Shown: positions 1 to 64,000 of the stretch, one piece after another
Layout: each line of letters begins with the position of its first letter
Numbering within the stretch: position 1 is the first letter of the stretch
Assembly (NCBI RefSeq): GCF_003968755.1
Contig: NZ_RYDL01000002.1
Coordinates: forward strand, 1 to 64,000
Direction: 5' to 3'
Origin: Flavobacterium sp. RSP15
Lineage (GTDB): Bacteria > Bacteroidota > Bacteroidia > Flavobacteriales > Flavobacteriaceae
Length of the DNA: 64,000 bases
Notes under the pieces: model-generated
Told to the model about the DNA's origin: nothing
Databases searched by the model: none
The model's input: the letters and a program-made list of their open reading frames with translations, nothing else
Made by a program: the position numbers and the translations under genes

Positions 1-38
1 GTCCGCTTCACATAGCGTGTTTCTTCATGTTTTTCCAT
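1..38 (-). CDS. IS3-like transposase OrfA, first 12 codons (partial)
   Basis: The ATG at bases 38-36 opens a frame reading MEKHEETRYVKR before the window edge. This charged start with RYVKR resembles the N-terminus of OrfA (helix-turn-helix protein) of IS3-family elements in Flavobacteriaceae, as far as I recall that family. Only 12 full codons are available, so this is a pointer rather than a firm call. The position just inside a TG-starting end supports it. Confidence 0.35.
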   Translation of the reverse strand, partial: MEKHEETRYVKR

Positions 39-77
39 TAGGATACTTTTTGTGTATCGCTATTTCAGGACGGGACA
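1..77 (-). mobile_element. End of an IS3-type insertion sequence (partial, runs off left edge)
   Basis: Read on the minus strand from base 77, the sequence begins TGTCCCGTCCTGAAATAG and reaches an ATG 39 bases later. The TG start and short leader before a transposase-like reading frame fit the left end of an IS3-family element. The element would extend leftward out of the window. The other end and the target duplication cannot be seen, so the boundary at 77 is inferred from the TGTCCC start alone. Confidence 0.4.
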
Positions 78-154
78 CATCCTTAAAATAAAAGCCCTTT
101 TTTATTCAACCATTTAAAAAAAATTTCAAGACTAAAGCAGCCTTTGTTTAAAAC

Positions 155-182
155 AAAAAAATCCCGACTAGTCGGGATTTTA
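155..182 (-). terminator. Rho-independent terminator of the rimP-nusA-infB operon
   Basis: ATCCCGACTAGTCGGGAT (161-178) is a perfect palindrome. On the minus strand it is followed by a run of T (plus-strand A run 155-160). It lies about 20 bases beyond the infB stop codon. Confidence 0.85.
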
Positions 183-200
183 ATTATAAATAATACAATT

Positions 201-3095
201 CTATTTCAATTTCTTCTTAATTGCTACCTCATGGTAAGATTCAATAACATCTCTTTCCTCAATGTCATTATATCCCTTGATCTGAATTCCACAATCATAG
301 CCTTTAGCAACCTCTTTAACATCATCTTTGAAACGTTTCAGTGCTATCAGTTCACCTGTATGCACCACCACACCATCTCTAATGATTCTCATTTTAGCAC
401 TTCTGGAAATTTTACCGTCCATTACCATACAACCCGCAATTGAACCAACTTTAGAGATTTTGAATATCTCTCTGATCTCCGCAGTACCCAGAATCTCTTC
501 TTTCATTTCCGGAGCTAACATCCCTTCCATGGCATCTTTCAAGTCATCAATTGCAGCATAAATAATAGAATAGTAACGGATATCGATTTCTTCTTTATCT
601 GCTAATTGTCTTGCGTTTCCAGCAGGACGAACATTGAATCCGATGATGATTGCATCCGATGCCGAAGCCAACATTACGTCAGTTTCTGTAATTGCACCAA
701 CCCCTTTATGAATAATATTAATTTGAATTTCTTCGGTAGATAATTTAGAGAACGAATCAGACAATGCTTCAACAGAACCATCCACATCTCCCTTAAGGAT
801 AATATTTAATTCTTTAAATTGACCCAATGCTATTCTTCGTCCAATTTCATCCAATGTAATGTGTCGTTGTGTACGTACAGACTGCTCACGCATCAATTGA
901 GAACGTTTTGAAGCAATTTGTTTGGCTTCTTTTTCATCTTCAAAAATATTGAACTTATCCCCTGCAGTGGCTGCTCCATCAAGACCCAGAACAGAAACCG
1001 GAGTTGAAGGTCCCGCAACTGTAACTATATTCCCTCTTTCATCATGCATGGCTTTTATCTTACCATGATGCTTCCCTGCTAACATATAATCACCAACTCG
1101 TAACGTTCCGTGCTGTACTAATATGGTAGAAACATATCCTTTTCCTTTATCAAGAAATGCCTCAACCACTGTACCTTGAGCCGCTTTATTTGGATTTGAT
1201 TTTAAATCTAAAAGTTCTGCTTCTAACAATACCTTCTCTAATAATTCTTTGACACCTGTACCAACTTTTGCAGAGATATCATGAGATTGAATTTTTCCAC
1301 CCCAATCTTCTACTAGTAAATTCATACCCGCTAATCTTTCTTTTACTTTTTCAGGATTGGCATTTGGCTTGTCAATTTTATTAATGGCAAATATAATAGG
1401 AACGCCTGCTGCTTGAGCATGACTGATCGCTTCTTTCGTTTGTGGCATGATGTCATCATCCGCAGCAATCACAATAATTGCAATATCCGTAACTTGAGCA
1501 CCACGCGCGCGCATCGCTGTAAAAGCTTCGTGACCCGGTGTATCTAAGAATGCAATTTTTTGTCCGTTATCCAAAGTTACTCCGTAGGCACCAATATGTT
1601 GTGTAATTCCTCCAGACTCCCCTGCGATTACGTTTTCTTTACGAACGTAATCCAGTAACGATGTTTTACCGTGATCGACGTGACCCATAACCGTAACAAT
1701 AGGCGCTCTGAAAACCAAATCTTCCTCTTTATCAGCAACTACCTGAATGGCCTCTTCAATATCTACCGTGATAAATTCAACTTCATAACCAAACTCATCC
1801 GCAACAATTGTCAATGTTTCCGCATCAAGACGCTGATTCATCGTAACCATGATTCCAAGCGACATACAAGTTCCAATAACTTTTGTAATTGGCACATCCA
1901 TCATGATAGCAATTTCACCAACGGTAACAAATTCAGTAACCTTAATCGTTTTACTTCCTTCGTCTATAGCTCTTTGCTCGTCATCTGATTTTTGACGATG
2001 CGTATCTCTCTTATCTCTTCTATATTTAGCAGCTTTAGATTTACCTCCTTTTCCTTGAAGTTTTTCTAAAGTCTCTCTAATTTGGTTTTTTACTTCTTCT
2101 TCCGTAGGCTCTACTTTAGCAACAATAGCAGGCCTGTTTCCTCTTACGAAACCAGGTCTTGCACTTCTGTTAGCATTAAATCCGCCACCACCAACATTTG
2201 GCGTAATCTTGTTAGGATTTGGCGCTCCCGGAACTCCAGGCGGCCTTGGAGCTCCCGGTTTAGGAGCAATCCTTTTACGCTTATTTTTATTTGCATTAGC
2301 ATTAGCCGCAGCCGATCCTGGAGCACCCGGTTTATTAGGAGTGATTTTAGGTTCTTCTTTTTTCTTTTTTGGTTTGTTGAATTGTGACAAATCAATGATT
2401 TGCCCTGTCAAAGTAGTTCCTGATAATTTTTGATATTGCGTTGTGATGGTTTCATCAACAGGCACGTCATCAGTTTTAGCGATTTCCGTTTTCGCTACCT
2501 CTTTTGGTTCAGCAGGGACTGCTTTTACAGTCTCTTTTTTTACCTCTTTAATTCCAACAACCGGTTTTATCTCTTTTTTATCTGAAACAGGTTTTTCTTC
2601 TAAAGATTTTTCTGGCGACCGTTTTTCTGTTGAAGCTTCTTTTTGAATTGCTTTCCCCTCCGCTACTTTAGCAACTGGAGTCTCCACTTTTTCAATCGCC
2701 TTCGCAGGAGGAACGATGGAAGGTTTTTTAGGATTAAGATCAATCTTACCTACCTGAACAGGACCCGCTATAACTGCTCTCGCCTTTATCACTTCTTGCT
2801 GTTTCAGACGCTCTTCCTCAATCTTACGTTTGTCTTCGATTTCTTTCTCTCGTTCTAAACGCAAAGCCTCTTTTTCTTTTCTTTTTTCTTCCCCAACTTC
2901 TTTCGAAGCTTCTTTATTCCCTTTGTCACCTGCAAATTGACCGCACAAGACATTGTATACATCATCAGAAATTTTTGTGTTTGGGTTTGCTTCAATAGCT
3001 ATCCCTTTATCTTTTAGATAATCCACAGCTCTTTCCAAAGAAATATTCAATTCCCTTAAAACTTTGTTTATTCTAATAATTCTCTCTTCAGACAT
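201..3095 (-). CDS. infB: Translation initiation factor IF-2
   Basis: IF-2 is the GTPase that delivers initiator fMet-tRNA to the 30S subunit and promotes subunit joining. The 964-residue protein has an N-terminal IF2N helical domain. A long Lys/Glu/Pro-rich linker (about 60-330, with a Gly/Pro/Asn-rich stretch) and a second IF2N-like segment near 390-440 follow. The G domain has G1 GHVDHGKT (471-478), G3 DTPGH and G4 NKID, then come domains II-IV. The length is normal for Bacteroidota, which carry long N-terminal extensions. It is the last gene of rimP-nusA-infB, 112 bases after nusA, and a strong terminator follows. Nothing is missing. Confidence 0.98.
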
Positions 3096-3207
3096 AAAAC
3101 CTTTTTATTATTACCTTTTTTGTTATTCCTCACTTTACTCCCGACTCGATACCTACCGAGCAAGAATTAATTGTAAAATGGCATGTTTATCGTTGAAGAT
3201 TTAATGA

Positions 3208-4461
3208 CTAACTATCAAATTCTTCTTTCAATATTCTCATTACATCCAGAATCGTTTCCTCTTCCAGGTCTGTTCTTCGTACTAAATCTTCTACATCTTG
3301 CTTTAAGATACTTTTTGCAGTATCCAATCCAATTTTTGCAAATTCTTCAATAACCCAGTCTTCAATTTCATCTGAAAACTCTGTTAATTCAACATCATCA
3401 TCATCAGCGGTAGCACCAGCAACATCACCTTCACGAATAACGTCTAATTCATAGCCCGTTAGTAAGCCCGCTAATTTGATATTGTGTCCCCCACGACCAA
3501 TTGCTTTTGAAACCTCTTCAAGCTTCAAGAAAACCTCCGCTCTTTTAGTCTCTTCATTAATCTTGATTGAAGATACTTTTGCAGGGCTTAATGCTCTTGT
3601 GATAAACAATTGAATGTTGCTTGTATAATTGATAACATCTATATTTTCATTACCTAATTCACGTACGATTCCATGAATACGAGACCCTTTCATACCCACA
3701 CAGGCACCCACAGGATCTATTCTGTCGTCATAAGAATCAACAGCTACTTTTGCTTTTTCGCCAGGTATTCTAACCACTTTCTTTACCATGATTAAACCAT
3801 CAAATACTTCTGGAATTTCTTGCTCAAACAATTTTTCCAAGAATTTCTCTGAAGTTCTAGACATAATAATTTGAGGTTTATTTCCCTTCAACTCAACGCT
3901 TTCAATTATCCCTCTTACATTATCCCCCTTGCGGAAAAAATCAGAAGGTATTTGTTTTTCTTTTGGCAAAATAATTTCATTGCCTTCATCATCAACTAAA
4001 ATCACAACTCTTGGACGCACGTGGTGCACTTCAGCGGTGTAAATATCTCCTATTAAATCTTTAAACTGCTTGTAAAGATTGGTGTTATCGTGTTCATGAA
4101 TTTTAGAAATCAAATTCTGACGCAAAGCTAAAATTGCTCTTCTTCCTAAATCAATTAATTTAACTTCTTCAGAAACCTCTTCTCCAATTTCAAAATCAGG
4201 CTCTATTTTTCTAGCTTCAGTCAATGTAATTTCAAGGTGATCAAAATCCAAGTCTTCATCCGCAACAATTACTCTTCTTTGCCAAATCTCCATATCTCCT
4301 TTATCAGGATTTATAATGATATCGAAATTATCATCTGAACCGTATTTTTTTTTCAATGCATTTCTAAATACATCTTCTAAAATTGCCATAAGCGTTACAC
4401 GATCAATAAGTTTATCATCTTTAAACTCTGAGAATGAATCGATCAATGCTAAATTTTCCAT
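3208..4461 (-). CDS. nusA: Transcription termination/antitermination factor NusA
   Basis: NusA binds RNA polymerase and nascent RNA and modulates pausing, intrinsic termination and antitermination. The 417 residues comprise an N-terminal polymerase-binding domain (about 1-125), an S1 domain (about 130-200) and tandem KH domains. The KH region includes the segment VGACVGMKGSRIHGIV and a second GRGGHNIKLA loop. An acidic C-terminal segment follows (DDDDVELTEFSDEIEDW). It lacks the two acidic repeats of the longer E. coli protein, which is usual for Bacteroidota. It starts 13 bases after rimP and is probably co-transcribed with it. Autoregulation through the rimP leader hairpin is plausible but unproven. 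Confidence 0.97.
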   Translation of the reverse strand: MENLALIDSFSEFKDDKLIDRVTLMAILEDVFRNALKKKYGSDDNFDIIINPDKGDMEIWQRRVIVADEDLDFDHLEITLTEARKIEPDFEIGEEVSEEVKLIDLGRRAILALRQNLISKIHEHDNTNLYKQFKDLIGDIYTAEVHHVRPRVVILVDDEGNEIILPKEKQIPSDFFRKGDNVRGIIESVELKGNKPQIIMSRTSEKFLEKLFEQEIPEVFDGLIMVKKVVRIPGEKAKVAVDSYDDRIDPVGACVGMKGSRIHGIVRELGNENIDVINYTSNIQLFITRALSPAKVSSIKINEETKRAEVFLKLEEVSKAIGRGGHNIKLAGLLTGYELDVIREGDVAGATADDDDVELTEFSDEIEDWVIEEFAKIGLDTAKSILKQDVEDLVRRTDLEEETILDVMRILKEEFDS

Positions 4462-4474
4462 GCGAATTCTTTAA

Positions 4475-4939
4475 TTAAAATGTTACTGTAACAATTGCTT
4501 CTTTAATGTCTCCATAAGGCAGTTTAAGTTCTTTTTGAACGGTCTCCTTCCCTTTACCTATCTTTTTTGGCTCTCTTGCTTCCCATGACAAAATTACAAA
4601 ATCATCATTAGCTTCCACTAATTCCGCTTCAATTATTTCTGCTCCAGTCTTCACAATCAATGTACGCCCTATATTTTTCTTGTATTGTCTGATCAATTTC
4701 AATGGAGATCCTACTCCTACCGAAGCCACTTCTAAAGAAAAATCCTGCTCCTCACGGTCCAGGTTATTGTCTAGGGAACGGCTCACATCAATACAATCCT
4801 GAAGCGCCACTCCATTATCCCCATCCAAGGTCACAATAACCTTAAAAGCATCCGTGATAATCAGGTCTATCAAAAAAATTGACGGCTTCTCCACCAGGCC
4901 TTCTGCCAATAACGTGCTTACTTTTTCTTTAAATGTCAT
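4475..4939 (-). CDS. rimP: Ribosome maturation factor RimP
   Basis: RimP assists maturation of the 30S subunit. The 154-residue protein has the alpha/beta N-domain with the conserved [14 protein letters not shown] and [11 protein letters not shown] segments and a C-terminal SH3-like barrel, the normal two-domain layout. I chose the ATG at 4939 (MTFKEKVST). A longer frame opens at 4975, but its extra 12 codons are encoded by a perfect GC-rich hairpin in the leader and do not resemble the family N-terminus. It is the first gene of rimP-nusA-infB. A TTG-N18-TATATTTG promoter lies upstream. Confidence 0.95.
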
Positions 4940-4947
4940 ACGCTTAT

Positions 4948-4973
4948 AAAAAGAGGGGACATTTAGTCCCCTC
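4948..4973 (-). promoter_or_regulatory. Terminator-like hairpin in the rimP leader (candidate attenuator)
   Basis: On the minus strand GAGGGGAC (4973-4966), a 5-base loop and GTCCCCTC (4960-4953) form an 8-bp GC-rich stem followed at once by five T residues. The rimP ATG is only 13 bases further on. The gene upstream is divergent, so no upstream transcript needs terminating here. The hairpin lies between the inferred start of transcription and the first codon, as an attenuator would. Confidence 0.6.
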
Positions 4974-5001
4974 ATTATCTAGATTTTAATAAATAACGGT
5001 G

Positions 5002-5030
5002 CAAATATAGTGTTTTTTTTTATAAACCAA
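5002..5030 (-). promoter_or_regulatory. Promoter of rimP-nusA-infB
   Basis: On the minus strand TTG (5030-5028), 18 bases, then TATATTTG (5009-5002). This matches the Bacteroidota pattern TTG-N17..23-TAnnTTTG. Transcription would start near 4996 and give a leader of about 57 bases containing the hairpin. Confidence 0.7.
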
Positions 5031-5039
5031 AATAATCGA

Positions 5040-5066
5040 TTGCTCTAAAATAATTTCTTATCTTTA
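5040..5066 (+). promoter_or_regulatory. Possible promoter of the universal stress protein gene
   Basis: TTG (5040-5042), 16 bases, TATCTTTA (5059-5066). The spacing is one base short and the last -7 base is A instead of G, so this is a weaker match than the divergent rimP promoter next to it. Confidence 0.4.
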
Positions 5067-5115
5067 ATGAACAATTCAAAACAACAGTTTTACCATAATT
5101 TAACACGCTGTAATT

Positions 5116-5940
5116 ATGAAACGTATTTTAGTCCCAACCGATTTTTCTGATCATGCCGGAAACGCTCTAAAAGTGGCTGCTGTAATTGCAAGAAAAAACA
5201 AGTGTGAAATATTCCTATTGCATTTGTTAGAACTCCCAAACCACATGAATGACTCTGTTACTGGAGCAGACATTACTCCGGCGCTTATGTTGTTCATCAA
5301 AAAAGTTAACGAAAACCTTCAAAAAATAAAAGAACAGCCCTACTTGAAAGGAATTCCGGTACATGTCTCTGTACAATTTGAAAAAGCTTTTAGCGGTATT
5401 TTATCCTTTAACAAAAAGAATAAAATTGATTTAATCGTTATGGGCTCTCATGGCACTTCAGGCATTGAAGAAATCATTATTGGCTCTAATACTGAAAAAG
5501 TGGTCCGACTCTCCGAAATTCCAGTTTTAGTTATAAAAAAAGATGTAGGTAAATTAAAATTTAAAAATTTCGTCTTTGCCTCTGATTTTTCAAAAGAAGC
5601 TAAAAAGCCTTTTAAAAAAATGATGGAGTTCGCGAAGATCTTTGATGCCAATTTGTTTTTAGTCATGATTTGCACTCCCAATAGTTTTAAGACCACTCTT
5701 GCTGCCGAAAAGGTGATGGGCGCTTTTATGGCTGAATTTGATCTTCCAAACTACTCCTCACATCTATTTAATGATGCAAATATTGAAAGTGGAATAATCA
5801 ATTTTTCAAAAACAATAGATGCTGATTTAATTGGCCTTTGCACTCATGGCAGAACTGGTTTAGCGCATTTTTTTAACGGAAGCATCAGTGAGGACTTAGT
5901 AAACCACACCACCAGACCTGTTATCATTTTTAGAATTTAA
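5116..5940 (+). CDS. Universal stress protein, tandem UspA domains
   Basis: A 274-residue cytoplasmic protein with two UspA folds (about 1-143 and 148-274). The first domain keeps the nucleotide-binding signature G-x2-G-x9-G-S in GSHGTSGIEEIIIGS. In the second (CTHGRTGLAHFFNGS) the first glycine is replaced by cysteine, so only the N-terminal half may bind ATP in the classical way. Such tandem proteins are thought to help survival under stress or growth arrest; the exact role here is unknown. It is monocistronic and divergent from rimP. The start is the only ATG before the family motif (MKRILVPTDFS). Confidence 0.9.
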   Translation: MKRILVPTDFSDHAGNALKVAAVIARKNKCEIFLLHLLELPNHMNDSVTGADITPALMLFIKKVNENLQKIKEQPYLKGIPVHVSVQFEKAFSGILSFNKKNKIDLIVMGSHGTSGIEEIIIGSNTEKVVRLSEIPVLVIKKDVGKLKFKNFVFASDFSKEAKKPFKKMMEFAKIFDANLFLVMICTPNSFKTTLAAEKVMGAFMAEFDLPNYSSHLFNDANIESGIINFSKTIDADLIGLCTHGRTGLAHFFNGSISEDLVNHTTRPVIIFRI

Positions 5941-6031
5941 CTCCTTTTGGCTTTGCAAAAACAACTAACCAACTTCACTCTCTTATCTCGGAAATCCCAA
6001 CAAACACTACTCAGAATTTTATCTATAAAAA

Positions 6032-6058
6032 AACCTCTCAGGAATTGAGAGGTTTTTT
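6032..6058. terminator. Bidirectional terminator between usp and tRNA-Gln
   Basis: AACCTCTCA (6032-6040), 5-base loop, TGAGAGGTT (6046-6054), with an A run before and a T run after. It can serve the plus-strand stress gene and the minus-strand tRNA, which converge here. Confidence 0.85.
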
Positions 6059-6059
6059 G

Positions 6060-6130
6060 TTGGTCTACAAGGACTCGAACCTTGAACGACTGCACCAAAA
6101 ACAGTTGTGTTACCATTACACCATAGACCA
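6060..6130 (-). tRNA. tRNA-Gln (anticodon TTG)
   Basis: The minus strand folds as a full cloverleaf. The acceptor stem is TGGTCTA/TAGACCA, the D arm is GTG..CAC, and the anticodon stem is ACTGT/GCAGT with the 7-base loop TTTTGGT, so the anticodon is TTG. The T arm is CAAGG-TTCGAGT-CCTTG. The 3' CCA is not encoded. A perfect-spacing promoter (6151-6180) lies upstream. Confidence 0.95.
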
Positions 6131-6150
6131 GCATTGCTGCTAAGCGAGTG

Positions 6151-6180
6151 CAAATTTAAAATAATATTTAGTTTGCACAA
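6151..6180 (-). promoter_or_regulatory. Promoter of tRNA-Gln
   Basis: On the minus strand TTG (6180-6178), 19 bases, TAAATTTG (6158-6151), an exact match to the Bacteroidota pattern, about 20 bases before the tRNA 5' end. Confidence 0.75.
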
Positions 6181-6368
6181 ATTTTTTTTGTCTTTTTATT
6201 AAAAAAATAACAACAAAAAATAAAATCAGCTGCAAAGCATCTCAAAAGAGCTTTACAATCAATTGATTATTGAATTTTATTACTTTTCCAGAAAATAGTG
6301 TTAATGCTACAAGGGTTAAATAAAAAAACATTTTCTTTGTAACTTACATTTAAACTAAATTTTAATAC

Positions 6369-9300
6369 ATGGACAAAGGAACATTCAACTTCAATAAATG
6401 GAACACAATTGTTGGTTGGTTAACATTTGGAATCGCATTATTAACTTACACTTTAACTGTTGAGCCTACTATGAGTTTTTGGGATTGTGGCGAATACATT
6501 TCCACCGCAGCAAAACTTCAAGTTGGCCACCCTCCGGGAGCTCCTTTATACCAGATGATTGGCGCTTTTTTTGCCATGTTTGCATCAGATGATCAACACA
6601 TTGCCTTAATGGTAAATATGATGTCTGTATTCTCGAGTGCCTTTACTATTTTATTCCTTTTTTGGTCTTCGTCTATACTTCTAAAAAAATTGATTTCCCG
6701 ATTTTCAGAGACTAACAGAAACAATGAAATCGTTATACTAGGAAGTTCATTTGTTGGTGCTTTAGCCTTCACCTTTTCAGATAGCTTTTGGTACAATGCT
6801 GTCGAGGCTGAGGTTTACGCCATGGCATCCTTGTTTATTGCCCTATTGTTTTGGCTGGGTTTACGCTGGGAGCAAGACATGAATACTCCAAGAGGAAATA
6901 AGTGGTTATTGATTATTTCTCTTGTTGTAGGACTTTCCTTTGGGGTTCACTTTATGGCATTACTAACAATTCCCGCAATAGGTTTTCTTTATTTTTTTAA
7001 AAACTATAAGGTAGTAACAGTTAAAAGTTTCTTTATTGCAAATGTTGTAGTAATTGCTATTTTGTTGTTTATTTTCAAATTGCTACTTCCTATGACCATG
7101 GGATTCTTTGGTAAAACAGAAGTTTTTATGGTCAATAGTTTAGGACTGCCGTTTGACTCGGGCACTGTGTTTGTTACAATAGCTTTGATTGCTTTCTTTT
7201 ACTTTGGATTGAAATACACCAAACAAAAAGGGTTTGTGTTCTACAACACCATAATTCTTTGCATCCTTTTTATTTTAATTGGTTTCTCGACATGGATGAT
7301 GCTACCCATTCGAGCAAATGCAAATACTGTAATCAATGAAAACAAACCGTCTGATGCCCGCGAAGTTTTAGCCTATTACAATAGAGAACAATATGGCGTA
7401 AATGCATTGTTCTATGGTCCACAATACACAGAGAATTTTGCCGGATTAGATGCCAATAATCCTTATTTAGACAAAGCACCCAATTATGAAAGAGATTATA
7501 AAACAGGGAAATATGTTATTGTCAATAATTATAAAAATGCTTCCCAAAATTCAGATGATAATCACAAAACCATTCTGCCAAGAATGTGGAGCGATGGACA
7601 TATTGAAAATTACATGAATTTTACCAATCCGCCTCAATTCAAATTAAATCCTAATTATCCTTACGAGGATGATTTAGCAAAATACGGTATTGATGCCAGT
7701 CAGCTTAGTGAAGAAGATTATAATAAAGCGATTGCTCAACTCAAAAATGAAACTCAAAAAATAATTTCTGAATTCAGACAAGCCTACGCACAAAAACAAA
7801 TTGACAACGAAGGATATGTCACCTTCCTAAAAAGTTATGGCGACTATTTGATTGTTGAAAAACCAACAACTGCGGACAATCTAGGTTTTATGGTAGAGTA
7901 TCAATTTGGATACATGTATTGGAGGTACTTGATGTGGAATTTTGTTGGCCGTCAAAATGATGTTCAGGGACGATACGATTATCTGGATGGCAACTGGCTC
8001 AGTGGTATAAAATTCATTGATGAATTGCATTTAGGAAGTCAGGACAACTTACCATCGGATGTATTGAACAATAAAGGTCGGAATGTATATTTCTTTTTGC
8101 CTTTTATTCTGGGCCTTATTGGACTTATGTATCATGCCAATAAGGATTTAAAAAGCTTTTATGTTTTGCTTGCCTTGTTCCTTTTTACGGGAATAGCCCT
8201 GAAAATTTATTTGAACGAAAGACCTTTTGAACCTCGAGAAAGGGATTATGCACTGGTAGGCTCCTTTTATGTATTTGCCATCTGGATAGGCTTTGGTGTA
8301 TACGCCTTGTATGAAAGCGTCAAAAAACACCTCGCTCCAAAAATAGCTGGCCCTCTCCTTATCGCATTAAGTTTAGTAGCAGCACCAATGCTTATGGCGT
8401 CACAAAACTGGGATGACCACGACCGTTCCGGCAAATATACCGCCTTGTCTATGGCAAAAGCGTATCTTACCTCGTGTGACCCTAATGCCATCTTATTCAC
8501 CATTGGAGACAATGACACTTTCCCGCTTTGGTACGCACAGGAAATTGAAAAAATAAGAACCGATGTCAAAATTGTAAACACCAGTTTATTCATGACGGAC
8601 TGGTATATCGATCAAATGAAAACCAAAACATACGAATCAGACCCGGTACCGGTTTCATTTACACACGAGGAATATGTAGGAGATAAATTAGATTATGTAG
8701 CCCATATTCCAAAAATTGAAAGTCGCTGGGATATAAAAGATTTTATCGATTTTATTAAAAATCCAAAATCAACGGTAGGAATGCAAAACGGACAAACCAT
8801 CCATTTTTACCCAACCAATAAGATTCGGATTCCCGTTGACAAAAATACGGTCATACAAAATAAAGTAGTATCCCCTAAATACAATGACGCTATAGTGTCT
8901 TACATTGATATCGACATCAAAGGGAATGCTTTGTACAAAAACAGATTAATGATGCTTGACATTGTTGCTAATAACAACTGGAAAAGACCCATTTATTTTA
9001 GCGGTGGTGCTTATGATAGCGAGGACTACCTCTGGATGAAAGAATATCTTCAACTCGAAGGTATGGTGTACAAACTAGTTCCAATAAAAACTCCAATGTC
9101 CAAAGATGGAAGTCCACTTGAAATGGGACAAATAGACACTGACAGAATGTATGCAAAGGTCATGAAATGGGATTGGGGAAATAGTGATAGTCCTTCTATT
9201 TATCATGATCCAGAAACCAGAAAAAACAGCATCACCTACCGAAACAATCTGTCAAGACTGATGAATCAGTTAATCCTGGAAGGACAGAAAGAAAAAGCCA

Positions 9301-9650
9301 AAAAAATCATTGATTTAGCTATGGCAAAAATGCCTTTGGACAGCTTTGGCTATTATTCATTAGTAGAACCTTTTGCGGGAGGCTATTATAAAACTGGCGA
9401 AAAAATAAAAGCCGAACAATTATTGGACCGATTAGTCTTTAAGTACCAAGAAAACCTCAACTATTATGGCAATCTTAAATCTTCTGAACAAAGCAGTATT
9501 GCAATTCCAATCATAACTGATATTGAGCGCTACAGAAGCCTCTTGCAAGTCATGAAAGAAAATGGCGATCTCGCATTTTACAATAAGAACAAAATTGTCT
9601 TCAATACGTACATCATAATGTTTGAACGTTTTGGACGCGACAAAGAGTAA
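6369..9650 (+). CDS. DUF2723 family membrane protein (putative GT-C type protein O-glycosyltransferase)
   Basis: A 1093-residue polytopic inner-membrane protein. The N-terminal half has many hydrophobic helices (from about 15-35 to 320 and again about 580-680). The first outer loop carries the FWDCGEY segment characteristic of DUF2723, in the place where GT-C enzymes such as protein O-mannosyltransferases hold a catalytic acidic pair. The C-terminal ~400 residues are soluble, with a TPR-like helical end (about 960-1090). Family knowledge suggests lipid-linked sugar transfer to exported proteins, but substrates are unproven. It is monocistronic and followed by a strong terminator. Length is normal for the family. 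Confidence 0.85.
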   Translation: MDKGTFNFNKWNTIVGWLTFGIALLTYTLTVEPTMSFWDCGEYISTAAKLQVGHPPGAPLYQMIGAFFAMFASDDQHIALMVNMMSVFSSAFTILFLFWSSSILLKKLISRFSETNRNNEIVILGSSFVGALAFTFSDSFWYNAVEAEVYAMASLFIALLFWLGLRWEQDMNTPRGNKWLLIISLVVGLSFGVHFMALLTIPAIGFLYFFKNYKVVTVKSFFIANVVVIAILLFIFKLLLPMTMGFFGKTEVFMVNSLGLPFDSGTVFVTIALIAFFYFGLKYTKQKGFVFYNTIILCILFILIGFSTWMMLPIRANANTVINENKPSDAREVLAYYNREQYGVNALFYGPQYTENFAGLDANNPYLDKAPNYERDYKTGKYVIVNNYKNASQNSDDNHKTILPRMWSDGHIENYMNFTNPPQFKLNPNYPYEDDLAKYGIDASQLSEEDYNKAIAQLKNETQKIISEFRQAYAQKQIDNEGYVTFLKSYGDYLIVEKPTTADNLGFMVEYQFGYMYWRYLMWNFVGRQNDVQGRYDYLDGNWLSGIKFIDELHLGSQDNLPSDVLNNKGRNVYFFLPFILGLIGLMYHANKDLKSFYVLLALFLFTGIALKIYLNERPFEPRERDYALVGSFYVFAIWIGFGVYALYESVKKHLAPKIAGPLLIALSLVAAPMLMASQNWDDHDRSGKYTALSMAKAYLTSCDPNAILFTIGDNDTFPLWYAQEIEKIRTDVKIVNTSLFMTDWYIDQMKTKTYESDPVPVSFTHEEYVGDKLDYVAHIPKIESRWDIKDFIDFIKNPKSTVGMQNGQTIHFYPTNKIRIPVDKNTVIQNKVVSPKYNDAIVSYIDIDIKGNALYKNRLMMLDIVANNNWKRPIYFSGGAYDSEDYLWMKEYLQLEGMVYKLVPIKTPMSKDGSPLEMGQIDTDRMYAKVMKWDWGNSDSPSIYHDPETRKNSITYRNNLSRLMNQLILEGQKEKAKKIIDLAMAKMPLDSFGYYSLVEPFAGGYYKTGEKIKAEQLLDRLVFKYQENLNYYGNLKSSEQSSIAIPIITDIERYRSLLQVMKENGDLAFYNKNKIVFNTYIIMFERFGRDKE

Positions 9651-9668
9651 TATTAGAGAGCCATTAAA

Positions 9669-9704
9669 AAAATAGCGACATTTTTCAATGTCGCTATTTT
9701 TTTT
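9669..9704 (+). terminator. Terminator after the DUF2723 gene
   Basis: AAAATAGCGACATT (9669-9682), TTTC loop, AATGTCGCTATTTT (9687-9700), then more T. A 14-bp perfect stem 19 bases after the stop codon. Confidence 0.9.
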
Positions 9705-9713
9705 AATTTTAAA

Positions 9714-10358
9714 ATGAAAAAAATGAAATTGTACTGGACAAAGACCCATTCGATTATAAAAAAAATATTCTCTAATTATAGTTGGGATGTCTCCAATACA
9801 GGAAATACTGTATACCTTACCTTTGATGACGGCCCCATTCCAGAAGTTACAGAATGGGTTTTGGTGGAATTAAAAAAATACGGAATCAAAGCCACTTTTT
9901 TCTGTATTGGAAATAATATCGAGAAAAATTCTGAAATATTCAAAAAGGTGATTCGGGAAGGCCACACCATAGGAAACCACACTTTCAACCACTTAAATGG
10001 CTGGCAAACAACTACTGAGACGTACATCAAAAACACGAAACAAGCTCAAGAAGCGATTGAAAACCACACCCATCCAGACGCTAAACTTTTTCGCCCTCCG
10101 TATGGAAAAATAAAAAAATCGCAATCAAAAAAACTACAAAAACTAGGGTACAAAATAATTATGTGGGATGTCCTGAGTGCGGATTTTGATGCCACAATAT
10201 CTAAAGAAAAATGCCTGAATAATGTGTTGTCAAATGTAAGACCGGGGAGTATTATTGTTTTTCACGACAGTATAAAAGCGTTCAAGAACCTACAATACGT
10301 GTTGCCAAAAACACTAGCTTATTTAAAAGAAAATAATTTTAATTGCAACCCTTTATAA
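9714..10358 (+). CDS. Polysaccharide deacetylase (NodB homology, CE4)
   Basis: A 214-residue metal-dependent deacetylase that would remove N- or O-acetyl groups from a glycan such as peptidoglycan or chitooligosaccharide. All NodB motifs are present: TFDDGP (motif 1, catalytic Asp and metal Asp), GNHTFNH (motif 2, metal His pair), RPPYGK (motif 3), MWDVLSADFD (motif 4) and IVFHDS (motif 5, His). There is no clear signal peptide: the N-terminus is basic (MKKMKLYWTKTHSIIKK), so a cytoplasmic or membrane-attached location is possible. The start may be the second Met (9723). It converges with the thioredoxin-like gene, only 5 bases between the stops. Confidence 0.9.
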   Translation: MKKMKLYWTKTHSIIKKIFSNYSWDVSNTGNTVYLTFDDGPIPEVTEWVLVELKKYGIKATFFCIGNNIEKNSEIFKKVIREGHTIGNHTFNHLNGWQTTTETYIKNTKQAQEAIENHTHPDAKLFRPPYGKIKKSQSKKLQKLGYKIIMWDVLSADFDATISKEKCLNNVLSNVRPGSIIVFHDSIKAFKNLQYVLPKTLAYLKENNFNCNPL

Positions 10359-10363
10359 AAATA

Positions 10364-10660
10364 TTACAATTGTTCCTGAACGAGACTAATTATCGTATTG
10401 GCGTCAAGTTCTCCGGACTGTCTCCAGATCATCTGACCTTGTTTATAGATCATCAACGTAGGCAACCCTTTGATCCGCAAAGCATCCGCTAATTCTTGAT
10501 TTTTATCCACGTCAATCTTAATGACTTTCGCTTTATCGCCAAGAGCCGCCGCTACATCTCTGATCACAGGATGCATTAAAACGGAGGATTCATTCCACTC
10601 CGTATAAAAGTCAATTAATACCGGAATTTTAGTATTTATAAGTTCTCCAAATTTTGACAT
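10364..10660 (-). CDS. Thioredoxin-fold protein lacking the CxxC active site
   Basis: A 98-residue single-domain thioredoxin fold. The order is normal (beta1-alpha1, VLIDFYTEW, VIKIDVDKN, the cis-proline loop LPTLMIY, and the Gly-rich turn), but the redox motif WCGPC reads WNESS, so both cysteines are gone. It therefore cannot be a dithiol reductase. It may act as a binding or chaperone-like module. The protein contains no cysteine at all. A TACATTTG box (10719-10712 on the minus strand) lies about 50 bases before the ATG, so it probably has its own promoter after the upstream phosphoesterase gene. Confidence 0.85.
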   Translation of the reverse strand: MSKFGELINTKIPVLIDFYTEWNESSVLMHPVIRDVAAALGDKAKVIKIDVDKNQELADALRIKGLPTLMIYKQGQMIWRQSGELDANTIISLVQEQL

Positions 10661-10724
10661 AAAACCAAAAATTTAATTTTTAAAATTCACTAAACAGAGA
10701 TATTATTTTTACAAATGTAGCATT

Positions 10725-11969
10725 TTAAACGAATTCTGCTACATTAGTGCCTTTTTTTAGTTCGATGACCGTTATTTCCGGCATGATTCCTACTCTGCCG
10801 GGAAAGGCATGAAAACCAAATCCCCTATTGACATAAACGTATCTTCCCAGGTTTTCATATAAGCCGGCCCATTGTTTGTATACGTATTGCGCCAAACTCC
10901 ATTTGAAATAACCGGGAATTTCGATTCCAAATTGCATTCCGTGTGTGTGCCCGGAAAGCGTAAGGTGGTAGTGTTTATCATCGTGCTGCACCACGTGCTC
11001 CCAATGGGAAGGGTCATGGCTCATCAAAATCTTGAAATCTTCTTTCTTTAACTGCCCCGAAGCCTTATTCAAATCTCCGGCCTGCTTGAAATTATGTCCC
11101 CAGTTTTCGACACCTACTAATGCTATTTTGGCATCTCCTTTCTCGATAAACGTATGCTCATTCAGCAATAAATCAAACCCAATTTCTCCGTATAAATTTT
11201 TTATTGCCTTAAAATTATCTGCTTTTGCGGCTTCACTTGCCCAGGTTACATATTCTCCGTAATCATGATTCCCCAAAACGGAATATTTGCCATATTCATG
11301 TTTCCTAATTCGGTTGAATGTTTCTATCCAAGGATGCATCTCTTTGGCGTGCGTATTGACAATATCTCCAGTAAACAGAATCATATCTGAATTTTGCTCA
11401 TTTACCAAGTCAATCGCATAATTAATTTTTTCCGGGTCATCAAAGCTTCCACTATGAACATCGGATATTTGAGTAATTTTAAAACCATCAAAAGCATCCG
11501 GTAAATCCGGAAAAAAAATACGCTGCCTGATCACTTTGTAATTGTATTTCCCAATCGTGACTCCATATATCAAGGATAAAAACGGAACCGCCGCTAACCC
11601 TAATCCTATTTGACTGATAAACTTTCTTCTGGAATTAAGGAAATCAGTACTCTTGTCATAATCCACGAAAAAATTTAAGGCTCCAGCACCTACTCTAAAA
11701 ATGTCTTCCCCTATTAAAATTAAGGCTAAAATTAATTTTGGAACATAAACAATAAGCAACAATCCCATGCTAAACATGAATTGCTGGGTTTGTCCTACGC
11801 TACGGTCAAATTGCATTAAAGAATACACGATATATATTAAAACTAATAGGCTTATACCCTGAATTGAAAACAATATTAGTTTTGATTTTATCAAAGTTTT
11901 TAAGATCTGAAAAGTATACAGCTCAATAATAAGTAGAATTGAACACAAGAATACGACACGGAAAATCAT
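10725..11969 (-). CDS. Membrane-anchored metallophosphoesterase (YkuE-like)
   Basis: A 414-residue protein with four hydrophobic helices in the first ~150 residues and a calcineurin-like phosphoesterase domain after them. The metal-ligand motifs are in order: SDVHSG (D-x-H), TGDIVN (GD), GNHDYG (GNHD), MSHDPS (H) and SGHTHGMQ (GHTH). The layout matches the YkuE/YaeI group, some of which act on phospholipids or UDP-diacylglucosamine; the substrate here is unknown. It is transcribed on the minus strand upstream of the thioredoxin-like gene, 64 bases apart. Confidence 0.88.
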   Translation of the reverse strand: MIFRVVFLCSILLIIELYTFQILKTLIKSKLILFSIQGISLLVLIYIVYSLMQFDRSVGQTQQFMFSMGLLLIVYVPKLILALILIGEDIFRVGAGALNFFVDYDKSTDFLNSRRKFISQIGLGLAAVPFLSLIYGVTIGKYNYKVIRQRIFFPDLPDAFDGFKITQISDVHSGSFDDPEKINYAIDLVNEQNSDMILFTGDIVNTHAKEMHPWIETFNRIRKHEYGKYSVLGNHDYGEYVTWASEAAKADNFKAIKNLYGEIGFDLLLNEHTFIEKGDAKIALVGVENWGHNFKQAGDLNKASGQLKKEDFKILMSHDPSHWEHVVQHDDKHYHLTLSGHTHGMQFGIEIPGYFKWSLAQYVYKQWAGLYENLGRYVYVNRGFGFHAFPGRVGIMPEITVIELKKGTNVAEFV

Positions 11970-12297
11970 TTTTAATCAAATTTTACACAAAATAACAAAT
12001 TAAGAAAATAGTATGCGTTTTTATTAATCTAAATTTAACTAAAATTACATTAAATCAACTTGAAACAGCTTAGCTGAAATAGAAAACTTAATTTTAAATA
12101 AAAAGCAAAACCGTTATCGTACAAATTATTCGTACTTTATTTAATAAACAAGTTTAACAAATATAAAATCGCTACACCTAAGCCCCGGATTCGCCTATTT
12201 TATTTTAAAAAATATAGTGAAATTGATTTGAAGAAATATTTCATGCCTTTATCTGACAAGTTTTGTACTTTTGAAAACTTTACAAAAATTACAATTC
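11970..12297. other. Divergent intergenic region, 328 bases
   Basis: AT-rich spacer between the phosphoesterase gene (minus) and polA (plus). It contains the TACTTTTG -7 box of polA at 12266-12273. A short GC-rich patch near 12180-12195 does not fold into a tRNA or other RNA that I can recognise. No credible open reading frame is present. Confidence 0.6.
12266..12273 (+). promoter_or_regulatory. -7 promoter box of polA
   Basis: TACTTTTG fits TAnnTTTG exactly. No TTG lies at the expected distance upstream. The box overlaps the in-frame TTG at 12271, so that TTG cannot be the translation start if transcription begins downstream of the box. Confidence 0.55.
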
Positions 12298-15138
12298 ATG
12301 TCACAACAAAAACGCCTGTTTCTTCTTGATGCCTATGCCTTAATCTTCAGAGGCTATTATGCTTTTATAAAAAATCCACGGATCAATTCTAAAGGAATGG
12401 ATACATCCGCCATTATGGGTTTTATGAATTCATTGATGGATGTTATAAAAAGAGAAAAACCAGATCATTTAGCCGTTGCTTTTGACAATGGTGGCAGCCA
12501 GTTGAGAAATGACATCTTCCCGGAATACAAAGCCCATCGTGATGCTACTCCGGAAGCCATAAAAATTGCTATTCCTTATATCCAAGATTTACTGAAAGCC
12601 ATGCATATTCCTATAATAGAAGTCAAAGGCTATGAGGCTGATGACCTAATTGGGACCATTGCCAAACAAGCCGAAAAACAAAATTATAAAGTTTTTATGG
12701 TCACCCCGGATAAGGATTTTGCACAACTTGTTTCTGAAAACATATTTATGTACAAACCTGCCCGAATGGGGAATGGAATAGAGATCTGGGGAATTCCTGA
12801 GGTTTTGGCAAAATTTGAAATTGAACGCCCGGATCAGGTAATCGATTTCCTTGGAATGATGGGTGATGCAGCGGATAATATTCCAGGACTTCCCGGGGTA
12901 GGCGAAGTCACTGCAAAGAAGTTTCTAAAAGAATTTGGAACCATGGAAAATCTTTTAGCTAATACGGATAAGCTGAAAGGAAAAATGAAAGAGAACATTG
13001 AGGCGAACAAGGAAAAAGGATTATTATCTAAAACCTTAGCCACAATTTTACTGGATTGTCCCGTTATTTTTGATGAAACGGACTATGAATTATCCACTCC
13101 TGATGTCGAAAAAACAGACGCACTGTTCAACGAGTTAGAATTCCGCCGAATGGCAGAGCAGTTTGACGCTATATTCAAAAAAGGAGCGACTGCGACAGCC
13201 AATAACCCGGTTGATGAAACTAAATTATATAAAAAAACACAACCTAAAACTGAAGAACAATTTGATCTTTTTGGAAGTGCCATTCAGGAAGATTCATCAG
13301 AAGAAACACGCCATCAATATTATAGTTCACTAGCAAACACAGAACATTCGTATCAGATAATCCAAGGGGATTTAGGGCTGAAGTTGCTGTTGCAAAATTT
13401 ACAAAAACAAGCTTCAGTATGTTTTGACACCGAAACAACTGGTCTAGATGCTTTGCATGCCGAATTAGTGGGGATTTCGTTTTCTTTCGAAAAAGGAAAA
13501 GGATTCTATGTTCCTTTTCCGGAAAATCAAGAGGAAGCACAAGTTTTAATCGAGAAATTCATTCCTTTTTTCGAAAATGAAAACATCGAGAAAATTGGTC
13601 AGAATTTAAAATACGATTTAAAGATACTCTCTAATTACAAGGTTACCGTAAAAGGAAAACTATTCGATACCATGATTGCACATTATCTAATCAATCCGGA
13701 TATGCGTCATAATATGGATATTTTGGCAGAAACATATTTAAAATATTCCCCGCAATCTATTGAAACTTTAATTGGGAAAAAAGGAAAAAACCAGAAATCA
13801 ATGCGCGACGTTGAACTGGAAGAAATCAAAGAATATGCGGTTGAAGACGCTGATGTAACTTTGCAACTCAAGGAAATATTCACTTTAGAATTAGACAAAA
13901 CCGGCACCAAAAAACTTTTTGAGGAAATCGAAATTCCATTGGTACCTGTTTTGGCCGCTATGGAAAAAGAAGGAATCCGTGTAGATGTCGATTTCTTGAA
14001 ATCCCTGTCGAAAACCTTGGATGATGATATAAAGATATTGGAAGCAAATATTTATGAAACTGCCGGTGAAAAATTCAATCTCGCTTCCCCAAAACAACTG
14101 GGCGATGTATTATTTGACAAATTGAAAATTGGAGGAGCCAAACAAAAGAAAACCAAAACCGGTCAATACGCAACCGGAGAGGAAATCTTAAGCTATTTAG
14201 CCGCTGAAAACCCAATTGTAAAAGACATTCTGGATTGGCGACAATTGATAAAGCTGCAAAACACGTATGTTGATGCTTTACCCAACCAAGTTGACAAAAT
14301 CACGAACCGCATACACACCGATTATATGCAAACCGTTGCGGCAACAGGACGATTGAGTTCGAATAATCCCAACTTACAAAACATCCCGATTCGAACCGAA
14401 CGTGGCCGACAAATCCGGAAAGCATTTGTGGCACGAGATGAAAATTACACATTGGTTTCTGCAGATTATTCCCAAATAGAATTGCGGGTAATTGCTGCAT
14501 TAAGCGGTGAAGAAAACATGATCAAAGCCTTTCAGAATCACGAAGACATTCACAAATCTACTGCTTCAAAAGTCTTTAATGTTCCGCTGGAAGAAGTGAC
14601 TCGCGAGCAACGAAGTCATGCCAAAACGGTCAATTTCGGAATTATATATGGTGTTTCGGCTTTTGGATTGAGCAATCAAACTAACTTATCTCGTAAAGAG
14701 AGTGCTGATTTGATTGAAGCGTATTACCAAACCTATCCAAGATTAAAGTCTTATATTCAGGAACAAATAGATTTTGCAAGAGAGAACGGCTATGTGCAAA
14801 CCATCCTGGGCCGTCGTCGTTATTTGAAAGATATCAATTCACAAAACGCCATTGTTCGTGGTGGAGCAGAACGAAATGCGGTAAACGCACCAATTCAAGG
14901 CAGTGCTGCTGATATCATCAAAATTGCAATGATTAATATTCACGGAAAACTAACCTCTGAAAATTGGAAAAGTAAAATGTTGCTACAGGTTCATGATGAG
15001 CTTGTGTTTGATGTGCATAATGACGAACTCGAAAAAATCAAACCGATGATTAAACATGAAATGGAACATGCGTTTAAACTTGATGTACCTTTGGATGTAG
15101 ATTTAGGAATGGGGAAAGATTGGCTGGAAGCGCATTAA
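12298..15138 (+). CDS. polA: DNA polymerase I
   Basis: Repair and Okazaki-fragment polymerase, 946 residues in three domains. The 5'-3' flap nuclease is about 1-290 (LLDAYALIFRGYYAF, GYEADDLIGT, GLPGVGEVTA). The 3'-5' exonuclease is about 340-520 with an intact DTETTG, so proofreading is probably retained. The polymerase domain has motif A DYSQIELR (D723), motif B RSHAKTVNFGIIYG with Phe at the dNTP-discriminating position, and motif C QVHDELVFD (D900). I chose ATG 12298 (MSQQKRLFLLD) over an in-frame TTG at 12271, because that TTG lies inside the -7 box. Length is typical. Monocistronic. Confidence 0.97.
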   Translation: MSQQKRLFLLDAYALIFRGYYAFIKNPRINSKGMDTSAIMGFMNSLMDVIKREKPDHLAVAFDNGGSQLRNDIFPEYKAHRDATPEAIKIAIPYIQDLLKAMHIPIIEVKGYEADDLIGTIAKQAEKQNYKVFMVTPDKDFAQLVSENIFMYKPARMGNGIEIWGIPEVLAKFEIERPDQVIDFLGMMGDAADNIPGLPGVGEVTAKKFLKEFGTMENLLANTDKLKGKMKENIEANKEKGLLSKTLATILLDCPVIFDETDYELSTPDVEKTDALFNELEFRRMAEQFDAIFKKGATATANNPVDETKLYKKTQPKTEEQFDLFGSAIQEDSSEETRHQYYSSLANTEHSYQIIQGDLGLKLLLQNLQKQASVCFDTETTGLDALHAELVGISFSFEKGKGFYVPFPENQEEAQVLIEKFIPFFENENIEKIGQNLKYDLKILSNYKVTVKGKLFDTMIAHYLINPDMRHNMDILAETYLKYSPQSIETLIGKKGKNQKSMRDVELEEIKEYAVEDADVTLQLKEIFTLELDKTGTKKLFEEIEIPLVPVLAAMEKEGIRVDVDFLKSLSKTLDDDIKILEANIYETAGEKFNLASPKQLGDVLFDKLKIGGAKQKKTKTGQYATGEEILSYLAAENPIVKDILDWRQLIKLQNTYVDALPNQVDKITNRIHTDYMQTVAATGRLSSNNPNLQNIPIRTERGRQIRKAFVARDENYTLVSADYSQIELRVIAALSGEENMIKAFQNHEDIHKSTASKVFNVPLEEVTREQRSHAKTVNFGIIYGVSAFGLSNQTNLSRKESADLIEAYYQTYPRLKSYIQEQIDFARENGYVQTILGRRRYLKDINSQNAIVRGGAERNAVNAPIQGSAADIIKIAMINIHGKLTSENWKSKMLLQVHDELVFDVHNDELEKIKPMIKHEMEHAFKLDVPLDVDLGMGKDWLEAH

Positions 15139-15442
15139 TAACTGCTTGAAATATCCCAGAAAGATTGCATCTAAATAGTACAATTAGCGCTTTATTGCGG
15201 CAGTATTTCACTATTTCATTCCTGATAAAACGAACAAAAACAACTTATGAAAATAGCAAGATGACTAGATTTTTTTTGTTTTAAAAAGAAAAGGGGGAAC
15301 AGTAGAAATCGAGAGCCAGCTCTAAAAAGCGAATTTAATTTTTTTTAATTCGCTTATTAACAAGCCAGTTACCTTTTTTATAATTGCCATCTATTGATTC
15401 TCAATTATATAAATACTATCTTTGCGCAAATTAAGGAATATT
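15139..15442. other. Intergenic region between polA and the pseudouridine synthase gene, 304 bases
   Basis: Contains a hairpin AAGCGAATT (15327-15335) / AATTCGCTT (15347-15355), whose T run lies on the minus side, so it is a poor plus-strand terminator. The promoter of the next gene is at 15394-15424. Nothing else is recognisable. Confidence 0.55.
15394..15424 (+). promoter_or_regulatory. Promoter of the RluB-like gene
   Basis: TTG (15394-15396), 20 bases, TATCTTTG (15417-15424), one of the best promoter matches in the window. It overlaps the in-frame TTG at 15422 and therefore rules that codon out as the start. Confidence 0.75.
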
Positions 15443-16351
15443 ATGAATAATAAGCAAGGCAACAATAAAGGAAGTGGTGCTAGAACAAATAGTTCAAGAC
15501 CAAGTTCTAACAAGCCAAAACCTGCGATGCAAAAACGGGCACAAGGGCCAAAAAAAGTTAAAATAAATACTAAAGTTGTAGCTGTCGATACGGATAAAGT
15601 AGAAAAAAAACCAAATCAAGCTCCTAAAAGACCAAAGGTAAAAGACGAAATCCGTTTGAATAAATACATCGCTAATTCTGGGGCATGCTCGCGTCGTGAT
15701 GCGGATATTTACATTCAATCCGGAACTGTAAAAGTAAATGGAATTCCCGTTATCGAAATGGGATATATGGTAAAACCGGGAGACGTAGTAAATTTTGATG
15801 GCGCCACTTTGACACCGGAGAAAAAAGTATACATCTTATTGAACAAACCAAAAAACTTTACTACTGCGATGGACGAAGGTCAGGAATATCGTAATGTACT
15901 GGAACTAGTAAAAGGCTCTACAACAGCAAAAATTGGCGCTATTGGGAGAATGGACAAGAATACAACTGGTTTACTATTGTTTACGAATGATACGGATATG
16001 ATTCGTAAATTTACGTTACCAAGTCAAAAATCATCTAAAATCTACCAAGTTTCATTAGATAAAAACTTGAAATTTGAGGATTTAGAAAAAATAAACAAAG
16101 GACTGACTCTTGATGGACACCGTGTTTTTGTGGAAGATGTAAGCTACATTGACGGAGAAGCGAAAAGTGAAATTGGATTACAGTTGAGATCCGCTAACGT
16201 GAAAGTGGTTCGTAATATTTTTGAACATTTCAGTTATGATGTGTTGCGTATTGACAGAGTTGCTTTTGCTGGTTTGACTAAAAAGAATTTACCAAGAGGA
16301 AACTGGAGATTGCTTACGGAACAAGAAATCATCAATTTGAAGAACGTTTAA
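15443..16351 (+). CDS. rluB: RsuA/RluB family 23S rRNA pseudouridine synthase
   Basis: A 302-residue enzyme converting a specific rRNA uridine to pseudouridine. A Lys/Asn/Pro-rich basic tail (1-70) precedes an S4 RNA-binding domain (IRLNKYIANSGACSRRDADIYI, about 71-130). The catalytic domain carries the family signature GRMDKNTTGLLLFTND, whose Asp is the nucleophile. The basic extension and S4 domain fit RluB better than RsuA, although the exact target is not proven by sequence. I chose ATG 15443 because the upstream TTG falls in the promoter -7 box. Followed by a terminator. Confidence 0.85.
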   Translation: MNNKQGNNKGSGARTNSSRPSSNKPKPAMQKRAQGPKKVKINTKVVAVDTDKVEKKPNQAPKRPKVKDEIRLNKYIANSGACSRRDADIYIQSGTVKVNGIPVIEMGYMVKPGDVVNFDGATLTPEKKVYILLNKPKNFTTAMDEGQEYRNVLELVKGSTTAKIGAIGRMDKNTTGLLLFTNDTDMIRKFTLPSQKSSKIYQVSLDKNLKFEDLEKINKGLTLDGHRVFVEDVSYIDGEAKSEIGLQLRSANVKVVRNIFEHFSYDVLRIDRVAFAGLTKKNLPRGNWRLLTEQEIINLKNV

Positions 16352-16373
16352 TATTTCTTTGAAATTATAAAAT

Positions 16374-16409
16374 TAAATCCCTTTTGCGTAGCAAAACGGG
16401 ATTTTTTTA
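16374..16409 (+). terminator. Terminator after the RluB-like gene
   Basis: AAATCCCTTTTGC pairs with GCAAAACGGGATTT across a short loop (one bulged base), followed by a T run, 20-odd bases after the stop. Confidence 0.85.
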
Positions 16410-16416
16410 ATTAAAA

Positions 16417-16797
16417 ATGCAAATTAAAATTAGTATGATGCCAGAAAAATTACAATCTATAGCTTTTAAATGGTTTGAAACTTTCAACAATAAAGAATTA
16501 GAAAAACTATTGTCTTTGTATGATGACGATGCTGTGCATTTTAGTCCAAAACTAAAAATATTCAAACCCGAAAGCAACGGTTTTGTCACCGGCAAAGAAG
16601 CCTTGCGAGAATGGCGGAAAGATACTTTTGAACGTTTGCCGAGTTTGAATTACAATGTAAAATCGCTTACCGCAAATGGTGACCGCGTTTTTATGGAATA
16701 CATACGAACGGTAGCCGGTGAAGAAGATTTACTGGTAGCAGAAGTATTAGATATCAGAGAAGGTAAAATAATTGCTTCCAGAGTGTATCACGGATAA
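16417..16797 (+). CDS. SnoaL/NTF2-like protein
   Basis: A 126-residue single-domain cone fold. It has the early AFKWFETFNNKELEKLLSLYDDDAVHFSP helix-strand pattern of SnoaL-like polyketide-cyclase/ketosteroid-isomerase relatives and a final RVYHG strand. These proteins can be small enzymes or ligand-binding modules; nothing in the sequence fixes the substrate. The first ATG (16417) lies only 8 bases after the T run of the preceding terminator. A later start at 16435 or 16438 (MMPEKLQS) fits the family N-terminus better, so the first six or seven codons are doubtful. Confidence 0.75.
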   Translation: MQIKISMMPEKLQSIAFKWFETFNNKELEKLLSLYDDDAVHFSPKLKIFKPESNGFVTGKEALREWRKDTFERLPSLNYNVKSLTANGDRVFMEYIRTVAGEEDLLVAEVLDIREGKIIASRVYHG

Positions 16798-16816
16798 GCC
16801 TTTTTTGAAGGACAAT

Positions 16817-16856
16817 AAAAAACCCTACAACACATTATTTGTATTGTAGGGTTTTT
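16817..16856. terminator. Bidirectional terminator between convergent genes
   Basis: AACCCTACAA (16821-16830) / TTGTAGGGTT (16844-16853), flanked by an A run before and a T run after, between the NTF2-like gene and the M3 peptidase gene. Confidence 0.85.
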
Positions 16857-16875
16857 GCTTTAGAACAAAATTATT

Positions 16876-19023
16876 TTATCCTTTTATCTTTTTAAATACT
16901 TCTTCTTTTTTGTCCAAACCACGTTTTCTCAACAGCGGTTCAATACTTGGCTCCGCACCGCGGAAACGTTTGTACAAAACCATCGGATCTTCTGTCCCTC
17001 CTTTTTCCAAAACATTCTCACGGAATAATTTGGCTTTTTCAGGATTGAACAAAGTAGTTGTTTTGAACGCTTCAAAAGCATCCGTATCTAAAACTCCTGA
17101 CCATATATAACTGTAATATCCAGAAGAATATCCTCCAGAGAATATATGACTGAAATACGTACTTCGGTATCTTGGAATAATAGATGCAATCAAACCAATT
17201 TTTGTCATTGCTGCTTTTTCGAAAGCGTTTGCATCAACGGTAATGTTTTTGGTTTGAGAATGGTATTCTAAATCCAATAAAGAAGCTGCTAGATATTCTG
17301 TTGTAGTAAAACCTTGGTCAAAAGTCCCTGCTTTTTTTAATTTATTCACCAATGTTTCTGGAATCACTTCCCCAGTTTTATAATGCTTTGCATACATTTT
17401 TAAGACCTCTGGTTCAGCTGCCCAATTCTCCATAATTTGAGAAGGAAGTTCTACAAAATCTCTTGGAACACTTGTTCCTGCTAAACTTTTATAGGTCACA
17501 TTAGACAGCATTCCGTGTAAAGAATGTCCAAACTCGTGAAAGAAAGTCGTAACCTCATCAAATGTCAAAAGTGCTGGGGCATTCGCTGATGGTTTAGTAA
17601 AATTACAAACAATAGAAACTACTGGAGCCACGCGTTTTCCGTCAACCGTTTTTTGAGTTCTGTATGAGGTCATCCATGCACCGCCTCGTTTGGATTCACG
17701 CGGATGAAAGTCCATGTATAAAACACCCAAATGGGTTCCGTCTTTCTCAGTCACTTCCCAAACTGTAACATCTTCATGGTATTTTGGAACATCCGTCAAT
17801 ACTTTAAACTGAAGCCCGTATAGCTTTTCGGTTACTTGAAAAACGCCTTTTCTAACATTTTCTAAACTGAAATACGGCTTTAATTCTTCTTCGTCTAAAT
17901 CAAAACGTTCTTTTCTGATTTTCTCCGTGTAATACCTCCAGTCATACGGCTGTACGGCACCTTTAATTCCTTCTTTAGCCATCATTTTCTGAATATCGGC
18001 AGCTTCCGTTTTAGCAATTTCCAAAGCTGGTTTCCACAAATCATTCAATAGCTTATTCACATTTTCGGGAGTTTTAGCCATTGATTCTTCCAAGACATAA
18101 TTGGAATGTGATTTATACCCTAATAATCGTGCTTTTTGCCCACGAAGATTTGCTAATGCTATTGCATTCTTTTTATTGTCAAATTCATTATCTTGATTAC
18201 CTCTAGTCTGGTAGGCATTCCAAATTTGCTTGCGCAATTCTCGATTAGAACTGTATTGCAGAAATGGCATCACACTGGAATTAGAAAGGGTAAAAACCCA
18301 TTTTCCTTCTTTGCCTTTTGCTTTGGCATCAACAGCTGCAGCATCAATTAATCCTTGTGGCAATCCGGACAAATCTTTTTTGGCATCAACAACCAACTCG
18401 TATGAATTAGTCTCCGCCAAAATATTCTGTCCATACTTTAAACTGGTCAGCGAAAGATCTCCGTTTATTTTACGCAATATTTCCTTGTCAGCATTTGATA
18501 AATTGGCTCCACTACGAACGAAATCTTTGTACGCATTATCCAAAATTTTAGCCTGTTCTAAATTCAGTCCCAAAGTTTCTTTTTTGTCCCAAAGCGTTTT
18601 TACTTTTGCGAATAATTTCTCGTTCAGGTAAATATTATCTCTGTGCGCGGAAAGATTTGGTGCCATTTCTTTGGCAATATTCTGAATCTCTTTATTGGTA
18701 TTCGCCGAATTCAGATTAGAAAAAACCGTATTCACATTCGATAATAATTCCCCTGCATTTTCCATGGCAAGAATAGTATTCTCAAAAGTAGCGGGTTGCG
18801 TATTATTTGCAACAGCATTAACCTCCGCTTGATGGGTACTAATTCCCTCTAAAATCGCGGGCTTAAAATGTTCGTTTTTAATTTTATCGAAAGGCGGCAC
18901 ATTAAACGGCGTGTCGTAAGCCTGAAAAAATGGATTCATACTAGTGTTTTCTTGTTTTTCTTGTGCTTCAATTGTTAGCATATTTCCGATAACTAACAAA
19001 ATAAAAAAGGATTTTTTTCTCAT
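16876..19023 (-). CDS. M3 family zinc peptidase (peptidyl-dipeptidase Dcp-like), exported
   Basis: A 715-residue zinc metallopeptidase that would trim oligopeptides, probably in the periplasm, since a signal peptide (basic start, hydrophobic core, cut near EAQ about residue 21) is present. The zinc site is HEFGH (H496, E497, H500), with the third ligand glutamate in the following helix (SQIMENWAAEPEVL). The M3A layout and length match Dcp rather than the oligoendopeptidase F type. It converges with the NTF2-like gene and is divergent from the DUF885 gene. Confidence 0.92.
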   Translation of the reverse strand: MRKKSFFILLVIGNMLTIEAQEKQENTSMNPFFQAYDTPFNVPPFDKIKNEHFKPAILEGISTHQAEVNAVANNTQPATFENTILAMENAGELLSNVNTVFSNLNSANTNKEIQNIAKEMAPNLSAHRDNIYLNEKLFAKVKTLWDKKETLGLNLEQAKILDNAYKDFVRSGANLSNADKEILRKINGDLSLTSLKYGQNILAETNSYELVVDAKKDLSGLPQGLIDAAAVDAKAKGKEGKWVFTLSNSSVMPFLQYSSNRELRKQIWNAYQTRGNQDNEFDNKKNAIALANLRGQKARLLGYKSHSNYVLEESMAKTPENVNKLLNDLWKPALEIAKTEAADIQKMMAKEGIKGAVQPYDWRYYTEKIRKERFDLDEEELKPYFSLENVRKGVFQVTEKLYGLQFKVLTDVPKYHEDVTVWEVTEKDGTHLGVLYMDFHPRESKRGGAWMTSYRTQKTVDGKRVAPVVSIVCNFTKPSANAPALLTFDEVTTFFHEFGHSLHGMLSNVTYKSLAGTSVPRDFVELPSQIMENWAAEPEVLKMYAKHYKTGEVIPETLVNKLKKAGTFDQGFTTTEYLAASLLDLEYHSQTKNITVDANAFEKAAMTKIGLIASIIPRYRSTYFSHIFSGGYSSGYYSYIWSGVLDTDAFEAFKTTTLFNPEKAKLFRENVLEKGGTEDPMVLYKRFRGAEPSIEPLLRKRGLDKKEEVFKKIKG

Positions 19024-19202
19024 TTAGGTGTGATTAATTAAAAAAGTAAATTTAGCAGAAATCTACTAAAAACAAACTGTACGATGGCGCGTTAACTAAA
19101 TTTTATGACAAATAAAGATGTTTTTACAAACGAAAAACTATTCTTACATTTGAATTTGAAAAAAAAACAATAAATTAGCTCAATCTATTACCAAATATAA
19201 TT

Positions 19203-20969
19203 ATGAAAAAAATAACCACTCTTTTACTTTCCGTAACCACTTCATTATTGCTACTTAATTGTAAATCGGAAGAAAAAAAACAAGACTTTAGCAGTCTGAC
19301 AGAAAATTATTTTGACGACAAAAATGCTATGAATCCTCTGGATGCGACCCAAAGTGGTCAAAACCAATACAACGACCAACTGCAGTTTGAAATGACGGAC
19401 AGTTTTAGAAAATCACAAGAAGCTTTCTTTGACAAATACCAAACTGCCTTAAAAGGATTTGCTATTGAAGACTTATCCGAAGAGGAAAAAAACAGTTACG
19501 AAATCATCAAATGGGAAGTTGAAATCGGGAAAGATTTATTAAAACAACCGACAAATTTGCTGCCGGTACATCAATTTTGGGGAACACATCTAACCATGGG
19601 ACAATTTGCGGGAGGAACCGGTGCACAACCATTTAAGACAGAACAAGATTATACCAATTTCCTAAAAAGAATGGACAAATATGCTGTCTGGATCGATTCA
19701 GCAATGGTGTATATGAAAAAAGGAATGGCAAAAGGGGTTGTTTTACCAAAATCATTAACGGTAAAACTGATTCCACAATTTGCAGAAATGGCTACACCTA
19801 AAATCGAAGACAATTTGTTTTATTCTTCTATAATACTCCTGCCTACTACTTTTCCTGACAGAATCAAAAACGAGTTAACCGCAAAATATACCGCAACCAT
19901 CAACAACAAATTGATTCCGCAATACAAGAAAATGGCCGATTTCCTGAATAAAGAATATCTTCCTGCTTCCAGAGCTACCAGCGGAATAGGAAGTTTGCCT
20001 TTTGGAAAAGAGCTATATGCCACGTATGTAAAACAATGGACCACTACTGATATGACTCCCGAACAAATTCACGAACTGGGATTAAAAGAAGTCGCACGAT
20101 TGAACTCCGAAATGGAAAAGGTAAAAACGCAAGTAGGTTTCAAGGGCACTTTATTAGAATTCTTTGAGGTGGTTAGAAACAAAAAAGAATTAAAACCATT
20201 TACAAAACCAGAAGAGGTTATAGCCAATTTTCAAAGCATTTATACCCGAATCAAACCGAATGTAGATAAATTATTCGCACTCCAACCCAAGACGAAGTTT
20301 GAAATCAGAAGAACAGAAGCCTTTAGAGAAAAAACGGCTAGCGCCGAGTACAATCAAGGAACTGCTGATGGTTCGCGCCCAGGCATTTTCTATGTTCCGA
20401 TACCTGATGTAGCGAATTATAATATGTACGGCGATGAAGATTTGTTTTTGCATGAAGCCGTTCCTGGACACCATTTCCAAATATCCTTGCAGCAGGAAAA
20501 CGAAAATCTTCCTGACTTCAGAAAATTCAATTGGTTTGGCGCTTATGGTGAGGGTTGGGCTTTGTACACGGAAAGCTTAGGAAAAGAACTGGGATTGTAT
20601 CAAGATCCGTATCAATATTTTGGAATGCTGGGCAATGAAATGCACCGCGCAGTGCGACTAGTAGTTGACACTGGACTGCACTCCAAAGGCTGGACTAGAG
20701 CGCAAGCCATCCAATATTCATTAGCAAATGAGGCCGAAAGTGAAGCTAGTATTATTCCAGAAATAGAGCGGTATATGGCCATCCCTGGACAGGCTTTATC
20801 CTATAAAATTGGTCAGTTGAAGATTCTAGAATTACGTAAAAAAGCCGAAACAAAAATGGGTGCTAAATTTGATATTAAAAAATTCCATGAAAAAGTATTG
20901 GAATCCGGTGTAATGCCTTTAGCGATATTAGAAAATAAAATTAATGCTTGGATACCTAAATCTAACTAA
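19203..20969 (+). CDS. DUF885 family putative metallopeptidase lipoprotein
   Basis: A 588-residue protein with a lipoprotein signal peptide (lipobox LLNC, Cys about residue 20), so it is anchored in the periplasm or outer membrane. The DUF885 signature HEAVPGHHFQ (H417, E418) and the downstream GEGWALYTESLGKE segment resemble a zinc HExxH-type peptidase site. The enzymatic role is inferred from that motif, not shown. A TACATTTG box lies at 19145-19152. The neighbouring M3 peptidase, also exported, suggests a shared part in peptide turnover, but the two are divergent, not an operon. Confidence 0.88.
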   Translation: MKKITTLLLSVTTSLLLLNCKSEEKKQDFSSLTENYFDDKNAMNPLDATQSGQNQYNDQLQFEMTDSFRKSQEAFFDKYQTALKGFAIEDLSEEEKNSYEIIKWEVEIGKDLLKQPTNLLPVHQFWGTHLTMGQFAGGTGAQPFKTEQDYTNFLKRMDKYAVWIDSAMVYMKKGMAKGVVLPKSLTVKLIPQFAEMATPKIEDNLFYSSIILLPTTFPDRIKNELTAKYTATINNKLIPQYKKMADFLNKEYLPASRATSGIGSLPFGKELYATYVKQWTTTDMTPEQIHELGLKEVARLNSEMEKVKTQVGFKGTLLEFFEVVRNKKELKPFTKPEEVIANFQSIYTRIKPNVDKLFALQPKTKFEIRRTEAFREKTASAEYNQGTADGSRPGIFYVPIPDVANYNMYGDEDLFLHEAVPGHHFQISLQQENENLPDFRKFNWFGAYGEGWALYTESLGKELGLYQDPYQYFGMLGNEMHRAVRLVVDTGLHSKGWTRAQAIQYSLANEAESEASIIPEIERYMAIPGQALSYKIGQLKILELRKKAETKMGAKFDIKKFHEKVLESGVMPLAILENKINAWIPKSN

Positions 20970-20970
20970 A

Positions 20971-21048
20971 ATGAAAAAAATAACCGTTAACGTCTTATTC
21001 CTGTTCTGCATTGTTTTAAATAGCTATTCTCAAGCATACTTCAATTAA
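20971..21048 (+). pseudogene. Orphan signal peptide (remnant of an exported protein gene)
   Basis: An ATG one base after the DUF885 stop opens a 25-codon frame. It reads as a complete type I signal peptide (basic start MKK, hydrophobic VLFLFCIVLN, SYSQA cleavage region), then AYFN and a stop. No mature domain follows in any frame before the next terminator. The first 15 bases are identical to the start of the DUF885 gene. The likeliest explanation is a decayed or deleted downstream gene; a functional small exported peptide cannot be excluded. Confidence 0.45.
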
Positions 21049-21097
21049 CAACCAAAACTAACCTGACAAAACTGCTTCTCAATTAATCTTTAGGCAC

Positions 21098-21135
21098 AAA
21101 AAAAGTTATTCTGTTTTATGGATGTAGCTTTTTTT
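21098..21135 (+). terminator. Terminator after the DUF885 gene
   Basis: AAAAAAAGTTA (21098-21108) pairs with TAGCTTTTTTT (21125-21135) with one G-T pair, ending in a T run. Confidence 0.6.
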
Positions 21136-21155
21136 GGCTTTTTTGCCTGCCGTCG

Positions 21156-21273
21156 TTTGTGGGCACAGAATACAATTCTGCGCTAACGATTGTGGGTATC
21201 TGAGCGAACGGGGAACGGGGTTCAACTAATTGAAGTATTTGATTATGGGCACGAGCGGGACGCTCGCGCTAGC
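21156..21273. repeat. Two copies of a hairpin element GGGCA-[6-bp stem, 3-base loop]-CGCTA
   Basis: Copy 1: GGGCA (21161-21165), stem CAGAAT/ATTCTG with loop ACA, CGCTA (21181-21185). Copy 2: GGGCA (21247-21251), stem CGAGCG/CGCTCG with loop GGA, CGCTA (21267-21271). Flanks, stem length and loop length are identical while all the stem bases except the first differ and still pair. The copies are 86 bases apart, and the second one abuts the broken end of moaA. Confidence 0.7.
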
Positions 21274-21448
21274 TGGCGATTGCTTGAATTTCGTCAGTCG
21301 TCATCAGGCCCGCTTTTGGAGGTACTACAATTCCATCATCTGGCATGCAATAGGCACAACGCAAATTGCATTTCTCAATTAGAGAAATACGCAAATAGTT
21401 GTGTTTACGTTCAAAATCATTCGATAAAACAGCGTTATTTGGCGTCAT
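21269..21448 (-). pseudogene. moaA: moaA remnant: first 59 codons of GTP 3',8-cyclase
   Basis: On the minus strand an ATG at 21448 opens MTPNNAVLSNDFERKH, continuing YLRISLIEKCNLRCAYCMP. This includes the radical-SAM cluster CxxxCxxC (C27, C31, C34), typical of MoaA, which makes the first intermediate of molybdopterin from GTP. The frame ends at a TAG (21271-21269) after 59 residues instead of about 330. The rest of the gene is absent, and the sequence beyond the break is the hairpin repeat element. The start overlaps the end of moaC-moaB by 14 bases, the arrangement of a once-coupled operon. No SAM-binding barrel or C-terminal 4Fe-4S cluster remains, so it cannot be active. Confidence 0.85.
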
Positions 21449-22349
21449 GATTATTGCCTTTTAAAACATGAAAAACATGCAGCACATGAGGAAATATCGC
21501 ATCCATAGATTCCTTTGCGCCATTGGTTGAACCTGGCAAAGCCAATACCAACGAATTCCCTAAAGTTCCCGCGACTGTTCTGGAAAGCATGGAATACGGC
21601 ATGCGTTGTTGTCCATAATTGCGAATGGCCTCCTCAATTCCCGGAATTCGGGTTTCTAATAAAGGTTCCAGTGCTTGCGGGGTAACATCTCTTGGCGAAA
21701 GCCCGGTTCCTCCTGTAAAAATGATCAATTGATTTTCTTTGGCAAAAGCTTTAGTCCGCTCCTGAATCACATCAATTTCATCCGGTATGATTTCGTAATG
21801 CGTCGTTTCTACTCCGTTAATTCCCAGTTTTTCAACGATTATTTTTCCGGAACGATCTTGCTTATCTCCCGAAAAAATAGAATCGGAACAAACGAAAACC
21901 GCCGCTTTGATGGCTGATGGAAATCTGTTTTTGAAAGAAGATTTTCCGCCCTCCTTACTAATTAATTTAATGGTTGAAATCTCGATATTTTTATCAATTG
22001 GTTTCAGCATGTCATACATTGTAAGCGCCACAATCGAAGCACCGTGCATCGCCTCTACCTCAACTCCGGTTTTGTAAACCGTTTTCACGTTGAAAATAAT
22101 ATCAATGCGTAATTCGTTAATTTCATATTCCACCGATGTAAATTCAATTGGAATAGGATGGCAATCCGGAATGGATAAATGCGTGTTTTTTACGGCAAAC
22201 AAACCAGCCGTTTTAGCCATTTCCAGCACGTTTCCTTTGGGAACCAGATTATTTATAACGGCGTCAATTGTGGCTTGAAGACTCACAATTACTGTGGCCT
22301 TTGCGGTTGCTGTACGAAGCGTACTTATTTTATGTGTGATATCAACCAT
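21435..22349 (-). CDS. Bifunctional molybdenum cofactor protein MoaC-MoaB/MogA fusion
   Basis: A 304-residue fusion. Residues 1-145 are MoaC (cyclic pyranopterin monophosphate synthase: IPDCHPIPIEF substrate loop, KTGVEVEAMHGASIVALTMYDMLKP). Residues 150-300 are a MoaB/MogA-type domain (adenylyl transfer to molybdopterin: FTGGTGLSPRDVTPQALEPLL, the GTLGNSLVLALPGS loop). Both domains are full length and show no damage. Fusion of these steps is known in Bacteroidota. It lies in a minus-strand series cobA, moaC-moaB, moaA, but its two Moco partners in this window are truncated, so it may be orphaned unless other moa genes exist elsewhere. Confidence 0.92.
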   Translation of the reverse strand: MVDITHKISTLRTATAKATVIVSLQATIDAVINNLVPKGNVLEMAKTAGLFAVKNTHLSIPDCHPIPIEFTSVEYEINELRIDIIFNVKTVYKTGVEVEAMHGASIVALTMYDMLKPIDKNIEISTIKLISKEGGKSSFKNRFPSAIKAAVFVCSDSIFSGDKQDRSGKIIVEKLGINGVETTHYEIIPDEIDVIQERTKAFAKENQLIIFTGGTGLSPRDVTPQALEPLLETRIPGIEEAIRNYGQQRMPYSMLSRTVAGTLGNSLVLALPGSTNGAKESMDAIFPHVLHVFHVLKGNNHDAK

Positions 22350-22481
22350 TTTTTTTAAATGTTTAAAGTTTCAGGTTAAATCTGATAACGACTAATTATA
22401 GGAACTACGAGCTACTTTTTAATTATTTTTGTACTTTAAAATGTTTAAGACAATCATTAAAGACAATCGCTATCGACAACG

Positions 22482-22528
22482 GACTTTATGACTTTAGCCT
22501 TTAAGACCTTCGACTCGGTTACTTTATG
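22482..22528 (+). repeat. Degenerate tandem repeat, unit about GACTTTA
   Basis: The spacer between cobA and moaC-moaB holds successive GACTTTAT, GACTTTAG, CCTTTAA, GACCTTC, GACTCGG, ACTTTAT. Just before it a diverged copy pair (AAGACAATC twice, 22447-22469) is seen. It does not look coding. It probably arose by slippage. Confidence 0.4.
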
Positions 22529-22537
22529 ATATTTATA

Positions 22538-23365
22538 CTACAACCTATTTCTATTCTCCGTAAAAGTACTGTTTTCAGCTACTTCTTTATCAGAAACAGG
22601 TATATCTTCTACTTTCTTCTCTTGAAAATAAGCCGTTAGTTTTGAAGCATTTCGCACTACTTCTCCAATGACAATAATTGCAGGTGATGAAAGTTGGTGT
22701 TCGTGAACCAATTTCACAATAGAATTGATGGTTCCCACCACTTTTTTCTCCGAGTCTTTTGTTCCGTTCTGAATGATGGCAACCGGTAAATCATCGGCTC
22801 TGTTGTTTTGATAAATCGAAATAATTTCGTCTAATTTATTCATTCCCATCAAAATAACCACCGTTGCGGCGGATTGCGATGCCAAAGCCACATCTTTAGA
22901 TAATTTATGATTCGAAGTAGTTCCGGTGATTACCCAGAAACTTTCGGCAATTTTTCGCTGTGTCAAACTGATTCCGTTAGACGCCGGGACACCTAAAGCC
23001 GATGAAATTCCGGGAACAATTGCGGTTTCCAAATCAAATTTTTCAGCATATTCAATCTCTTCGCTTCCTCTTCCAAAAACAAATGGATCGCCGCCTTTCA
23101 ACCGGACGACATGACCAAACCGTTTTGCCATCGATACAATCAACTCATTAATTTGATCTTGACTGTAGGCGTGACAACCAAAACGTTTCCCCACAAAAAT
23201 AATTTCGGCATTCGACGCATATTGCAACAATTCTTCATTTACAAGGGCATCATACAAAACAACAGCGGCACTTTCTAATACTTTGATCGCTTTCAAAGTA
23301 ATTAACTCTGCATCTCCGGGACCTGCCCCTACGATTGTCAATTTTGGTGTATTGGAATTTTTCAT
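22538..23365 (-). CDS. cobA: Uroporphyrinogen-III C-methyltransferase (SUMT)
   Basis: A 275-residue SAM-dependent enzyme that methylates uroporphyrinogen III at C2 and C7 to precorrin-2, feeding siroheme or corrin synthesis. The tetrapyrrole-methylase motifs are intact: VGAGPGDAELITLKA at the N-terminus, VVLYDALV, RLKGGDPFVFGRGSEE, IVPGISSALGVPA with the following LTQRK, and the FWVITGT strand. A short C-terminal extension of about 25 residues (polar, acidic) goes beyond the usual length. It overlaps the mobA remnant by 4 bases (ATGA) and precedes moaC-moaB. This setting is typical of nitrate/nitrite assimilation clusters, where siroheme serves nitrite reductase, but no reductase gene is in the window. 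Confidence 0.93.
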   Translation of the reverse strand: MKNSNTPKLTIVGAGPGDAELITLKAIKVLESAAVVLYDALVNEELLQYASNAEIIFVGKRFGCHAYSQDQINELIVSMAKRFGHVVRLKGGDPFVFGRGSEEIEYAEKFDLETAIVPGISSALGVPASNGISLTQRKIAESFWVITGTTSNHKLSKDVALASQSAATVVILMGMNKLDEIISIYQNNRADDLPVAIIQNGTKDSEKKVVGTINSIVKLVHEHQLSSPAIIVIGEVVRNASKLTAYFQEKKVEDIPVSDKEVAENSTFTENRNRL

Positions 23366-23598
23366 TTTAACTGGGATAAATTGGTATTCAATTCGTTCAA
23401 CTCGGCAACAGCATTTATATTTTTAAACACCTGTCGTTTTTCATTCGGAATTGGAATCAATTGGTGTTGTACCGATGCAATTGAGCGTGTCATTTTCAAA
23501 TCATTTTCATCAATTGCCTTTTTTAAAACTGGCAGTATTCGTTTCGAATTGATTCCGATCAAAGGATGCATCCGATTTGCCTCTTCAAAAGCAGTTTT
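23362..23598 (-). pseudogene. mobA: mobA remnant: C-terminal ~78 codons of molybdenum cofactor guanylyltransferase
   Basis: An open frame from 23598 to 23362 (KTAFEEANRMHPLIGI, then LPVLKKAI and ending VFKNINAVAELNEL) resembles the last third of MobA. There the HPL-G-Y/N-S, LP-L and F-N-IN-EL segments are conserved. A TAA lies directly upstream in frame (minus strand, just beyond 23598), and the catalytic N-terminal half with the LAGGxSxRxG loop is missing. The internal ATG at 23571 could still start a 69-residue peptide, but it would lack the nucleotide-binding site. It overlaps cobA by 4 bases, showing that it was once the gene before it. Confidence 0.7.
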
Positions 23599-24390
23599 TT
23601 ATTTATGACAAATAAATTATATTTATACAAAAAGACAAAAATTATATTAAAATCCTAGTCGTTTTATCGTTTTAGTTAAAAAATAAAAATAATTCAAGAT
23701 ACAGTCAATATGTGATTATTAAGCAAAAAACCTATTATATCATCGTTTATTAAGATAATTAACTGCATATAAAACAGAATAATATAAAAATATATCTTAT
23801 TTTTTACATAATTCGTTTTTTGTATAATTGCTAATTTACTATATTTTTGTAAAATTTATATACACTCGAACCTTTTCCTATTGAATATACCCAGAATACA
23901 ACCACACACAAACAGCTTAAGCACCGTCAGCAATACAAAAAACAGAAAGAAGCTAATAAATTCTATCTGAAAAGTATTTATAAAACAACCCCTGCATTTC
24001 CCTTATTTCTCTTTTTTTAATACAACAAGAACATTCCTAATGTAAAAGATCATATTGATTTTAAAACAAGTTGAGAATCGTGCTGTTCCGGCTAAACCAA
24101 TCGCGGTTAAATTCCTAAAAAAAAAAAATATAAGTAAAAATTAATTTTAATGATTGATTTTAGTGCTTTAACTGAAGATACTTCATCAAAACACCAATCC
24201 TTTTTCGTTCCTGTCAGACTTATATAAACCACAAACGGACTTATCCATTCCTGTACATTAAAAGTCTTTAATTTATATAAAACTATAGCATTTAACTTAA
24301 ATATATACCATATGTTTTTATACCAAATATAAAATTGGACTTTAGCATTGTTGCAAGAATATTTTTTAACACCTTAAATTCTAATTTATT
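23599..24390. other. Long AT-rich intergenic region, 792 bases
   Basis: No credible gene. It contains a promoter at 23820-23849, part of a 36-base element repeated at 27968. A small GC-richer patch (24075-24113) has a minus-strand translation NLTAIGLAGTARF that faintly recalls the MobA N-terminus. If the promoter drives the downstream porin gene, the transcript has an untranslated leader of about 530 bases. Confidence 0.55.
23820..23849 (+). promoter_or_regulatory. Promoter far upstream of the first porin gene
   Basis: TTG (23820-23822), 19 bases, TATTTTTG (23842-23849), an exact fit. The surrounding 36 bases (23827-23862) match 27968-28003 at 32 positions. Confidence 0.6.
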
Positions 24391-25629
24391 ATGAAAAAAA
24401 CGTATTTGATAGCTTTCCTACTGCTCCTCTTTTTAAAAGGTTTTTCACAAGGTTCTCCGGATTATGGAGCTGGGATGAAATTTGATTTAAATGACGAAGG
24501 AACAAAATATCTAAGGGTGATTTCCTGGGCTCAAATTTGGTCACAATACAATTCGGATCGCCCTTTAGATGCCAATGGAAACCAACAAGGCGATATCGAT
24601 TTTAGCGTTAGGAGATCCAGAGTATTATTGTTAGCACAAATTAATAAAGACTTTCTGATAGTCACCCATGTTGGATTGAATAGTTTAAATGCTAATTCAA
24701 TGACTCCAACCGGACTTGGTGATGGCTCACAATTTTTTCTTCATGATGCATGGGCACAATACAGTTTGGGCGCAAATAATGCCGTGGGCGCAGGGCTGCA
24801 TTATTGGAACGGAATCTCCAGAATGAACAACCAAGGAACTTTAAACTTAATGACCTTAGACAATACGCGTCAAGGCTGGGCTACGCTGGGTTTATCGGAT
24901 CAATTTGCTAGACATATTGGGGTTTATGCAAAAGGAACCGTTGGAAAGTTACAGTATCGCGTTTCTGTGAATGAAGCCTCAAATAATAATTTAGAACAAT
25001 TAGTTGTGCCTACTAATGGCGGAGCCGCTACCTATACAGGCAGAAGGTTATTGGGTTCAAAAGCTGCGGGAAAAACCTTTGCCGGTTATTTTGAATACAG
25101 CCTTTTTGATACCGAAAGCAATGTTTTGCCCTATAAAGTAGGATCCTATTTAGGAACACAAAAAGTATTTAATATTGGAGCCGGATTTTTTTCCCATCCT
25201 AATGGTGCAGTCGTAGCGGATGCTTCGGGAAATATAAGTGGTGAAAATGTAAACATTTTTGCTCTGGATGCTTTTTACGATGTCCCAGTTGGCACTAAAG
25301 GAGGAGCCATAACCGCTTATGGTATGTTTCAAAAAACAGATTATGGCAAAAATTTTAGATTAGGAACTACATACGAAACTGGCTCTCTAGTTCACGGTCA
25401 TTTAGGGTATGTTATTCCGGGAGAATCTAAAAACCGTATCCAGCCGTATGTATCTTATGACAATCGTCAAATTGATGTTTTAGATGATTCTGCAAATCAA
25501 TTTGGAATTGGCGCCAATGCTTATTTCAGTGGCCATAATTCAAAATTAACGTTAGAATTTCAATCTCTGAAATATGCTACGTTCAACACCATCAATACAA
25601 TTACATTACAAGCCATGATCTATTTATAA
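24391..25629 (+). CDS. Outer-membrane beta-barrel porin, first paralogue
   Basis: A 412-residue exported protein: signal peptide with cut near GFSQ (residue about 20), then a beta-rich sequence with alternating aromatic and polar residues. It ends in LQAMIYL, a typical C-terminal beta-strand for barrel assembly. It starts SPDYGAGMKFDLNDEGTKYLRVISWAQIW, closely matching the porin at 28527 (STDYGAGLKFNLNEDGSKFMRVIAWNQIW), so the two are paralogues. It directly precedes the DUF4212/symporter pair, suggesting it lets the same small acid or solute through the outer membrane. The substrate is inferred from context only. Confidence 0.8.
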   Translation: MKKTYLIAFLLLLFLKGFSQGSPDYGAGMKFDLNDEGTKYLRVISWAQIWSQYNSDRPLDANGNQQGDIDFSVRRSRVLLLAQINKDFLIVTHVGLNSLNANSMTPTGLGDGSQFFLHDAWAQYSLGANNAVGAGLHYWNGISRMNNQGTLNLMTLDNTRQGWATLGLSDQFARHIGVYAKGTVGKLQYRVSVNEASNNNLEQLVVPTNGGAATYTGRRLLGSKAAGKTFAGYFEYSLFDTESNVLPYKVGSYLGTQKVFNIGAGFFSHPNGAVVADASGNISGENVNIFALDAFYDVPVGTKGGAITAYGMFQKTDYGKNFRLGTTYETGSLVHGHLGYVIPGESKNRIQPYVSYDNRQIDVLDDSANQFGIGANAYFSGHNSKLTLEFQSLKYATFNTINTITLQAMIYL

Positions 25630-25651
25630 ATTAATCTATTAAAAAAACAGT

Positions 25652-25909
25652 ATGACAACACAAGAAAACGCAAGCGCCTATTGGAAGGAAAATTTACGAT
25701 ACCTCTTTATTTTACTAGCGATCTGGTTTATCGCTTCTTTTGGAGCAGGAATACTATTTGCAGAACAATTAAACACCATAAAACTGGGTGGATTCCCACT
25801 AGGATTTTGGTTTGCACAGCAAGGTTCCATTTATGTTTTTGTCGTTCTAATTTTTGTCTATGTTCATTTGATGAATAAATTAGACAAGAAATATGGTTAT
25901 GACGAATAG
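25652..25909 (+). CDS. DUF4212 small subunit of a sodium:solute symporter
   Basis: An 85-residue protein with two hydrophobic helices (about 15-35 and 52-74). It has the family features of DUF4212: YWKENLRYL at the start, a short loop with GFPLGFWFAQQGSIYVF, and the MNKLDKKYGYDE tail. In many bacteria this protein is encoded directly before a symporter of the VC_2705 subfamily, as here (39 bases apart), and is believed to be its partner subunit. Probably co-transcribed with the porin 22 bases upstream. Confidence 0.9.
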   Translation: MTTQENASAYWKENLRYLFILLAIWFIASFGAGILFAEQLNTIKLGGFPLGFWFAQQGSIYVFVVLIFVYVHLMNKLDKKYGYDE

Positions 25910-25948
25910 GTTTTTCAGTTTAATTATTTAATCTTAAAATTACTAAAT

Positions 25949-27706
25949 ATGAATGTACAAATTTGGACCTACATCATAGTAGGTATATCATTTGCGCTTT
26001 ACATTGGCATAGCCATTTGGAGCAGAGCAGGCTCTACTAAAGAATTTTACATTGCAGGAGGAGGGGTTTCCCCTTTGGCTAACGGAATGGCTACTGCGGC
26101 TGACTGGATGAGTGCCGCCTCTTTTATATCCATGGCCGGAATTATTTCTTTTTCAGGATATGACGGCGCCGTTTACCTGATGGGGTGGACGGGTGGCTAT
26201 GTGCTATTGGCATTATTACTGGCTCCTTATCTGAGAAAATTCGGGAAATTTACAGTACCTGATTTTATCGGGGAACGCTATTATTCGAATACCGCCCGGA
26301 CGGTAGCCGTAATTTGTGCTTTAATCGTGTCTTTTACTTATGTAGCCGGACAAATGAGAGGCGTTGGAGTAGTTTTCTCCCGATTTCTCGAAGTTGAAAT
26401 TGACACTGGCGTTATAATTGGAATGGTAATCGTTTTATTTTATGCTGTTTTGGGTGGGATGAAAGGAATTACGTATACTCAAGTTGCGCAATATTGCGTT
26501 TTGATCTTTGCTTTCATGGTGCCTGCTATTTTCATATCGATTCAAATGACAGGAAATGCAATTCCGCAATTAGGAATGGGAGGAACTATTAATGACGGAT
26601 CAGGCACTTATTTACTGGACAAATTAAACGGCCTCTCTACTGAATTGGGTTTTGCGGAATACACCAGCGGAACGAAATCAGTGATTGATATTTTTGCAAT
26701 CACACTAGCATTAATGGCTGGAACAGCAGGTTTGCCGCATGTTATTGTGCGTTTCTTTACTGTAAAAAATGTAAAGGATGCCAGAAAATCAGCAGGTCTA
26801 GCCTTGCTACTCATTGCAATATTGTATACCACCGCACCAGCAATTTCTGTTTTTGCTAAAACTAATTTATTAGAAACCGTAAACAATAAAGAATATGCCA
26901 GTATGCCGGAATGGTTTAGCAATTGGGAAAAAACAGGTTTATTAATATTTGATGATAAAAATGGAGATGGAGTAATTCAGTACTATAATGATCAATCAAA
27001 AGATCTTGTTTTTCTGGCCACTGCCGACGCAAAAGGCTTAAAGGGAAGTGAGCTAAAAATTGATAATGACATTATGGTATTGGCAAATCCGGAAATTGCC
27101 AATTTACCGGATTGGGTTATTGCTCTGGTTGCGGCGGGTGCTTTGGCCGCAGCCTTATCAACGGCTGCAGGTTTATTATTGGTTATTTCATCCTCGATTT
27201 CACATGATTTGATCAAGAAAATGATCAACCCTAACATCTCAGAAAAAGCCGAATTATGGGCAGCCAGGGGAGCTGCAACCGTAGCAGTAGTTATTGCAGG
27301 TTATTTTGGAATACATCCACCCGGATTCGTCGCAGCCGTCGTTGCATTAGCCTTTGGCTTAGCTGCAGCCTCCTTTTTTCCAGCTATTATTCTGGGTATT
27401 TTTCACAAAAAAATGAACAAAGAGGGCGCTATTGGAGGAATGATAGTAGGAATGCTTTTGATGCTTTTTTATATGCTGAAATTCAAATTTGGAATTTTCG
27501 ATGGCGGACAAGACGCTGTTTCCGGATTAAAAGACGGCTGGTGGTTTGGCATTTCTCCAGAGGGTTTTGGTACAATCGCTATGTTAGCCAATTTCATTGT
27601 TGCTTTTATTATCAATAGTTTTACACCGGAGCCACCCTTGGAAGTTCAGGAAATTGTAGAAAACATCCGAATTCCTTCAGGTGTTGGTGAAGCCTCCTCA
27701 CATTAA
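25949..27706 (+). CDS. Sodium:solute symporter, VC_2705 subfamily (acetate/propionate-type permease)
   Basis: A 585-residue SSS-family symporter with about 13 membrane helices, related to the ActP acetate permease. Characteristic segments are FYIAGGGVSPLANGMATAADWMSAASFI near the start, AGTAGLPHVIVRFFTV in the middle and ALAAALSTAAGLLLVISSS. An extramembrane loop at about 325-390 carries an EF-hand-like sequence, DKNGDGVIQYYN (336-347), unusual in a transporter. Co-location with two acyl-CoA synthetases points to short-chain carboxylates as cargo (inference). It ends with a strong terminator, so it closes the porin-DUF4212-symporter unit. Confidence 0.9.
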   Translation: MNVQIWTYIIVGISFALYIGIAIWSRAGSTKEFYIAGGGVSPLANGMATAADWMSAASFISMAGIISFSGYDGAVYLMGWTGGYVLLALLLAPYLRKFGKFTVPDFIGERYYSNTARTVAVICALIVSFTYVAGQMRGVGVVFSRFLEVEIDTGVIIGMVIVLFYAVLGGMKGITYTQVAQYCVLIFAFMVPAIFISIQMTGNAIPQLGMGGTINDGSGTYLLDKLNGLSTELGFAEYTSGTKSVIDIFAITLALMAGTAGLPHVIVRFFTVKNVKDARKSAGLALLLIAILYTTAPAISVFAKTNLLETVNNKEYASMPEWFSNWEKTGLLIFDDKNGDGVIQYYNDQSKDLVFLATADAKGLKGSELKIDNDIMVLANPEIANLPDWVIALVAAGALAAALSTAAGLLLVISSSISHDLIKKMINPNISEKAELWAARGAATVAVVIAGYFGIHPPGFVAAVVALAFGLAAASFFPAIILGIFHKKMNKEGAIGGMIVGMLLMLFYMLKFKFGIFDGGQDAVSGLKDGWWFGISPEGFGTIAMLANFIVAFIINSFTPEPPLEVQEIVENIRIPSGVGEASSH

Positions 27707-27725
27707 AACCAATTTTAACACCAAT

Positions 27726-27761
27726 AAAAAGCGCTTTTCTTCGGATAGAATAGCGCTTTTT
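27726..27761 (+). terminator. Terminator after the symporter gene
   Basis: AAAAAGCGCT (27726-27735) / AGCGCTTTTT (27752-27761), a 10-bp stem ending in a T run, 19 bases after the stop. Confidence 0.85.
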
Positions 27762-27967
27762 ATTTACTACCAAAGATATTTTTGTCTAAAAAAAATTGCT
27801 ACAAAGAGGCAAACCCTATTTAATTTTTAACACCCAATAAACTTCTACTTTCTAAAAACTGCTTTACATAAAACTGCAATTATCTACTTATAATTAAAGC
27901 ATTCACCAATAAAAATAAATAGTGTGTAAAATAAATCTATTTTTTTAACACAATTCATTTTTAAATT

Positions 27968-28003
27968 GTTGCTAAATTACTATATTTATGCAAAATTTAT
28001 ATA
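27968..28003 (+). repeat. Second copy of the 36-base promoter-region element
   Basis: Matches 23827-23862 at 32 of 36 positions (core GCTAA-TTACTATATTT, then AAAATTTATATA). The -7 box here is TATTTATG and there is no TTG at the matching distance, so it should be a weaker promoter than the first copy. It ends one base before the ATG of the InsA-like gene. Confidence 0.6.
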
Positions 28004-28004
28004 T

Positions 28005-28424
28005 ATGGAGATTTTAAGCTGTCCTAAATGCCAAAACAATCAGATAATAAAAAGTGGCATAATCAACAGTAAACAAAGGTACTTATGCAAAAAATGCAAG
28101 TATTTTTTTACGGTAAATAAAATAGGAAAAAAGATTGATGATTACTATGTTACCAAGGCTTTACAGCTGTATCTGGAAGGACTCAGTTTTCGGGAAATAG
28201 AGCGTATTCTGGGCGTTTCACATGTTACGATCAGCAATTGGGTAAAGTCCTTTAACATCAAAAAACCTTCGCATGCAAATTACCACCCTACTTATAAGAT
28301 TTTTAGCCACTTAGAACTAGTGGAATATCTCAAAAATAAACAATTGTTATCCGGAGCAGGCATGATCATTACTGAATTGGGAGACAAGTTTATGCTCATA
28401 AAATGGGAACGATTCAAGGACTAA
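28005..28424 (+). CDS. IS1 InsA-like zinc-ribbon / helix-turn-helix protein, probable domesticated regulator
   Basis: A 139-residue protein. The N-terminus is an IS1-type zinc ribbon (C6, C9, C28, C31: CPKC then LCKKCKYFF). It is followed by a helix-turn-helix (about 45-78: LEGLSFREIERILGVSHVTISNWVKSF). The C-terminal ~55 residues do not resemble InsB or any DDE nuclease, no second orf follows, and no terminal inverted repeats flank it, so it is not an active insertion sequence. Placement inside a carboxylate uptake locus suggests a transcription factor. I chose ATG 28005 because an upstream start (27966) would put the promoter element inside the gene. Confidence 0.75.
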   Translation: MEILSCPKCQNNQIIKSGIINSKQRYLCKKCKYFFTVNKIGKKIDDYYVTKALQLYLEGLSFREIERILGVSHVTISNWVKSFNIKKPSHANYHPTYKIFSHLELVEYLKNKQLLSGAGMIITELGDKFMLIKWERFKD

Positions 28425-28526
28425 CTATATCTCTTTACATAAAAATATATCAAAATTTTTTTCTAGAATTAAATAACTCAATTTGGCACTTTATTAACCA
28501 ACCATTTAATAACCAAAATTTTATTT

Positions 28527-29906
28527 ATGAAAAAAATATTTTTTATCGCGGCACTATTATTATTGTCGCTAAAAAGTTTTTCACAAGGCTCTACTGACTA
28601 TGGCGCTGGATTGAAATTTAACCTGAACGAAGACGGTTCCAAATTCATGCGGGTAATTGCATGGAACCAGATCTGGATGCGTTCCTCTGCGATGAATCCA
28701 GGAACAATGATTGGCGGCGAAGCAACTTCAACCGCAACCGACATTGGTAATCGACGTTTGCGTTTTCTAGCTTATGCTCAAGTATCCAAAAGATACATGA
28801 TCTTAACCCATTTTGGAATCAACAACCAAACTTTTATTAACGGTGGCGCAGCAGGATCCTCAGGTACTGGTGGCTACGGTGCCGGAAAAAAACCTGGCTT
28901 ATTCTTTCATGACGCATGGAATGAATATGCAGTTGTATTACCAGAAAAAGATAAGAAATTTAGTTTTACCCTCGGAGCTGGATTGCACTACTACATGGGA
29001 TTGTCTAGACTTACGATGGCTTCAACGCTAAACTTCTTAACCATAGACGCCCCTATTTTTAACTGGCCTTTAATAGAGAACTCCGATCAGTTTGCCAGAC
29101 AAGTAGGTTTATTCGCTAAAGGAAAATACGGTAAGTTAGAATATAGAATGAGTTATAATAAACCGTATGCTACAAATTTAGTTCCTACTAATGTAACAGT
29201 GGCCGATAATGCAGTAGCGGTTGACAATAGCGGAAATACAAAATGGTCTAAAGCGGGTTATTTTGAGTATCAATTTTTAGATCAAGAAGCCAATGTATTG
29301 CCTTTTAAAGTAGGTAGCTATTTAGGAACTAAAAAAGTATTCAACATTGGTGCTGGTTTTTACACTGCACCTGATGCCACAAAAACTTCTGTAAACAGCA
29401 CGATCAACAAACATGACATCAAACTTTTCTCTGCCGATGTTTTTCTTGATATGCCTATTGGAAAAAAAGAAAACAAAATGGCCGTTACAGCGTACAGTGT
29501 ACTATATGATTATGATTTTGGTCCTAATTATTTGCGTAATGTTGGGATTATGAATATTGGCTCAGTAGATCCAAATTTCACAGGGAGTAGAGCTATAGCG
29601 GGAGCTGGAAATGCACAGCCAACGATGGGATCTGGAAATATTTGGTACACACAAGCAGGTGTTTTATTGCCATGTAAAGAAGCGAAACCTAAAATTCGTA
29701 TCCAGCCTTTCGGTGCTGTTACCTATAAAAACTTTGATGCTTTGGAACAATCAAGCACACAGTTTGATGTAGGATCTAACTTTTTCATAGATGGACACCA
29801 TGCCAAAATAACGGCACAATATTCAACTAGACCCGTATACACCTCTCTAACAAACCGCTCAGGATCATTAGGAGACTTCATAGTACAACTTCAAATTTAT
29901 CTATAA
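28527..29906 (+). CDS. Outer-membrane beta-barrel porin, second paralogue
   Basis: A 459-residue exported barrel protein with signal peptide (cut near SFSQ, about residue 20). It has the same opening DYGAG-KF-LNE-G-K--RVI-W-QIW as the 24391 porin and a final beta-strand ending LQIYL. It is about 45 residues longer, mostly through loop insertions (for example the Gly-rich stretch near residue 110-125 and a segment around 350-375), so it may have a different pore selectivity. It sits 22 bases before an MFS carrier, repeating the porin-plus-transporter pattern of the upstream unit. Confidence 0.8.
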   Translation: MKKIFFIAALLLLSLKSFSQGSTDYGAGLKFNLNEDGSKFMRVIAWNQIWMRSSAMNPGTMIGGEATSTATDIGNRRLRFLAYAQVSKRYMILTHFGINNQTFINGGAAGSSGTGGYGAGKKPGLFFHDAWNEYAVVLPEKDKKFSFTLGAGLHYYMGLSRLTMASTLNFLTIDAPIFNWPLIENSDQFARQVGLFAKGKYGKLEYRMSYNKPYATNLVPTNVTVADNAVAVDNSGNTKWSKAGYFEYQFLDQEANVLPFKVGSYLGTKKVFNIGAGFYTAPDATKTSVNSTINKHDIKLFSADVFLDMPIGKKENKMAVTAYSVLYDYDFGPNYLRNVGIMNIGSVDPNFTGSRAIAGAGNAQPTMGSGNIWYTQAGVLLPCKEAKPKIRIQPFGAVTYKNFDALEQSSTQFDVGSNFFIDGHHAKITAQYSTRPVYTSLTNRSGSLGDFIVQLQIYL

Positions 29907-29928
29907 TCAATTTTAAAAATAACAATAC

Positions 29929-31464
29929 ATGAAAGAAAAATCAACAAAAGGAATTTGGAAAGTTATTTCCGCATCCTCAATGGGTACCATGATCGAATGG
30001 TATGACTTTTACATCTTTGGAAGTTTAGCAGTTGTAATTTCAACTAAATTTTTCCCTTCGGATAATCCAACAGCTGCTTTCCTGTCAACTTTGGCAACAT
30101 TTGCAGCAGGGTTTGTAGTTAGACCATTTGGAGCCCTTTTCTTTGGAAGATTAGGAGATTTAATTGGGCGGAAATACACCTTCATGGTTACTTTACTTTT
30201 AATGGGTGGTGCTACCTTCTTGATAGGTTGTATTCCGAGTTATGAAACCATTGGATTTATGGCTCCTTTATTAGTATTAATTCTTCGTTTATTACAAGGT
30301 CTTGCTTTGGGTGGTGAATATGGCGGAGCCGCGACATACGTAGCAGAGCATGCCCCTGTAGGACAAAGAGGCTACTGGACTTCGTGGATTCAAACTACGG
30401 CAACAGTGGGTTTATTCATCTCTTTGATGGTGATTTTAGCCACCCGAAATATCCTTACGCCAGAGCAATTTGACGAATGGGGATGGAGAGTTCCGTTCTG
30501 GGTATCTATCATCATGGTTGGCGTTTCTTATTTAATTAGAAAAAATATGGATGAATCTCCTGTTTTTGCTAAAGCAAAAGCGGAAGGAAAAACTAGTACC
30601 AATCCATTGAAAGAAAGTTTTGGAAATCGTTACAATTTGAAATTTGTTTTATTAGCTTTATTTGGAGCTACTATGGGCCAAGGGGTCGTTTGGTACACCG
30701 GTCAATTCTATGCCATGAATTTCATGAAAACAGTAATGGCTATTGATTCGTCACAAGTTGACACTTTACTGGGAATTGCATTAATGCTTGGTACTCCATT
30801 TTTCATTCTTTTTGGTTGGTTAAGTGATAAAATAGGCCGAAAATACATCATGATGGGTGGGATGTTGTTAGCCATCATATTATACAGACCTATTTATAAA
30901 AGTATGTACGAAACTACCTCGATAGCCAATAAAACGGAAATGGTAGAAAAAACAACGCTAATCGCGGAGCTGAAAGAGAACAAGAAGCAAACCATGGACT
31001 CAATTTACACCACCAGTAAAGAGTATGCGGATGGAACTACTTTTCAAGAAATAAAAACCGTACATTTAGAAAACGGAATGGCGATGGTTGTAGATGGCAA
31101 ACCAAAAGTAGACACCAAAACAACAATCAAAATTACAACTGCTGACGAATGGTCGTTAATATTTCTAGTCTTCGTTCAGGTCATATTTGTTACAATGGTA
31201 TATGGTCCAATTGCGGCTTTCCTTGTAGAGATGTTCCCTGTAAAAATTAGATATACGTCTATGTCGTTGCCATACCACGTAGGAAATGGAATTTTTGGAG
31301 GACTGCTTCCTGCCATTTCAACCTATTTTGTTATAAATGCAAAAGAAGGCGGGAATCCGGAATTTTACCTCGAAGGACTTTGGTATCCAATTGTTATTGC
31401 TGCTATCAGCTTTGTAATTGGAATGGTTTACATTAAAAATAAAGACAAAAACGCTCACATTTAA
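29929..31464 (+). CDS. MFS transporter, metabolite:H+ symporter (MHS) type
   Basis: A 511-residue 12-helix carrier. Family signatures are EWYDFYIFGSLA in helix 1, RPFGALFFGRLGDLIGRKYT (loop 2-3 signature), LQGLALGGEYGGAATYVAEHAP, and WLSDKIGRKY in the second half. MHS members (KgtP, ShiA, ProP) move organic acids or betaines with protons. About 80 hydrophilic residues (roughly 325-405) are inserted between helices in the C-terminal half; members are otherwise near 430-440 residues. It follows the second porin and precedes small membrane proteins and the sensor kinase; a carboxylate is the likely cargo by context. Confidence 0.88.
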   Translation: MKEKSTKGIWKVISASSMGTMIEWYDFYIFGSLAVVISTKFFPSDNPTAAFLSTLATFAAGFVVRPFGALFFGRLGDLIGRKYTFMVTLLLMGGATFLIGCIPSYETIGFMAPLLVLILRLLQGLALGGEYGGAATYVAEHAPVGQRGYWTSWIQTTATVGLFISLMVILATRNILTPEQFDEWGWRVPFWVSIIMVGVSYLIRKNMDESPVFAKAKAEGKTSTNPLKESFGNRYNLKFVLLALFGATMGQGVVWYTGQFYAMNFMKTVMAIDSSQVDTLLGIALMLGTPFFILFGWLSDKIGRKYIMMGGMLLAIILYRPIYKSMYETTSIANKTEMVEKTTLIAELKENKKQTMDSIYTTSKEYADGTTFQEIKTVHLENGMAMVVDGKPKVDTKTTIKITTADEWSLIFLVFVQVIFVTMVYGPIAAFLVEMFPVKIRYTSMSLPYHVGNGIFGGLLPAISTYFVINAKEGGNPEFYLEGLWYPIVIAAISFVIGMVYIKNKDKNAHI

Positions 31465-31475
31465 AAAACACAGCT

Positions 31476-31703
31476 ATGAATCAAATAAAAAGAATTTTAG
31501 GATTAGTTTGGATTGCATTAGCAGCTGCTGCAGCCTATTTTTGCATCTTCACTTTCGGATTGCCCAAATTTATGTCCGGTAAACAAGAGGATTTAGTATT
31601 CGGGATTATCATCCTATTCATACTCACCCCACTAATTGTTTTAGGATTGGGAACCTTTGGGTACTTCTCCTTAATGGGAGATTACGATGAAAAAAACGAT
31701 TAA
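31476..31703 (+). CDS. Small two-helix membrane protein
   Basis: A 75-residue protein with two hydrophobic segments (about 7-27 and 43-66) and a short charged C-terminus (GDYDEKND). It starts 12 bases after the MFS gene and is followed by a strong terminator, so it is co-transcribed with the carrier and may be an accessory subunit. I do not recognise a named family with certainty; similar short proteins occur beside MFS carriers in Bacteroidota. Confidence 0.65.
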   Translation: MNQIKRILGLVWIALAAAAAYFCIFTFGLPKFMSGKQEDLVFGIIILFILTPLIVLGLGTFGYFSLMGDYDEKND

Positions 31704-31720
31704 TTAAATGCATTCCTTAA

Positions 31721-31762
31721 AAACAATCTCTGCATTTTTTTGCAGAGATTGTTTATTTTTTT
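31721..31762 (+). terminator. Terminator after the MFS unit
   Basis: AAACAATCTCTGCA (31721-31734), six-T loop, TGCAGAGATTGTTT (31741-31754), then ATTTTTTT. A 14-bp perfect stem. Confidence 0.9.
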
Positions 31763-31765
31763 ACA

Positions 31766-31960
31766 ATGAAAAAAAGACATGAACAAAAGCTGGTTATACT
31801 CTCAGTGTTAATCTTATTAGCATTGAATATTCCGCTTTTGCTATTATTTGACAGTTCTAAACCTATTTTTGGTTTACCCCTAATTTACCTCTACATTTTT
31901 TCGGCATGGCTATTTTCAATCGCTATAACCTACTTAATCATAAAAAGATATTATGAATAG
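31766..31960 (+). CDS. Small two-helix membrane protein preceding the sensor kinase
   Basis: A 64-residue protein with two hydrophobic helices (about 10-27 and 36-58) and basic ends (MKKRHEQK, IIKRYYE). It overlaps the next gene by 8 bases, implying translational coupling with the symporter-kinase. It lies immediately after the terminator of the MFS unit, so any promoter must be inside that terminator region or rely on read-through. The role is unknown; the coupling suggests a partner of the sensor's transporter-like domain, as short companion proteins are for SSS carriers. Confidence 0.65.
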   Translation: MKKRHEQKLVILSVLILLALNIPLLLLFDSSKPIFGLPLIYLYIFSAWLFSIAITYLIIKRYYE

Positions 31961-34658
31961 CGTAGGGGTTTTACTGATTTTAGCGCTTTATGTCTCCATT
32001 TTATTTTACATAGCGCATTGGTCTGAAAAAAGAAGACATTCTAAATGGACTAACAATCCGTATGTCTATTCTTTTTCATTGGCAGTATATTGTACTGCTT
32101 GGACCTATTATGGCAGTATAGGAGTCGCAGCAGAAACAGGACTAGCCTATTTACCTATTTATTTAGGACCTATTATTATTATACCAACGTGGATGATCAT
32201 CCTAAAGAGAATTATCCGAATTTCGAGAGTAAATAAAATCTCCAGTATAGCAGATTTTATTTCTTTACGATACGGAAACAGTAGATTTCTTGGAGCATTA
32301 GTCACCATGGTTTGTGTTATTGGGATACTTCCTTATATTTCACTACAACTAAAATCAATTTCAGATACCTTTCATATTGTCAGCAAAACACAATCAAGCG
32401 ACAACATCTTTACGGATACAACTACATATGTGTGTCTTGCTTTGGCATTATTTGCCTCTTATTATGGAACACGCTACGTGGATGCTTCCGAAAAAAGACG
32501 TGGTATTGTAACTGCCGTAGCCATGGAATCAATCCTAAAATTAGTTTTCTTTTTAATGATTGGCATTTACGTAACCTTCTTTGTTTTTGATGGGTTTGAT
32601 GATATTTATCAAAAAGCGAGTGTCCTTGAAAATTTTGACAAAAAAAATACCATTGGCGGGATTACAAACGGAATCAACTGGTTTTTCCTTTGTGTGTTGT
32701 CTATGTTTGCCATTTTTTTATTGCCAAGACAGTTTCACACCGCCATCGTAGAAAACAATAAAGAAAGCCACATTCGAACAGCCATTTGGCTTTTTCCACT
32801 CTATCTGTTGCTTTTTAATCTTTTTGTTTTCCCAATTGCTTGGGGAGGAAACATCTTATTTGAGGGGCAAGGACTCAATTCCGATACCTATTCATTGTTA
32901 ATCCCACAATATTTCAACAACAACACCGTAATGGTTTTAGTCTTTCTGGGCGGATTTTCGGCAGCGATCTCAATGATAATCGTTTCCTCAATTGCGCTCG
33001 CCACTATGCTTAGTAACAACCTATTAATCCCTTATGGCTTTATAGGTTCACTCGAGAATGATTCCCAGAAAAAAAACAACAAACGCATCTTGATCAGTCG
33101 GAAAATAGGCATTTTTTCTCTCATTATCCTGGCGTATGCTATCTATCGAATTTTTATTCTGGACTACTCTTTGGTTTCCATAGGACTTGTCGCCTTTGTA
33201 GTAATCGCGCAATTGGCTCCTTCTTTTTTTGGTGCCATATTCTGGAAAAGAGGATCAAAAAATGGTGCTATAACAGGGATTTTATTTGGATTTATAACCT
33301 GTTTTTATACCCTTCTAGTTCCTTACGCCATTGGGATAACCGAATCAACAAGCTTATTCATTCAAGAAGGCCCTTGGGGAATTGAACTTCTAAAACCATT
33401 TCAGCTTTTCGGACTGGATTATTTAGAACCTATACCACATGCCGTTTTTTGGAGTTTATTAATCAATTTGATGAGTTATCTGGCCATTTCCGTTAGTTTT
33501 AAAGGGAATTACAGGGAACGCAATTATGCCGAAATGTTTGTAGACATCGACAAATACATTACCAATCATGAAAATGCTTTTATTTGGAAAGGAACGGCCT
33601 ATATCTCCGACATTCAAAAAGTATTGCAGCGATTTCTAGGGGAAGAAAGAACAAAACGTGCACTGACCATTTTCAATTTGAAATACAACATAGACAAAGA
33701 CATCACCACCGCCGATGCCCGATTTATAAAATTTGCTGAGAATTTATTGACGGGACACATTGGTACGGCTTCCGCCAAAATATTAATATCAAGCGTGGTC
33801 AAAGAAGACAAAATCAGTCTGCCAGAAGTGTTGCGAATTTTAGAAGAATCCAAAGAAAACATCATCATCAACAAAAAGCTGACAGACACCTCAAATGAAT
33901 TAAAAAAAATATCCGAACAACTCAAAAATGCCAATTTGGAATTAATAAACAAAGACATTCAAAAAGATGAATTTCTTGACACTGTTACCCACGAATTGAG
34001 AACGCCAATAACCGCAATTCGTGCGGCAAGCGAAATCCTTCATGATGATGACGACATTCCAGAGGAGTTGAGAAAACAGTTTTTGCAAAATATCATTTCT
34101 GAGTCCGATCGTTTGAATCGTTTAATTGATAAAATTCTGGATTTAGAAAAATTTGAAACCGGAAAACAAAAAATTTACCTCTCTAAAAACAACATTTCAA
34201 AAACAATCAAAAAAACATTGAATTCCCTCCAGCAACTCCTAAAAAACAAAAACATAAATGTTGAATTTCAGGAGGAATCAAGAGAGATCAAAGCCTTTTA
34301 TGACGAGGAACGAATCATTCAGGTGATTCACAATTTAGTATCCAATGCGATAAAATTCTGCGCTGAGACAAACGGGAAAATAGTGATTTCCATTCATGAA
34401 AACAAAGACAATATTGAAGTCAAAATACACAACAACGGCAAGGCAATTAAGAAAGAAGATTTTCAAGCTATTTTTGATAAATTTTATCAATCTCGAAACC
34501 AAAACGTAAAAAAACCAATAGGAAGCGGCTTGGGTTTAGCCATATGCAAACAAATAATAGAACATCACAAAGGTAAAATTTGGGCCGAAGACGATACCGC
34601 TGAAGGCGCCACATTCGTATTTACATTACCCAATTATAATACAACAGAAAATAATTAA
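31953..34658 (+). CDS. Sensor histidine kinase fused to a sodium:solute symporter domain (CbrA-like)
   Basis: A 901-residue membrane sensor. Residues 1 to about 510 form an SSS-type domain with 12-13 helices (YCTAWTYYGSIGVAAETGLAYLPIYLGP; ISSIADFISLRYGNS). A linker with a coiled coil follows (about 630-665), then a histidine kinase: H-box THELRTP with H680, N-box VIHNLVSNAIKF and G-box GSGLGLAICKQI. The plan matches CbrA of pseudomonads, which couples solute transport to signalling. The next gene, 2 bases on, is a receiver-only regulator. It may sense the carboxylate handled by this locus. Confidence 0.9.
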   Translation: MNSVGVLLILALYVSILFYIAHWSEKRRHSKWTNNPYVYSFSLAVYCTAWTYYGSIGVAAETGLAYLPIYLGPIIIIPTWMIILKRIIRISRVNKISSIADFISLRYGNSRFLGALVTMVCVIGILPYISLQLKSISDTFHIVSKTQSSDNIFTDTTTYVCLALALFASYYGTRYVDASEKRRGIVTAVAMESILKLVFFLMIGIYVTFFVFDGFDDIYQKASVLENFDKKNTIGGITNGINWFFLCVLSMFAIFLLPRQFHTAIVENNKESHIRTAIWLFPLYLLLFNLFVFPIAWGGNILFEGQGLNSDTYSLLIPQYFNNNTVMVLVFLGGFSAAISMIIVSSIALATMLSNNLLIPYGFIGSLENDSQKKNNKRILISRKIGIFSLIILAYAIYRIFILDYSLVSIGLVAFVVIAQLAPSFFGAIFWKRGSKNGAITGILFGFITCFYTLLVPYAIGITESTSLFIQEGPWGIELLKPFQLFGLDYLEPIPHAVFWSLLINLMSYLAISVSFKGNYRERNYAEMFVDIDKYITNHENAFIWKGTAYISDIQKVLQRFLGEERTKRALTIFNLKYNIDKDITTADARFIKFAENLLTGHIGTASAKILISSVVKEDKISLPEVLRILEESKENIIINKKLTDTSNELKKISEQLKNANLELINKDIQKDEFLDTVTHELRTPITAIRAASEILHDDDDIPEELRKQFLQNIISESDRLNRLIDKILDLEKFETGKQKIYLSKNNISKTIKKTLNSLQQLLKNKNINVEFQEESREIKAFYDEERIIQVIHNLVSNAIKFCAETNGKIVISIHENKDNIEVKIHNNGKAIKKEDFQAIFDKFYQSRNQNVKKPIGSGLGLAICKQIIEHHKGKIWAEDDTAEGATFVFTLPNYNTTENN

Positions 34659-34660
34659 AA

Positions 34661-35023
34661 ATGAAAAAAATTTTAATTGTAGATGACGAACCAAATATTG
34701 TAATGTCATTAGAGTACACTTTCAAAAAGAACAATTTTGAAGTTTTCATTGCGCGCGACGGTCAGGAAGCATTGGATATTTTAAAAAATAAACTTCCGGA
34801 TGTCATTATTCTTGATGTCATGATGCCTATGGTGGACGGGTATGCCACATTAGAGCAAATAAAAAAAGACGAACGGTTGCAGCATTGCAAAGTCATTTTC
34901 CTTTCGGCAAAAAACAAGGAAAAGGACATTGAAAAAGGCCTTTCATTAGGCGCTAATTTATATGTAGTCAAGCCTTTTTCAATCAAAAAGTTAGTCGACC
35001 AAGTTCATGAATTAATTCAATAA
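34661..35023 (+). CDS. Receiver-only response regulator (CheY-like)
   Basis: A 120-residue single receiver domain. The acidic pair is D8/D9, the phosphorylation site D52 (IILDVMMP), the switch residue S82 and the conserved lysine K104 (VVKPFS). No DNA-binding domain is attached, unlike the partner CbrB of CbrA-type kinases. It lies 2 bases after the kinase gene and 17 before prpE, so all four are likely one operon. Output must go through protein-protein contact or phosphotransfer to another protein. Length and motifs are otherwise normal. Confidence 0.92.
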   Translation: MKKILIVDDEPNIVMSLEYTFKKNNFEVFIARDGQEALDILKNKLPDVIILDVMMPMVDGYATLEQIKKDERLQHCKVIFLSAKNKEKDIEKGLSLGANLYVVKPFSIKKLVDQVHELIQ

Positions 35024-35040
35024 GAAACAAATTCAACACA

Positions 35041-36939
35041 ATGACATACAAGGAAATTTATGAGGAAAGCATTGAGCAGCCAGAAAAATTCTGGGCTGAA
35101 CAAGCTGATGCAATTGAGTGGTACAACAAACCGGAGACAATTTTGTCAAAAGACGAAAATGGCTATCCGCTTTGGTACAAAGATGGCGAATTGAACATTT
35201 GTTACCTGGCGTTAGACAAACACATTCAGGATGGCTGTGGGGACCAGGTCGCTTTTATTTATGACTCTCCGGTAACACAAACCGTAAAAAAATACACTTT
35301 TTCGGAAGTAAAAACCGAAGTTGCAAAACTCGCAGGAGGCATGCAATCACTGGGATTAAAAAAAGGCGACACCGCAATAATTTACATGCCCATGATTCCA
35401 CAAACAGCTTTTGCCATGTTGGCTTGCGCAAGAATTGGCGTAATCCATTCCGTTGTTTTTGGAGGTTTTGCACCACATGAATTGGCCATCAGAATCGATG
35501 ATTGCAAACCCCGGGCCATTATTACCGCTTCTTCGGGAATTGAAGTGGATCGTTTGATTGCGTACAAACCTTTGGTCGATCAAGCTATTGAACTCGCTTC
35601 ACACCGACCAAAAAAAGTAATCGTTTTCAACAGAAAATTAGGCGCCCGAATTCCGTTTAAGAAATATGATGTAGATTATGATGCCTTGGTTTATGGCTCA
35701 GAAGAAACTCCTTGTGTTCCTGTAAATTCAAATCATCCGCTTTATATTTTGTATACTTCGGGAACGACGGGAAAGCCAAAAGGAATTGTAAGAGATACTG
35801 GTGGATATGCTGTGGCATTGAAATTCTCTATGAAATACATCTATAATGTCAAAGAAGGCGAGACTTTTTGGGCCGCATCAGATATGGGTTGGGCAGTAGG
35901 TCATAGCTACATCCTTTACGCTCCGTTATTAAATCGAAATACTACCATAATTTTTGAAGGCAAACCGATTAAAACTCCCGATGCGAGTACGTTTTGGAGA
36001 ATAATTTCAGAGCATAAAGTGGGCACTATGTTTACGGCTCCTACCGCCATTAGAGCTATCAAAAAAGAAGATCCTGATGGAACATTCATCAAACAATATG
36101 ATTTAAGTTGTCTCAAAAATCAATTTTTGGCGGGCGAACGTTGTGATAATGCCACTTTAGAATGGTATCAACAACACATTCCTATTCCTGTAATTGACCA
36201 TTGGTGGCAAACAGAATCAGGCTGGCCAATGATTGCCAATTCTCTCGGCATTGAAAAAATGCCGGTGAAATTCGGTTCTGCCACAAAAGCAGTTTGCGGA
36301 TATGATATTCGGATTTTCAATGAAAACGGTGACGAATTAAGCGCCAATGAAGAAGGCTTGGTTGTCATAAAATTACCTTTGCCTCCGGGAAATATGTTGG
36401 GTATCTGGGAAAACGAAGCCCGTTTTAAAGCCAGTTATTTCAGCAAATTTGATGGCTATTATCTATCTGGTGATGGTGGTTATAAAGATGAGGACGGTTA
36501 TATTTTCATCACCGGAAGAACGGATGATGTTATCAATGTAGCAGGACACCGCTTATCTACAGCTGAAATGGAAGAAGTTGTTGCTTCCCACCGATTCGTT
36601 GCAGAGTGTGCGGTCATTGGAATTCAAGATGATTTGAAAGGACAAATTCCGTTGGCATTGGTCGTAACGAAATTAGATATTGCAATAGAGCATTATCAAT
36701 TGGAGCAAGAAATTATTAAATTGATTCGCCAGCAAATTGGAGCGGTCACTTCTTTACGAAATGTAGTTATTGTAACGCGCTTACCAAAAACGCGCTCGGG
36801 AAAAACCCTTCGGAAACTACTGCGCAACATTGCAGATGGTGCCGAATTCCAAATTCCGTCGACCATTGACGACGAATCGATTGTGGAAGAAATTATCACC
36901 GCATTAAAAAAGTATAAAATAGGAATTAACAACATATAA
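35041..36939 (+). CDS. prpE: Propionyl-CoA synthetase-like acyl-CoA ligase (PrpE/ACSS3 type)
   Basis: A 632-residue AMP-forming ligase that activates a short acyl acid to acyl-CoA with ATP. The P-loop is YTSGTTGKPKG (238-248), the adenylate motif is near DHWWQTESGW, and the acetylatable lysine is K588 in KTRSGKTLRK. The segments GETFWAASDMGWAVGHSYI and LAGERCDNATLEWY resemble the PrpE/ACSS3 branch, hence propionate rather than acetate, though acetate may also be used. It follows the response regulator and precedes acs by 15 bases, consistent with one operon for two carboxylates. Confidence 0.8.
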   Translation: MTYKEIYEESIEQPEKFWAEQADAIEWYNKPETILSKDENGYPLWYKDGELNICYLALDKHIQDGCGDQVAFIYDSPVTQTVKKYTFSEVKTEVAKLAGGMQSLGLKKGDTAIIYMPMIPQTAFAMLACARIGVIHSVVFGGFAPHELAIRIDDCKPRAIITASSGIEVDRLIAYKPLVDQAIELASHRPKKVIVFNRKLGARIPFKKYDVDYDALVYGSEETPCVPVNSNHPLYILYTSGTTGKPKGIVRDTGGYAVALKFSMKYIYNVKEGETFWAASDMGWAVGHSYILYAPLLNRNTTIIFEGKPIKTPDASTFWRIISEHKVGTMFTAPTAIRAIKKEDPDGTFIKQYDLSCLKNQFLAGERCDNATLEWYQQHIPIPVIDHWWQTESGWPMIANSLGIEKMPVKFGSATKAVCGYDIRIFNENGDELSANEEGLVVIKLPLPPGNMLGIWENEARFKASYFSKFDGYYLSGDGGYKDEDGYIFITGRTDDVINVAGHRLSTAEMEEVVASHRFVAECAVIGIQDDLKGQIPLALVVTKLDIAIEHYQLEQEIIKLIRQQIGAVTSLRNVVIVTRLPKTRSGKTLRKLLRNIADGAEFQIPSTIDDESIVEEIITALKKYKIGINNI

Positions 36940-36954
36940 AATTTATCAATAATC

Positions 36955-38862
36955 ATGAGTTACTATAAAATTAATAATCTAGAAGAGTACTTTAAACATT
37001 ACAAAAAATCAATTCGTGAACCGGGAAAATTCTGGGACAAAGTGGCCTCAGAGAATTTTACTTGGTACCAGCAATGGGATAAAGTAGTTGATTTCAATAT
37101 GGCTGACGCCGAAATAAAATGGTTTACCAATGCCAAAGTAAACATTGTAAAAAACTGTATCGACAGGCATCTTGCTAAAAAAGGAGATAAAACAGCTATC
37201 ATTTTTGAACCGAATGACCCAAATGAAGAGGCATTGCATATTTCATATAATGAGTTATACGAGCGTGTTTGCAAAATGGCGAATGTCTTAAAGGAGCAAG
37301 GCATACAAAAAGGAGATCGGGTTTGTATTTATTTACCCATGATTCCTGAATTAGCGATTACCACTCTGGCCTGCGCCAGAATTGGAGCAATCCATTCGGT
37401 TGTTTTTGCAGGATTTTCCGCCTCGGCAGTTGCCGCAAGAATCAATGACAGCGAATGTAAAATGGTCATCACTTCAGATGGTGGGTATCGCGGGAATAAA
37501 ACCATCGATTTAAAAAGTATCGTTGACGAAGCCTTATTGAATTGCCCTTGTGTAGAGAACGTTTTAGTAGCTAAAAGAATCAACTCCACTATCCACATGA
37601 AAGAAGGTCGTGACCAATGGCTGCAACCACTTTTAGACCAAGCTTCGAATAACAATGTGGCTGAAATCATGGATGCCGAAGATCCTTTGTTCATCCTTTA
37701 TACTTCCGGTTCAACAGGAAAACCAAAAGGAATGGTTCACACTACAGCCGGTTATATGGTGTATTCCGCATATACGTTCAAGAACGTTTTTAATTATGAA
37801 GACAATGATATTTTCTGGTGTACCGCTGATATTGGCTGGATTACCGGACATTCCTATATTCTTTACGGCCCGTTATTGAACGGAGCTACGACCGTAATTT
37901 TCGAAGGCGTTCCGTCTTATCCTGATTTCAGTCGCTTTTGGCAAACCATCGAAAAACACAAAGTTACCCAGTTTTACACGGCGCCAACAGCGATTAGAGC
38001 TTTAGCAAAAGAAAGCATCGAATACGTGCAACGCTACCAGTTGACCTCTTTGAAAGTAATTGGATCTGTAGGAGAACCCATCAATGAGGAAGCATGGCAC
38101 TGGTACAACAACCACGTAGGCGATAAAAAATGTCCTGTGGTAGATACGTGGTGGCAAACGGAAACCGGAGGAATTATGATCTCACCAATTGCCTTTGTAA
38201 CCCCGACAAAACCTACTTATGCTTCATTACCTTTACCGGGAATCCAACCCGTTTTGATGGATGAAAAACGAAATGAAATAGAAGGGAATCAGGTTACCGG
38301 AAGTTTGTGTATTAAATTTCCTTGGCCAGGAATTGCAAGAACAATTTGGGGCGATCATCAACGGTATAAAGAAACCTATTTTTCTACCTTTCCAGGTAAA
38401 TATTTCACTGGCGACGGCGCTTTGCGTGACGAGGTTGGGTATTACAGAATCACTGGACGTGTAGATGATGTAGTAATTGTTTCCGGACACAATCTGGGGA
38501 CTGCCCCTATTGAAGATGCCATCAATGAACATCCTGCTGTTGCGGAATCAGCCATTGTAGGTTTCCCGCATGATATCAAAGGAAATGCGTTGTATGGTTT
38601 TGTAATTCTAAAAGAAACCGGAGAATATCGCGACAGAGAAAACCTGAGTAAAGAGATCAACCAACACATATCCGATCACATAGGACCCATTGCCAAATTA
38701 GACAAAATCCAGTTTGTTTCCGGTTTGCCAAAAACCCGTTCCGGAAAAATCATGCGCAGAATTTTGCGTAAGATTGCTGAAGGGGATTATTCTAATTTTG
38801 GCGATACCTCAACCTTGTTAAATCCTGAAATTGTGGAGGAAATCAAAGACGGTAAAATTTAA
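36955..38862 (+). CDS. acs: Acetyl-CoA synthetase
   Basis: A 635-residue AMP-forming enzyme converting acetate, ATP and CoA to acetyl-CoA. It has the P-loop YTSGSTGKPKG (249-259), the acetate-pocket region GVPSYPDFSRFW, VDTWWQTETGG, and the regulatory lysine K598 in KTRSGKIMRR, which is acetylated in many bacteria. Its close similarity in layout to the preceding PrpE-like enzyme gives the locus two linked acid activators with different preferences. It is the last gene of the operon; a strong terminator follows. The length is normal. Confidence 0.93.
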   Translation: MSYYKINNLEEYFKHYKKSIREPGKFWDKVASENFTWYQQWDKVVDFNMADAEIKWFTNAKVNIVKNCIDRHLAKKGDKTAIIFEPNDPNEEALHISYNELYERVCKMANVLKEQGIQKGDRVCIYLPMIPELAITTLACARIGAIHSVVFAGFSASAVAARINDSECKMVITSDGGYRGNKTIDLKSIVDEALLNCPCVENVLVAKRINSTIHMKEGRDQWLQPLLDQASNNNVAEIMDAEDPLFILYTSGSTGKPKGMVHTTAGYMVYSAYTFKNVFNYEDNDIFWCTADIGWITGHSYILYGPLLNGATTVIFEGVPSYPDFSRFWQTIEKHKVTQFYTAPTAIRALAKESIEYVQRYQLTSLKVIGSVGEPINEEAWHWYNNHVGDKKCPVVDTWWQTETGGIMISPIAFVTPTKPTYASLPLPGIQPVLMDEKRNEIEGNQVTGSLCIKFPWPGIARTIWGDHQRYKETYFSTFPGKYFTGDGALRDEVGYYRITGRVDDVVIVSGHNLGTAPIEDAINEHPAVAESAIVGFPHDIKGNALYGFVILKETGEYRDRENLSKEINQHISDHIGPIAKLDKIQFVSGLPKTRSGKIMRRILRKIAEGDYSNFGDTSTLLNPEIVEEIKDGKI

Positions 38863-38883
38863 TATTTAGTTATAATTGTAGTT

Positions 38884-38915
38884 AAAAACTGCTTCATTTA
38901 TGGAGCAGTTTTTTT
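38884..38915 (+). terminator. Terminator after acs
   Basis: AAAAACTGCTTCA (38884-38896), TTTA loop, TGGAGCAGTTTTT (38901-38913), one G-T pair, continuing as T. Confidence 0.88.
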
Positions 38916-38921
38916 ATACAA

Positions 38922-38951
38922 AAAAGGCTGCCTTTTTATGGACAGCCTTTT
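38922..38951 (-). terminator. Terminator of the sus-amylase operon
   Basis: AAAAGGCTG (38922-38930) / CAGCCTTTT (38943-38951), 17 bases beyond the amylase stop codon; on the minus strand it ends in a T run. Confidence 0.8.
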
Positions 38952-38968
38952 CAATCTTCAAGGTATTC

Positions 38969-41857
38969 TTAATTTTTCAACAGTTTCAATACTTTCATTT
39001 CATTATTTTCATCAAATGTTTTTACGATGTAAAGTCCTTGATTCAAATCACTAACCAAAAATTGAGATCCTGCCGTTTTATTGGTATCAAAACTTTTTAC
39101 CAATTGTCCCGTGATAGAAAATACCTGCACTTTAGCAGTTGTTTCATTCAACGTAAAATAATCAGATGCCGGATTTGGATACAACACAATCGTTGGTGCT
39201 TTTTCGTAATCCGCTATTGCCAATGATGCTGTTTTATTCCCATAGATTTTAAATTCCCCCGGTTTCAAAGTAATTGCAACTGAGGTACTGATTACATTAA
39301 TAGATGTATTGTCCATCAAATTGTACCATGTTCCGGTGTATGGAAACCCGGAAGGAGCATTTTTTGGCGTCACATCAAAATTAGCTACAATCAATACATC
39401 TTTCAGTTGTGTTGATGCTAGTGCACTGTTGGTAATTTTGATATTCGGTAATAACGAACTGCTATTATTGATTGTTACAGTTCCTAAAAACACAGGTTCT
39501 TCGGTCTTCATCGTAATCATTTTTGCCCAGTCGTCGTAAATTATGCTTCTGCTGGTATCTCCAAGCCATTTACCCGTCCATTGTGGCTGTGGCTTAGTGT
39601 CTAATTTACAATCCCCGGATGTACCATCAGAAGGAGAGTTCACAGTTCCATTATTGCAGGTAAAAATAGAAGAATTCCATCCTAATTCTCCAAATTGCCA
39701 AATCATTTTTGGCCCTGGAACCAATAAAGAAACAGCTCCTAATGCAGACATTCTGGATAAAGCTACAGTAAGGGTTCGTACATTATGGTCCGGAGTGGTA
39801 TTGTTTCCTGCTTGCACATTATTGTACATTAAGCGCTCCTCATCATGACTCTCTGCATAGCCCATCAATCGGTGTGCAGTAAATCCTCGACTTGATGAAC
39901 TCATTCTTGAAATATTACCTGCATACCCTTTTGTAAGATTGTTATAGTCAAAAGTCATTATTCCCCACATCATCACGCCTTTACTTGGCGTTTCATTCAA
40001 CCTGTAATTAGCCCATTGTTGTTCTTCCTCATTACCACCCAAATGTTCGAAAATAACGTAGTGATTTGGATCTAAATTCCAAGAATAATCGGCATATTTT
40101 TTCAATACATCTATTCTATCTTGTTGTAAACTGCCGGTACAATTTTCTTGCCCGCCAGCTACGTTCGCTGGACAATTTTGTGTAAAACCTTTGGTTAAAT
40201 CCCAACGGAAACCGTCAATTTTATATTCTTCAACCCATTGTTTAATGACCCGTTGTACATAATTTTGTGTTCTGGGCAGTTGATGATTAAAATCTTCCCC
40301 CACACTATAACTGTGCATCGCTGTTGTATTAAAATAAGGATTTTCAGTGGAAGGCGAGCCCCAACCATTGCCGTCAGGATCATTCATCCACATGCGAAGC
40401 ATTGGGTTTCTACCAAAAGCGTGATTTAGCGCCACATCAAGAATAACAGCAATTCCGTTTTGATGGCATAAATCAATAAACTCTTTCAATTTATCCGAAG
40501 TGCCATAGAATTTATCCAAAGCCATGTGAAAAGAGGTATTGTAACCCCAACTTTCATTACCTTCAAACTCCATTACTGGCATTAATTCAATCGCATTTAT
40601 CTTCAAATTTTTGAAATAATCGATTTTATTAATCAAGTCCTGATAGCTTTTATTGGCATCAAAATCACGCACTAACAATTCATAAACTACTAATTTTTCT
40701 TTAGCTGGTTTAACAAAGTTTGTAGTGGCGCTACTCCAAGCGTAAGCAGCTTTCCCGGTTTGCAAAACGGTTACTTCACGTTCCTGACCAACGGGATATA
40801 CCGGAAGATTTGGATAATTTACAGATGAAATCCCTGGATCATCAAAAGGAGATAAAACCAAAGTGGAATAAGGATCCGCAGTTTTTACTAAACCAGGCGA
40901 ACCGGCCAAGGGAGTTGCGTCCCCCACCCAATATTGATACATGTAATTTGTCCCCGAGACCAATCCGGTTAATTCTAACCAAAATTTACCGCTGGTTGGG
41001 TCTTTTTTCATAGAGTGCGCTGATGTTGGCTGCCAGTTATTAAAACTCCCTGCTACATAAATAAAATCTTTTAAAGGTGCATCCAACACTAAAGTTGCTT
41101 TTGTCGCATCACCAGTATTGTAATTAATTCCGTCTAACAAACCATTAGCCATCGCGGCACTTATCGTTCCCGTATTTACAATCACACTGAATTTTTTAGT
41201 AATAACAGTAGTTCCTTGAGTAACTTCCAACTCATAGATTTGATTTCCGGTGATATTTGTGTGATTAAAAGTATAACTGGAAGCAGCTGTATTTATGTTT
41301 AAAGTTGTTCCGTTTGCCTTCAAAACATAACTGGCATTTCCGCCTGTATTAGAAGCTGAAATATTCAAACTGCCACCAGATGCAATAATTGTCGAACTGT
41401 TTTCTGCGGGTGCATTTAGTGTCACTTGGTACGCACCAACTTCAACAAAATTATCCTGGGATTTTTTATCTCCCGTTCCATCTTTCGCTTTTACTAGGAA
41501 TCCTATTCTACCAATTCCATTTCTGTTATAAAAAACATTTGGTGTAAACGTTTTAGTATAAGTATTCGTAGCCGAATTATAGGCAAAACGGTTGGCTTCG
41601 TTAGACGCAGTCCAAGTGCCATTAGTGGGGCAATCTATACTGTTGGCATCATTGATATCCAGAGACCAAGTCCACATATACAAAGCATTCCCGGTAATTC
41701 CCCAAGCTGCTTCATCCACATTATTACCAGTAATAGTGATTGTTACGGATGTTGTTTCTTCAAAAGTGGCCGGACTTATCGAATACGCGATGGTTTGTTG
41801 TTGCGCAGTAGCTACAATTGAAAGAAAGAACAATAAAAAAAGTAGATTTTTTTTCAT
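38969..41857 (-). CDS. Secreted GH13 alpha-amylase with type IX secretion C-terminal domain
   Basis: A 962-residue starch-degrading enzyme. It has a signal peptide (to about ATAQ, residue 18), beta-sandwich modules (about 20-380, including a CBM48-like region SFNNWQPTSAHSM), and a GH13 barrel. The catalytic residues are D553 (nucleophile, DGFRWDLTKGF), E604 (acid/base, VIFEHLGG) and D672 (ESHDEERL). The C-terminal sorting domain has the YPNPASDYF pattern and a lysine-containing end, which marks export through the T9SS and cell-surface attachment. It is the fourth gene after susC-susD-susE/F, separated by a terminator hairpin that may lower its expression. Confidence 0.92.
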   Translation of the reverse strand: MKKNLLFLLFFLSIVATAQQQTIAYSISPATFEETTSVTITITGNNVDEAAWGITGNALYMWTWSLDINDANSIDCPTNGTWTASNEANRFAYNSATNTYTKTFTPNVFYNRNGIGRIGFLVKAKDGTGDKKSQDNFVEVGAYQVTLNAPAENSSTIIASGGSLNISASNTGGNASYVLKANGTTLNINTAASSYTFNHTNITGNQIYELEVTQGTTVITKKFSVIVNTGTISAAMANGLLDGINYNTGDATKATLVLDAPLKDFIYVAGSFNNWQPTSAHSMKKDPTSGKFWLELTGLVSGTNYMYQYWVGDATPLAGSPGLVKTADPYSTLVLSPFDDPGISSVNYPNLPVYPVGQEREVTVLQTGKAAYAWSSATTNFVKPAKEKLVVYELLVRDFDANKSYQDLINKIDYFKNLKINAIELMPVMEFEGNESWGYNTSFHMALDKFYGTSDKLKEFIDLCHQNGIAVILDVALNHAFGRNPMLRMWMNDPDGNGWGSPSTENPYFNTTAMHSYSVGEDFNHQLPRTQNYVQRVIKQWVEEYKIDGFRWDLTKGFTQNCPANVAGGQENCTGSLQQDRIDVLKKYADYSWNLDPNHYVIFEHLGGNEEEQQWANYRLNETPSKGVMMWGIMTFDYNNLTKGYAGNISRMSSSSRGFTAHRLMGYAESHDEERLMYNNVQAGNNTTPDHNVRTLTVALSRMSALGAVSLLVPGPKMIWQFGELGWNSSIFTCNNGTVNSPSDGTSGDCKLDTKPQPQWTGKWLGDTSRSIIYDDWAKMITMKTEEPVFLGTVTINNSSSLLPNIKITNSALASTQLKDVLIVANFDVTPKNAPSGFPYTGTWYNLMDNTSINVISTSVAITLKPGEFKIYGNKTASLAIADYEKAPTIVLYPNPASDYFTLNETTAKVQVFSITGQLVKSFDTNKTAGSQFLVSDLNQGLYIVKTFDENNEMKVLKLLKN

Positions 41858-41884
41858 GGCTAAGTATTAATTAAATTAAAAACT

Positions 41885-41914
41885 AAAAAAAAGGGCTACC
41901 CATAGATAGCCCTT
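41885..41914 (-). terminator. Terminator/attenuator between susE/F and the amylase gene
   Basis: AAGGGCTA (41891-41898) / TAGCCCTT (41907-41914); on the minus strand a T run (eight T) follows at once. It is inside the operon and may set a lower level for the amylase. Confidence 0.75.
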
Positions 41915-41932
41915 AAAAATTTTTGAAATAAA

Positions 41933-43045
41933 TTATCCTTGATTAGGAATCATTAAATAACTACCATCTAAATCATTAAAATAGATTTTGTATTTAGATT
42001 TTGCAACCGGTAGGTCACCTCCACTTGTTCCGTTATTTGGGAATCCTGAAAAAGCAGTGTTTCCACCCCAACTTACGTCCCATGCATTATTTGCTCTAAA
42101 TTTAGCTTTACCATCATTTAATGGCAACAAATTTAATGACCAAACATGAGAATTGAACGTAGATTGGGTTAATGCTGTTGAAGCATCCCATTTTAATGGT
42201 GTGCTATCTCCAATGATACCTACGGTAGTGAAAGTTTTAGCAGCAGCTGCATTATACGTCACTAAAGTGTATTTTAATGTTTCAGTATTCATTGTAAAAG
42301 TATAATAGCCTTCCGTTGCAATAGTAAAAGATGCTGGATCTGGATCAGCTTCTGTAGGTCTAGCCACAATAGCACCATTATCTCCTTTACCATACATTGG
42401 AGCCCATTGTCCAAGTGTAGAAATTAATTTGAATGCACCCGCTTTGAAAAATCCAGTAAATTGATACAAACTTGGGTTTGTTCCGCTTCTGAATAAAGGT
42501 TGGTTTTTATTATTATTGTTCCATCCTGAAGCAGTTGCGTCGCCTACAAAATACCAGTCTTTAAATGCGTAAGGAATTAATCCAGTGTACGCATTAACTA
42601 AAATAGTCAGTGGAGTTTTAGACATCATTTTTTCAATTCCTGCTAAACTAGAAACTACTTTGACATCATAAGAACCCAGTTGATCAGGTGTTCCTCCCAA
42701 TTGAATTACTGCTTGATTCAATGTTTTTACAGTTACTTCAATTTGAGTTGCTCCAGAAGTTCCTCCTAATTCAATTGCTTTTGTAAAATTTCCTCCTTTA
42801 ACATCCATCAAAAGTTTGTACCCAATCTCTACATTACCAGCATAAGTTGCTTTGGTCCACACAAAACGTTCTATAACATCTTCCGCATTTTCTTCTAGTA
42901 AAACGTATGATTTATCATTTTCAGGCGCCACTAATTCAGGAGTATCCACTCCTTGAATTACTGGTCTGTCTTCTACATCCTCTACGCTACAAGACAAGGT
43001 AAGAACTGCGAATAAGGCAATTACTGATTTAGTTATATTTTTCAT
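41933..43045 (-). CDS. SusE/SusF-type starch-binding outer-membrane lipoprotein
   Basis: A 370-residue lipoprotein (lipobox LTLSC, Cys about residue 19). An Ig-like SusE domain comes first (about 35-155). Two beta-sandwich starch-binding modules follow: about 160-265, with WYFVGDATASGWNNNN, and 275-370, with VGIIGDSTPLKWDAS. Both have Trp and aromatic residues suited to helical glucan. In Bacteroides such proteins hold starch at the surface but are not needed for import. It lies 24 bases after susD and precedes the amylase gene. Confidence 0.88.
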   Translation of the reverse strand: MKNITKSVIALFAVLTLSCSVEDVEDRPVIQGVDTPELVAPENDKSYVLLEENAEDVIERFVWTKATYAGNVEIGYKLLMDVKGGNFTKAIELGGTSGATQIEVTVKTLNQAVIQLGGTPDQLGSYDVKVVSSLAGIEKMMSKTPLTILVNAYTGLIPYAFKDWYFVGDATASGWNNNNKNQPLFRSGTNPSLYQFTGFFKAGAFKLISTLGQWAPMYGKGDNGAIVARPTEADPDPASFTIATEGYYTFTMNTETLKYTLVTYNAAAAKTFTTVGIIGDSTPLKWDASTALTQSTFNSHVWSLNLLPLNDGKAKFRANNAWDVSWGGNTAFSGFPNNGTSGGDLPVAKSKYKIYFNDLDGSYLMIPNQG

Positions 43046-43069
43046 TTTTTATTTATTATTTAAATTTTA

Positions 43070-44668
43070 TTAATACCCAGGGTTTTGTTTCAATTTATTG
43101 TTTGATGCTAATGCTGTAGCAGGAATAGGAAATAAATTTTTAAATGCTTGCGTTGGCGCACCACCCGCTACATTTCCTTTCCAAGGCCACACATAACTAC
43201 CGCCTGTAAATTTACCAAAACGAATTAAATCCGTTCTTCGGTGTCCTTCCCAGTGCAGTTCTTTTGCTCGCTCGTCTAGAATCAGGTTAGCACCTGCAGC
43301 ATCCGCAGTAAGAGCGCTTATCGTTGAAGCATTCGCTCTGGTTCTTAAAGCATTTACATATCCTCTGGCAGTTCCTAGATCTCCTACTTTACCAACTACC
43401 GCACATTCAGCATACATTAAATACGCATCGGCTAAACGGAACATTGGAAAATCAGAATCAGAAAAGTCTCCTGATTTATCTGAGCCCTGAACTCCGTTTA
43501 CCGTCACATTTCTAAATTTCTGAATTGCGTATCCATCAGTAAATGTACCAATGTCAGCAATTTCTTTAGTTTGTCCATCGGTATAAAATTGACCTCTTGC
43601 GTCTGTAGTATTTTCACTAAACTTATTTACAAATGCTGATGTTGTTCTGATACCAGCCCAACCACCATTGATTCCAAATTCAGAAGCCTTCATAGTACCA
43701 CCAACTGGTGCATGCGTCAAGAAAGTAGTCCCACCATACGTTTGCGTTCTTAGTCCATCAAAAGCAATTGCAAAAATGAATTCGTTTTGAGCTCCGTTTC
43801 TATCATTATCCGCAAAAAATAATTGGTTATAATTGTTGTGTAAAGTATACCCTGATCCTATTACTTTAGTAATCAAAGGCAATGCTCCTGCATAATTATC
43901 AGTACCAATATATACTTTAGCATTCATGTATAACTTAGCTTGTAACATCCAGGCAGCAGCTTGATCCACACGATACGCCTCATTTGATTTTGGCGCTTTC
44001 AATTCTGGAATAATTGCTGTTAATTCGGCATCCACAAATTTGTACAATTCTGCTCTTGACGCATATTCCGGGTAGTAAAAACTCGTTGGGGAATCTTCAG
44101 TAACCAAAGAACCTCCGCCAAACATATCAATCAAGTGCCAATAGGTGAATGCTCTAATAAAACGCGCTTCTGCTCTGTAGGTTTTAATCTTTGCTATCAA
44201 AGCGGCATCAAGACCTCTGGAGGCTAATTTAGCATCCGTAGTTTGTCTTAAAAACTCATTACAGTTTACAATTTGAAAAGAAAATCGAGCAAATGTAGCC
44301 GTGATAAAACGGTCTAAAGAAGTCCATGTTTGTGAATGAAGGTCTTTTATTGTTCCGTCATTCCAGGCAATAACCGCTTCATCTGTTGTTAATTCCTGCA
44401 TCAACCAGATCCCTCTGATGTATTGACTTTCCCCTTCATCAATTCCGGAGATATCTGGAGAACCAGCTGCAGTTTGCCCTGAAGTAGCAAATCCTGCGTA
44501 TAACTTGGCTAGATTTTGTTTGTACGATTCCGGGGTGCTAAAAAACTGTTCTCCCGGAACTGCAACACTACTTGCCGGGGCTTGGCTCAAATCATCTGTA
44601 CACGATGAGAATACCATCACGCACAGTAACAAAGAAATGCCCAATAATTTTATTTGTATCTTTTTCAT
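43070..44668 (-). CDS. susD: SusD-like nutrient-binding lipoprotein
   Basis: A 532-residue outer-membrane lipoprotein (lipobox FSSC, Cys about 23) with the TPR-rich SusD fold. It forms the lid over the SusC barrel and captures maltooligosaccharides. Typical SusD segments are the early QLSQAPASSV-like start, the RAEARFIRAFTYWHLIDMFGG helix (about 165-185), LYKFVDAELTAII and the C-terminal ELHWEGHRRTDLIRFGKF. Conserved RFIRA and EGHRRTDL are diagnostic. It lies 17 bases after susC, as expected for an obligate pair. Confidence 0.95.
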   Translation of the reverse strand: MKKIQIKLLGISLLLCVMVFSSCTDDLSQAPASSVAVPGEQFFSTPESYKQNLAKLYAGFATSGQTAAGSPDISGIDEGESQYIRGIWLMQELTTDEAVIAWNDGTIKDLHSQTWTSLDRFITATFARFSFQIVNCNEFLRQTTDAKLASRGLDAALIAKIKTYRAEARFIRAFTYWHLIDMFGGGSLVTEDSPTSFYYPEYASRAELYKFVDAELTAIIPELKAPKSNEAYRVDQAAAWMLQAKLYMNAKVYIGTDNYAGALPLITKVIGSGYTLHNNYNQLFFADNDRNGAQNEFIFAIAFDGLRTQTYGGTTFLTHAPVGGTMKASEFGINGGWAGIRTTSAFVNKFSENTTDARGQFYTDGQTKEIADIGTFTDGYAIQKFRNVTVNGVQGSDKSGDFSDSDFPMFRLADAYLMYAECAVVGKVGDLGTARGYVNALRTRANASTISALTADAAGANLILDERAKELHWEGHRRTDLIRFGKFTGGSYVWPWKGNVAGGAPTQAFKNLFPIPATALASNNKLKQNPGY

Positions 44669-44685
44669 TTTTCTTGCTATTTGTA

Positions 44686-47643
44686 TTAGAAATTAACGTT
44701 TAAACCTAACGTGAAAGTAATTGGTCGTGGGTATAAATTTCCGTCTATACCTTGAGTCCTTCCAAGAACATCAACAACCTCCGGATCTAATCCTTGATAT
44801 TTAGTTATTAACAAAACATTTTGTGCTGACAATGTCAATTTAACTAATGAAGACGTATTCTCTTTTTGATTGAAAGTATATCCAACACTTACGTTGTCTA
44901 ATCTTACAAAAGACGCGTCTTGAATGTAATAATCAGATTCGAAACGTTTGGTATCATTAGATCTGAAACCTGTTTCCAAAACATTTTCAACTCCGTTTGA
45001 CAAATCTGTGTTTCTGATCAAAATATTATTGAAAGATCCTTTACTGGAATCCACATTGTTGTAATTGTAATTACCCCATGATCCTCTCCAGTTCATGCCC
45101 ATATCAAAATTTTTGTAGGTCACACTAGTGTTAAACCCGTAAAAAACATCTGCTGCCGGTTTATGAAAACGGTATTTATCCAACTCTGATATTATTCCAT
45201 CTTGATTTCTGTCAACATACACCCCATCTAAAGGTTTTCCGTTTACACCATACGCTTGCTCATACACGTAAAAAGAACTTGGTGCATAACCCACTTGGTG
45301 ATTTTGAATAAAATTTCCGGTAGCACCTTCATAGCCTCCAACATTAATTCCTGGCGTATTAGGAAGTGTAGTAGTCAGCTTAGTGATTTTAGACTCTTGA
45401 AAGGTTACGTTTCCGCCAATTCTCCATTCAAAATCATCAGAACGAAATGGGATTACTTCTGCAGCAATCTCAATCCCCCTATTTTCAATTGTTCCTACGT
45501 TATAATTGTCAAAATTTGAAAACCCGAAGAATGATGGGTTTTGTGTGTACAATAATAAATCTTGTGTAGTTCTTTTGTACAAATCAACACTACCATTGAT
45601 TCTATTGTTCAAAAATCCAAAATCCAACCCTGCATTCACAGTAGTGGTTTGTTCCCATTTCAAATTACTATTGTACGGCTGTGGTCTGTAAGTAGTGTAA
45701 AACTGACTTCCAAACGGGTATTGAGCAGCAGTATTAGAGGCTAAATACAACGGAATAGAAGGATAACTTATTCCAATATCCTGTTGTCCGGTAATACCCC
45801 AACCCCCACGAATTTTTAAGGTAGAAATACTACTTACGTCTTTCAAGAAGTTTTCTTCGTTCAGTTTCCAAGCCAAAGCAACGGCAGGGAAATTAGCCCA
45901 ACGATTCGATTCTGTAAATCTTGAAGTACCATCACGTCTATAGGACAAAGTCACTAAATACTTATCGGCGATATTAATATTAGTTCTTGCAAAGAAAGAC
46001 TGCAAGTTGATACGAGACGGGAAATTAGGATCTACCGTAGTGTTATTACTCTGAAAATTAAAATTGGAAGAGTAAAAAGTCTCTCTGAAATCTTGGTAGG
46101 AATACCCACCGGTAACATCAAAAACGGTATTGATCGATTCTACTTTTTTGTTGTAATTTAAGTACAAATCCATCAATTTATTGAACCGTGATTGGGTTTT
46201 TTCATACGTATTCTTGAAACCGGAACCGGAAAGTCCATTCAAAAAATTAGCTTCTGTATTACCAAATGAACGTCCTGTTAATTGATCGTATCCAAAATTA
46301 GCTACTGCTTTTAATTCTGGTAAAAAATGCATTTTATATTCGGTTTGAATATTTCCAATGCTTCTGTACGCTGTTCCAAAACTGTTTTGTTGTTCGATTT
46401 GAGACAATGGGTTTCTGCCTGCCAATTGGTTGATTTCAGTTGGAGACGTATACCATTGAAAAAAGGTTCCGTCAGGATTTCTTACCGCCTGTGTTGGATC
46501 AAAACGAATGGCTGAACCAATGGCACCACGATTACTATAATTACTATTAATCAGAGACGTATTATTATTCAATTCTATCTTTAAATGATCGTCAAAGAAG
46601 TTTCCGGTTATACCAGCAGACATTGTAGTACGCTCCATGTTATCTCTTTTTAAGATACCATTCAAATTAGCATATCCCACAGAGGCTCTGTACACTATAT
46701 TATCAGAACCACCGCTTAGGGCAATATTATGATCTGTACCAATAGCTGTTCTGAATATTTCATCCTGCCAATCTGTATCAGCAGCACCCATCAACGCAAT
46801 TTGAGCAGCATTTCCGTTAGCCGTTACAAAATCTCTGAATTGTGTACTTGATAAAGCATCTACTTTATTCGTGATTTCAGAAACCTGGAAGTTTGCATTA
46901 TAATTAATTTGCATTTCCCCTGCTTTACCTTTTTTGGTAGTAATTATAATTACCCCATTCGAAGCACGAGATCCGTAGATAGCAGTTGCCGAAGCATCTT
47001 TCAAAACCGTAATCGATTCAATATTATTTTGATTAATAGTACTCAAAGGATTTCTACTTCCTTCTACGCCACCAGCAGCAACCGGTACACCATCAATAAC
47101 ATACAACGGATCGTTATTAGCAGATAGTGAAGAGCCACTTCTAATTCTAATAGTTGCACCTTCACCTGGAGAACCTCCTCCATTAATAACCTGCAAACCA
47201 GCTACTTTCCCTGTTATCATTTGATCTGCAGAAGTAACAGGTCCTTTATTAAAATCTTTGGAAGTCAGCACGGTTACCGCTCCTGTAGCATCTTTTTTCT
47301 TAACAGTCCCGTAACCCACTTGGATCACCACTTCTTTTAATTGATTGGCATCTTCTTCTAAAGACACGTTTAATGAATTTTGAGCAACATAAGTCACGAC
47401 CGTATTGGTGTAACCAATATAAGAGAACACAATTTTATCCCCTCTTTTTACATTAGACAACTGATATTTACCATCAAAATCAGTAGAAACACCATTATTT
47501 GTACCCTGTACATTTATGTTTACTCCCGGAATTGGCTCTCCTGACACTTTATCAAGAACGGTTCCGCCAACAATATTCTGAGCCAGAACACTAAAAGGGA
47601 GCAGCAGTACTAAAATCAACAACTTTTTATAAATTGTTTTCAT
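44686..47643 (-). CDS. susC: SusC-like TonB-dependent transporter
   Basis: A 985-residue outer-membrane importer for maltodextrins, powered by TonB-ExbBD. It has a signal peptide (to LAQ, about 21), a CarboxypepD-like domain (about 24-100), a plug domain (about 110-230: GTVKKKDATGAVTVL, ASATAIYGSRASNGVIIITTKKG) and a 22-strand barrel ending in LGLNVNF. A DRNQDGIISELD motif of the type common in SusC proteins occurs near residue 810. It is the first gene of the operon. A TTG-N21-TAAATTTA promoter lies upstream, and a 14-base palindrome farther out may bind the divergent LacI-type regulator. Confidence 0.95.
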   Translation of the reverse strand: MKTIYKKLLILVLLLPFSVLAQNIVGGTVLDKVSGEPIPGVNINVQGTNNGVSTDFDGKYQLSNVKRGDKIVFSYIGYTNTVVTYVAQNSLNVSLEEDANQLKEVVIQVGYGTVKKKDATGAVTVLTSKDFNKGPVTSADQMITGKVAGLQVINGGGSPGEGATIRIRSGSSLSANNDPLYVIDGVPVAAGGVEGSRNPLSTINQNNIESITVLKDASATAIYGSRASNGVIIITTKKGKAGEMQINYNANFQVSEITNKVDALSSTQFRDFVTANGNAAQIALMGAADTDWQDEIFRTAIGTDHNIALSGGSDNIVYRASVGYANLNGILKRDNMERTTMSAGITGNFFDDHLKIELNNNTSLINSNYSNRGAIGSAIRFDPTQAVRNPDGTFFQWYTSPTEINQLAGRNPLSQIEQQNSFGTAYRSIGNIQTEYKMHFLPELKAVANFGYDQLTGRSFGNTEANFLNGLSGSGFKNTYEKTQSRFNKLMDLYLNYNKKVESINTVFDVTGGYSYQDFRETFYSSNFNFQSNNTTVDPNFPSRINLQSFFARTNINIADKYLVTLSYRRDGTSRFTESNRWANFPAVALAWKLNEENFLKDVSSISTLKIRGGWGITGQQDIGISYPSIPLYLASNTAAQYPFGSQFYTTYRPQPYNSNLKWEQTTTVNAGLDFGFLNNRINGSVDLYKRTTQDLLLYTQNPSFFGFSNFDNYNVGTIENRGIEIAAEVIPFRSDDFEWRIGGNVTFQESKITKLTTTLPNTPGINVGGYEGATGNFIQNHQVGYAPSSFYVYEQAYGVNGKPLDGVYVDRNQDGIISELDKYRFHKPAADVFYGFNTSVTYKNFDMGMNWRGSWGNYNYNNVDSSKGSFNNILIRNTDLSNGVENVLETGFRSNDTKRFESDYYIQDASFVRLDNVSVGYTFNQKENTSSLVKLTLSAQNVLLITKYQGLDPEVVDVLGRTQGIDGNLYPRPITFTLGLNVNF

Positions 47644-47706
47644 ACATTTTCTTTAATTTAATTGAATTTTCCTTGAATTTTCAAGCGTAACTATTACTTC
47701 GAATGT

Positions 47707-47738
47707 TAAATTTATGTAAATTTTTGCACGCCCGACAA
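47707..47738 (-). promoter_or_regulatory. Promoter of the susCDE-amylase operon
   Basis: On the minus strand TTG (47738-47736), 21 bases, TAAATTTA (47714-47707). The final -7 base deviates from G. It lies about 65 bases before the susC start. Confidence 0.5.
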
Positions 47739-47756
47739 GAGCCCTTTTTAATTGGG

Positions 47757-47770
47757 TTACGAAAACGTAA
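47757..47770. promoter_or_regulatory. Palindrome TTACGAAAACGTAA, candidate operator
   Basis: TTACG/CGTAA arms around AAAA, in the divergent space between susC and the LacI-type gene, 18 bases upstream of the susC -33 box. This is a suitable place for an activator or repressor site. No second perfect copy was found upstream of the maltose transporter. Confidence 0.35.
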
Positions 47771-47876
47771 TAGTGTTGAAAACTTTCTGATTTATTTAAA
47801 TTTTAACCCGTTTAATTACCATTTGTAAAATTAAATTTTATCTTTATTACGAAATAAAATTTTACTCCCTCTCCAC

Positions 47877-48899
47877 ATGAAAAGGAAAATAACGCTTAAA
47901 CAAATTGCCAAAGAATTAGACGTTTCTATTTCTACCGTTTCTAAGTCATTACGGAACAGTCCAGAAATAGGCGAGGAAACCAGACTTAAAGTACAAGCTT
48001 TCGCCAAATTTTACAATTACAAACCCAATAATATTGCGCTGAGCCTAAAAAACAGAAAAACAAAAACCATTGGAATTATCATCCCGGAAATTGTGCATCA
48101 TTTCTTCTCCACGGTCATTAATGGAATTGAACAAGTGGCCAATGAAAACGGGTATAGCGTACTCATTTGCCTCTCAGACGATTCCTTTGATAAAGAAGTC
48201 CTGAATATGGAAATGCTCGCTAACGGCAGTATTGACGGATTCATTATGTCACTGTCTAAAGAAACCCAATTCAAAGGCGATTTTCACCACATTACAGAAG
48301 TCATCAATCAGGGAATGCCTGTAGTCATGTTTGACAGAGTTACGAACGATATCCTTTGCGACAAAGTCATTATAGACGATCAATCTGCAGCCTATGAAGC
48401 CGTTCAGAGCTTGATTGATAAAGGACGGAAAAAAATCGCCTTAGTTACCACTGTTGATTATGTGAGTGTGGGTAAACTTCGCACAGATGGTTATATCAAA
48501 GCATTACTGGACAATGACATCCCCTTCAATGAAAATCTTATTATCAAAATTGAAGATGTTGATACCTGCGAAATCACCATTGGAAAACTATTAGAAGACA
48601 AAGCCATTGATGCCGTCTTTGCAGTAAACGAACTTTTTGCAGTAACGATAATTAAAACTGCCAATAAAATAGGATTAAATGTTCCTAAAGACTTAGCCGT
48701 TATTGCCTTTACAGATGGTATCATTTCTAAATATTCTACACCTACTATTACTACTGTAAGTCAGAATGGTATCAAAATGGGAAATAAAGCGGCAAAAATG
48801 CTGATTGAAAGACTCGAATCTGAGGAAGATGAAGAAGATGAAAATTACAAAACTGAAGTAATTGAAACGCATCTGATAGAAAGAGAATCTACACATTAG
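47877..48899 (+). CDS. LacI-family transcriptional regulator of the maltodextrin locus
   Basis: A 340-residue regulator. The N-terminal LacI HTH is TLKQIAKELDVSISTVSKSLRNSPEIGEETR with the hinge helix NIALSLK. A periplasmic-binding-protein-like effector domain follows (about 60-335: TIGIIIPEIVHHFFSTVINGIEQ, DGFIMSLSKE, VIDDQSAAYEA, IAFTDG). Being divergent from susC and upstream of the transporter/phosphorylase genes, it most likely controls both arms in response to maltose or maltodextrin. A LacI-type regulator here replaces the membrane SusR of Bacteroides. The C-terminus has an acidic run (ESEEDEEDEN). Confidence 0.9.
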   Translation: MKRKITLKQIAKELDVSISTVSKSLRNSPEIGEETRLKVQAFAKFYNYKPNNIALSLKNRKTKTIGIIIPEIVHHFFSTVINGIEQVANENGYSVLICLSDDSFDKEVLNMEMLANGSIDGFIMSLSKETQFKGDFHHITEVINQGMPVVMFDRVTNDILCDKVIIDDQSAAYEAVQSLIDKGRKKIALVTTVDYVSVGKLRTDGYIKALLDNDIPFNENLIIKIEDVDTCEITIGKLLEDKAIDAVFAVNELFAVTIIKTANKIGLNVPKDLAVIAFTDGIISKYSTPTITTVSQNGIKMGNKAAKMLIERLESEEDEEDENYKTEVIETHLIERESTH

Positions 48900-49103
48900 A
48901 TATTATACGTTTTCAGTTGCCTTCATAAAACTGCGACTGAAAACTGTGACTAATTTTTAAAACAGCTGTATTATATTCAGTACTACAACCTTGTAGTGAA
49001 AAATGTTTCTTTTTATTTGTATCTGAAAAACAAAAGTTTAAAATATATTTTTATATTTACCCCATCAAAGCCTCACTTTTACTTCGAAAATAAGACAAGT
49101 TTT

Positions 49104-49122
49104 GATAAGCATATCGCTTATC
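49104..49122. promoter_or_regulatory. Palindrome before the maltose transporter gene
   Basis: GATAAGC (49104-49110), ATATC, GCTTATC (49116-49122), 23 bases before the ATG. It is a perfect 7-bp inverted repeat that could be an operator or a leader hairpin; it does not resemble the susC palindrome. Confidence 0.3.
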
Positions 49123-49145
49123 GTATTAATTTATAAATTACGATA

Positions 49146-50507
49146 ATGGAAAAGCGTAGATTAAGTTTCTGGCAAATTTGGAACATGAGTTTCGGATTTC
49201 TGGGAATACAGATGGGTTTTGCACTGCAAAATGCTAATGCCAGCAGAATTCTTCAGATTTTTGGTGCTGATGTGCACGAACTATCCTGGTTTTGGATCAT
49301 TGCCCCGTTGATGGGACTTATTGTACAGCCCATCATAGGCCATTACAGTGATAAAACGTGGGGAAAATTTGGAAGACGAAAACCCTTCTTTTTAGTGGGT
49401 GCTTTGTTGGCCTCCATTGGTTTAATATTAATGCCGCAAGCCGAAATTTTCATTGCTCTTTTGCCTGCCTTATGGGTAGGTGCCGGAATGTTGATGATTA
49501 TGGATGCCTCTTTCAATATTGCTATGGAACCTTTCAGGGCTTTAGTAGGCGACAATTTAAGAACGGATCAAAGAACACTTGGATTTAGCGTACAAACCGC
49601 CTTAATTGGTTTCGGTGCCGTGATTGGTTCTTGGCTGCCTTATGTTTTGACGAATTGGTTTGGCGTTTCCAATAGAGATAAGGATGGCGGTGTTCCCATG
49701 CATTTGATTTTATCTTTTGTAATAGGAGCTGTTATACTTATAGGTTCTATCCTGGTTTCCATTTTTTCTACCAAAGAATATTCTCCGGAAGAGCTAGCCC
49801 AATTTGAAGACGAAATGGCGCATCAGAAAACCAAAGTGGCTGATGCCAATGCTAAAGAATCCAGCGTACTGGACATTTTTGATGATTTCAGAAAAATGCC
49901 TACCACGATGCGGCAATTGAGCTGGGTACAATTTTTCTCTTGGTTTGGTTTGTTTGGAATGTGGGTTTTTACCACTCCGGCCATAGCCCATCATATTTAT
50001 GGTTTACCTATTTCGGACAGCAAAAGTGAGGCGTATCAAAACGCAGGAGACTGGGTTGGCGTGTTGTTTGGTATTTACAATTTGGTTTCTGCTTTCTATG
50101 CTTTTGCGTTGCCTTATATCGCAAAAAAAATCGGAAGAAAATTAACCCATTCCCTATCCCTTATTATTGGTGGCCTTGGATTAATTTCGATCTATTTTGT
50201 CCCTAACGAAAACTGGCTTATTCTTTCTATGGTTGCAGTGGGTATCGCTTGGGCTAGTATTCTATCTATGCCGTATGCCATATTAGCCGGATCAATCTCC
50301 CCAATGAAAATGGGAGTTTACATGGGTATTTTCAACTTCTTTGTCGTTATTCCCCAAATTATCAATGCCTTAATTGGCGGACCATTAGTTAAATATGTAT
50401 ACCATGACAATGCCATATTTGCATTAGTCACTAGTGGTGTCAGCTTTTTGATTGCTGCTATTTTAGTAGTTAAAGTACAAGATGTTGATGACCTAATAAA
50501 ACAATAA
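49146..50507 (+). CDS. MFS maltose transporter (SLC45-like)
   Basis: A 453-residue, 12-helix inner-membrane carrier. The start SFWQIWNMSFGFLGIQMGFALQNANASRI and the loop signature HYSDKTWGKFGRRKPFF mark the SLC45-like MFS group found in Bacteroidota maltose loci. It would move maltose or short maltodextrins from the periplasm into the cell. It is followed by pgmB after 3 bases and by the GH65 phosphorylase, the enzymes needed to use cytoplasmic maltose, which supports the substrate. A long loop (about 215-245) connects the two halves. Confidence 0.9.
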   Translation: MEKRRLSFWQIWNMSFGFLGIQMGFALQNANASRILQIFGADVHELSWFWIIAPLMGLIVQPIIGHYSDKTWGKFGRRKPFFLVGALLASIGLILMPQAEIFIALLPALWVGAGMLMIMDASFNIAMEPFRALVGDNLRTDQRTLGFSVQTALIGFGAVIGSWLPYVLTNWFGVSNRDKDGGVPMHLILSFVIGAVILIGSILVSIFSTKEYSPEELAQFEDEMAHQKTKVADANAKESSVLDIFDDFRKMPTTMRQLSWVQFFSWFGLFGMWVFTTPAIAHHIYGLPISDSKSEAYQNAGDWVGVLFGIYNLVSAFYAFALPYIAKKIGRKLTHSLSLIIGGLGLISIYFVPNENWLILSMVAVGIAWASILSMPYAILAGSISPMKMGVYMGIFNFFVVIPQIINALIGGPLVKYVYHDNAIFALVTSGVSFLIAAILVVKVQDVDDLIKQ

Positions 50508-50510
50508 TCA

Positions 50511-51167
50511 ATGAATACAAAAGCATTTATATTCGACCTAGACGGAGTGATTGTAGACACGGCTAAATACCATTATTTAGCGTGGCAAAAAATTGCAAAT
50601 GAATTAAATATCGAATTTACACTGGAACACAACGAATTACTAAAAGGAGTCAGCCGGGTGCGCTCTTTGGATATTATATTAGAACTAGGAAAAGTAACCG
50701 CCTCACAAGAAGACAAAGACCAATGGTTAGTCCAAAAAAACGAGGAATACTTATCTTATTTAGTGGATATGAATGAAAGTGAGATTCTTCCGGGAGTTTT
50801 TGAAATTTTAAAATTTTTAAAACAAAACAACCAACCCATCGCATTGGGTTCAGCCAGTAAAAACGCCAGACCCATTCTGGAAAAAACAGGACTACTCTCT
50901 TATTTTGACGCTGTTGTAGACGGAAATGATGTGACCAATGCGAAACCCGATCCGGAAGTATTCTTAATGGCCGCAAAATTATTAAAAATAAAACCAGAAG
51001 ATTCAATTGTTTTTGAAGATTCAGTCGCAGGAGTTCAAGCGGCGAATATTGGTAATATGACCAGCATAGGAATTGGGGAAGCAACTACTTTGCACGAAGC
51101 AAAATACATCTTCAACGATTTTACAGCTATCGATACCCAATTCATAGAAGAATTAATTAACAAATAA
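50511..51167 (+). CDS. pgmB: Beta-phosphoglucomutase
   Basis: A 218-residue HAD-superfamily phosphatase-fold mutase that converts beta-D-glucose-1-phosphate to glucose-6-phosphate. The nucleophile and acid/base aspartates are D9 and D11 (FDLDGVIVDTA). The cap domain has GVSRVRSLDIIL, and the later motifs GSASKNA and KPDPEVFL with FEDSVAGVQAA are complete. It lies 3 bases after the maltose transporter and 93 before the GH65 phosphorylase, whose product it uses. Length is normal. Confidence 0.95.
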   Translation: MNTKAFIFDLDGVIVDTAKYHYLAWQKIANELNIEFTLEHNELLKGVSRVRSLDIILELGKVTASQEDKDQWLVQKNEEYLSYLVDMNESEILPGVFEILKFLKQNNQPIALGSASKNARPILEKTGLLSYFDAVVDGNDVTNAKPDPEVFLMAAKLLKIKPEDSIVFEDSVAGVQAANIGNMTSIGIGEATTLHEAKYIFNDFTAIDTQFIEELINK

Positions 51168-51260
51168 CGAAACAAATTCAAAAAAGTAAAAAGGATAATA
51201 TTATTTGTGCATCACAATAATTTTTGAATTTTTAATCTTTGAATTTTTAAATTATAAAAA

Positions 51261-53567
51261 ATGAATCAAGATTATATAAAACCAGACAATTGGTCTATCA
51301 TAGAAGAAGGATTTGATGCCGAGTGTGTAAAATCATCTGAAAGTCTGTTCAGCATTGGCAACGGTGCTATGGGACAACGGGCTAATTTTGAAGAAAATTA
51401 TACTGGTGAAACATTTCAGGGAAGTTATGTTGCAGGAATTTATTATCCGGATAAAACCAAAGTGGGCTGGTGGAAAAACGGGTATCCGGAATACTTTGCT
51501 AAAGTTTTGAATGCACCAAACTGGATTGGAATTGATATTGAAATCAATGGAGAAAAATTAGATTTGAATACCTGTGCTGAAGTCAAAAACTTTCGTCGGG
51601 AGCTGAACATGAAAGAAGGTTGGTACCACCGTTCTTTTGAAGCCACTTTAAAAAACGGAACCGAAATCGCAGTTAGTATTCGTCGTTTTCTTTCAATCGT
51701 GTTGGATGAAGTTGGGGTTATCAATTATGAAATTACCCCTTTGAACAAAGATTCAAAAATCGTTTACAAACCTTATATTGATGCTGGTGTAACCAATGAA
51801 GATGCGAACTGGGAAGAAAAATTCTGGGAACCGCTAGATGTAAGAAAATCAGGAAATGAAGCTTTTGTAACGGCACAAACCTTCAAAACACATTTCAAAG
51901 TAACCACTTTCATGCAAAATAGCATTTTTACAAGTGGTGAAAAAACGGGAATTTCTCCTTCTAATATTGATGCAACTGCTGACAAAATTCAGTTTAGTTA
52001 TGATGTAATTGTGGGACAGGGTCAAAAATCATCGATCCAAAAAATTGGCGGATATACGGTTTCTTTAAACCATGAAAATACCATTACTGCTGCCGAAAAA
52101 GTGATTCAATCCGCTTTAGCAGTAGGCTATGACCAAATGTTGCAGGACCAGATTGATGCTTGGGCAAAAATTTGGGAAATGTCAGACATTACAATTGATG
52201 GCGATGTCAAGGCACAACAAGGAATTCGTTTCAATATTTTCCAATTAAACCAGACCTATTTAGGCAAAGATTCCCGATTGAATATTGGTCCAAAAGGTTT
52301 CACCGGAGAAAAATACGGTGGATCAACGTATTGGGATACCGAAGCCTATTGCATTCCGTTTTACATGGCGACGAAAGATCAGGAAGTGGCTCGGAATTTA
52401 TTGACGTACCGTTACAATCAATTGGATAAAGCCATTGAAAACGCTACTAAATTAGGATTTACTAACGGAGCAGCTTTGTATCCAATGGTGACGATGAACG
52501 GCGAGGAATGTCATAACGAATGGGAAATTACTTTTGAAGAAATTCATAGAAACGGAGCTATCGCTTTTGCCATTTATAACTTTTACAGATACACTGGCGA
52601 TTACAGTTATATTCCTGAAAAAGGACTGGAAGTGTTAATAGGAATTGCTCGTTTCTGGCATCAAAGAGCGAATTTTTCGACTAATTTAAACCAATATGTA
52701 ATTCTTGGCGTTACGGGTCCAAACGAATATGAGAACAATGTAAACAATAATTTTTACACCAATTATATTGCAAAATGGTGTCTGGAATATACCTACGAAC
52801 AAATTCAGAAAGTGTCGCTGGAATATCCTTCGGATCACAAAAGAATTACCGAAAAGGTAAAAATCTCCGATTCCGAATTACAGTCTTGGAAAAAAGTTTC
52901 GGACAATATGTACTTCCCTTTTTCTGAAGAATATAATGTGTACTTGCAACAAGACGGTTTCTTGGACAAAGAATTGGTTCGAGTAGCTGATTTGGATAAA
53001 AGCCAAAGACCCATCAATCAGAAATGGTCTTGGGATAGAATTTTGCGTTCCCCATACATCAAACAAGCCGATGTTTTGCAGTGTTTTTATTTCTTTGAAG
53101 AGCATTTTTCGAAAGAAGAACTAAAAAACAATTTTGAATTTTACGAATCCTTTACGGTCCATGAGAGCTCCCTTTCGCCTTGCGTACACTCGATTCAAGC
53201 CGCTTTATTAGACAAAATGGACATGGCGTACTCGTTCTATTTGAGAACGTCACGTCTGGATCTTGATGATTACAATAAAGAGGTCGAAGAAGGGTGTCAT
53301 ATAACATCAATGGCCGGAACATGGATGAGTATCGTAGAAGGTTTTGGCGGAATGAGAGTTAAAGATGATACGCTTCATTTTTCTCCAAAAATTCCAAAAC
53401 AATGGAAAGGCTATTCGTTTAAAATCAACTTTAGAAATCAAATTCTGAAAGTAGCGATCAATCATAAAGAGACTTCATTTACAATTCTTGGAGATAAAGA
53501 ATTGGAAATTGTGGTAAATGGCAAGACTCTTGTGGTCACTACTGAAAATTTAGTCTCCGTAAACTAA
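51261..53567 (+). CDS. mapA: GH65 family maltose phosphorylase
   Basis: A 768-residue inverting phosphorylase, cytoplasmic (no signal peptide), splitting maltose with phosphate into glucose and beta-glucose-1-phosphate. GH65 layout: N-terminal beta-sandwich (about 1-265), (alpha/alpha)6 barrel with NEWEITFEEIHRNG (about 419-432) and the catalytic acid E489 in TGPNEYENNVNNN, then a C-terminal beta domain. Trehalose or kojibiose phosphorylase is an alternative, but the maltodextrin context and pgmB neighbour favour maltose. It forms the metabolic end of the plus-strand arm of the locus. Confidence 0.9.
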   Translation: MNQDYIKPDNWSIIEEGFDAECVKSSESLFSIGNGAMGQRANFEENYTGETFQGSYVAGIYYPDKTKVGWWKNGYPEYFAKVLNAPNWIGIDIEINGEKLDLNTCAEVKNFRRELNMKEGWYHRSFEATLKNGTEIAVSIRRFLSIVLDEVGVINYEITPLNKDSKIVYKPYIDAGVTNEDANWEEKFWEPLDVRKSGNEAFVTAQTFKTHFKVTTFMQNSIFTSGEKTGISPSNIDATADKIQFSYDVIVGQGQKSSIQKIGGYTVSLNHENTITAAEKVIQSALAVGYDQMLQDQIDAWAKIWEMSDITIDGDVKAQQGIRFNIFQLNQTYLGKDSRLNIGPKGFTGEKYGGSTYWDTEAYCIPFYMATKDQEVARNLLTYRYNQLDKAIENATKLGFTNGAALYPMVTMNGEECHNEWEITFEEIHRNGAIAFAIYNFYRYTGDYSYIPEKGLEVLIGIARFWHQRANFSTNLNQYVILGVTGPNEYENNVNNNFYTNYIAKWCLEYTYEQIQKVSLEYPSDHKRITEKVKISDSELQSWKKVSDNMYFPFSEEYNVYLQQDGFLDKELVRVADLDKSQRPINQKWSWDRILRSPYIKQADVLQCFYFFEEHFSKEELKNNFEFYESFTVHESSLSPCVHSIQAALLDKMDMAYSFYLRTSRLDLDDYNKEVEEGCHITSMAGTWMSIVEGFGGMRVKDDTLHFSPKIPKQWKGYSFKINFRNQILKVAINHKETSFTILGDKELEIVVNGKTLVVTTENLVSVN

Positions 53568-53607
53568 CATTTGCTAGAACTTGTAGTTAATTCTATCATT
53601 TGAACCC

Positions 53608-53653
53608 AAGCCTTGCTAGGCTTACTGACAATCCCAATATCTATTGGGATTGT
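53608..53653 (+). terminator. Two adjacent hairpins after the GH65 gene
   Basis: AAGCCT (53608-53613) / AGGCTT (53618-53623), then ACAATCCCAATA (53628-53639) / TATTGGGATTGT (53642-53653). The second has a 12-bp stem with a 2-base loop and no T run, so termination would be weak; RNA processing or stabilisation is possible. Confidence 0.5.
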
Positions 53654-53685
53654 TCGATTGAAAACTACTCTTAAATAAAAAAAGA

Positions 53686-53784
53686 ATGGCCTCTAAAATG
53701 CTGAAAATAGTTCTATTCAAACATGAATCCGTTTTATTTGAAGCCAATACAACATTAAATAGCACTAAAAAATACATACAATGA
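53686..53784 (+). CDS. Possible 32-codon small ORF overlapping the start of the GH13 gene
   Basis: ATG at 53686 opens a 32-residue frame (MASKMLKIVLFKHESVLFEA...). It ends TGA at 53782-53784, overlapping the GH13 start codon as ATGA. Such overlap is typical for translational coupling, but there is no recognisable domain and the sequence may be coincidence. A short leader peptide that assists initiation of the downstream gene is the alternative worth naming. Confidence 0.2.
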   Translation: MASKMLKIVLFKHESVLFEANTTLNSTKKYIQ

Positions 53785-55658
53785 AGAAAACAGATCAATT
53801 TCCGTTCTTAAACAGAAGCGTTCTAAAAAAAATAACTTTATTCCTTTTTTTTATGTCAATAACTGTACATGCGCAAATCGACAAAGTGGAACCGCCTTTT
53901 TGGTATGCAGGAATGCAGAATCCAGAGCTGCAAATTCTTTTTTATGGCAAAGGCATTGCTCAAAACCAAGTAACGGTTTCTAATAGCATAAAAATAACCG
54001 ACGTAAAAAGAACGGAAAATCCCAACTACCTATTTGTTACCATTGACACTAAAAAAGTGGTGGCATCAGATCTGATTTTTACCTTTAAAAACAACACTGA
54101 AGAAACCTTTACACAAAAATACAGCCTTAAGAAAAGAAGAGAAAACTCAGCGCAACGCAAAAGCTTTGACGCTTCGGATATGATGTATTTGTTGATGCCA
54201 GATCGCTTTGCCAACGGAAACAGAAACAACGATAGTGAAAATTCAACCCAAGAAAAATACAATAGAGAATTACCCGGAGGAAGACACGGTGGCGATATTG
54301 AAGGGATTATAAAAAATCTGGATTACATAGCAGAACTAGGTGCAACAACAATTTGGAGTACACCACTTTGCGAAGATAATGACGCTGCTTTTTCGTATCA
54401 TACCTACGGACAATCTGATGTGTATAAAATAGATCCCCGTTATGGAACCAATGCTGATTATGTTCGATTGGCTGACGAAATGCATAAAAGAGACCTGAAA
54501 TTAGTAATGGATTATGTGACGAATCACTGGGGAATTGAACATTGGATGATGAAAGATTTACCCACAAAAGAATGGATCAATCAATTTGACACCTACACCC
54601 AAACAAATCATAAAAGAACAGTTATTCACGACACCAATGCCTCTGAAATTGATAAAAAAATCACAATAGACGGTTGGTTTGTTTCATCCATGCCCGATTT
54701 AAATTTGAAGAATCCGTTGACTTTAAAATACTTGATTCAAAATGCCATTTGGTGGATAGAATATGCTGATTTAGATGGCTTCAGAGTCGACACCTACAAT
54801 TATTCTGATCCGAAAGGAATTGCAAAATGGACCAAATCCATAACCGATGAATACCCCAATTTTAATATTGTAGGCGAAGTCTGGATGCAAAGTCAAGCGC
54901 AAATGGCGTATTGGCAAAAAGACAATAAAATTGCAGCAATACAAAATTACAATTCATATCTGCCAAGTGTAATGGATTTTACATTATATGAAGCAGTCAC
55001 TAAAGTTTTCAATGAAGATGACGGCTCTTGGGACAAAGGAATGGTAAAACTCTATGACAATTTCACCAATGATTTTCTGTATCCTAATGTCAATAATATG
55101 TTGCTATTTGCAGAAAATCATGATACCAATCGCATCAATCAAACCTACGGGAACGACATCAGAAAATACAAGATGGCAATGACTTTGATGGCTACCGTTC
55201 GCGGGATTCCACAATTGTATTACGGAAGCGAAATAGGTATGGCCGGTGATAAAAACAAAGGTGATGCAGCTATTCGTCTTGATTTTCCAGGCGGTTGGGA
55301 AGGCGATAAAAACAATGCTTTTACGAAGGAAGGACGAACTCCGGAGCAAAACCAATATTTTGATTTTACCGCCAAATTGTTCCAATGGAGAAAAACAAAA
55401 GCAGTGGTTCATTTTGGAAAAACAACCCATTATATTCCGGAAAATAATATCTACGCTTATTTTAGATACAACGCAAATGAAACGGTAATGGTTTTAATGA
55501 ACAACAGCAACGAAACCAAGACGGTAAACACACATCGTTTCAAAGAAAATATCAAAGACTTTAAAACTGGAAAAGATGTCATTTCTGAACTCACCTTTGA
55601 GGTGACGAACGAAATAATAATCGAACCTAAATCTGTTTTGATTTTAGAACTGAAGTAA
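53781..55658 (+). CDS. GH13 alpha-amylase/neopullulanase-type enzyme, periplasmic (SusA-like)
   Basis: A 625-residue glycoside hydrolase with an N-terminal signal peptide (hydrophobic ITLFLFFMSITVHAQ, cut near residue 32), an N-terminal beta-sandwich as in cyclomaltodextrinases (about 35-125) and the GH13 barrel. Catalytic residues: D337 (DGFRVDTYNY), E366 (IVGEVWM) and D448 (AENHDTNRI). With no lipobox and no T9SS domain, a soluble periplasmic enzyme that shortens imported maltodextrins is most likely, equivalent to SusA of Bacteroides. It precedes the lipoprotein amylase by 113 bases. Confidence 0.9.
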   Translation: MKKTDQFPFLNRSVLKKITLFLFFMSITVHAQIDKVEPPFWYAGMQNPELQILFYGKGIAQNQVTVSNSIKITDVKRTENPNYLFVTIDTKKVVASDLIFTFKNNTEETFTQKYSLKKRRENSAQRKSFDASDMMYLLMPDRFANGNRNNDSENSTQEKYNRELPGGRHGGDIEGIIKNLDYIAELGATTIWSTPLCEDNDAAFSYHTYGQSDVYKIDPRYGTNADYVRLADEMHKRDLKLVMDYVTNHWGIEHWMMKDLPTKEWINQFDTYTQTNHKRTVIHDTNASEIDKKITIDGWFVSSMPDLNLKNPLTLKYLIQNAIWWIEYADLDGFRVDTYNYSDPKGIAKWTKSITDEYPNFNIVGEVWMQSQAQMAYWQKDNKIAAIQNYNSYLPSVMDFTLYEAVTKVFNEDDGSWDKGMVKLYDNFTNDFLYPNVNNMLLFAENHDTNRINQTYGNDIRKYKMAMTLMATVRGIPQLYYGSEIGMAGDKNKGDAAIRLDFPGGWEGDKNNAFTKEGRTPEQNQYFDFTAKLFQWRKTKAVVHFGKTTHYIPENNIYAYFRYNANETVMVLMNNSNETKTVNTHRFKENIKDFKTGKDVISELTFEVTNEIIIEPKSVLILELK

Positions 55659-55771
55659 TTCACACTCTAAAATACAAGAATCCGGAGAACTACTGAAAAA
55701 AATACCAGATACTGACTGCTGCTCCTTGAAAAAAAGCTCCAGCAAAAAAATAATTATTCAATTTAAAAAAA

Positions 55772-57451
55772 ATGAAAAAAAAATCTTTACTATTAATTCT
55801 ATCCGTGCTCGCTTTTTGCGTGAGTTGTTCCGGTACCAAACCTGTTACGGAAAACAACACTCCAATAAAAAAGACAAAAAAAACCCCTTTTGTCTGGGAA
55901 GGTGCTAATGTCTATTTCCTTATGACAGATCGCTTTAATAATGGTGATCGTTCCAATGACATTACTTTAAACAGAACTAAAACTACAGGAAAACTTCGTG
56001 GTTTTGAAGGAGGAGATATCAAAGGAATTACTAAAAAAATTGAAGAAGGTTATTTTGACAAACTAGGGATAAATGCCATTTGGTTTACTCCTGTAGTGGA
56101 ACAAATTCATGACGCTGTAGATGAAGGCACTGGATTGAGTTATGGCTATCATGGCTATTGGGCCAAAGATTGGACGGCATTAGATCCCAATTTTGGAACT
56201 AAAAAAGAGTTAGCTGAATTAGTAAAAAAAGCGCATGCACGAGGAATCAGAATCATTCTTGACGGCGTCATTAATCACACCGGTCCTGTGACTGAAATAG
56301 ATACTGTTTGGCCAAATTACTGGGTTCGTACCAATCCGGTTTGTGATTATAAAAATTATCAAAATACAACAACCTGCACTTTGGTGGCCAATCTTCCAGA
56401 TATCAGAACTGAAAGCACCCAGAATGTAGACTTACCTCCTTTTCTTGTCGAAAAATGGAAAAAAGAAGGTAGATACGAACAGGAAATGAATGAGTTAGAT
56501 GCTTTTTTTTCTCGGACAGGCTATCCTAAAACTCCAAAATATTACATCATAAAATGGCTGACAGACTACGTTGCTGATTATGGGATAGACGGCTACAGAG
56601 GAGATACCGTAAAACATACAGACGAAACCGTCTGGGCAGATTTCAAAACGCAATGTGACTATTCATTTGAGACTTGGAAGAAAAAAAACCCTACAAAAGT
56701 ACTGGATAACAACTCCTTTTACACCATTGCCGAAGTCTATAATTATGGTATCAGCGGCGGACAAGATTTTGATTTTGGAGATAAAAAAATAAACTATTTT
56801 AAAAATGGTTTCAACAACATGATTAATTTTGAGTTCAAATGGGACGCCCAAAAAGACTATGAATTCATATTCTCAAAATACTCTGACAGGCTCAACAACG
56901 ACCTAAAAGGATACAGTGTTTTAAACTATTTATCCTCACATGATGACGGCGCTCCATTTGACGCAAAACGCACCAAAAGCATCGAAGCCGGTACAAAATT
57001 ATTGTTGAGTCCAGGACTTTCTCAAGTATATTATGGTGATGAGAGTGCACGTCCCTTAGTAATTGAAGGTACAAACGGCGATGCTACCTTGCGTTCCTTT
57101 ATGAACTGGAAAGACATAAAATCCAATCCTGAAACAAAAAAAATACTGACACACTGGAGAAAATTAGGAAAGTTCAGAAAGAACCATCCTGCTGTGGGAG
57201 CTGGAATTCACACCATGATTTCGGACACGCCCTACACATTTTCAAGAACATACACTAAAGGAACTTTCGCAGACAAAGTAGTGGTTGGTCTGGATCTCTC
57301 TACTGGCAAAAAAGAAATTATTGTAGCCCCTATTTTTAAAGATGGATCTAAAGTAAGGGATGCCTATTCCGGGAAAGAAGCCAAAGTTTCAAAAGGAAAA
57401 GTGACTATTCGAACCGACTTTGACATTGTTTTATTAGAAATGAAAAAATAA
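55772..57451 (+). CDS. GH13 alpha-amylase lipoprotein (SusG-like)
   Basis: A 559-residue lipoprotein (lipobox CVSCSG, Cys about residue 19), so it is probably on the outer membrane like SusG. The barrel begins VWEGANVYFLMTDRFNNGD. Catalytic residues: D278 (DGYRGDTVKH), E321 (IAEVYNYG) and D391 (LSSHDDGAP). The sequence DGYRGD replaces the common DGFRxD but keeps the Arg and Asp. It would make the first cuts in starch at the surface before SusCD import. It is the last gene of the plus-strand arm. A dispersed repeat begins 5 bases after the stop. Confidence 0.9.
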   Translation: MKKKSLLLILSVLAFCVSCSGTKPVTENNTPIKKTKKTPFVWEGANVYFLMTDRFNNGDRSNDITLNRTKTTGKLRGFEGGDIKGITKKIEEGYFDKLGINAIWFTPVVEQIHDAVDEGTGLSYGYHGYWAKDWTALDPNFGTKKELAELVKKAHARGIRIILDGVINHTGPVTEIDTVWPNYWVRTNPVCDYKNYQNTTTCTLVANLPDIRTESTQNVDLPPFLVEKWKKEGRYEQEMNELDAFFSRTGYPKTPKYYIIKWLTDYVADYGIDGYRGDTVKHTDETVWADFKTQCDYSFETWKKKNPTKVLDNNSFYTIAEVYNYGISGGQDFDFGDKKINYFKNGFNNMINFEFKWDAQKDYEFIFSKYSDRLNNDLKGYSVLNYLSSHDDGAPFDAKRTKSIEAGTKLLLSPGLSQVYYGDESARPLVIEGTNGDATLRSFMNWKDIKSNPETKKILTHWRKLGKFRKNHPAVGAGIHTMISDTPYTFSRTYTKGTFADKVVVGLDLSTGKKEIIVAPIFKDGSKVRDAYSGKEAKVSKGKVTIRTDFDIVLLEMKK

Positions 57452-57455
57452 AGGT

Positions 57456-57488
57456 CCTCTCCCCAACCCTCTCCAAAAGAAAGGGAGA
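57456..57488 (+). repeat. Dispersed repeat, copy 1
   Basis: A 33-base sequence starting CCTCTCCCCAACCC and ending GGGAGA, with TCTCCC/GGGAGA arms able to pair. It matches 62617-62649 at 31 of 33 positions. Both copies lie 4-5 bases after a CDS stop codon. Confidence 0.75.
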
Positions 57489-57534
57489 TGAAACCGAAAA
57501 AGTTAAACTGAATTTAGGTTCCATACTTAAATCC

Positions 57535-57565
57535 AAACGCTTTTAGAAATGAAGGCGTTTTTTTT
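57535..57565 (+). terminator. Terminator of the plus-strand maltodextrin arm
   Basis: AAACGCTTT (57535-57543) / AAGGCGTTT (57552-57560) with one G-T pair, then TTTTT. Confidence 0.75.
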
Positions 57566-57595
57566 ATGTTTATCTTTACTCAAAATTAGAAAGCA

Positions 57596-58273
57596 ATGCT
57601 CAAAATTGGACATCGTGGTGCAAAAGGATACGAACCGGAGAACACCTTGGTTTCGTTCCAAAAAGCATTAGACATGCAAGTAGACGGTATTGAACTCGAC
57701 GTGCATTTGAGCGCTGATGGTGAAATAATCGTTATTCACGATGAAACCATTGACCGAACGACAAATGGAAAAGGTTTTGTAAAAGTTTTATCGTTGCAAG
57801 AATTAACAGCATTTCGAATAAATGGAAAGCACCAAATCCCTACGTTACAAGAGGTTTTTGATTTGGTAAACCAAGGCTGCCTGATCAATATTGAACTCAA
57901 AAGCTACGAAGCAACAGACAAAGTAGTCTCACTCATTGAAAAATATATTGCTAAAAAAGGTTGGAAATACGATCGTTTTTTAATTTCCAGTTTTGATTGG
58001 AATGCGTTGCAGCAAGTGGCGTTTTTAAATGATAAAATTTCAATTGGCGTTTTAACGGAAACTGATTTAGACTTGGCTTTGGCTTTCGCCAAATTCATTC
58101 AGGCAAAATCCATTCATCCGCATTTTCATTTATTGACAAAAGAAAACACGGCGCAAATGCAAGAAAAAGGATTGCAGGTTTTTCCTTGGACTATCAATGA
58201 ATTAGAAGATATTGAAAAAATAAAAACATTCAACGTAAACGGAATCATAACCGATTTCCCAAATAGAATATGA
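57596..58273 (+). CDS. Glycerophosphodiester phosphodiesterase
   Basis: A 225-residue cytoplasmic enzyme hydrolysing glycerophosphodiesters to glycerol-3-phosphate and an alcohol. GDPD motifs: GHRGAKGYEPENT (catalytic His and Glu), DGIELDVHLSADGEIIVIHD (metal Glu/Asp and second His), NIELKS, and the final NGIITDFP. There is no signal peptide, unlike GlpQ, so it acts inside the cell. A TATCTTTA box (57571-57578) stands before it. Its stop overlaps the start of the flavoprotein gene by 4 bases (ATGA), so the pair is translationally coupled. Confidence 0.93.
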   Translation: MLKIGHRGAKGYEPENTLVSFQKALDMQVDGIELDVHLSADGEIIVIHDETIDRTTNGKGFVKVLSLQELTAFRINGKHQIPTLQEVFDLVNQGCLINIELKSYEATDKVVSLIEKYIAKKGWKYDRFLISSFDWNALQQVAFLNDKISIGVLTETDLDLALAFAKFIQAKSIHPHFHLLTKENTAQMQEKGLQVFPWTINELEDIEKIKTFNVNGIITDFPNRI

Positions 58274-59478
58274 ATCAGAATTTTGATATAATAATAGTAG
58301 GCGGTGGCGCAGCAGGTTTTTTTACAGCGATAAATATTGTAGAAAAAAATCCAAAACTGAAAGTTGCCATTCTGGAGCGCGGTGCAGAGGTATTGCAAAA
58401 AGTTCGCATTTCCGGCGGCGGAAGATGCAACGTGACGCACGCTTGTTTTGAGCCAAATGAATTGGTGAAGTTTTATCCGCGTGGCGAAAAAGAATTACGA
58501 GGTCCTTTTCATCAGTTCTGTTCTGGCGATACGATTGAATGGTTTGAGAAACATGGTGTAGAATTAAAAATAGAAGGAGACGGACGCATGTTCCCCGTTT
58601 CAAATTCTTCACAAACAATTATTGATTGCTTTCTAACTGCCACACAAAAACTGGGTATTGCAGTGCTTACAGGACAAAGTGTACAATCAATTTTCAAGAA
58701 AGAGAATGAATGGAAAATCGAAACCCAAACTGAAAATTATCTTGCCGAAAAACTAATTCTAGCCACAGGAAGTAATCCTAAAGTATGGGAAATGTTACAG
58801 AATTTTGGTCACGCAGTTGTCAGCCCAGTTCCTTCCCTATTCACTTTTAACATCAAAGATTCCAGAATAAAAGAATTACCTGGCGTTGCGGCACAAGTAA
58901 CCGTAAAGGTAAAAGACACCAAACTTACATCAACAGGTCCGTTGTTAATTACCCATTGGGGAATGAGTGGCCCGGCGATATTGAAACTCTCCGCTTGGGG
59001 AGCCCGAATCTTACATGACAAAAGTTATCAATTTACCATTTTTATAAATTGGTTAAATGATGAAGATACTACGGATGTCGAGAAGAAACTAAAAGATTTA
59101 AAACAGGAACACGCGAAAAAATCAGTTTCCAAGAAATCTCCTTTCGAATTAACCAATAGATTATGGGAAAGTTTGGTTCTCGCTTCCGGAATTGAAGTGG
59201 AGACAAAATGGGCGGATTTGTCTAAAATTCAACTGCAAAATCTAGCTAATCAATTGACAAATGGGACTTTTCAAGTGAATGGAAAAAGCACCTTCAAAGA
59301 AGAATTTGTAACTGCAGGCGGAATTGATTTAAAGGAAATCAACTTTAAAACCATGGAAAGCAAATTGCATGAAAACCTTTATTTTGCTGGTGAAATAGTA
59401 AATATTGATGCCATTACAGGCGGATTCAATTTTCAGAATGCCTGGACGAGTGGGTTTATTGTGGCGAGTGCTATATAA
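58270..59478 (+). CDS. NAD(P)/FAD-dependent oxidoreductase of the HI0933/BaiN family
   Basis: A 402-residue flavoprotein. It has the FAD-binding dinucleotide fold IIVGGGAAGFFTAINI at the N-terminus, the family motif ISGGGRCNVTH (about 46-56), and a C-terminal FAD-contacting segment GEIVNIDAITGGFNFQNAWTSG. Members are widespread and mostly uncharacterised; BaiN is linked to bile-acid dehydroxylation in gut clostridia, which does not apply here. The substrate is unknown. Coupled by a 4-base overlap to the phosphodiesterase gene, though no functional link is obvious. Confidence 0.88.
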   Translation: MNQNFDIIIVGGGAAGFFTAINIVEKNPKLKVAILERGAEVLQKVRISGGGRCNVTHACFEPNELVKFYPRGEKELRGPFHQFCSGDTIEWFEKHGVELKIEGDGRMFPVSNSSQTIIDCFLTATQKLGIAVLTGQSVQSIFKKENEWKIETQTENYLAEKLILATGSNPKVWEMLQNFGHAVVSPVPSLFTFNIKDSRIKELPGVAAQVTVKVKDTKLTSTGPLLITHWGMSGPAILKLSAWGARILHDKSYQFTIFINWLNDEDTTDVEKKLKDLKQEHAKKSVSKKSPFELTNRLWESLVLASGIEVETKWADLSKIQLQNLANQLTNGTFQVNGKSTFKEEFVTAGGIDLKEINFKTMESKLHENLYFAGEIVNIDAITGGFNFQNAWTSGFIVASAI

Positions 59479-59520
59479 TAATCAGCCCTTTCACAGTGTG
59501 GAAGCTTGAAAGAATAAAAC

Positions 59521-59997
59521 CTATCTGTTCAACCACCAGATACTTCCATTCAAAACTGCTGCAAAACTTACCCAAGCCAAATACGGAATGAATAAATAAC
59601 CCGCAATTTTATTGATTTTAGAAAACTGAAGGTAGGTTTCAAATATCATTAGCCAAAGCACAATAATTTCTAACCCGGCTAACATCGGGTTGTGTAATCC
59701 AAAGAATAAATACGACCACAAAGCATTTAATGCCAATTGTATTGCAAAGAAAATCAACGCTTTTTTTACTAGTTCTTTTTCTACCTCTATTCTATCCCAT
59801 ACTAATCCTGCAGCAACACCCATCATCACATATAACATACTCCAAACAGGTGCAAAAACCCAATTAGGAGGATTAAAACTTGGCTTTATCAAAGTGGGAT
59901 ACCAAGTGGTAATGGCGGAACGAGTAACCGTTCCAGAGAAATATCCAATGGCAAGACAGGTGACAACAACAGCTAATATTCGGGTGATTTTATTCAT
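59521..59997 (-). CDS. tspO: TspO/MBR family tryptophan-rich sensory protein
   Basis: A 158-residue five-helix membrane protein related to the bacterial TspO and mitochondrial translocator protein, which bind porphyrins and other hydrophobic ligands. Characteristic residues: WYPTLIKPSFNPPNWVFAPVWSMLYVMMGVAAGLVW in the first half (the longest conserved block), ALNALWSYLFFGLHNP, and YLFIPYLAWVSFAAVLN. I chose ATG 59997 (MNKITRIL); an upstream in-frame Met at 60054 adds 19 residues not seen in the family. It converges with the flavoprotein gene. Confidence 0.92.
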   Translation of the reverse strand: MNKITRILAVVVTCLAIGYFSGTVTRSAITTWYPTLIKPSFNPPNWVFAPVWSMLYVMMGVAAGLVWDRIEVEKELVKKALIFFAIQLALNALWSYLFFGLHNPMLAGLEIIVLWLMIFETYLQFSKINKIAGYLFIPYLAWVSFAAVLNGSIWWLNR

Positions 59998-60248
59998 TTT
60001 TAATTTATTGAAATGTACTGTTTTCTGGAAACATATAAGCCATTTAAGAAACAATAAGTGTACTGATTATCTCGTAAACTTTACAATTCTAACCATTAAG
60101 AAAAATTAAGTTCAATTCTTAATGAATCTTAATTCCTAGATGGTTAAAATCCTTGAAGGACTTACATGATTATTTTTATTGCCCAAATTTACTCAAATCT
60201 TTCTAACGATTAACCATCTATTCGAATAAACAAATAACGCAAAAAAAG

Positions 60249-60256
60249 TATCTTTG
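60249..60256 (+). promoter_or_regulatory. -7 promoter box of the mevalonate cluster
   Basis: TATCTTTG fits TAnnTTTG exactly, 17 bases before the mvaD start; no TTG at the usual distance upstream. Confidence 0.5.
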
Positions 60257-60273
60257 CGTAAATTTATACATTC

Positions 60274-61377
60274 ATGATTTCAGCAAACGATTTTATTCCA
60301 TCAAAATATACACATTCTATTGAAGAAGGCAATTTTCAATGGAGCGCGCCCAGCAATATTGCTCTTGTAAAATATTGGGGGAAAAAGGACAATCAAATTC
60401 CTGCGAATCCTTCGGTGAGTTTTACGTTGAATAATTGCAAAACGATTACTAAATTGACTTTCGCCAAAAAAAACATTTCCCCTGAGCTCAATGTGACGGG
60501 TAATAATTTCTCTTTTGATTTACTTTTTGAGGGACAACCAAAAGAAGATTTCAAACCAAAGATTCAAAAATTTCTGGAACGAATTGAAATCTATTTGCCT
60601 TTTTTAAAAGACTACCATTTTACGATTGACACGGAAAATACTTTTCCGCACAGTTCCGGAATTGCTTCATCGGCATCTGGAATGGCTGCGTTGGCGATGA
60701 ACTTAATGAGTTTAGAAAAAGCACTAAACCCTGAAATGACCAAAGAATATTTTTATCAGAAAGCGTCTTTGCTGGCACGTTTGGGTTCAGGAAGCGCTTG
60801 CCGAAGTGTAAAAGGACAAGTTGTAGTGTGGGGAAATCACGCCAACATTTCCAGAAGTTCTGATTTATTTGGCGTGGAATTTCCAAATGCGATACATGCT
60901 AATTTCAAGAATTTCCAAGATACTATTTTACTAGTTGACAAAGGTGAAAAACAAGTCTCGAGTACCGTTGGTCATGACTTGATGCACAACCATCCTTTTG
61001 CCGAAAGGCGATTTGCTCAAGCACATGAAAATTTAGACCAACTGATCTCAATTTTCGAAAGTGGAAATCTGGACGAATTCATCAAAATTGTAGAGAGCGA
61101 AGCCTTAACTTTACATGCCATGATGATGACTTCGATGCCTTATTTTATACTAATGAAACCGAATACGTTGGAGATTATAAATGCGATTTGGAAGTTTAGA
61201 AATAAGACTAAAATTCCTGTTTGTTTCACGCTGGATGCCGGAGCAAATGTGCATGTTTTATATCCATTTGATCACAAAGAGAAAGTGTTACAATTTATTC
61301 AGCACGAATTAGTTGGCTATTGTCAAAATGGTCAGTACATTTGTGACCAAATTGGAAATGGAGCGGTATTGCTTTAA
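60274..61377 (+). CDS. mvaD: Diphosphomevalonate decarboxylase
   Basis: A 367-residue GHMP-fold enzyme making isopentenyl diphosphate from mevalonate diphosphate and ATP. Signature: WSAPSNIALVKYWGKKD near residue 25-40, FPHSSGIASSASGMAALA (phosphate-binding loop, about 127-145), RLGSGSACRSVKG and the late CFTLDAGANVHVLYP. The length is normal (about 330-370). It shows that the organism makes isoprenoids by the mevalonate route, as many flavobacteria do. It begins the cluster with the antitoxin-like gene, the GHMP kinase and UbiA. Confidence 0.95.
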   Translation: MISANDFIPSKYTHSIEEGNFQWSAPSNIALVKYWGKKDNQIPANPSVSFTLNNCKTITKLTFAKKNISPELNVTGNNFSFDLLFEGQPKEDFKPKIQKFLERIEIYLPFLKDYHFTIDTENTFPHSSGIASSASGMAALAMNLMSLEKALNPEMTKEYFYQKASLLARLGSGSACRSVKGQVVVWGNHANISRSSDLFGVEFPNAIHANFKNFQDTILLVDKGEKQVSSTVGHDLMHNHPFAERRFAQAHENLDQLISIFESGNLDEFIKIVESEALTLHAMMMTSMPYFILMKPNTLEIINAIWKFRNKTKIPVCFTLDAGANVHVLYPFDHKEKVLQFIQHELVGYCQNGQYICDQIGNGAVLL

Positions 61378-61421
61378 TTTATTTATTTTTCACTATCTTT
61401 AATTTTTAAAGACTTGAAAAC

Positions 61422-61616
61422 ATGGACATTCAATCAGAAAAATTAGAATTGATACGATTGTTGTTAAAAACTGACGACAAATCGATAATCGAGGCATTAA
61501 AAAATATTTTCAAATCACAAAAAAAAGCGGTTTGGAAAGATTTATCACCTGAACAACAAGAAGAAATCGACCTTGAAATTCAGGAAGCAAATCGTGGAGA
61601 TCAACTCGAATTATAA
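61422..61616 (+). CDS. Antitoxin-like small protein without an adjacent toxin
   Basis: A 64-residue protein with two helices. The early MDIQSEKLELIRLLLKTDDKSIIEALKNIF segment and W-KDLS-PEQQEEI closing resemble the addiction-module antitoxins (the group usually followed by a RelE-type toxin). The 57 bases after it contain no toxin frame; the next gene is a metabolic kinase. A TATCTTTA box (61394-61401) may give it its own promoter. It could be an orphan antitoxin or a repurposed regulator; the family call is from pattern only. Confidence 0.55.
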   Translation: MDIQSEKLELIRLLLKTDDKSIIEALKNIFKSQKKAVWKDLSPEQQEEIDLEIQEANRGDQLEL

Positions 61617-61673
61617 AAATTGCTCACTAATACTCTTGATTAGCAAGATTATATTGTTAACCTACAACATCAT

Positions 61674-62612
61674 ATGAAAGGACCTTTATTTTACTCAAAA
61701 ATACTACTCTTTGGAGAATACGGAATTATACGTGACTCAAAAGGGCTTTCAATTCCTTATAATTTTTATAATGGCGCACTAAAAAGAGACGGAAACACGT
61801 CTGAGGAAGCGGTAAAATCAAATGGAAATTTAAGACGTTTTGTTGCCTATTTAGACACCTTACAGCACGAACACCCCAATCTGGTTACTTTTGATTTAGA
61901 TCTCTTGAAAAACGATGTGGAAACCGGAATGTATTTTGATTCCAGTATTCCTCAGGGTTATGGCGTAGGCAGCAGTGGCGCACTTGTAGCCGCCATTTAT
62001 GATAAATATGCTCAAAATAAAATTACCGTTCTGGAAAATTTGACTCGTGAAAAATTATTGCAGCTAAAAAATATATTTTCTCAAATGGAGAGTTTTTTTC
62101 ACGGAAAAAGTTCTGGATTAGATCCTTTGAACAGCTATCTGAGTATCCCTATTTTAATCAATTCTAAAGATAACATTCAAGCTACCGGAATTCCAAATCA
62201 AAGCTTTGACGGCAAAGGAGCCGTATTTTTGTTAGATTCCGGAATTGTAGGCGAAACAGCTCCGATGGTGAATATTTTCATGGAAAACCTGAAAGACAAA
62301 GGATTCCGTGCCATGTTAAAAAATCAATTCGTAAAATATACGGATGCCTGCGTTGAAAATTTCCTAGGTGGTGACATGAAGTCATTGTTCATGAATACCA
62401 AGAAACTATCTAAAGTGGTCTTGAATAACTTTAAACCAATGATTCCGGAACAATTTCATAGCATCTGGCAACAAGGAATTGACAGTAATGATTATTATTT
62501 GAAATTATGTGGTTCTGGTGGCGGTGGTTACATCTTAGGATTCACAGAAGATTTAGAAAAAGCCAAAATTTCCCTGAAAGAGTATAAACTAGAAGTCGTG
62601 TACCAGTTTTAA
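61674..62612 (+). CDS. mvk: GHMP kinase, probably mevalonate kinase
   Basis: A 312-residue ATP-dependent kinase. GHMP motifs: KILLFGEYGIIRDS (motif 1), PQGYGVGSSGALVAAIYDKY (motif 2, phosphate loop, about 98-118) and KLCGSGGGGYILGF (motif 3, about 280-293). SGLDPLNSYL provides the catalytic Asp region. Among GHMP kinases the E-Y-G start and the neighbours (mvaD, UbiA) favour mevalonate kinase; phosphomevalonate kinase is the alternative. A dispersed repeat follows 4 bases after the stop. Confidence 0.8.
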   Translation: MKGPLFYSKILLFGEYGIIRDSKGLSIPYNFYNGALKRDGNTSEEAVKSNGNLRRFVAYLDTLQHEHPNLVTFDLDLLKNDVETGMYFDSSIPQGYGVGSSGALVAAIYDKYAQNKITVLENLTREKLLQLKNIFSQMESFFHGKSSGLDPLNSYLSIPILINSKDNIQATGIPNQSFDGKGAVFLLDSGIVGETAPMVNIFMENLKDKGFRAMLKNQFVKYTDACVENFLGGDMKSLFMNTKKLSKVVLNNFKPMIPEQFHSIWQQGIDSNDYYLKLCGSGGGGYILGFTEDLEKAKISLKEYKLEVVYQF

Positions 62613-62616
62613 ACAT

Positions 62617-62649
62617 CCTCTCCCCAACCCTATCCAAAGGAAAGGGAGA
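62617..62649 (+). repeat. Dispersed repeat, copy 2
   Basis: Same 33-base element as 57456-57488 (31 of 33 identical, C/A and A/G differences at positions 16 and 23), again directly after a stop codon. Confidence 0.75.
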
Positions 62650-62704
62650 AGAAAACCTAAAATAGTACCCTTATTATTGGGAGCACATTCTTAAATAAAT
62701 CTAA

Positions 62705-63661
62705 ATGTTAAGCAGGCAGCACAAACTTCTCCTAATAAAAATTGCAAGTTTGTTCTCTGTGGTTAGAGGCTACAACATTCCGGTCATTATCCTGGCACAA
62801 TACCTCTCAGCCATATTTATTTTGGCTCCTGACACAAGAGCTTTGGCTATTTTACTCGATTTCAATTTATTTATCTTGGTTTTTGCTTCATCACTAACAA
62901 TTGCTTCGGGATATATTATCAATAATTTTTATGACAGCCAAAAAGATTTAATCAATCGCCCTAACAAGTCCATGTTAGATCGATTAGTGAGTCAAAAAAC
63001 AAAATTAAATGTCTATTTTACATTAAATTTCATTGTTGCCTTAATGGCTCTGTTTGTTTCCTGGCGTGCTTTTTTCTTCTTTTCCCTTTACATTTTCGTT
63101 ATTTGGTTTTATTCCCATAAAATAAAAAAATACCCTATAATAGGAAATTTGACAGCAGCTTTACTTGCCGTGACCCCTTTTTTTGCCATACTATTGTATT
63201 ACTACAATCAGATCCCGTTTGAAGAAATTGAAAATTACAAAAGACAGCTTGGAGTAATATTTGTGCATGCCTCTTTTTTGTTCTTATTGCTGCTGATTCG
63301 GGAAATGATTAAAGATCTAGAAAATCTGAAAGGTGATTTGATTACTGATTATAAAACGATTCCCATTGTTTATGGCGAAGAAATTTCAAAAAAAATCATA
63401 ACCTTTTTGACACTACTTACCGTTTTACCCGTTTACGTTTTAATCGAAATTTACGATGTGGGATATATGGATATTTATTTTTATTCCTCTCTCATAATCC
63501 TTATTTTATGCCTGCTTTACTTGTGGAAATCAAATGCTAAACCACAATTCCTATTGCTTCATAATATCCTGAAATTTTTAATTGTCTCTGGAGTATTTTG
63601 TATTGTACTAATCGATCCGAGTGTTTTATGGCACGGTAAAAGATTGCTGATGATGCTTTAG
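62705..63661 (+). CDS. UbiA-family prenyltransferase (geranylgeranylglycerol-phosphate geranylgeranyltransferase-like)
   Basis: A 318-residue membrane protein with about nine helices. The two Asp-rich prenyl-diphosphate sites are NNFYDSQKDLINRPNK (about 81-96) and REMIKDLENLKGDLITDYKTIPI (about 199-221). The pattern resembles the (S)-2,3-di-O-geranylgeranylglyceryl phosphate synthase-like group commonly annotated in flavobacteria; the true acceptor (lipid or quinone precursor) cannot be decided from sequence. Position 92 bases after the mevalonate kinase gene suggests it uses the cluster's isoprenoid product. Confidence 0.8.
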   Translation: MLSRQHKLLLIKIASLFSVVRGYNIPVIILAQYLSAIFILAPDTRALAILLDFNLFILVFASSLTIASGYIINNFYDSQKDLINRPNKSMLDRLVSQKTKLNVYFTLNFIVALMALFVSWRAFFFFSLYIFVIWFYSHKIKKYPIIGNLTAALLAVTPFFAILLYYYNQIPFEEIENYKRQLGVIFVHASFLFLLLLIREMIKDLENLKGDLITDYKTIPIVYGEEISKKIITFLTLLTVLPVYVLIEIYDVGYMDIYFYSSLIILILCLLYLWKSNAKPQFLLLHNILKFLIVSGVFCIVLIDPSVLWHGKRLLMML

Positions 63662-63920
63662 ATAATGCTTTTTTAAGAATTACAAAAACTAAAAAAAACC
63701 TCCATTTCACGCTGGTCATTCTCTTGAAACAGAAAAAAGGTTCCTATTATAAAATTAAAAATCAAATTAATAAAAGCGCTAGTGATTTTTTAATTCTCAT
63801 CTATGATGTGTTCAATAAAAACAAAAAAGAACAGATTTTATGCTTTATGGCATCGTAAAAACTCTTTTTCGGGTTCATTTCATTGCTAAACGCGATTCCG
63901 CAGAATTGTTATATGATCTT
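63662..63920. other. Intergenic region at right end
   Basis: AT-rich, no clear terminator or promoter and no convincing frame; a partial minus-strand frame begins at its right border. Confidence 0.5.
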
Positions 63921-64000
63921 TTAAAGTTTTCTTGTTGACTCCCTTTCTTTCAATTTTGTCTTAATGACGACCGTTTCATAGGGAATGTGTTCTTCTTTAG
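63921..64000 (-). CDS. Possible C-terminal end of a minus-strand gene (partial)
   Basis: A minus-strand frame runs from the window edge to TAA at 63923-63921, reading KEEHIPYETVVIKTKLKER and STRKL. The charged composition and clean stop suggest a real protein end, but 25 residues do not allow identification. Confidence 0.3.
   Translation of the reverse strand, partial: KEEHIPYETVVIKTKLKERESTRKL

Follow-up and report, generated by a model that had tools for sequence, protein, structure and literature searches.

Bacterial transcription factors have been taken from transposon proteins before, as in the case of TldR, which derives from TnpB. TldRs are described as RNA-guided, phage-encoded transcription factors (PMC13418256). 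InsA regulates the insertion sequence IS1 from within: it represses its own promoter, competes for both IS1 ends and binds through a zinc finger and a helix-turn-helix (HTH) (PMC12428005). For acetate metabolism, the closest described system is CrbS/CrbR (MxtR/ErdR) of Pseudomonas, in which an SSS-type (SLC5) kinase activates acs and other acetate genes via a promoter motif; CrbS is a hybrid kinase that carries a receiver of its own, CrbR is a LuxR-family protein and the motif is an imperfect inverted repeat (PMC5715377). In a literature search that covered few subscription papers, we came across no account of acetate genes controlled by an InsA-like regulator, nor of such a system in Bacteroidota, so that for much of acetate and propionate control in Bacteroidia there may be no regulator described.

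The 64,000-nucleotide stretch of Flavobacterium sp. RSP15 DNA analysed here (the window) holds a carboxylate island that can be set beside each of these systems. As in CrbS/CrbR, an SSS-type membrane part is fused to a histidine kinase and a common motif lies before acs and transporter genes; unlike in CrbS/CrbR, the receiver is a protein of its own without an output domain, so that the response regulator next to the kinase is not of the LuxR type, and the DNA-binding candidate is an InsA-like protein with another motif. Like TldR, this protein would be a transposon protein turned into a bacterial transcription factor, but it has its own zinc ribbon and HTH where TldR is RNA-guided. With InsA of IS1 (NF033558 / IS1_IS1595_Zn) it shares the zinc ribbon and HTH, a gene placed between two oppositely oriented site-like stretches, a probable role as autorepressor and a tail resembling the unshifted InsA frame of two elements (L313 and L314), whereas it differs in its single copy, its fixed place, the lack of InsB/DDE and of obvious IS ends, and in sites that also lie before metabolic promoters. 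FevR (NCBIfam NF050017) is similar in the HTH region in 30/30 orthologs (best E 1.3e-9), but with 32.6 bits against a cut-off of 180 and over residues 57-110 only, which leaves the zinc ribbon outside the match. The proposal of the first-pass annotation that the gene encodes a resident regulator of the carboxylate locus is supported by fixed synteny, purifying selection and a motif that tracks the gene and lies before the operon, prpE and acs, and appears to be much the best reading. The annotation had noted neither the operators nor the possible InsA-frame source of the tail, nor the receiver-only response regulator as a potential partner. We consider it likely that a domesticated InsA serves as a resident, sequence-specific regulator of the Bacteroidia regulon for acetate and propionate uptake and activation.

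The InsA-like gene and its island

The 139-aa protein is laid out as a zinc ribbon (residues 6-36), an HTH (residues 46-82) and a beta-alpha-beta-beta domain (residues 93-136). All four zinc-ribbon cysteines named in the annotation (C6, C9, C28, C31) are there and, in the alignment of 30 orthologs, C9, C28 and C31 are invariant and C6 is nearly so; the annotated HTH is likewise found, at 26.0 bits against Pfam HTH_23 (cut-off 24.6), and is nearly invariant in the same alignment. Pfam Zn_ribbon_InsA gives 23.6 bits, slightly under its cut-off of 26.1, NCBIfam IS1_IS1595_Zn gives 38.4 bits, over its cut-off of 28, and the NCBIfam IS1 transposase model covers residues 6-113 with 79.1 bits, under its cut-off of 100. 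InsB is absent, as had been noted: the next downstream ORF on the same strand is the porin-like gene, and the InsA-like protein itself stops short of a DDE catalytic domain. The residue position aligned with the IS1 'DE' motif, the Asp of which we take to be catalytic, is variable among orthologs.

In agreement with the annotation, no other DNA-binding domain was seen in the eleven other proteins of the island (Table 1) that were scanned, nine of them by Pfam and the two ligases by NCBIfam alone among the best 25 matches. The SSF family is recognized in the kinase only via a 43% identical relative in L189, the window protein itself being without an SSF match. The small protein preceding the kinase, which holds this place in nearly all loci, has no significant family match. 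The transporter cassette between site b and this small protein (28527-31703 in the window; L031-L139) alternates between MFS-DUF6814 and DUF4212-symporter, a swap seen between closely related species. A second acs, 90% identical, lies at G000 C11:216196-218100, and its promoter is without the motif described below.

Table 1. Features of the carboxylate island in the window.
Feature	Positions	Strand	Basis or remark
Site a'	23828..23863	+	second copy of site a, before the porin A operon
Gene-sized stretch between a' and b'	23864..24282	.	proposed place of a decayed gene copy
Site b'	24283..24305	-	second copy of site b, before porin A
Porin-like protein A, 412 aa	24391..25629	+	named from homologs in the operon slot of protein B; no Pfam match
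DUF4212 protein	25652..25909	+	Pfam
Sodium:solute symporter (SSF)	25949..27706	+	Pfam; 'ActP-like' is our own label
Site a	27969..28004	+	two motif units 19 bp apart (27970, 27989), abutting the gene; proposed autoregulatory operator
InsA-like regulator gene	28005..28424	+	139-aa ORF; zinc ribbon, HTH, C-terminal beta-alpha-beta-beta domain
Site b	28425..28449	-	reversed motif right after the stop codon, before the porin operon; activation proposed
Porin-like protein B, 459 aa	28527..29906	+	ExtI porin model 44.5 bits, under cut-off 150
MFS metabolite/H+ symporter	29929..31464	+	Pfam, NCBIfam
DUF6814 protein	31476..31703	+	Pfam
Small 64-aa protein	31766..31960	+	ORF; in most loci ahead of the kinase
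Sensor histidine kinase, 901 aa, ~600-aa N-terminal SSS-type part	31953..34658	+	HisKA, HATPase_c
Stand-alone receiver, 120 aa (response regulator without output domain)	34661..35023	+	Pfam
Propionate/acetate--CoA ligase, PrpE-like	35041..36939	+	760 bits, under family cut-off 955
Acetate--CoA ligase Acs	36955..38862	+	over family cut-off

Among 100 genomes, RSP15 included, 36 have a match to the InsA-like gene at E <=0.001 and 30, from 8 genera and again with RSP15 included, have a full or nearly full-length ortholog; the 29 orthologs from other genomes are 60-93% identical. A further InsA-only frame in G006 (C4) turned out to be a short IS1-transposase-like frame of 129 aa between unrelated genes; the match in G288 belongs to an IS1 element whose InsB-like frame is separate, that in G276 is an IS1 match with three stops and that in G246 is weak and lies inside a 400-aa frame. 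Constant synteny, which the annotation had put forward as a check, was found in 29/29 regions, where the gene heads a same-strand operon of porin, transporter, SSS-kinase, receiver and acyl-CoA ligase genes. The operon genes follow on the same strand in 79/80 named loci, the exception being L126; these loci, labelled Flavobacterium or unclassified Flavobacteriia / Bacteroidetes, are the best 80 of at least 565 related stretches confirmed in the scan, and they overlap with the 29 regions, as some come from the same genomes. Fourteen further regions from other genera and families have the same arrangement (for L216, via coordinates). In L126 (F. psychrophilum DSM 3660, 9950-10545) the gene frame lacks the usual start codon and is followed not by the known operon genes but by an unrelated gene for 1218 aa, with both operator-like sites retained.

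The InsA-like gene is under purifying selection: dN/dS against the window gene was 0.023-0.075 in the 5/13 comparisons with unsaturated dS, and in the other 8/13, where dS was saturated, pN/pS was 0.06-0.24. It is also the sole match at E <=0.001 in its own 3.39-Mb genome, and the scattered contexts with inverted repeats that the annotation had named as counter-evidence were not seen, the context being fixed and the gene single copy. Judged from these comparisons, the gene is conserved and non-mobile rather than a mobile remnant. The protein had no match among phages, and its matches on plasmids (33 records) all lie under 60% identity; of the 20 records listed, 15 are labelled IS1 family transposase and 5 have no label.

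Candidate operators and the distribution of the motif

A listing of the gene's flanking DNA across loci revealed two strongly conserved stretches, one to each side. The motif is TGCWWA-N3-6-TATA, and the upstream stretch reads TTGCTAAATTAnTATATTTATGCAAAA continuing to TATATA. As to the earlier statement that terminal repeats are missing, no IS-like ends are obvious and only short AT-rich arms were listed, but short, conserved and oppositely oriented sites do flank the gene; the script used for terminal repeats had low power, as it gave no clear ends even for 10 loci that bear IS1 and picked an incorrect ORF in several cases. Site a consists of two units 19 bp apart in 99/119 loci with the site, and it begins 35 nt before the start codon in 90/119; divergent species have two plain repeats upstream (e.g. 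L049, L218 and L219). In most loci of Flavobacterium, the stop codon is directly followed by a similar reversed unit, site b. The two flanking sites are probable operators of the InsA-like gene.

The strict motif lies upstream of the gene in 108/113 loci, compared with 27/1348 control upstream regions of the same loci, the 113 being those of 125 loci with unique upstream sequence of at least 100 nt. After the gene, the strict reversed motif is rare (6/112 loci vs 51/1348 controls) and the relaxed reversed motif common (76/112 vs 59/1348), and the reversed hits among the control regions are led by acs (29) and prpE (20). Counted by gene, wherever 60 nt or more of upstream DNA are free, the relaxed reversed motif precedes porin A in 17/21 cases, porin B in 45/61, prpE in 20/34 and acs in 33/44, as opposed to 0/5 for DUF4212, 0/4 for the symporter, 2/43 for MFS, 0/5 for DUF6814, 3/103 for the small protein, 0/10 for the kinase and 0/6 for the receiver; pooled, operon heads, prpE and acs have it in 115/160 cases and internal genes in 5/176. 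In the window, prpE and acs each start within 20 nt of the preceding gene and would do without sites of their own. The motif was found by eye and its regular expressions were adjusted to the very loci in which it was then counted; these are related and not independent, and the tally of control hits by gene, the site-spacing counts and the by-gene counts take in all qualifying loci with duplicates kept, so that all of these counts overstate the evidence; the Fisher values ignore shared ancestry.

Separate acs promoters carry the strict reversed motif in 7/7 genomes with the InsA-like gene and in 0/35 without it; for some of the seven, the acs counted as 'separate' is probably in the operon's own region, on the far side of a contig end. 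The 35 come from the 40 genomes of the genus that lack the gene, with G034, G035, G043 and G052 excluded for partial genes or contig ends and G046 for no stated reason; among them, L281 has a relaxed reversed motif, L284 a relaxed forward motif (within 300 nt) and L263 a strict forward motif. Second acs copies had the strict reversed motif in 0/10 cases, one of them from G031, which is presumed to have the gene. At least one of the two sites is retained in each of four loci with 58-63% GC, by a pattern that was widened after the sites had been seen; in the 12 loci chosen for this check, a site was found within 100 nt upstream in 9/12 and within 100 nt after the stop in 8/12, with 20 further hits elsewhere. 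Across the 3.39 Mb of the RSP15 genome, the site b pattern, which had been widened to include the second island site, has 3 hits, two in the island and one in a glycosyltransferase-like coding sequence, and 2 hits when read backwards.

The second island site belongs to a second pair, a' and b', of the porin A-DUF4212-symporter operon (24391-27706). Over a stretch of 46 nt, a and a' share 85% identity, with an E of 9e-11 that comes from comparing just two sequences, both AT-rich, and the spacing is 455 nt for a'-b' and 456 nt for a-b. The gene-sized stretch between a' and b' has no detectable similarity to the InsA-like gene, and the simplest reading would be a duplicated unit in which the gene copy decayed and the sites stayed.

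Kinase, receiver and the proposed circuit

In the set of 100 genomes, 29 have both the InsA-like gene and the kinase, one has the gene alone (G076), another the kinase alone (G031, whose contig ends inside the kinase gene and which has no ortholog) and 69 neither. Among 395 genomes of the phylum there are 30 strong and 3 weak gene matches and 41 genomes with the SSS part of the kinase, 28 having both; in the class Bacteroidia, 28/28 sampled kinase genomes, RSP15 included, carry the InsA-like gene, and the 13 kinase-only genomes all lie outside this class. The strong gene-only genomes are G382, with the gene on a 4-kb contig in which porin, DUF4212 and symporter follow the gene, and G262, which lacks the kinase, a receiver nearby and site b. 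Receivers in InsA-like loci (callable in 11/14) are 118-129 aa long and those in kinase-only loci (callable in 7/13) are likewise short, at 122-164 aa; acs is callable in 5/13 kinase-only loci, and L207 is unreadable among them, as its kinase frame is masked by longer ORFs. An exchange, in which kinase-only genomes would carry a receiver with a DNA-binding domain, was seen in none of the loci examined. Of ten proteins that follow kinase or receiver in kinase-only loci (L196-L208), none has a DNA-binding domain in Pfam, three matching PAS over cut-off, three the exonuclease RNase_T and four nothing. Thus, the idea that the InsA-like protein replaces an output domain is unsupported in these loci, and kinase and receiver can work without an InsA-like partner.

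In the circuit that we propose, the InsA-like protein would bind TGCWWA-N3-6-TATA, probably as two copies side by side, and the gene and motif distribution strongly suggests that it is indeed what binds there. Given the motif at the gene's own promoter and start region, site a would mediate self-repression, as with InsA in IS1, and from the reversed sites before the porin/transporter operon and before separately promoted prpE and acs the protein would activate, or gate, transcription; we hold this assignment of signs, repression at a and activation from the reversed sites, with moderate confidence. The SSS-type kinase would signal through the stand-alone receiver, a likely link to the InsA-like protein, which would fill the place that LuxR-type CrbR has in the proteobacterial CrbS/R system. 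That the phosphorylated receiver touches the InsA-like protein is the weak step of this scheme.

A structure model built from the 30 orthologs (mean pLDDT 84.6) has three zinc-ribbon strands, three helices and the beta-alpha-beta-beta domain. For the HTH, the top structural alignment is to the DNA-binding domain of GcrA (Z 7.1, 1.4 A over 44 residues), closely followed by IstA and paired domains, and the zinc ribbon aligns with NrdR (Z about 5), all of which are values in the range of common arrangements. In a Foldseek search with the whole model Lrp/AsnC ranked first, as a weak match (E about 0.01, TM about 0.25); the C-terminal domain alone gave a best E of 0.75 and a best Z of 5.0 (KCTD5), both at noise level, with PII and NikR among the matches at Z about 4. 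The weak fold resemblance to these ligand-binding regulators, together with the strong conservation of the C-terminal domain (GDKFMLIKWERF), would fit a one-component regulator whose C-terminal domain senses a ligand (acyl-CoA, acyl-AMP or a carboxylate) while kinase and receiver act elsewhere, and so would L209, the locus of G262, which keeps the gene in a genome without a detected kinase and with no receiver labelled nearby. However, the C-terminal domain has no profile match to any Pfam family or to the Lrp RAM domain (AsnC_trans_reg; probability 0.1%), and kinase co-occurrence in the class Bacteroidia is almost perfect; this reading is possible, if somewhat doubtful.

The InsA-like protein might also be a passenger of the operon, with the motif bound by another protein, be it the product of a distant gene or the receiver aided by a further protein, as in most genomes the motif accompanies the kinase too. 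We find this quite improbable: the motif persists in the absence of a detected kinase (G262/L209, with site a, and G076/L051), its strict form occurs in only 4/13 kinase-only loci (five occurrences) and is missing from the other nine, many of which are GC-rich, the receiver has no output domain, and a nearly invariant HTH argues against a bystander. An IS1 element in decay, or an InsA copy that is mobile and lies here by chance, would account for the IS1 profile match and for residues 3-114 being homologous to genuine IS1 transposases, but is contradicted by the fixed synteny and the purifying selection, to which the single copy and the missing catalytic domain add, and it is hardly credible.

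Possible origin from InsA and meaning

When the InsA-like protein was compared by profile to seven IS1 transposases of Bacteroidota, drawn from five genomes, the probability was 97.5% over columns 3-114, and the best three plasmid matches first taken are frameshift-type IS1 elements of 34-37% identity. In a Methanomethylovorans element the similarity runs up to the last residue. For the 54-residue domain, the unshifted InsA frame scores z 8.8 in L313 and 9.1 in L314, as opposed to 0.1 and 0.2 for the transposase frame, and L315 gives 1.2 and 1.6, respectively. Strictly past the frameshift site, the window protein reaches z 5.4 (L313), 5.9 (L314) and 4.7 (L316) against shuffles, and two of the five elements are without signal there (L315, z -0.8; L211, z 1.9); the zero-frame tail scores lower for several of 17 orthologs, and the z values are biased upward, since the plasmid elements were picked because they aligned to the protein. 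A domain HMM run against 16 loci in six frames ranked L313 first (E 0.00095), followed by L314 (0.028), with the others above 0.2. The C-terminal domain as a piece of DDE was rejected, as on its own it has no match to the IS1 transposase profile and the InsA frame matches better where tested.

These comparisons are suggestive of an ancestor that may have been the InsA repressor itself, with the tail taken from the unshifted frame. The first-pass annotation had called the C-terminal ~55 residues new, and this did not hold: they are conserved family-wide and resemble the zero-frame InsA tail of some IS1 elements, so that the tail may be old rather than recently gained. A further step, which we put forward tentatively and regard as rather unlikely, is that the whole repressor unit of IS1 was domesticated, the unshifted InsA becoming the output of a two-component system and the former ends becoming the operators of a regulon, later taken up by prpE and acs. 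To our knowledge, such a class of two-component output has no precedent.

If the reading of the gene as a resident regulator is true, a protein whose best curated matches are of the transposase type, and which has at least 565 related stretches of which the best 80 were looked at, would gain a function, a motif and a testable regulon. It would also be a clear bacterial case in which the repressor of a transposon, and not its transposase, became a regulator of the host.
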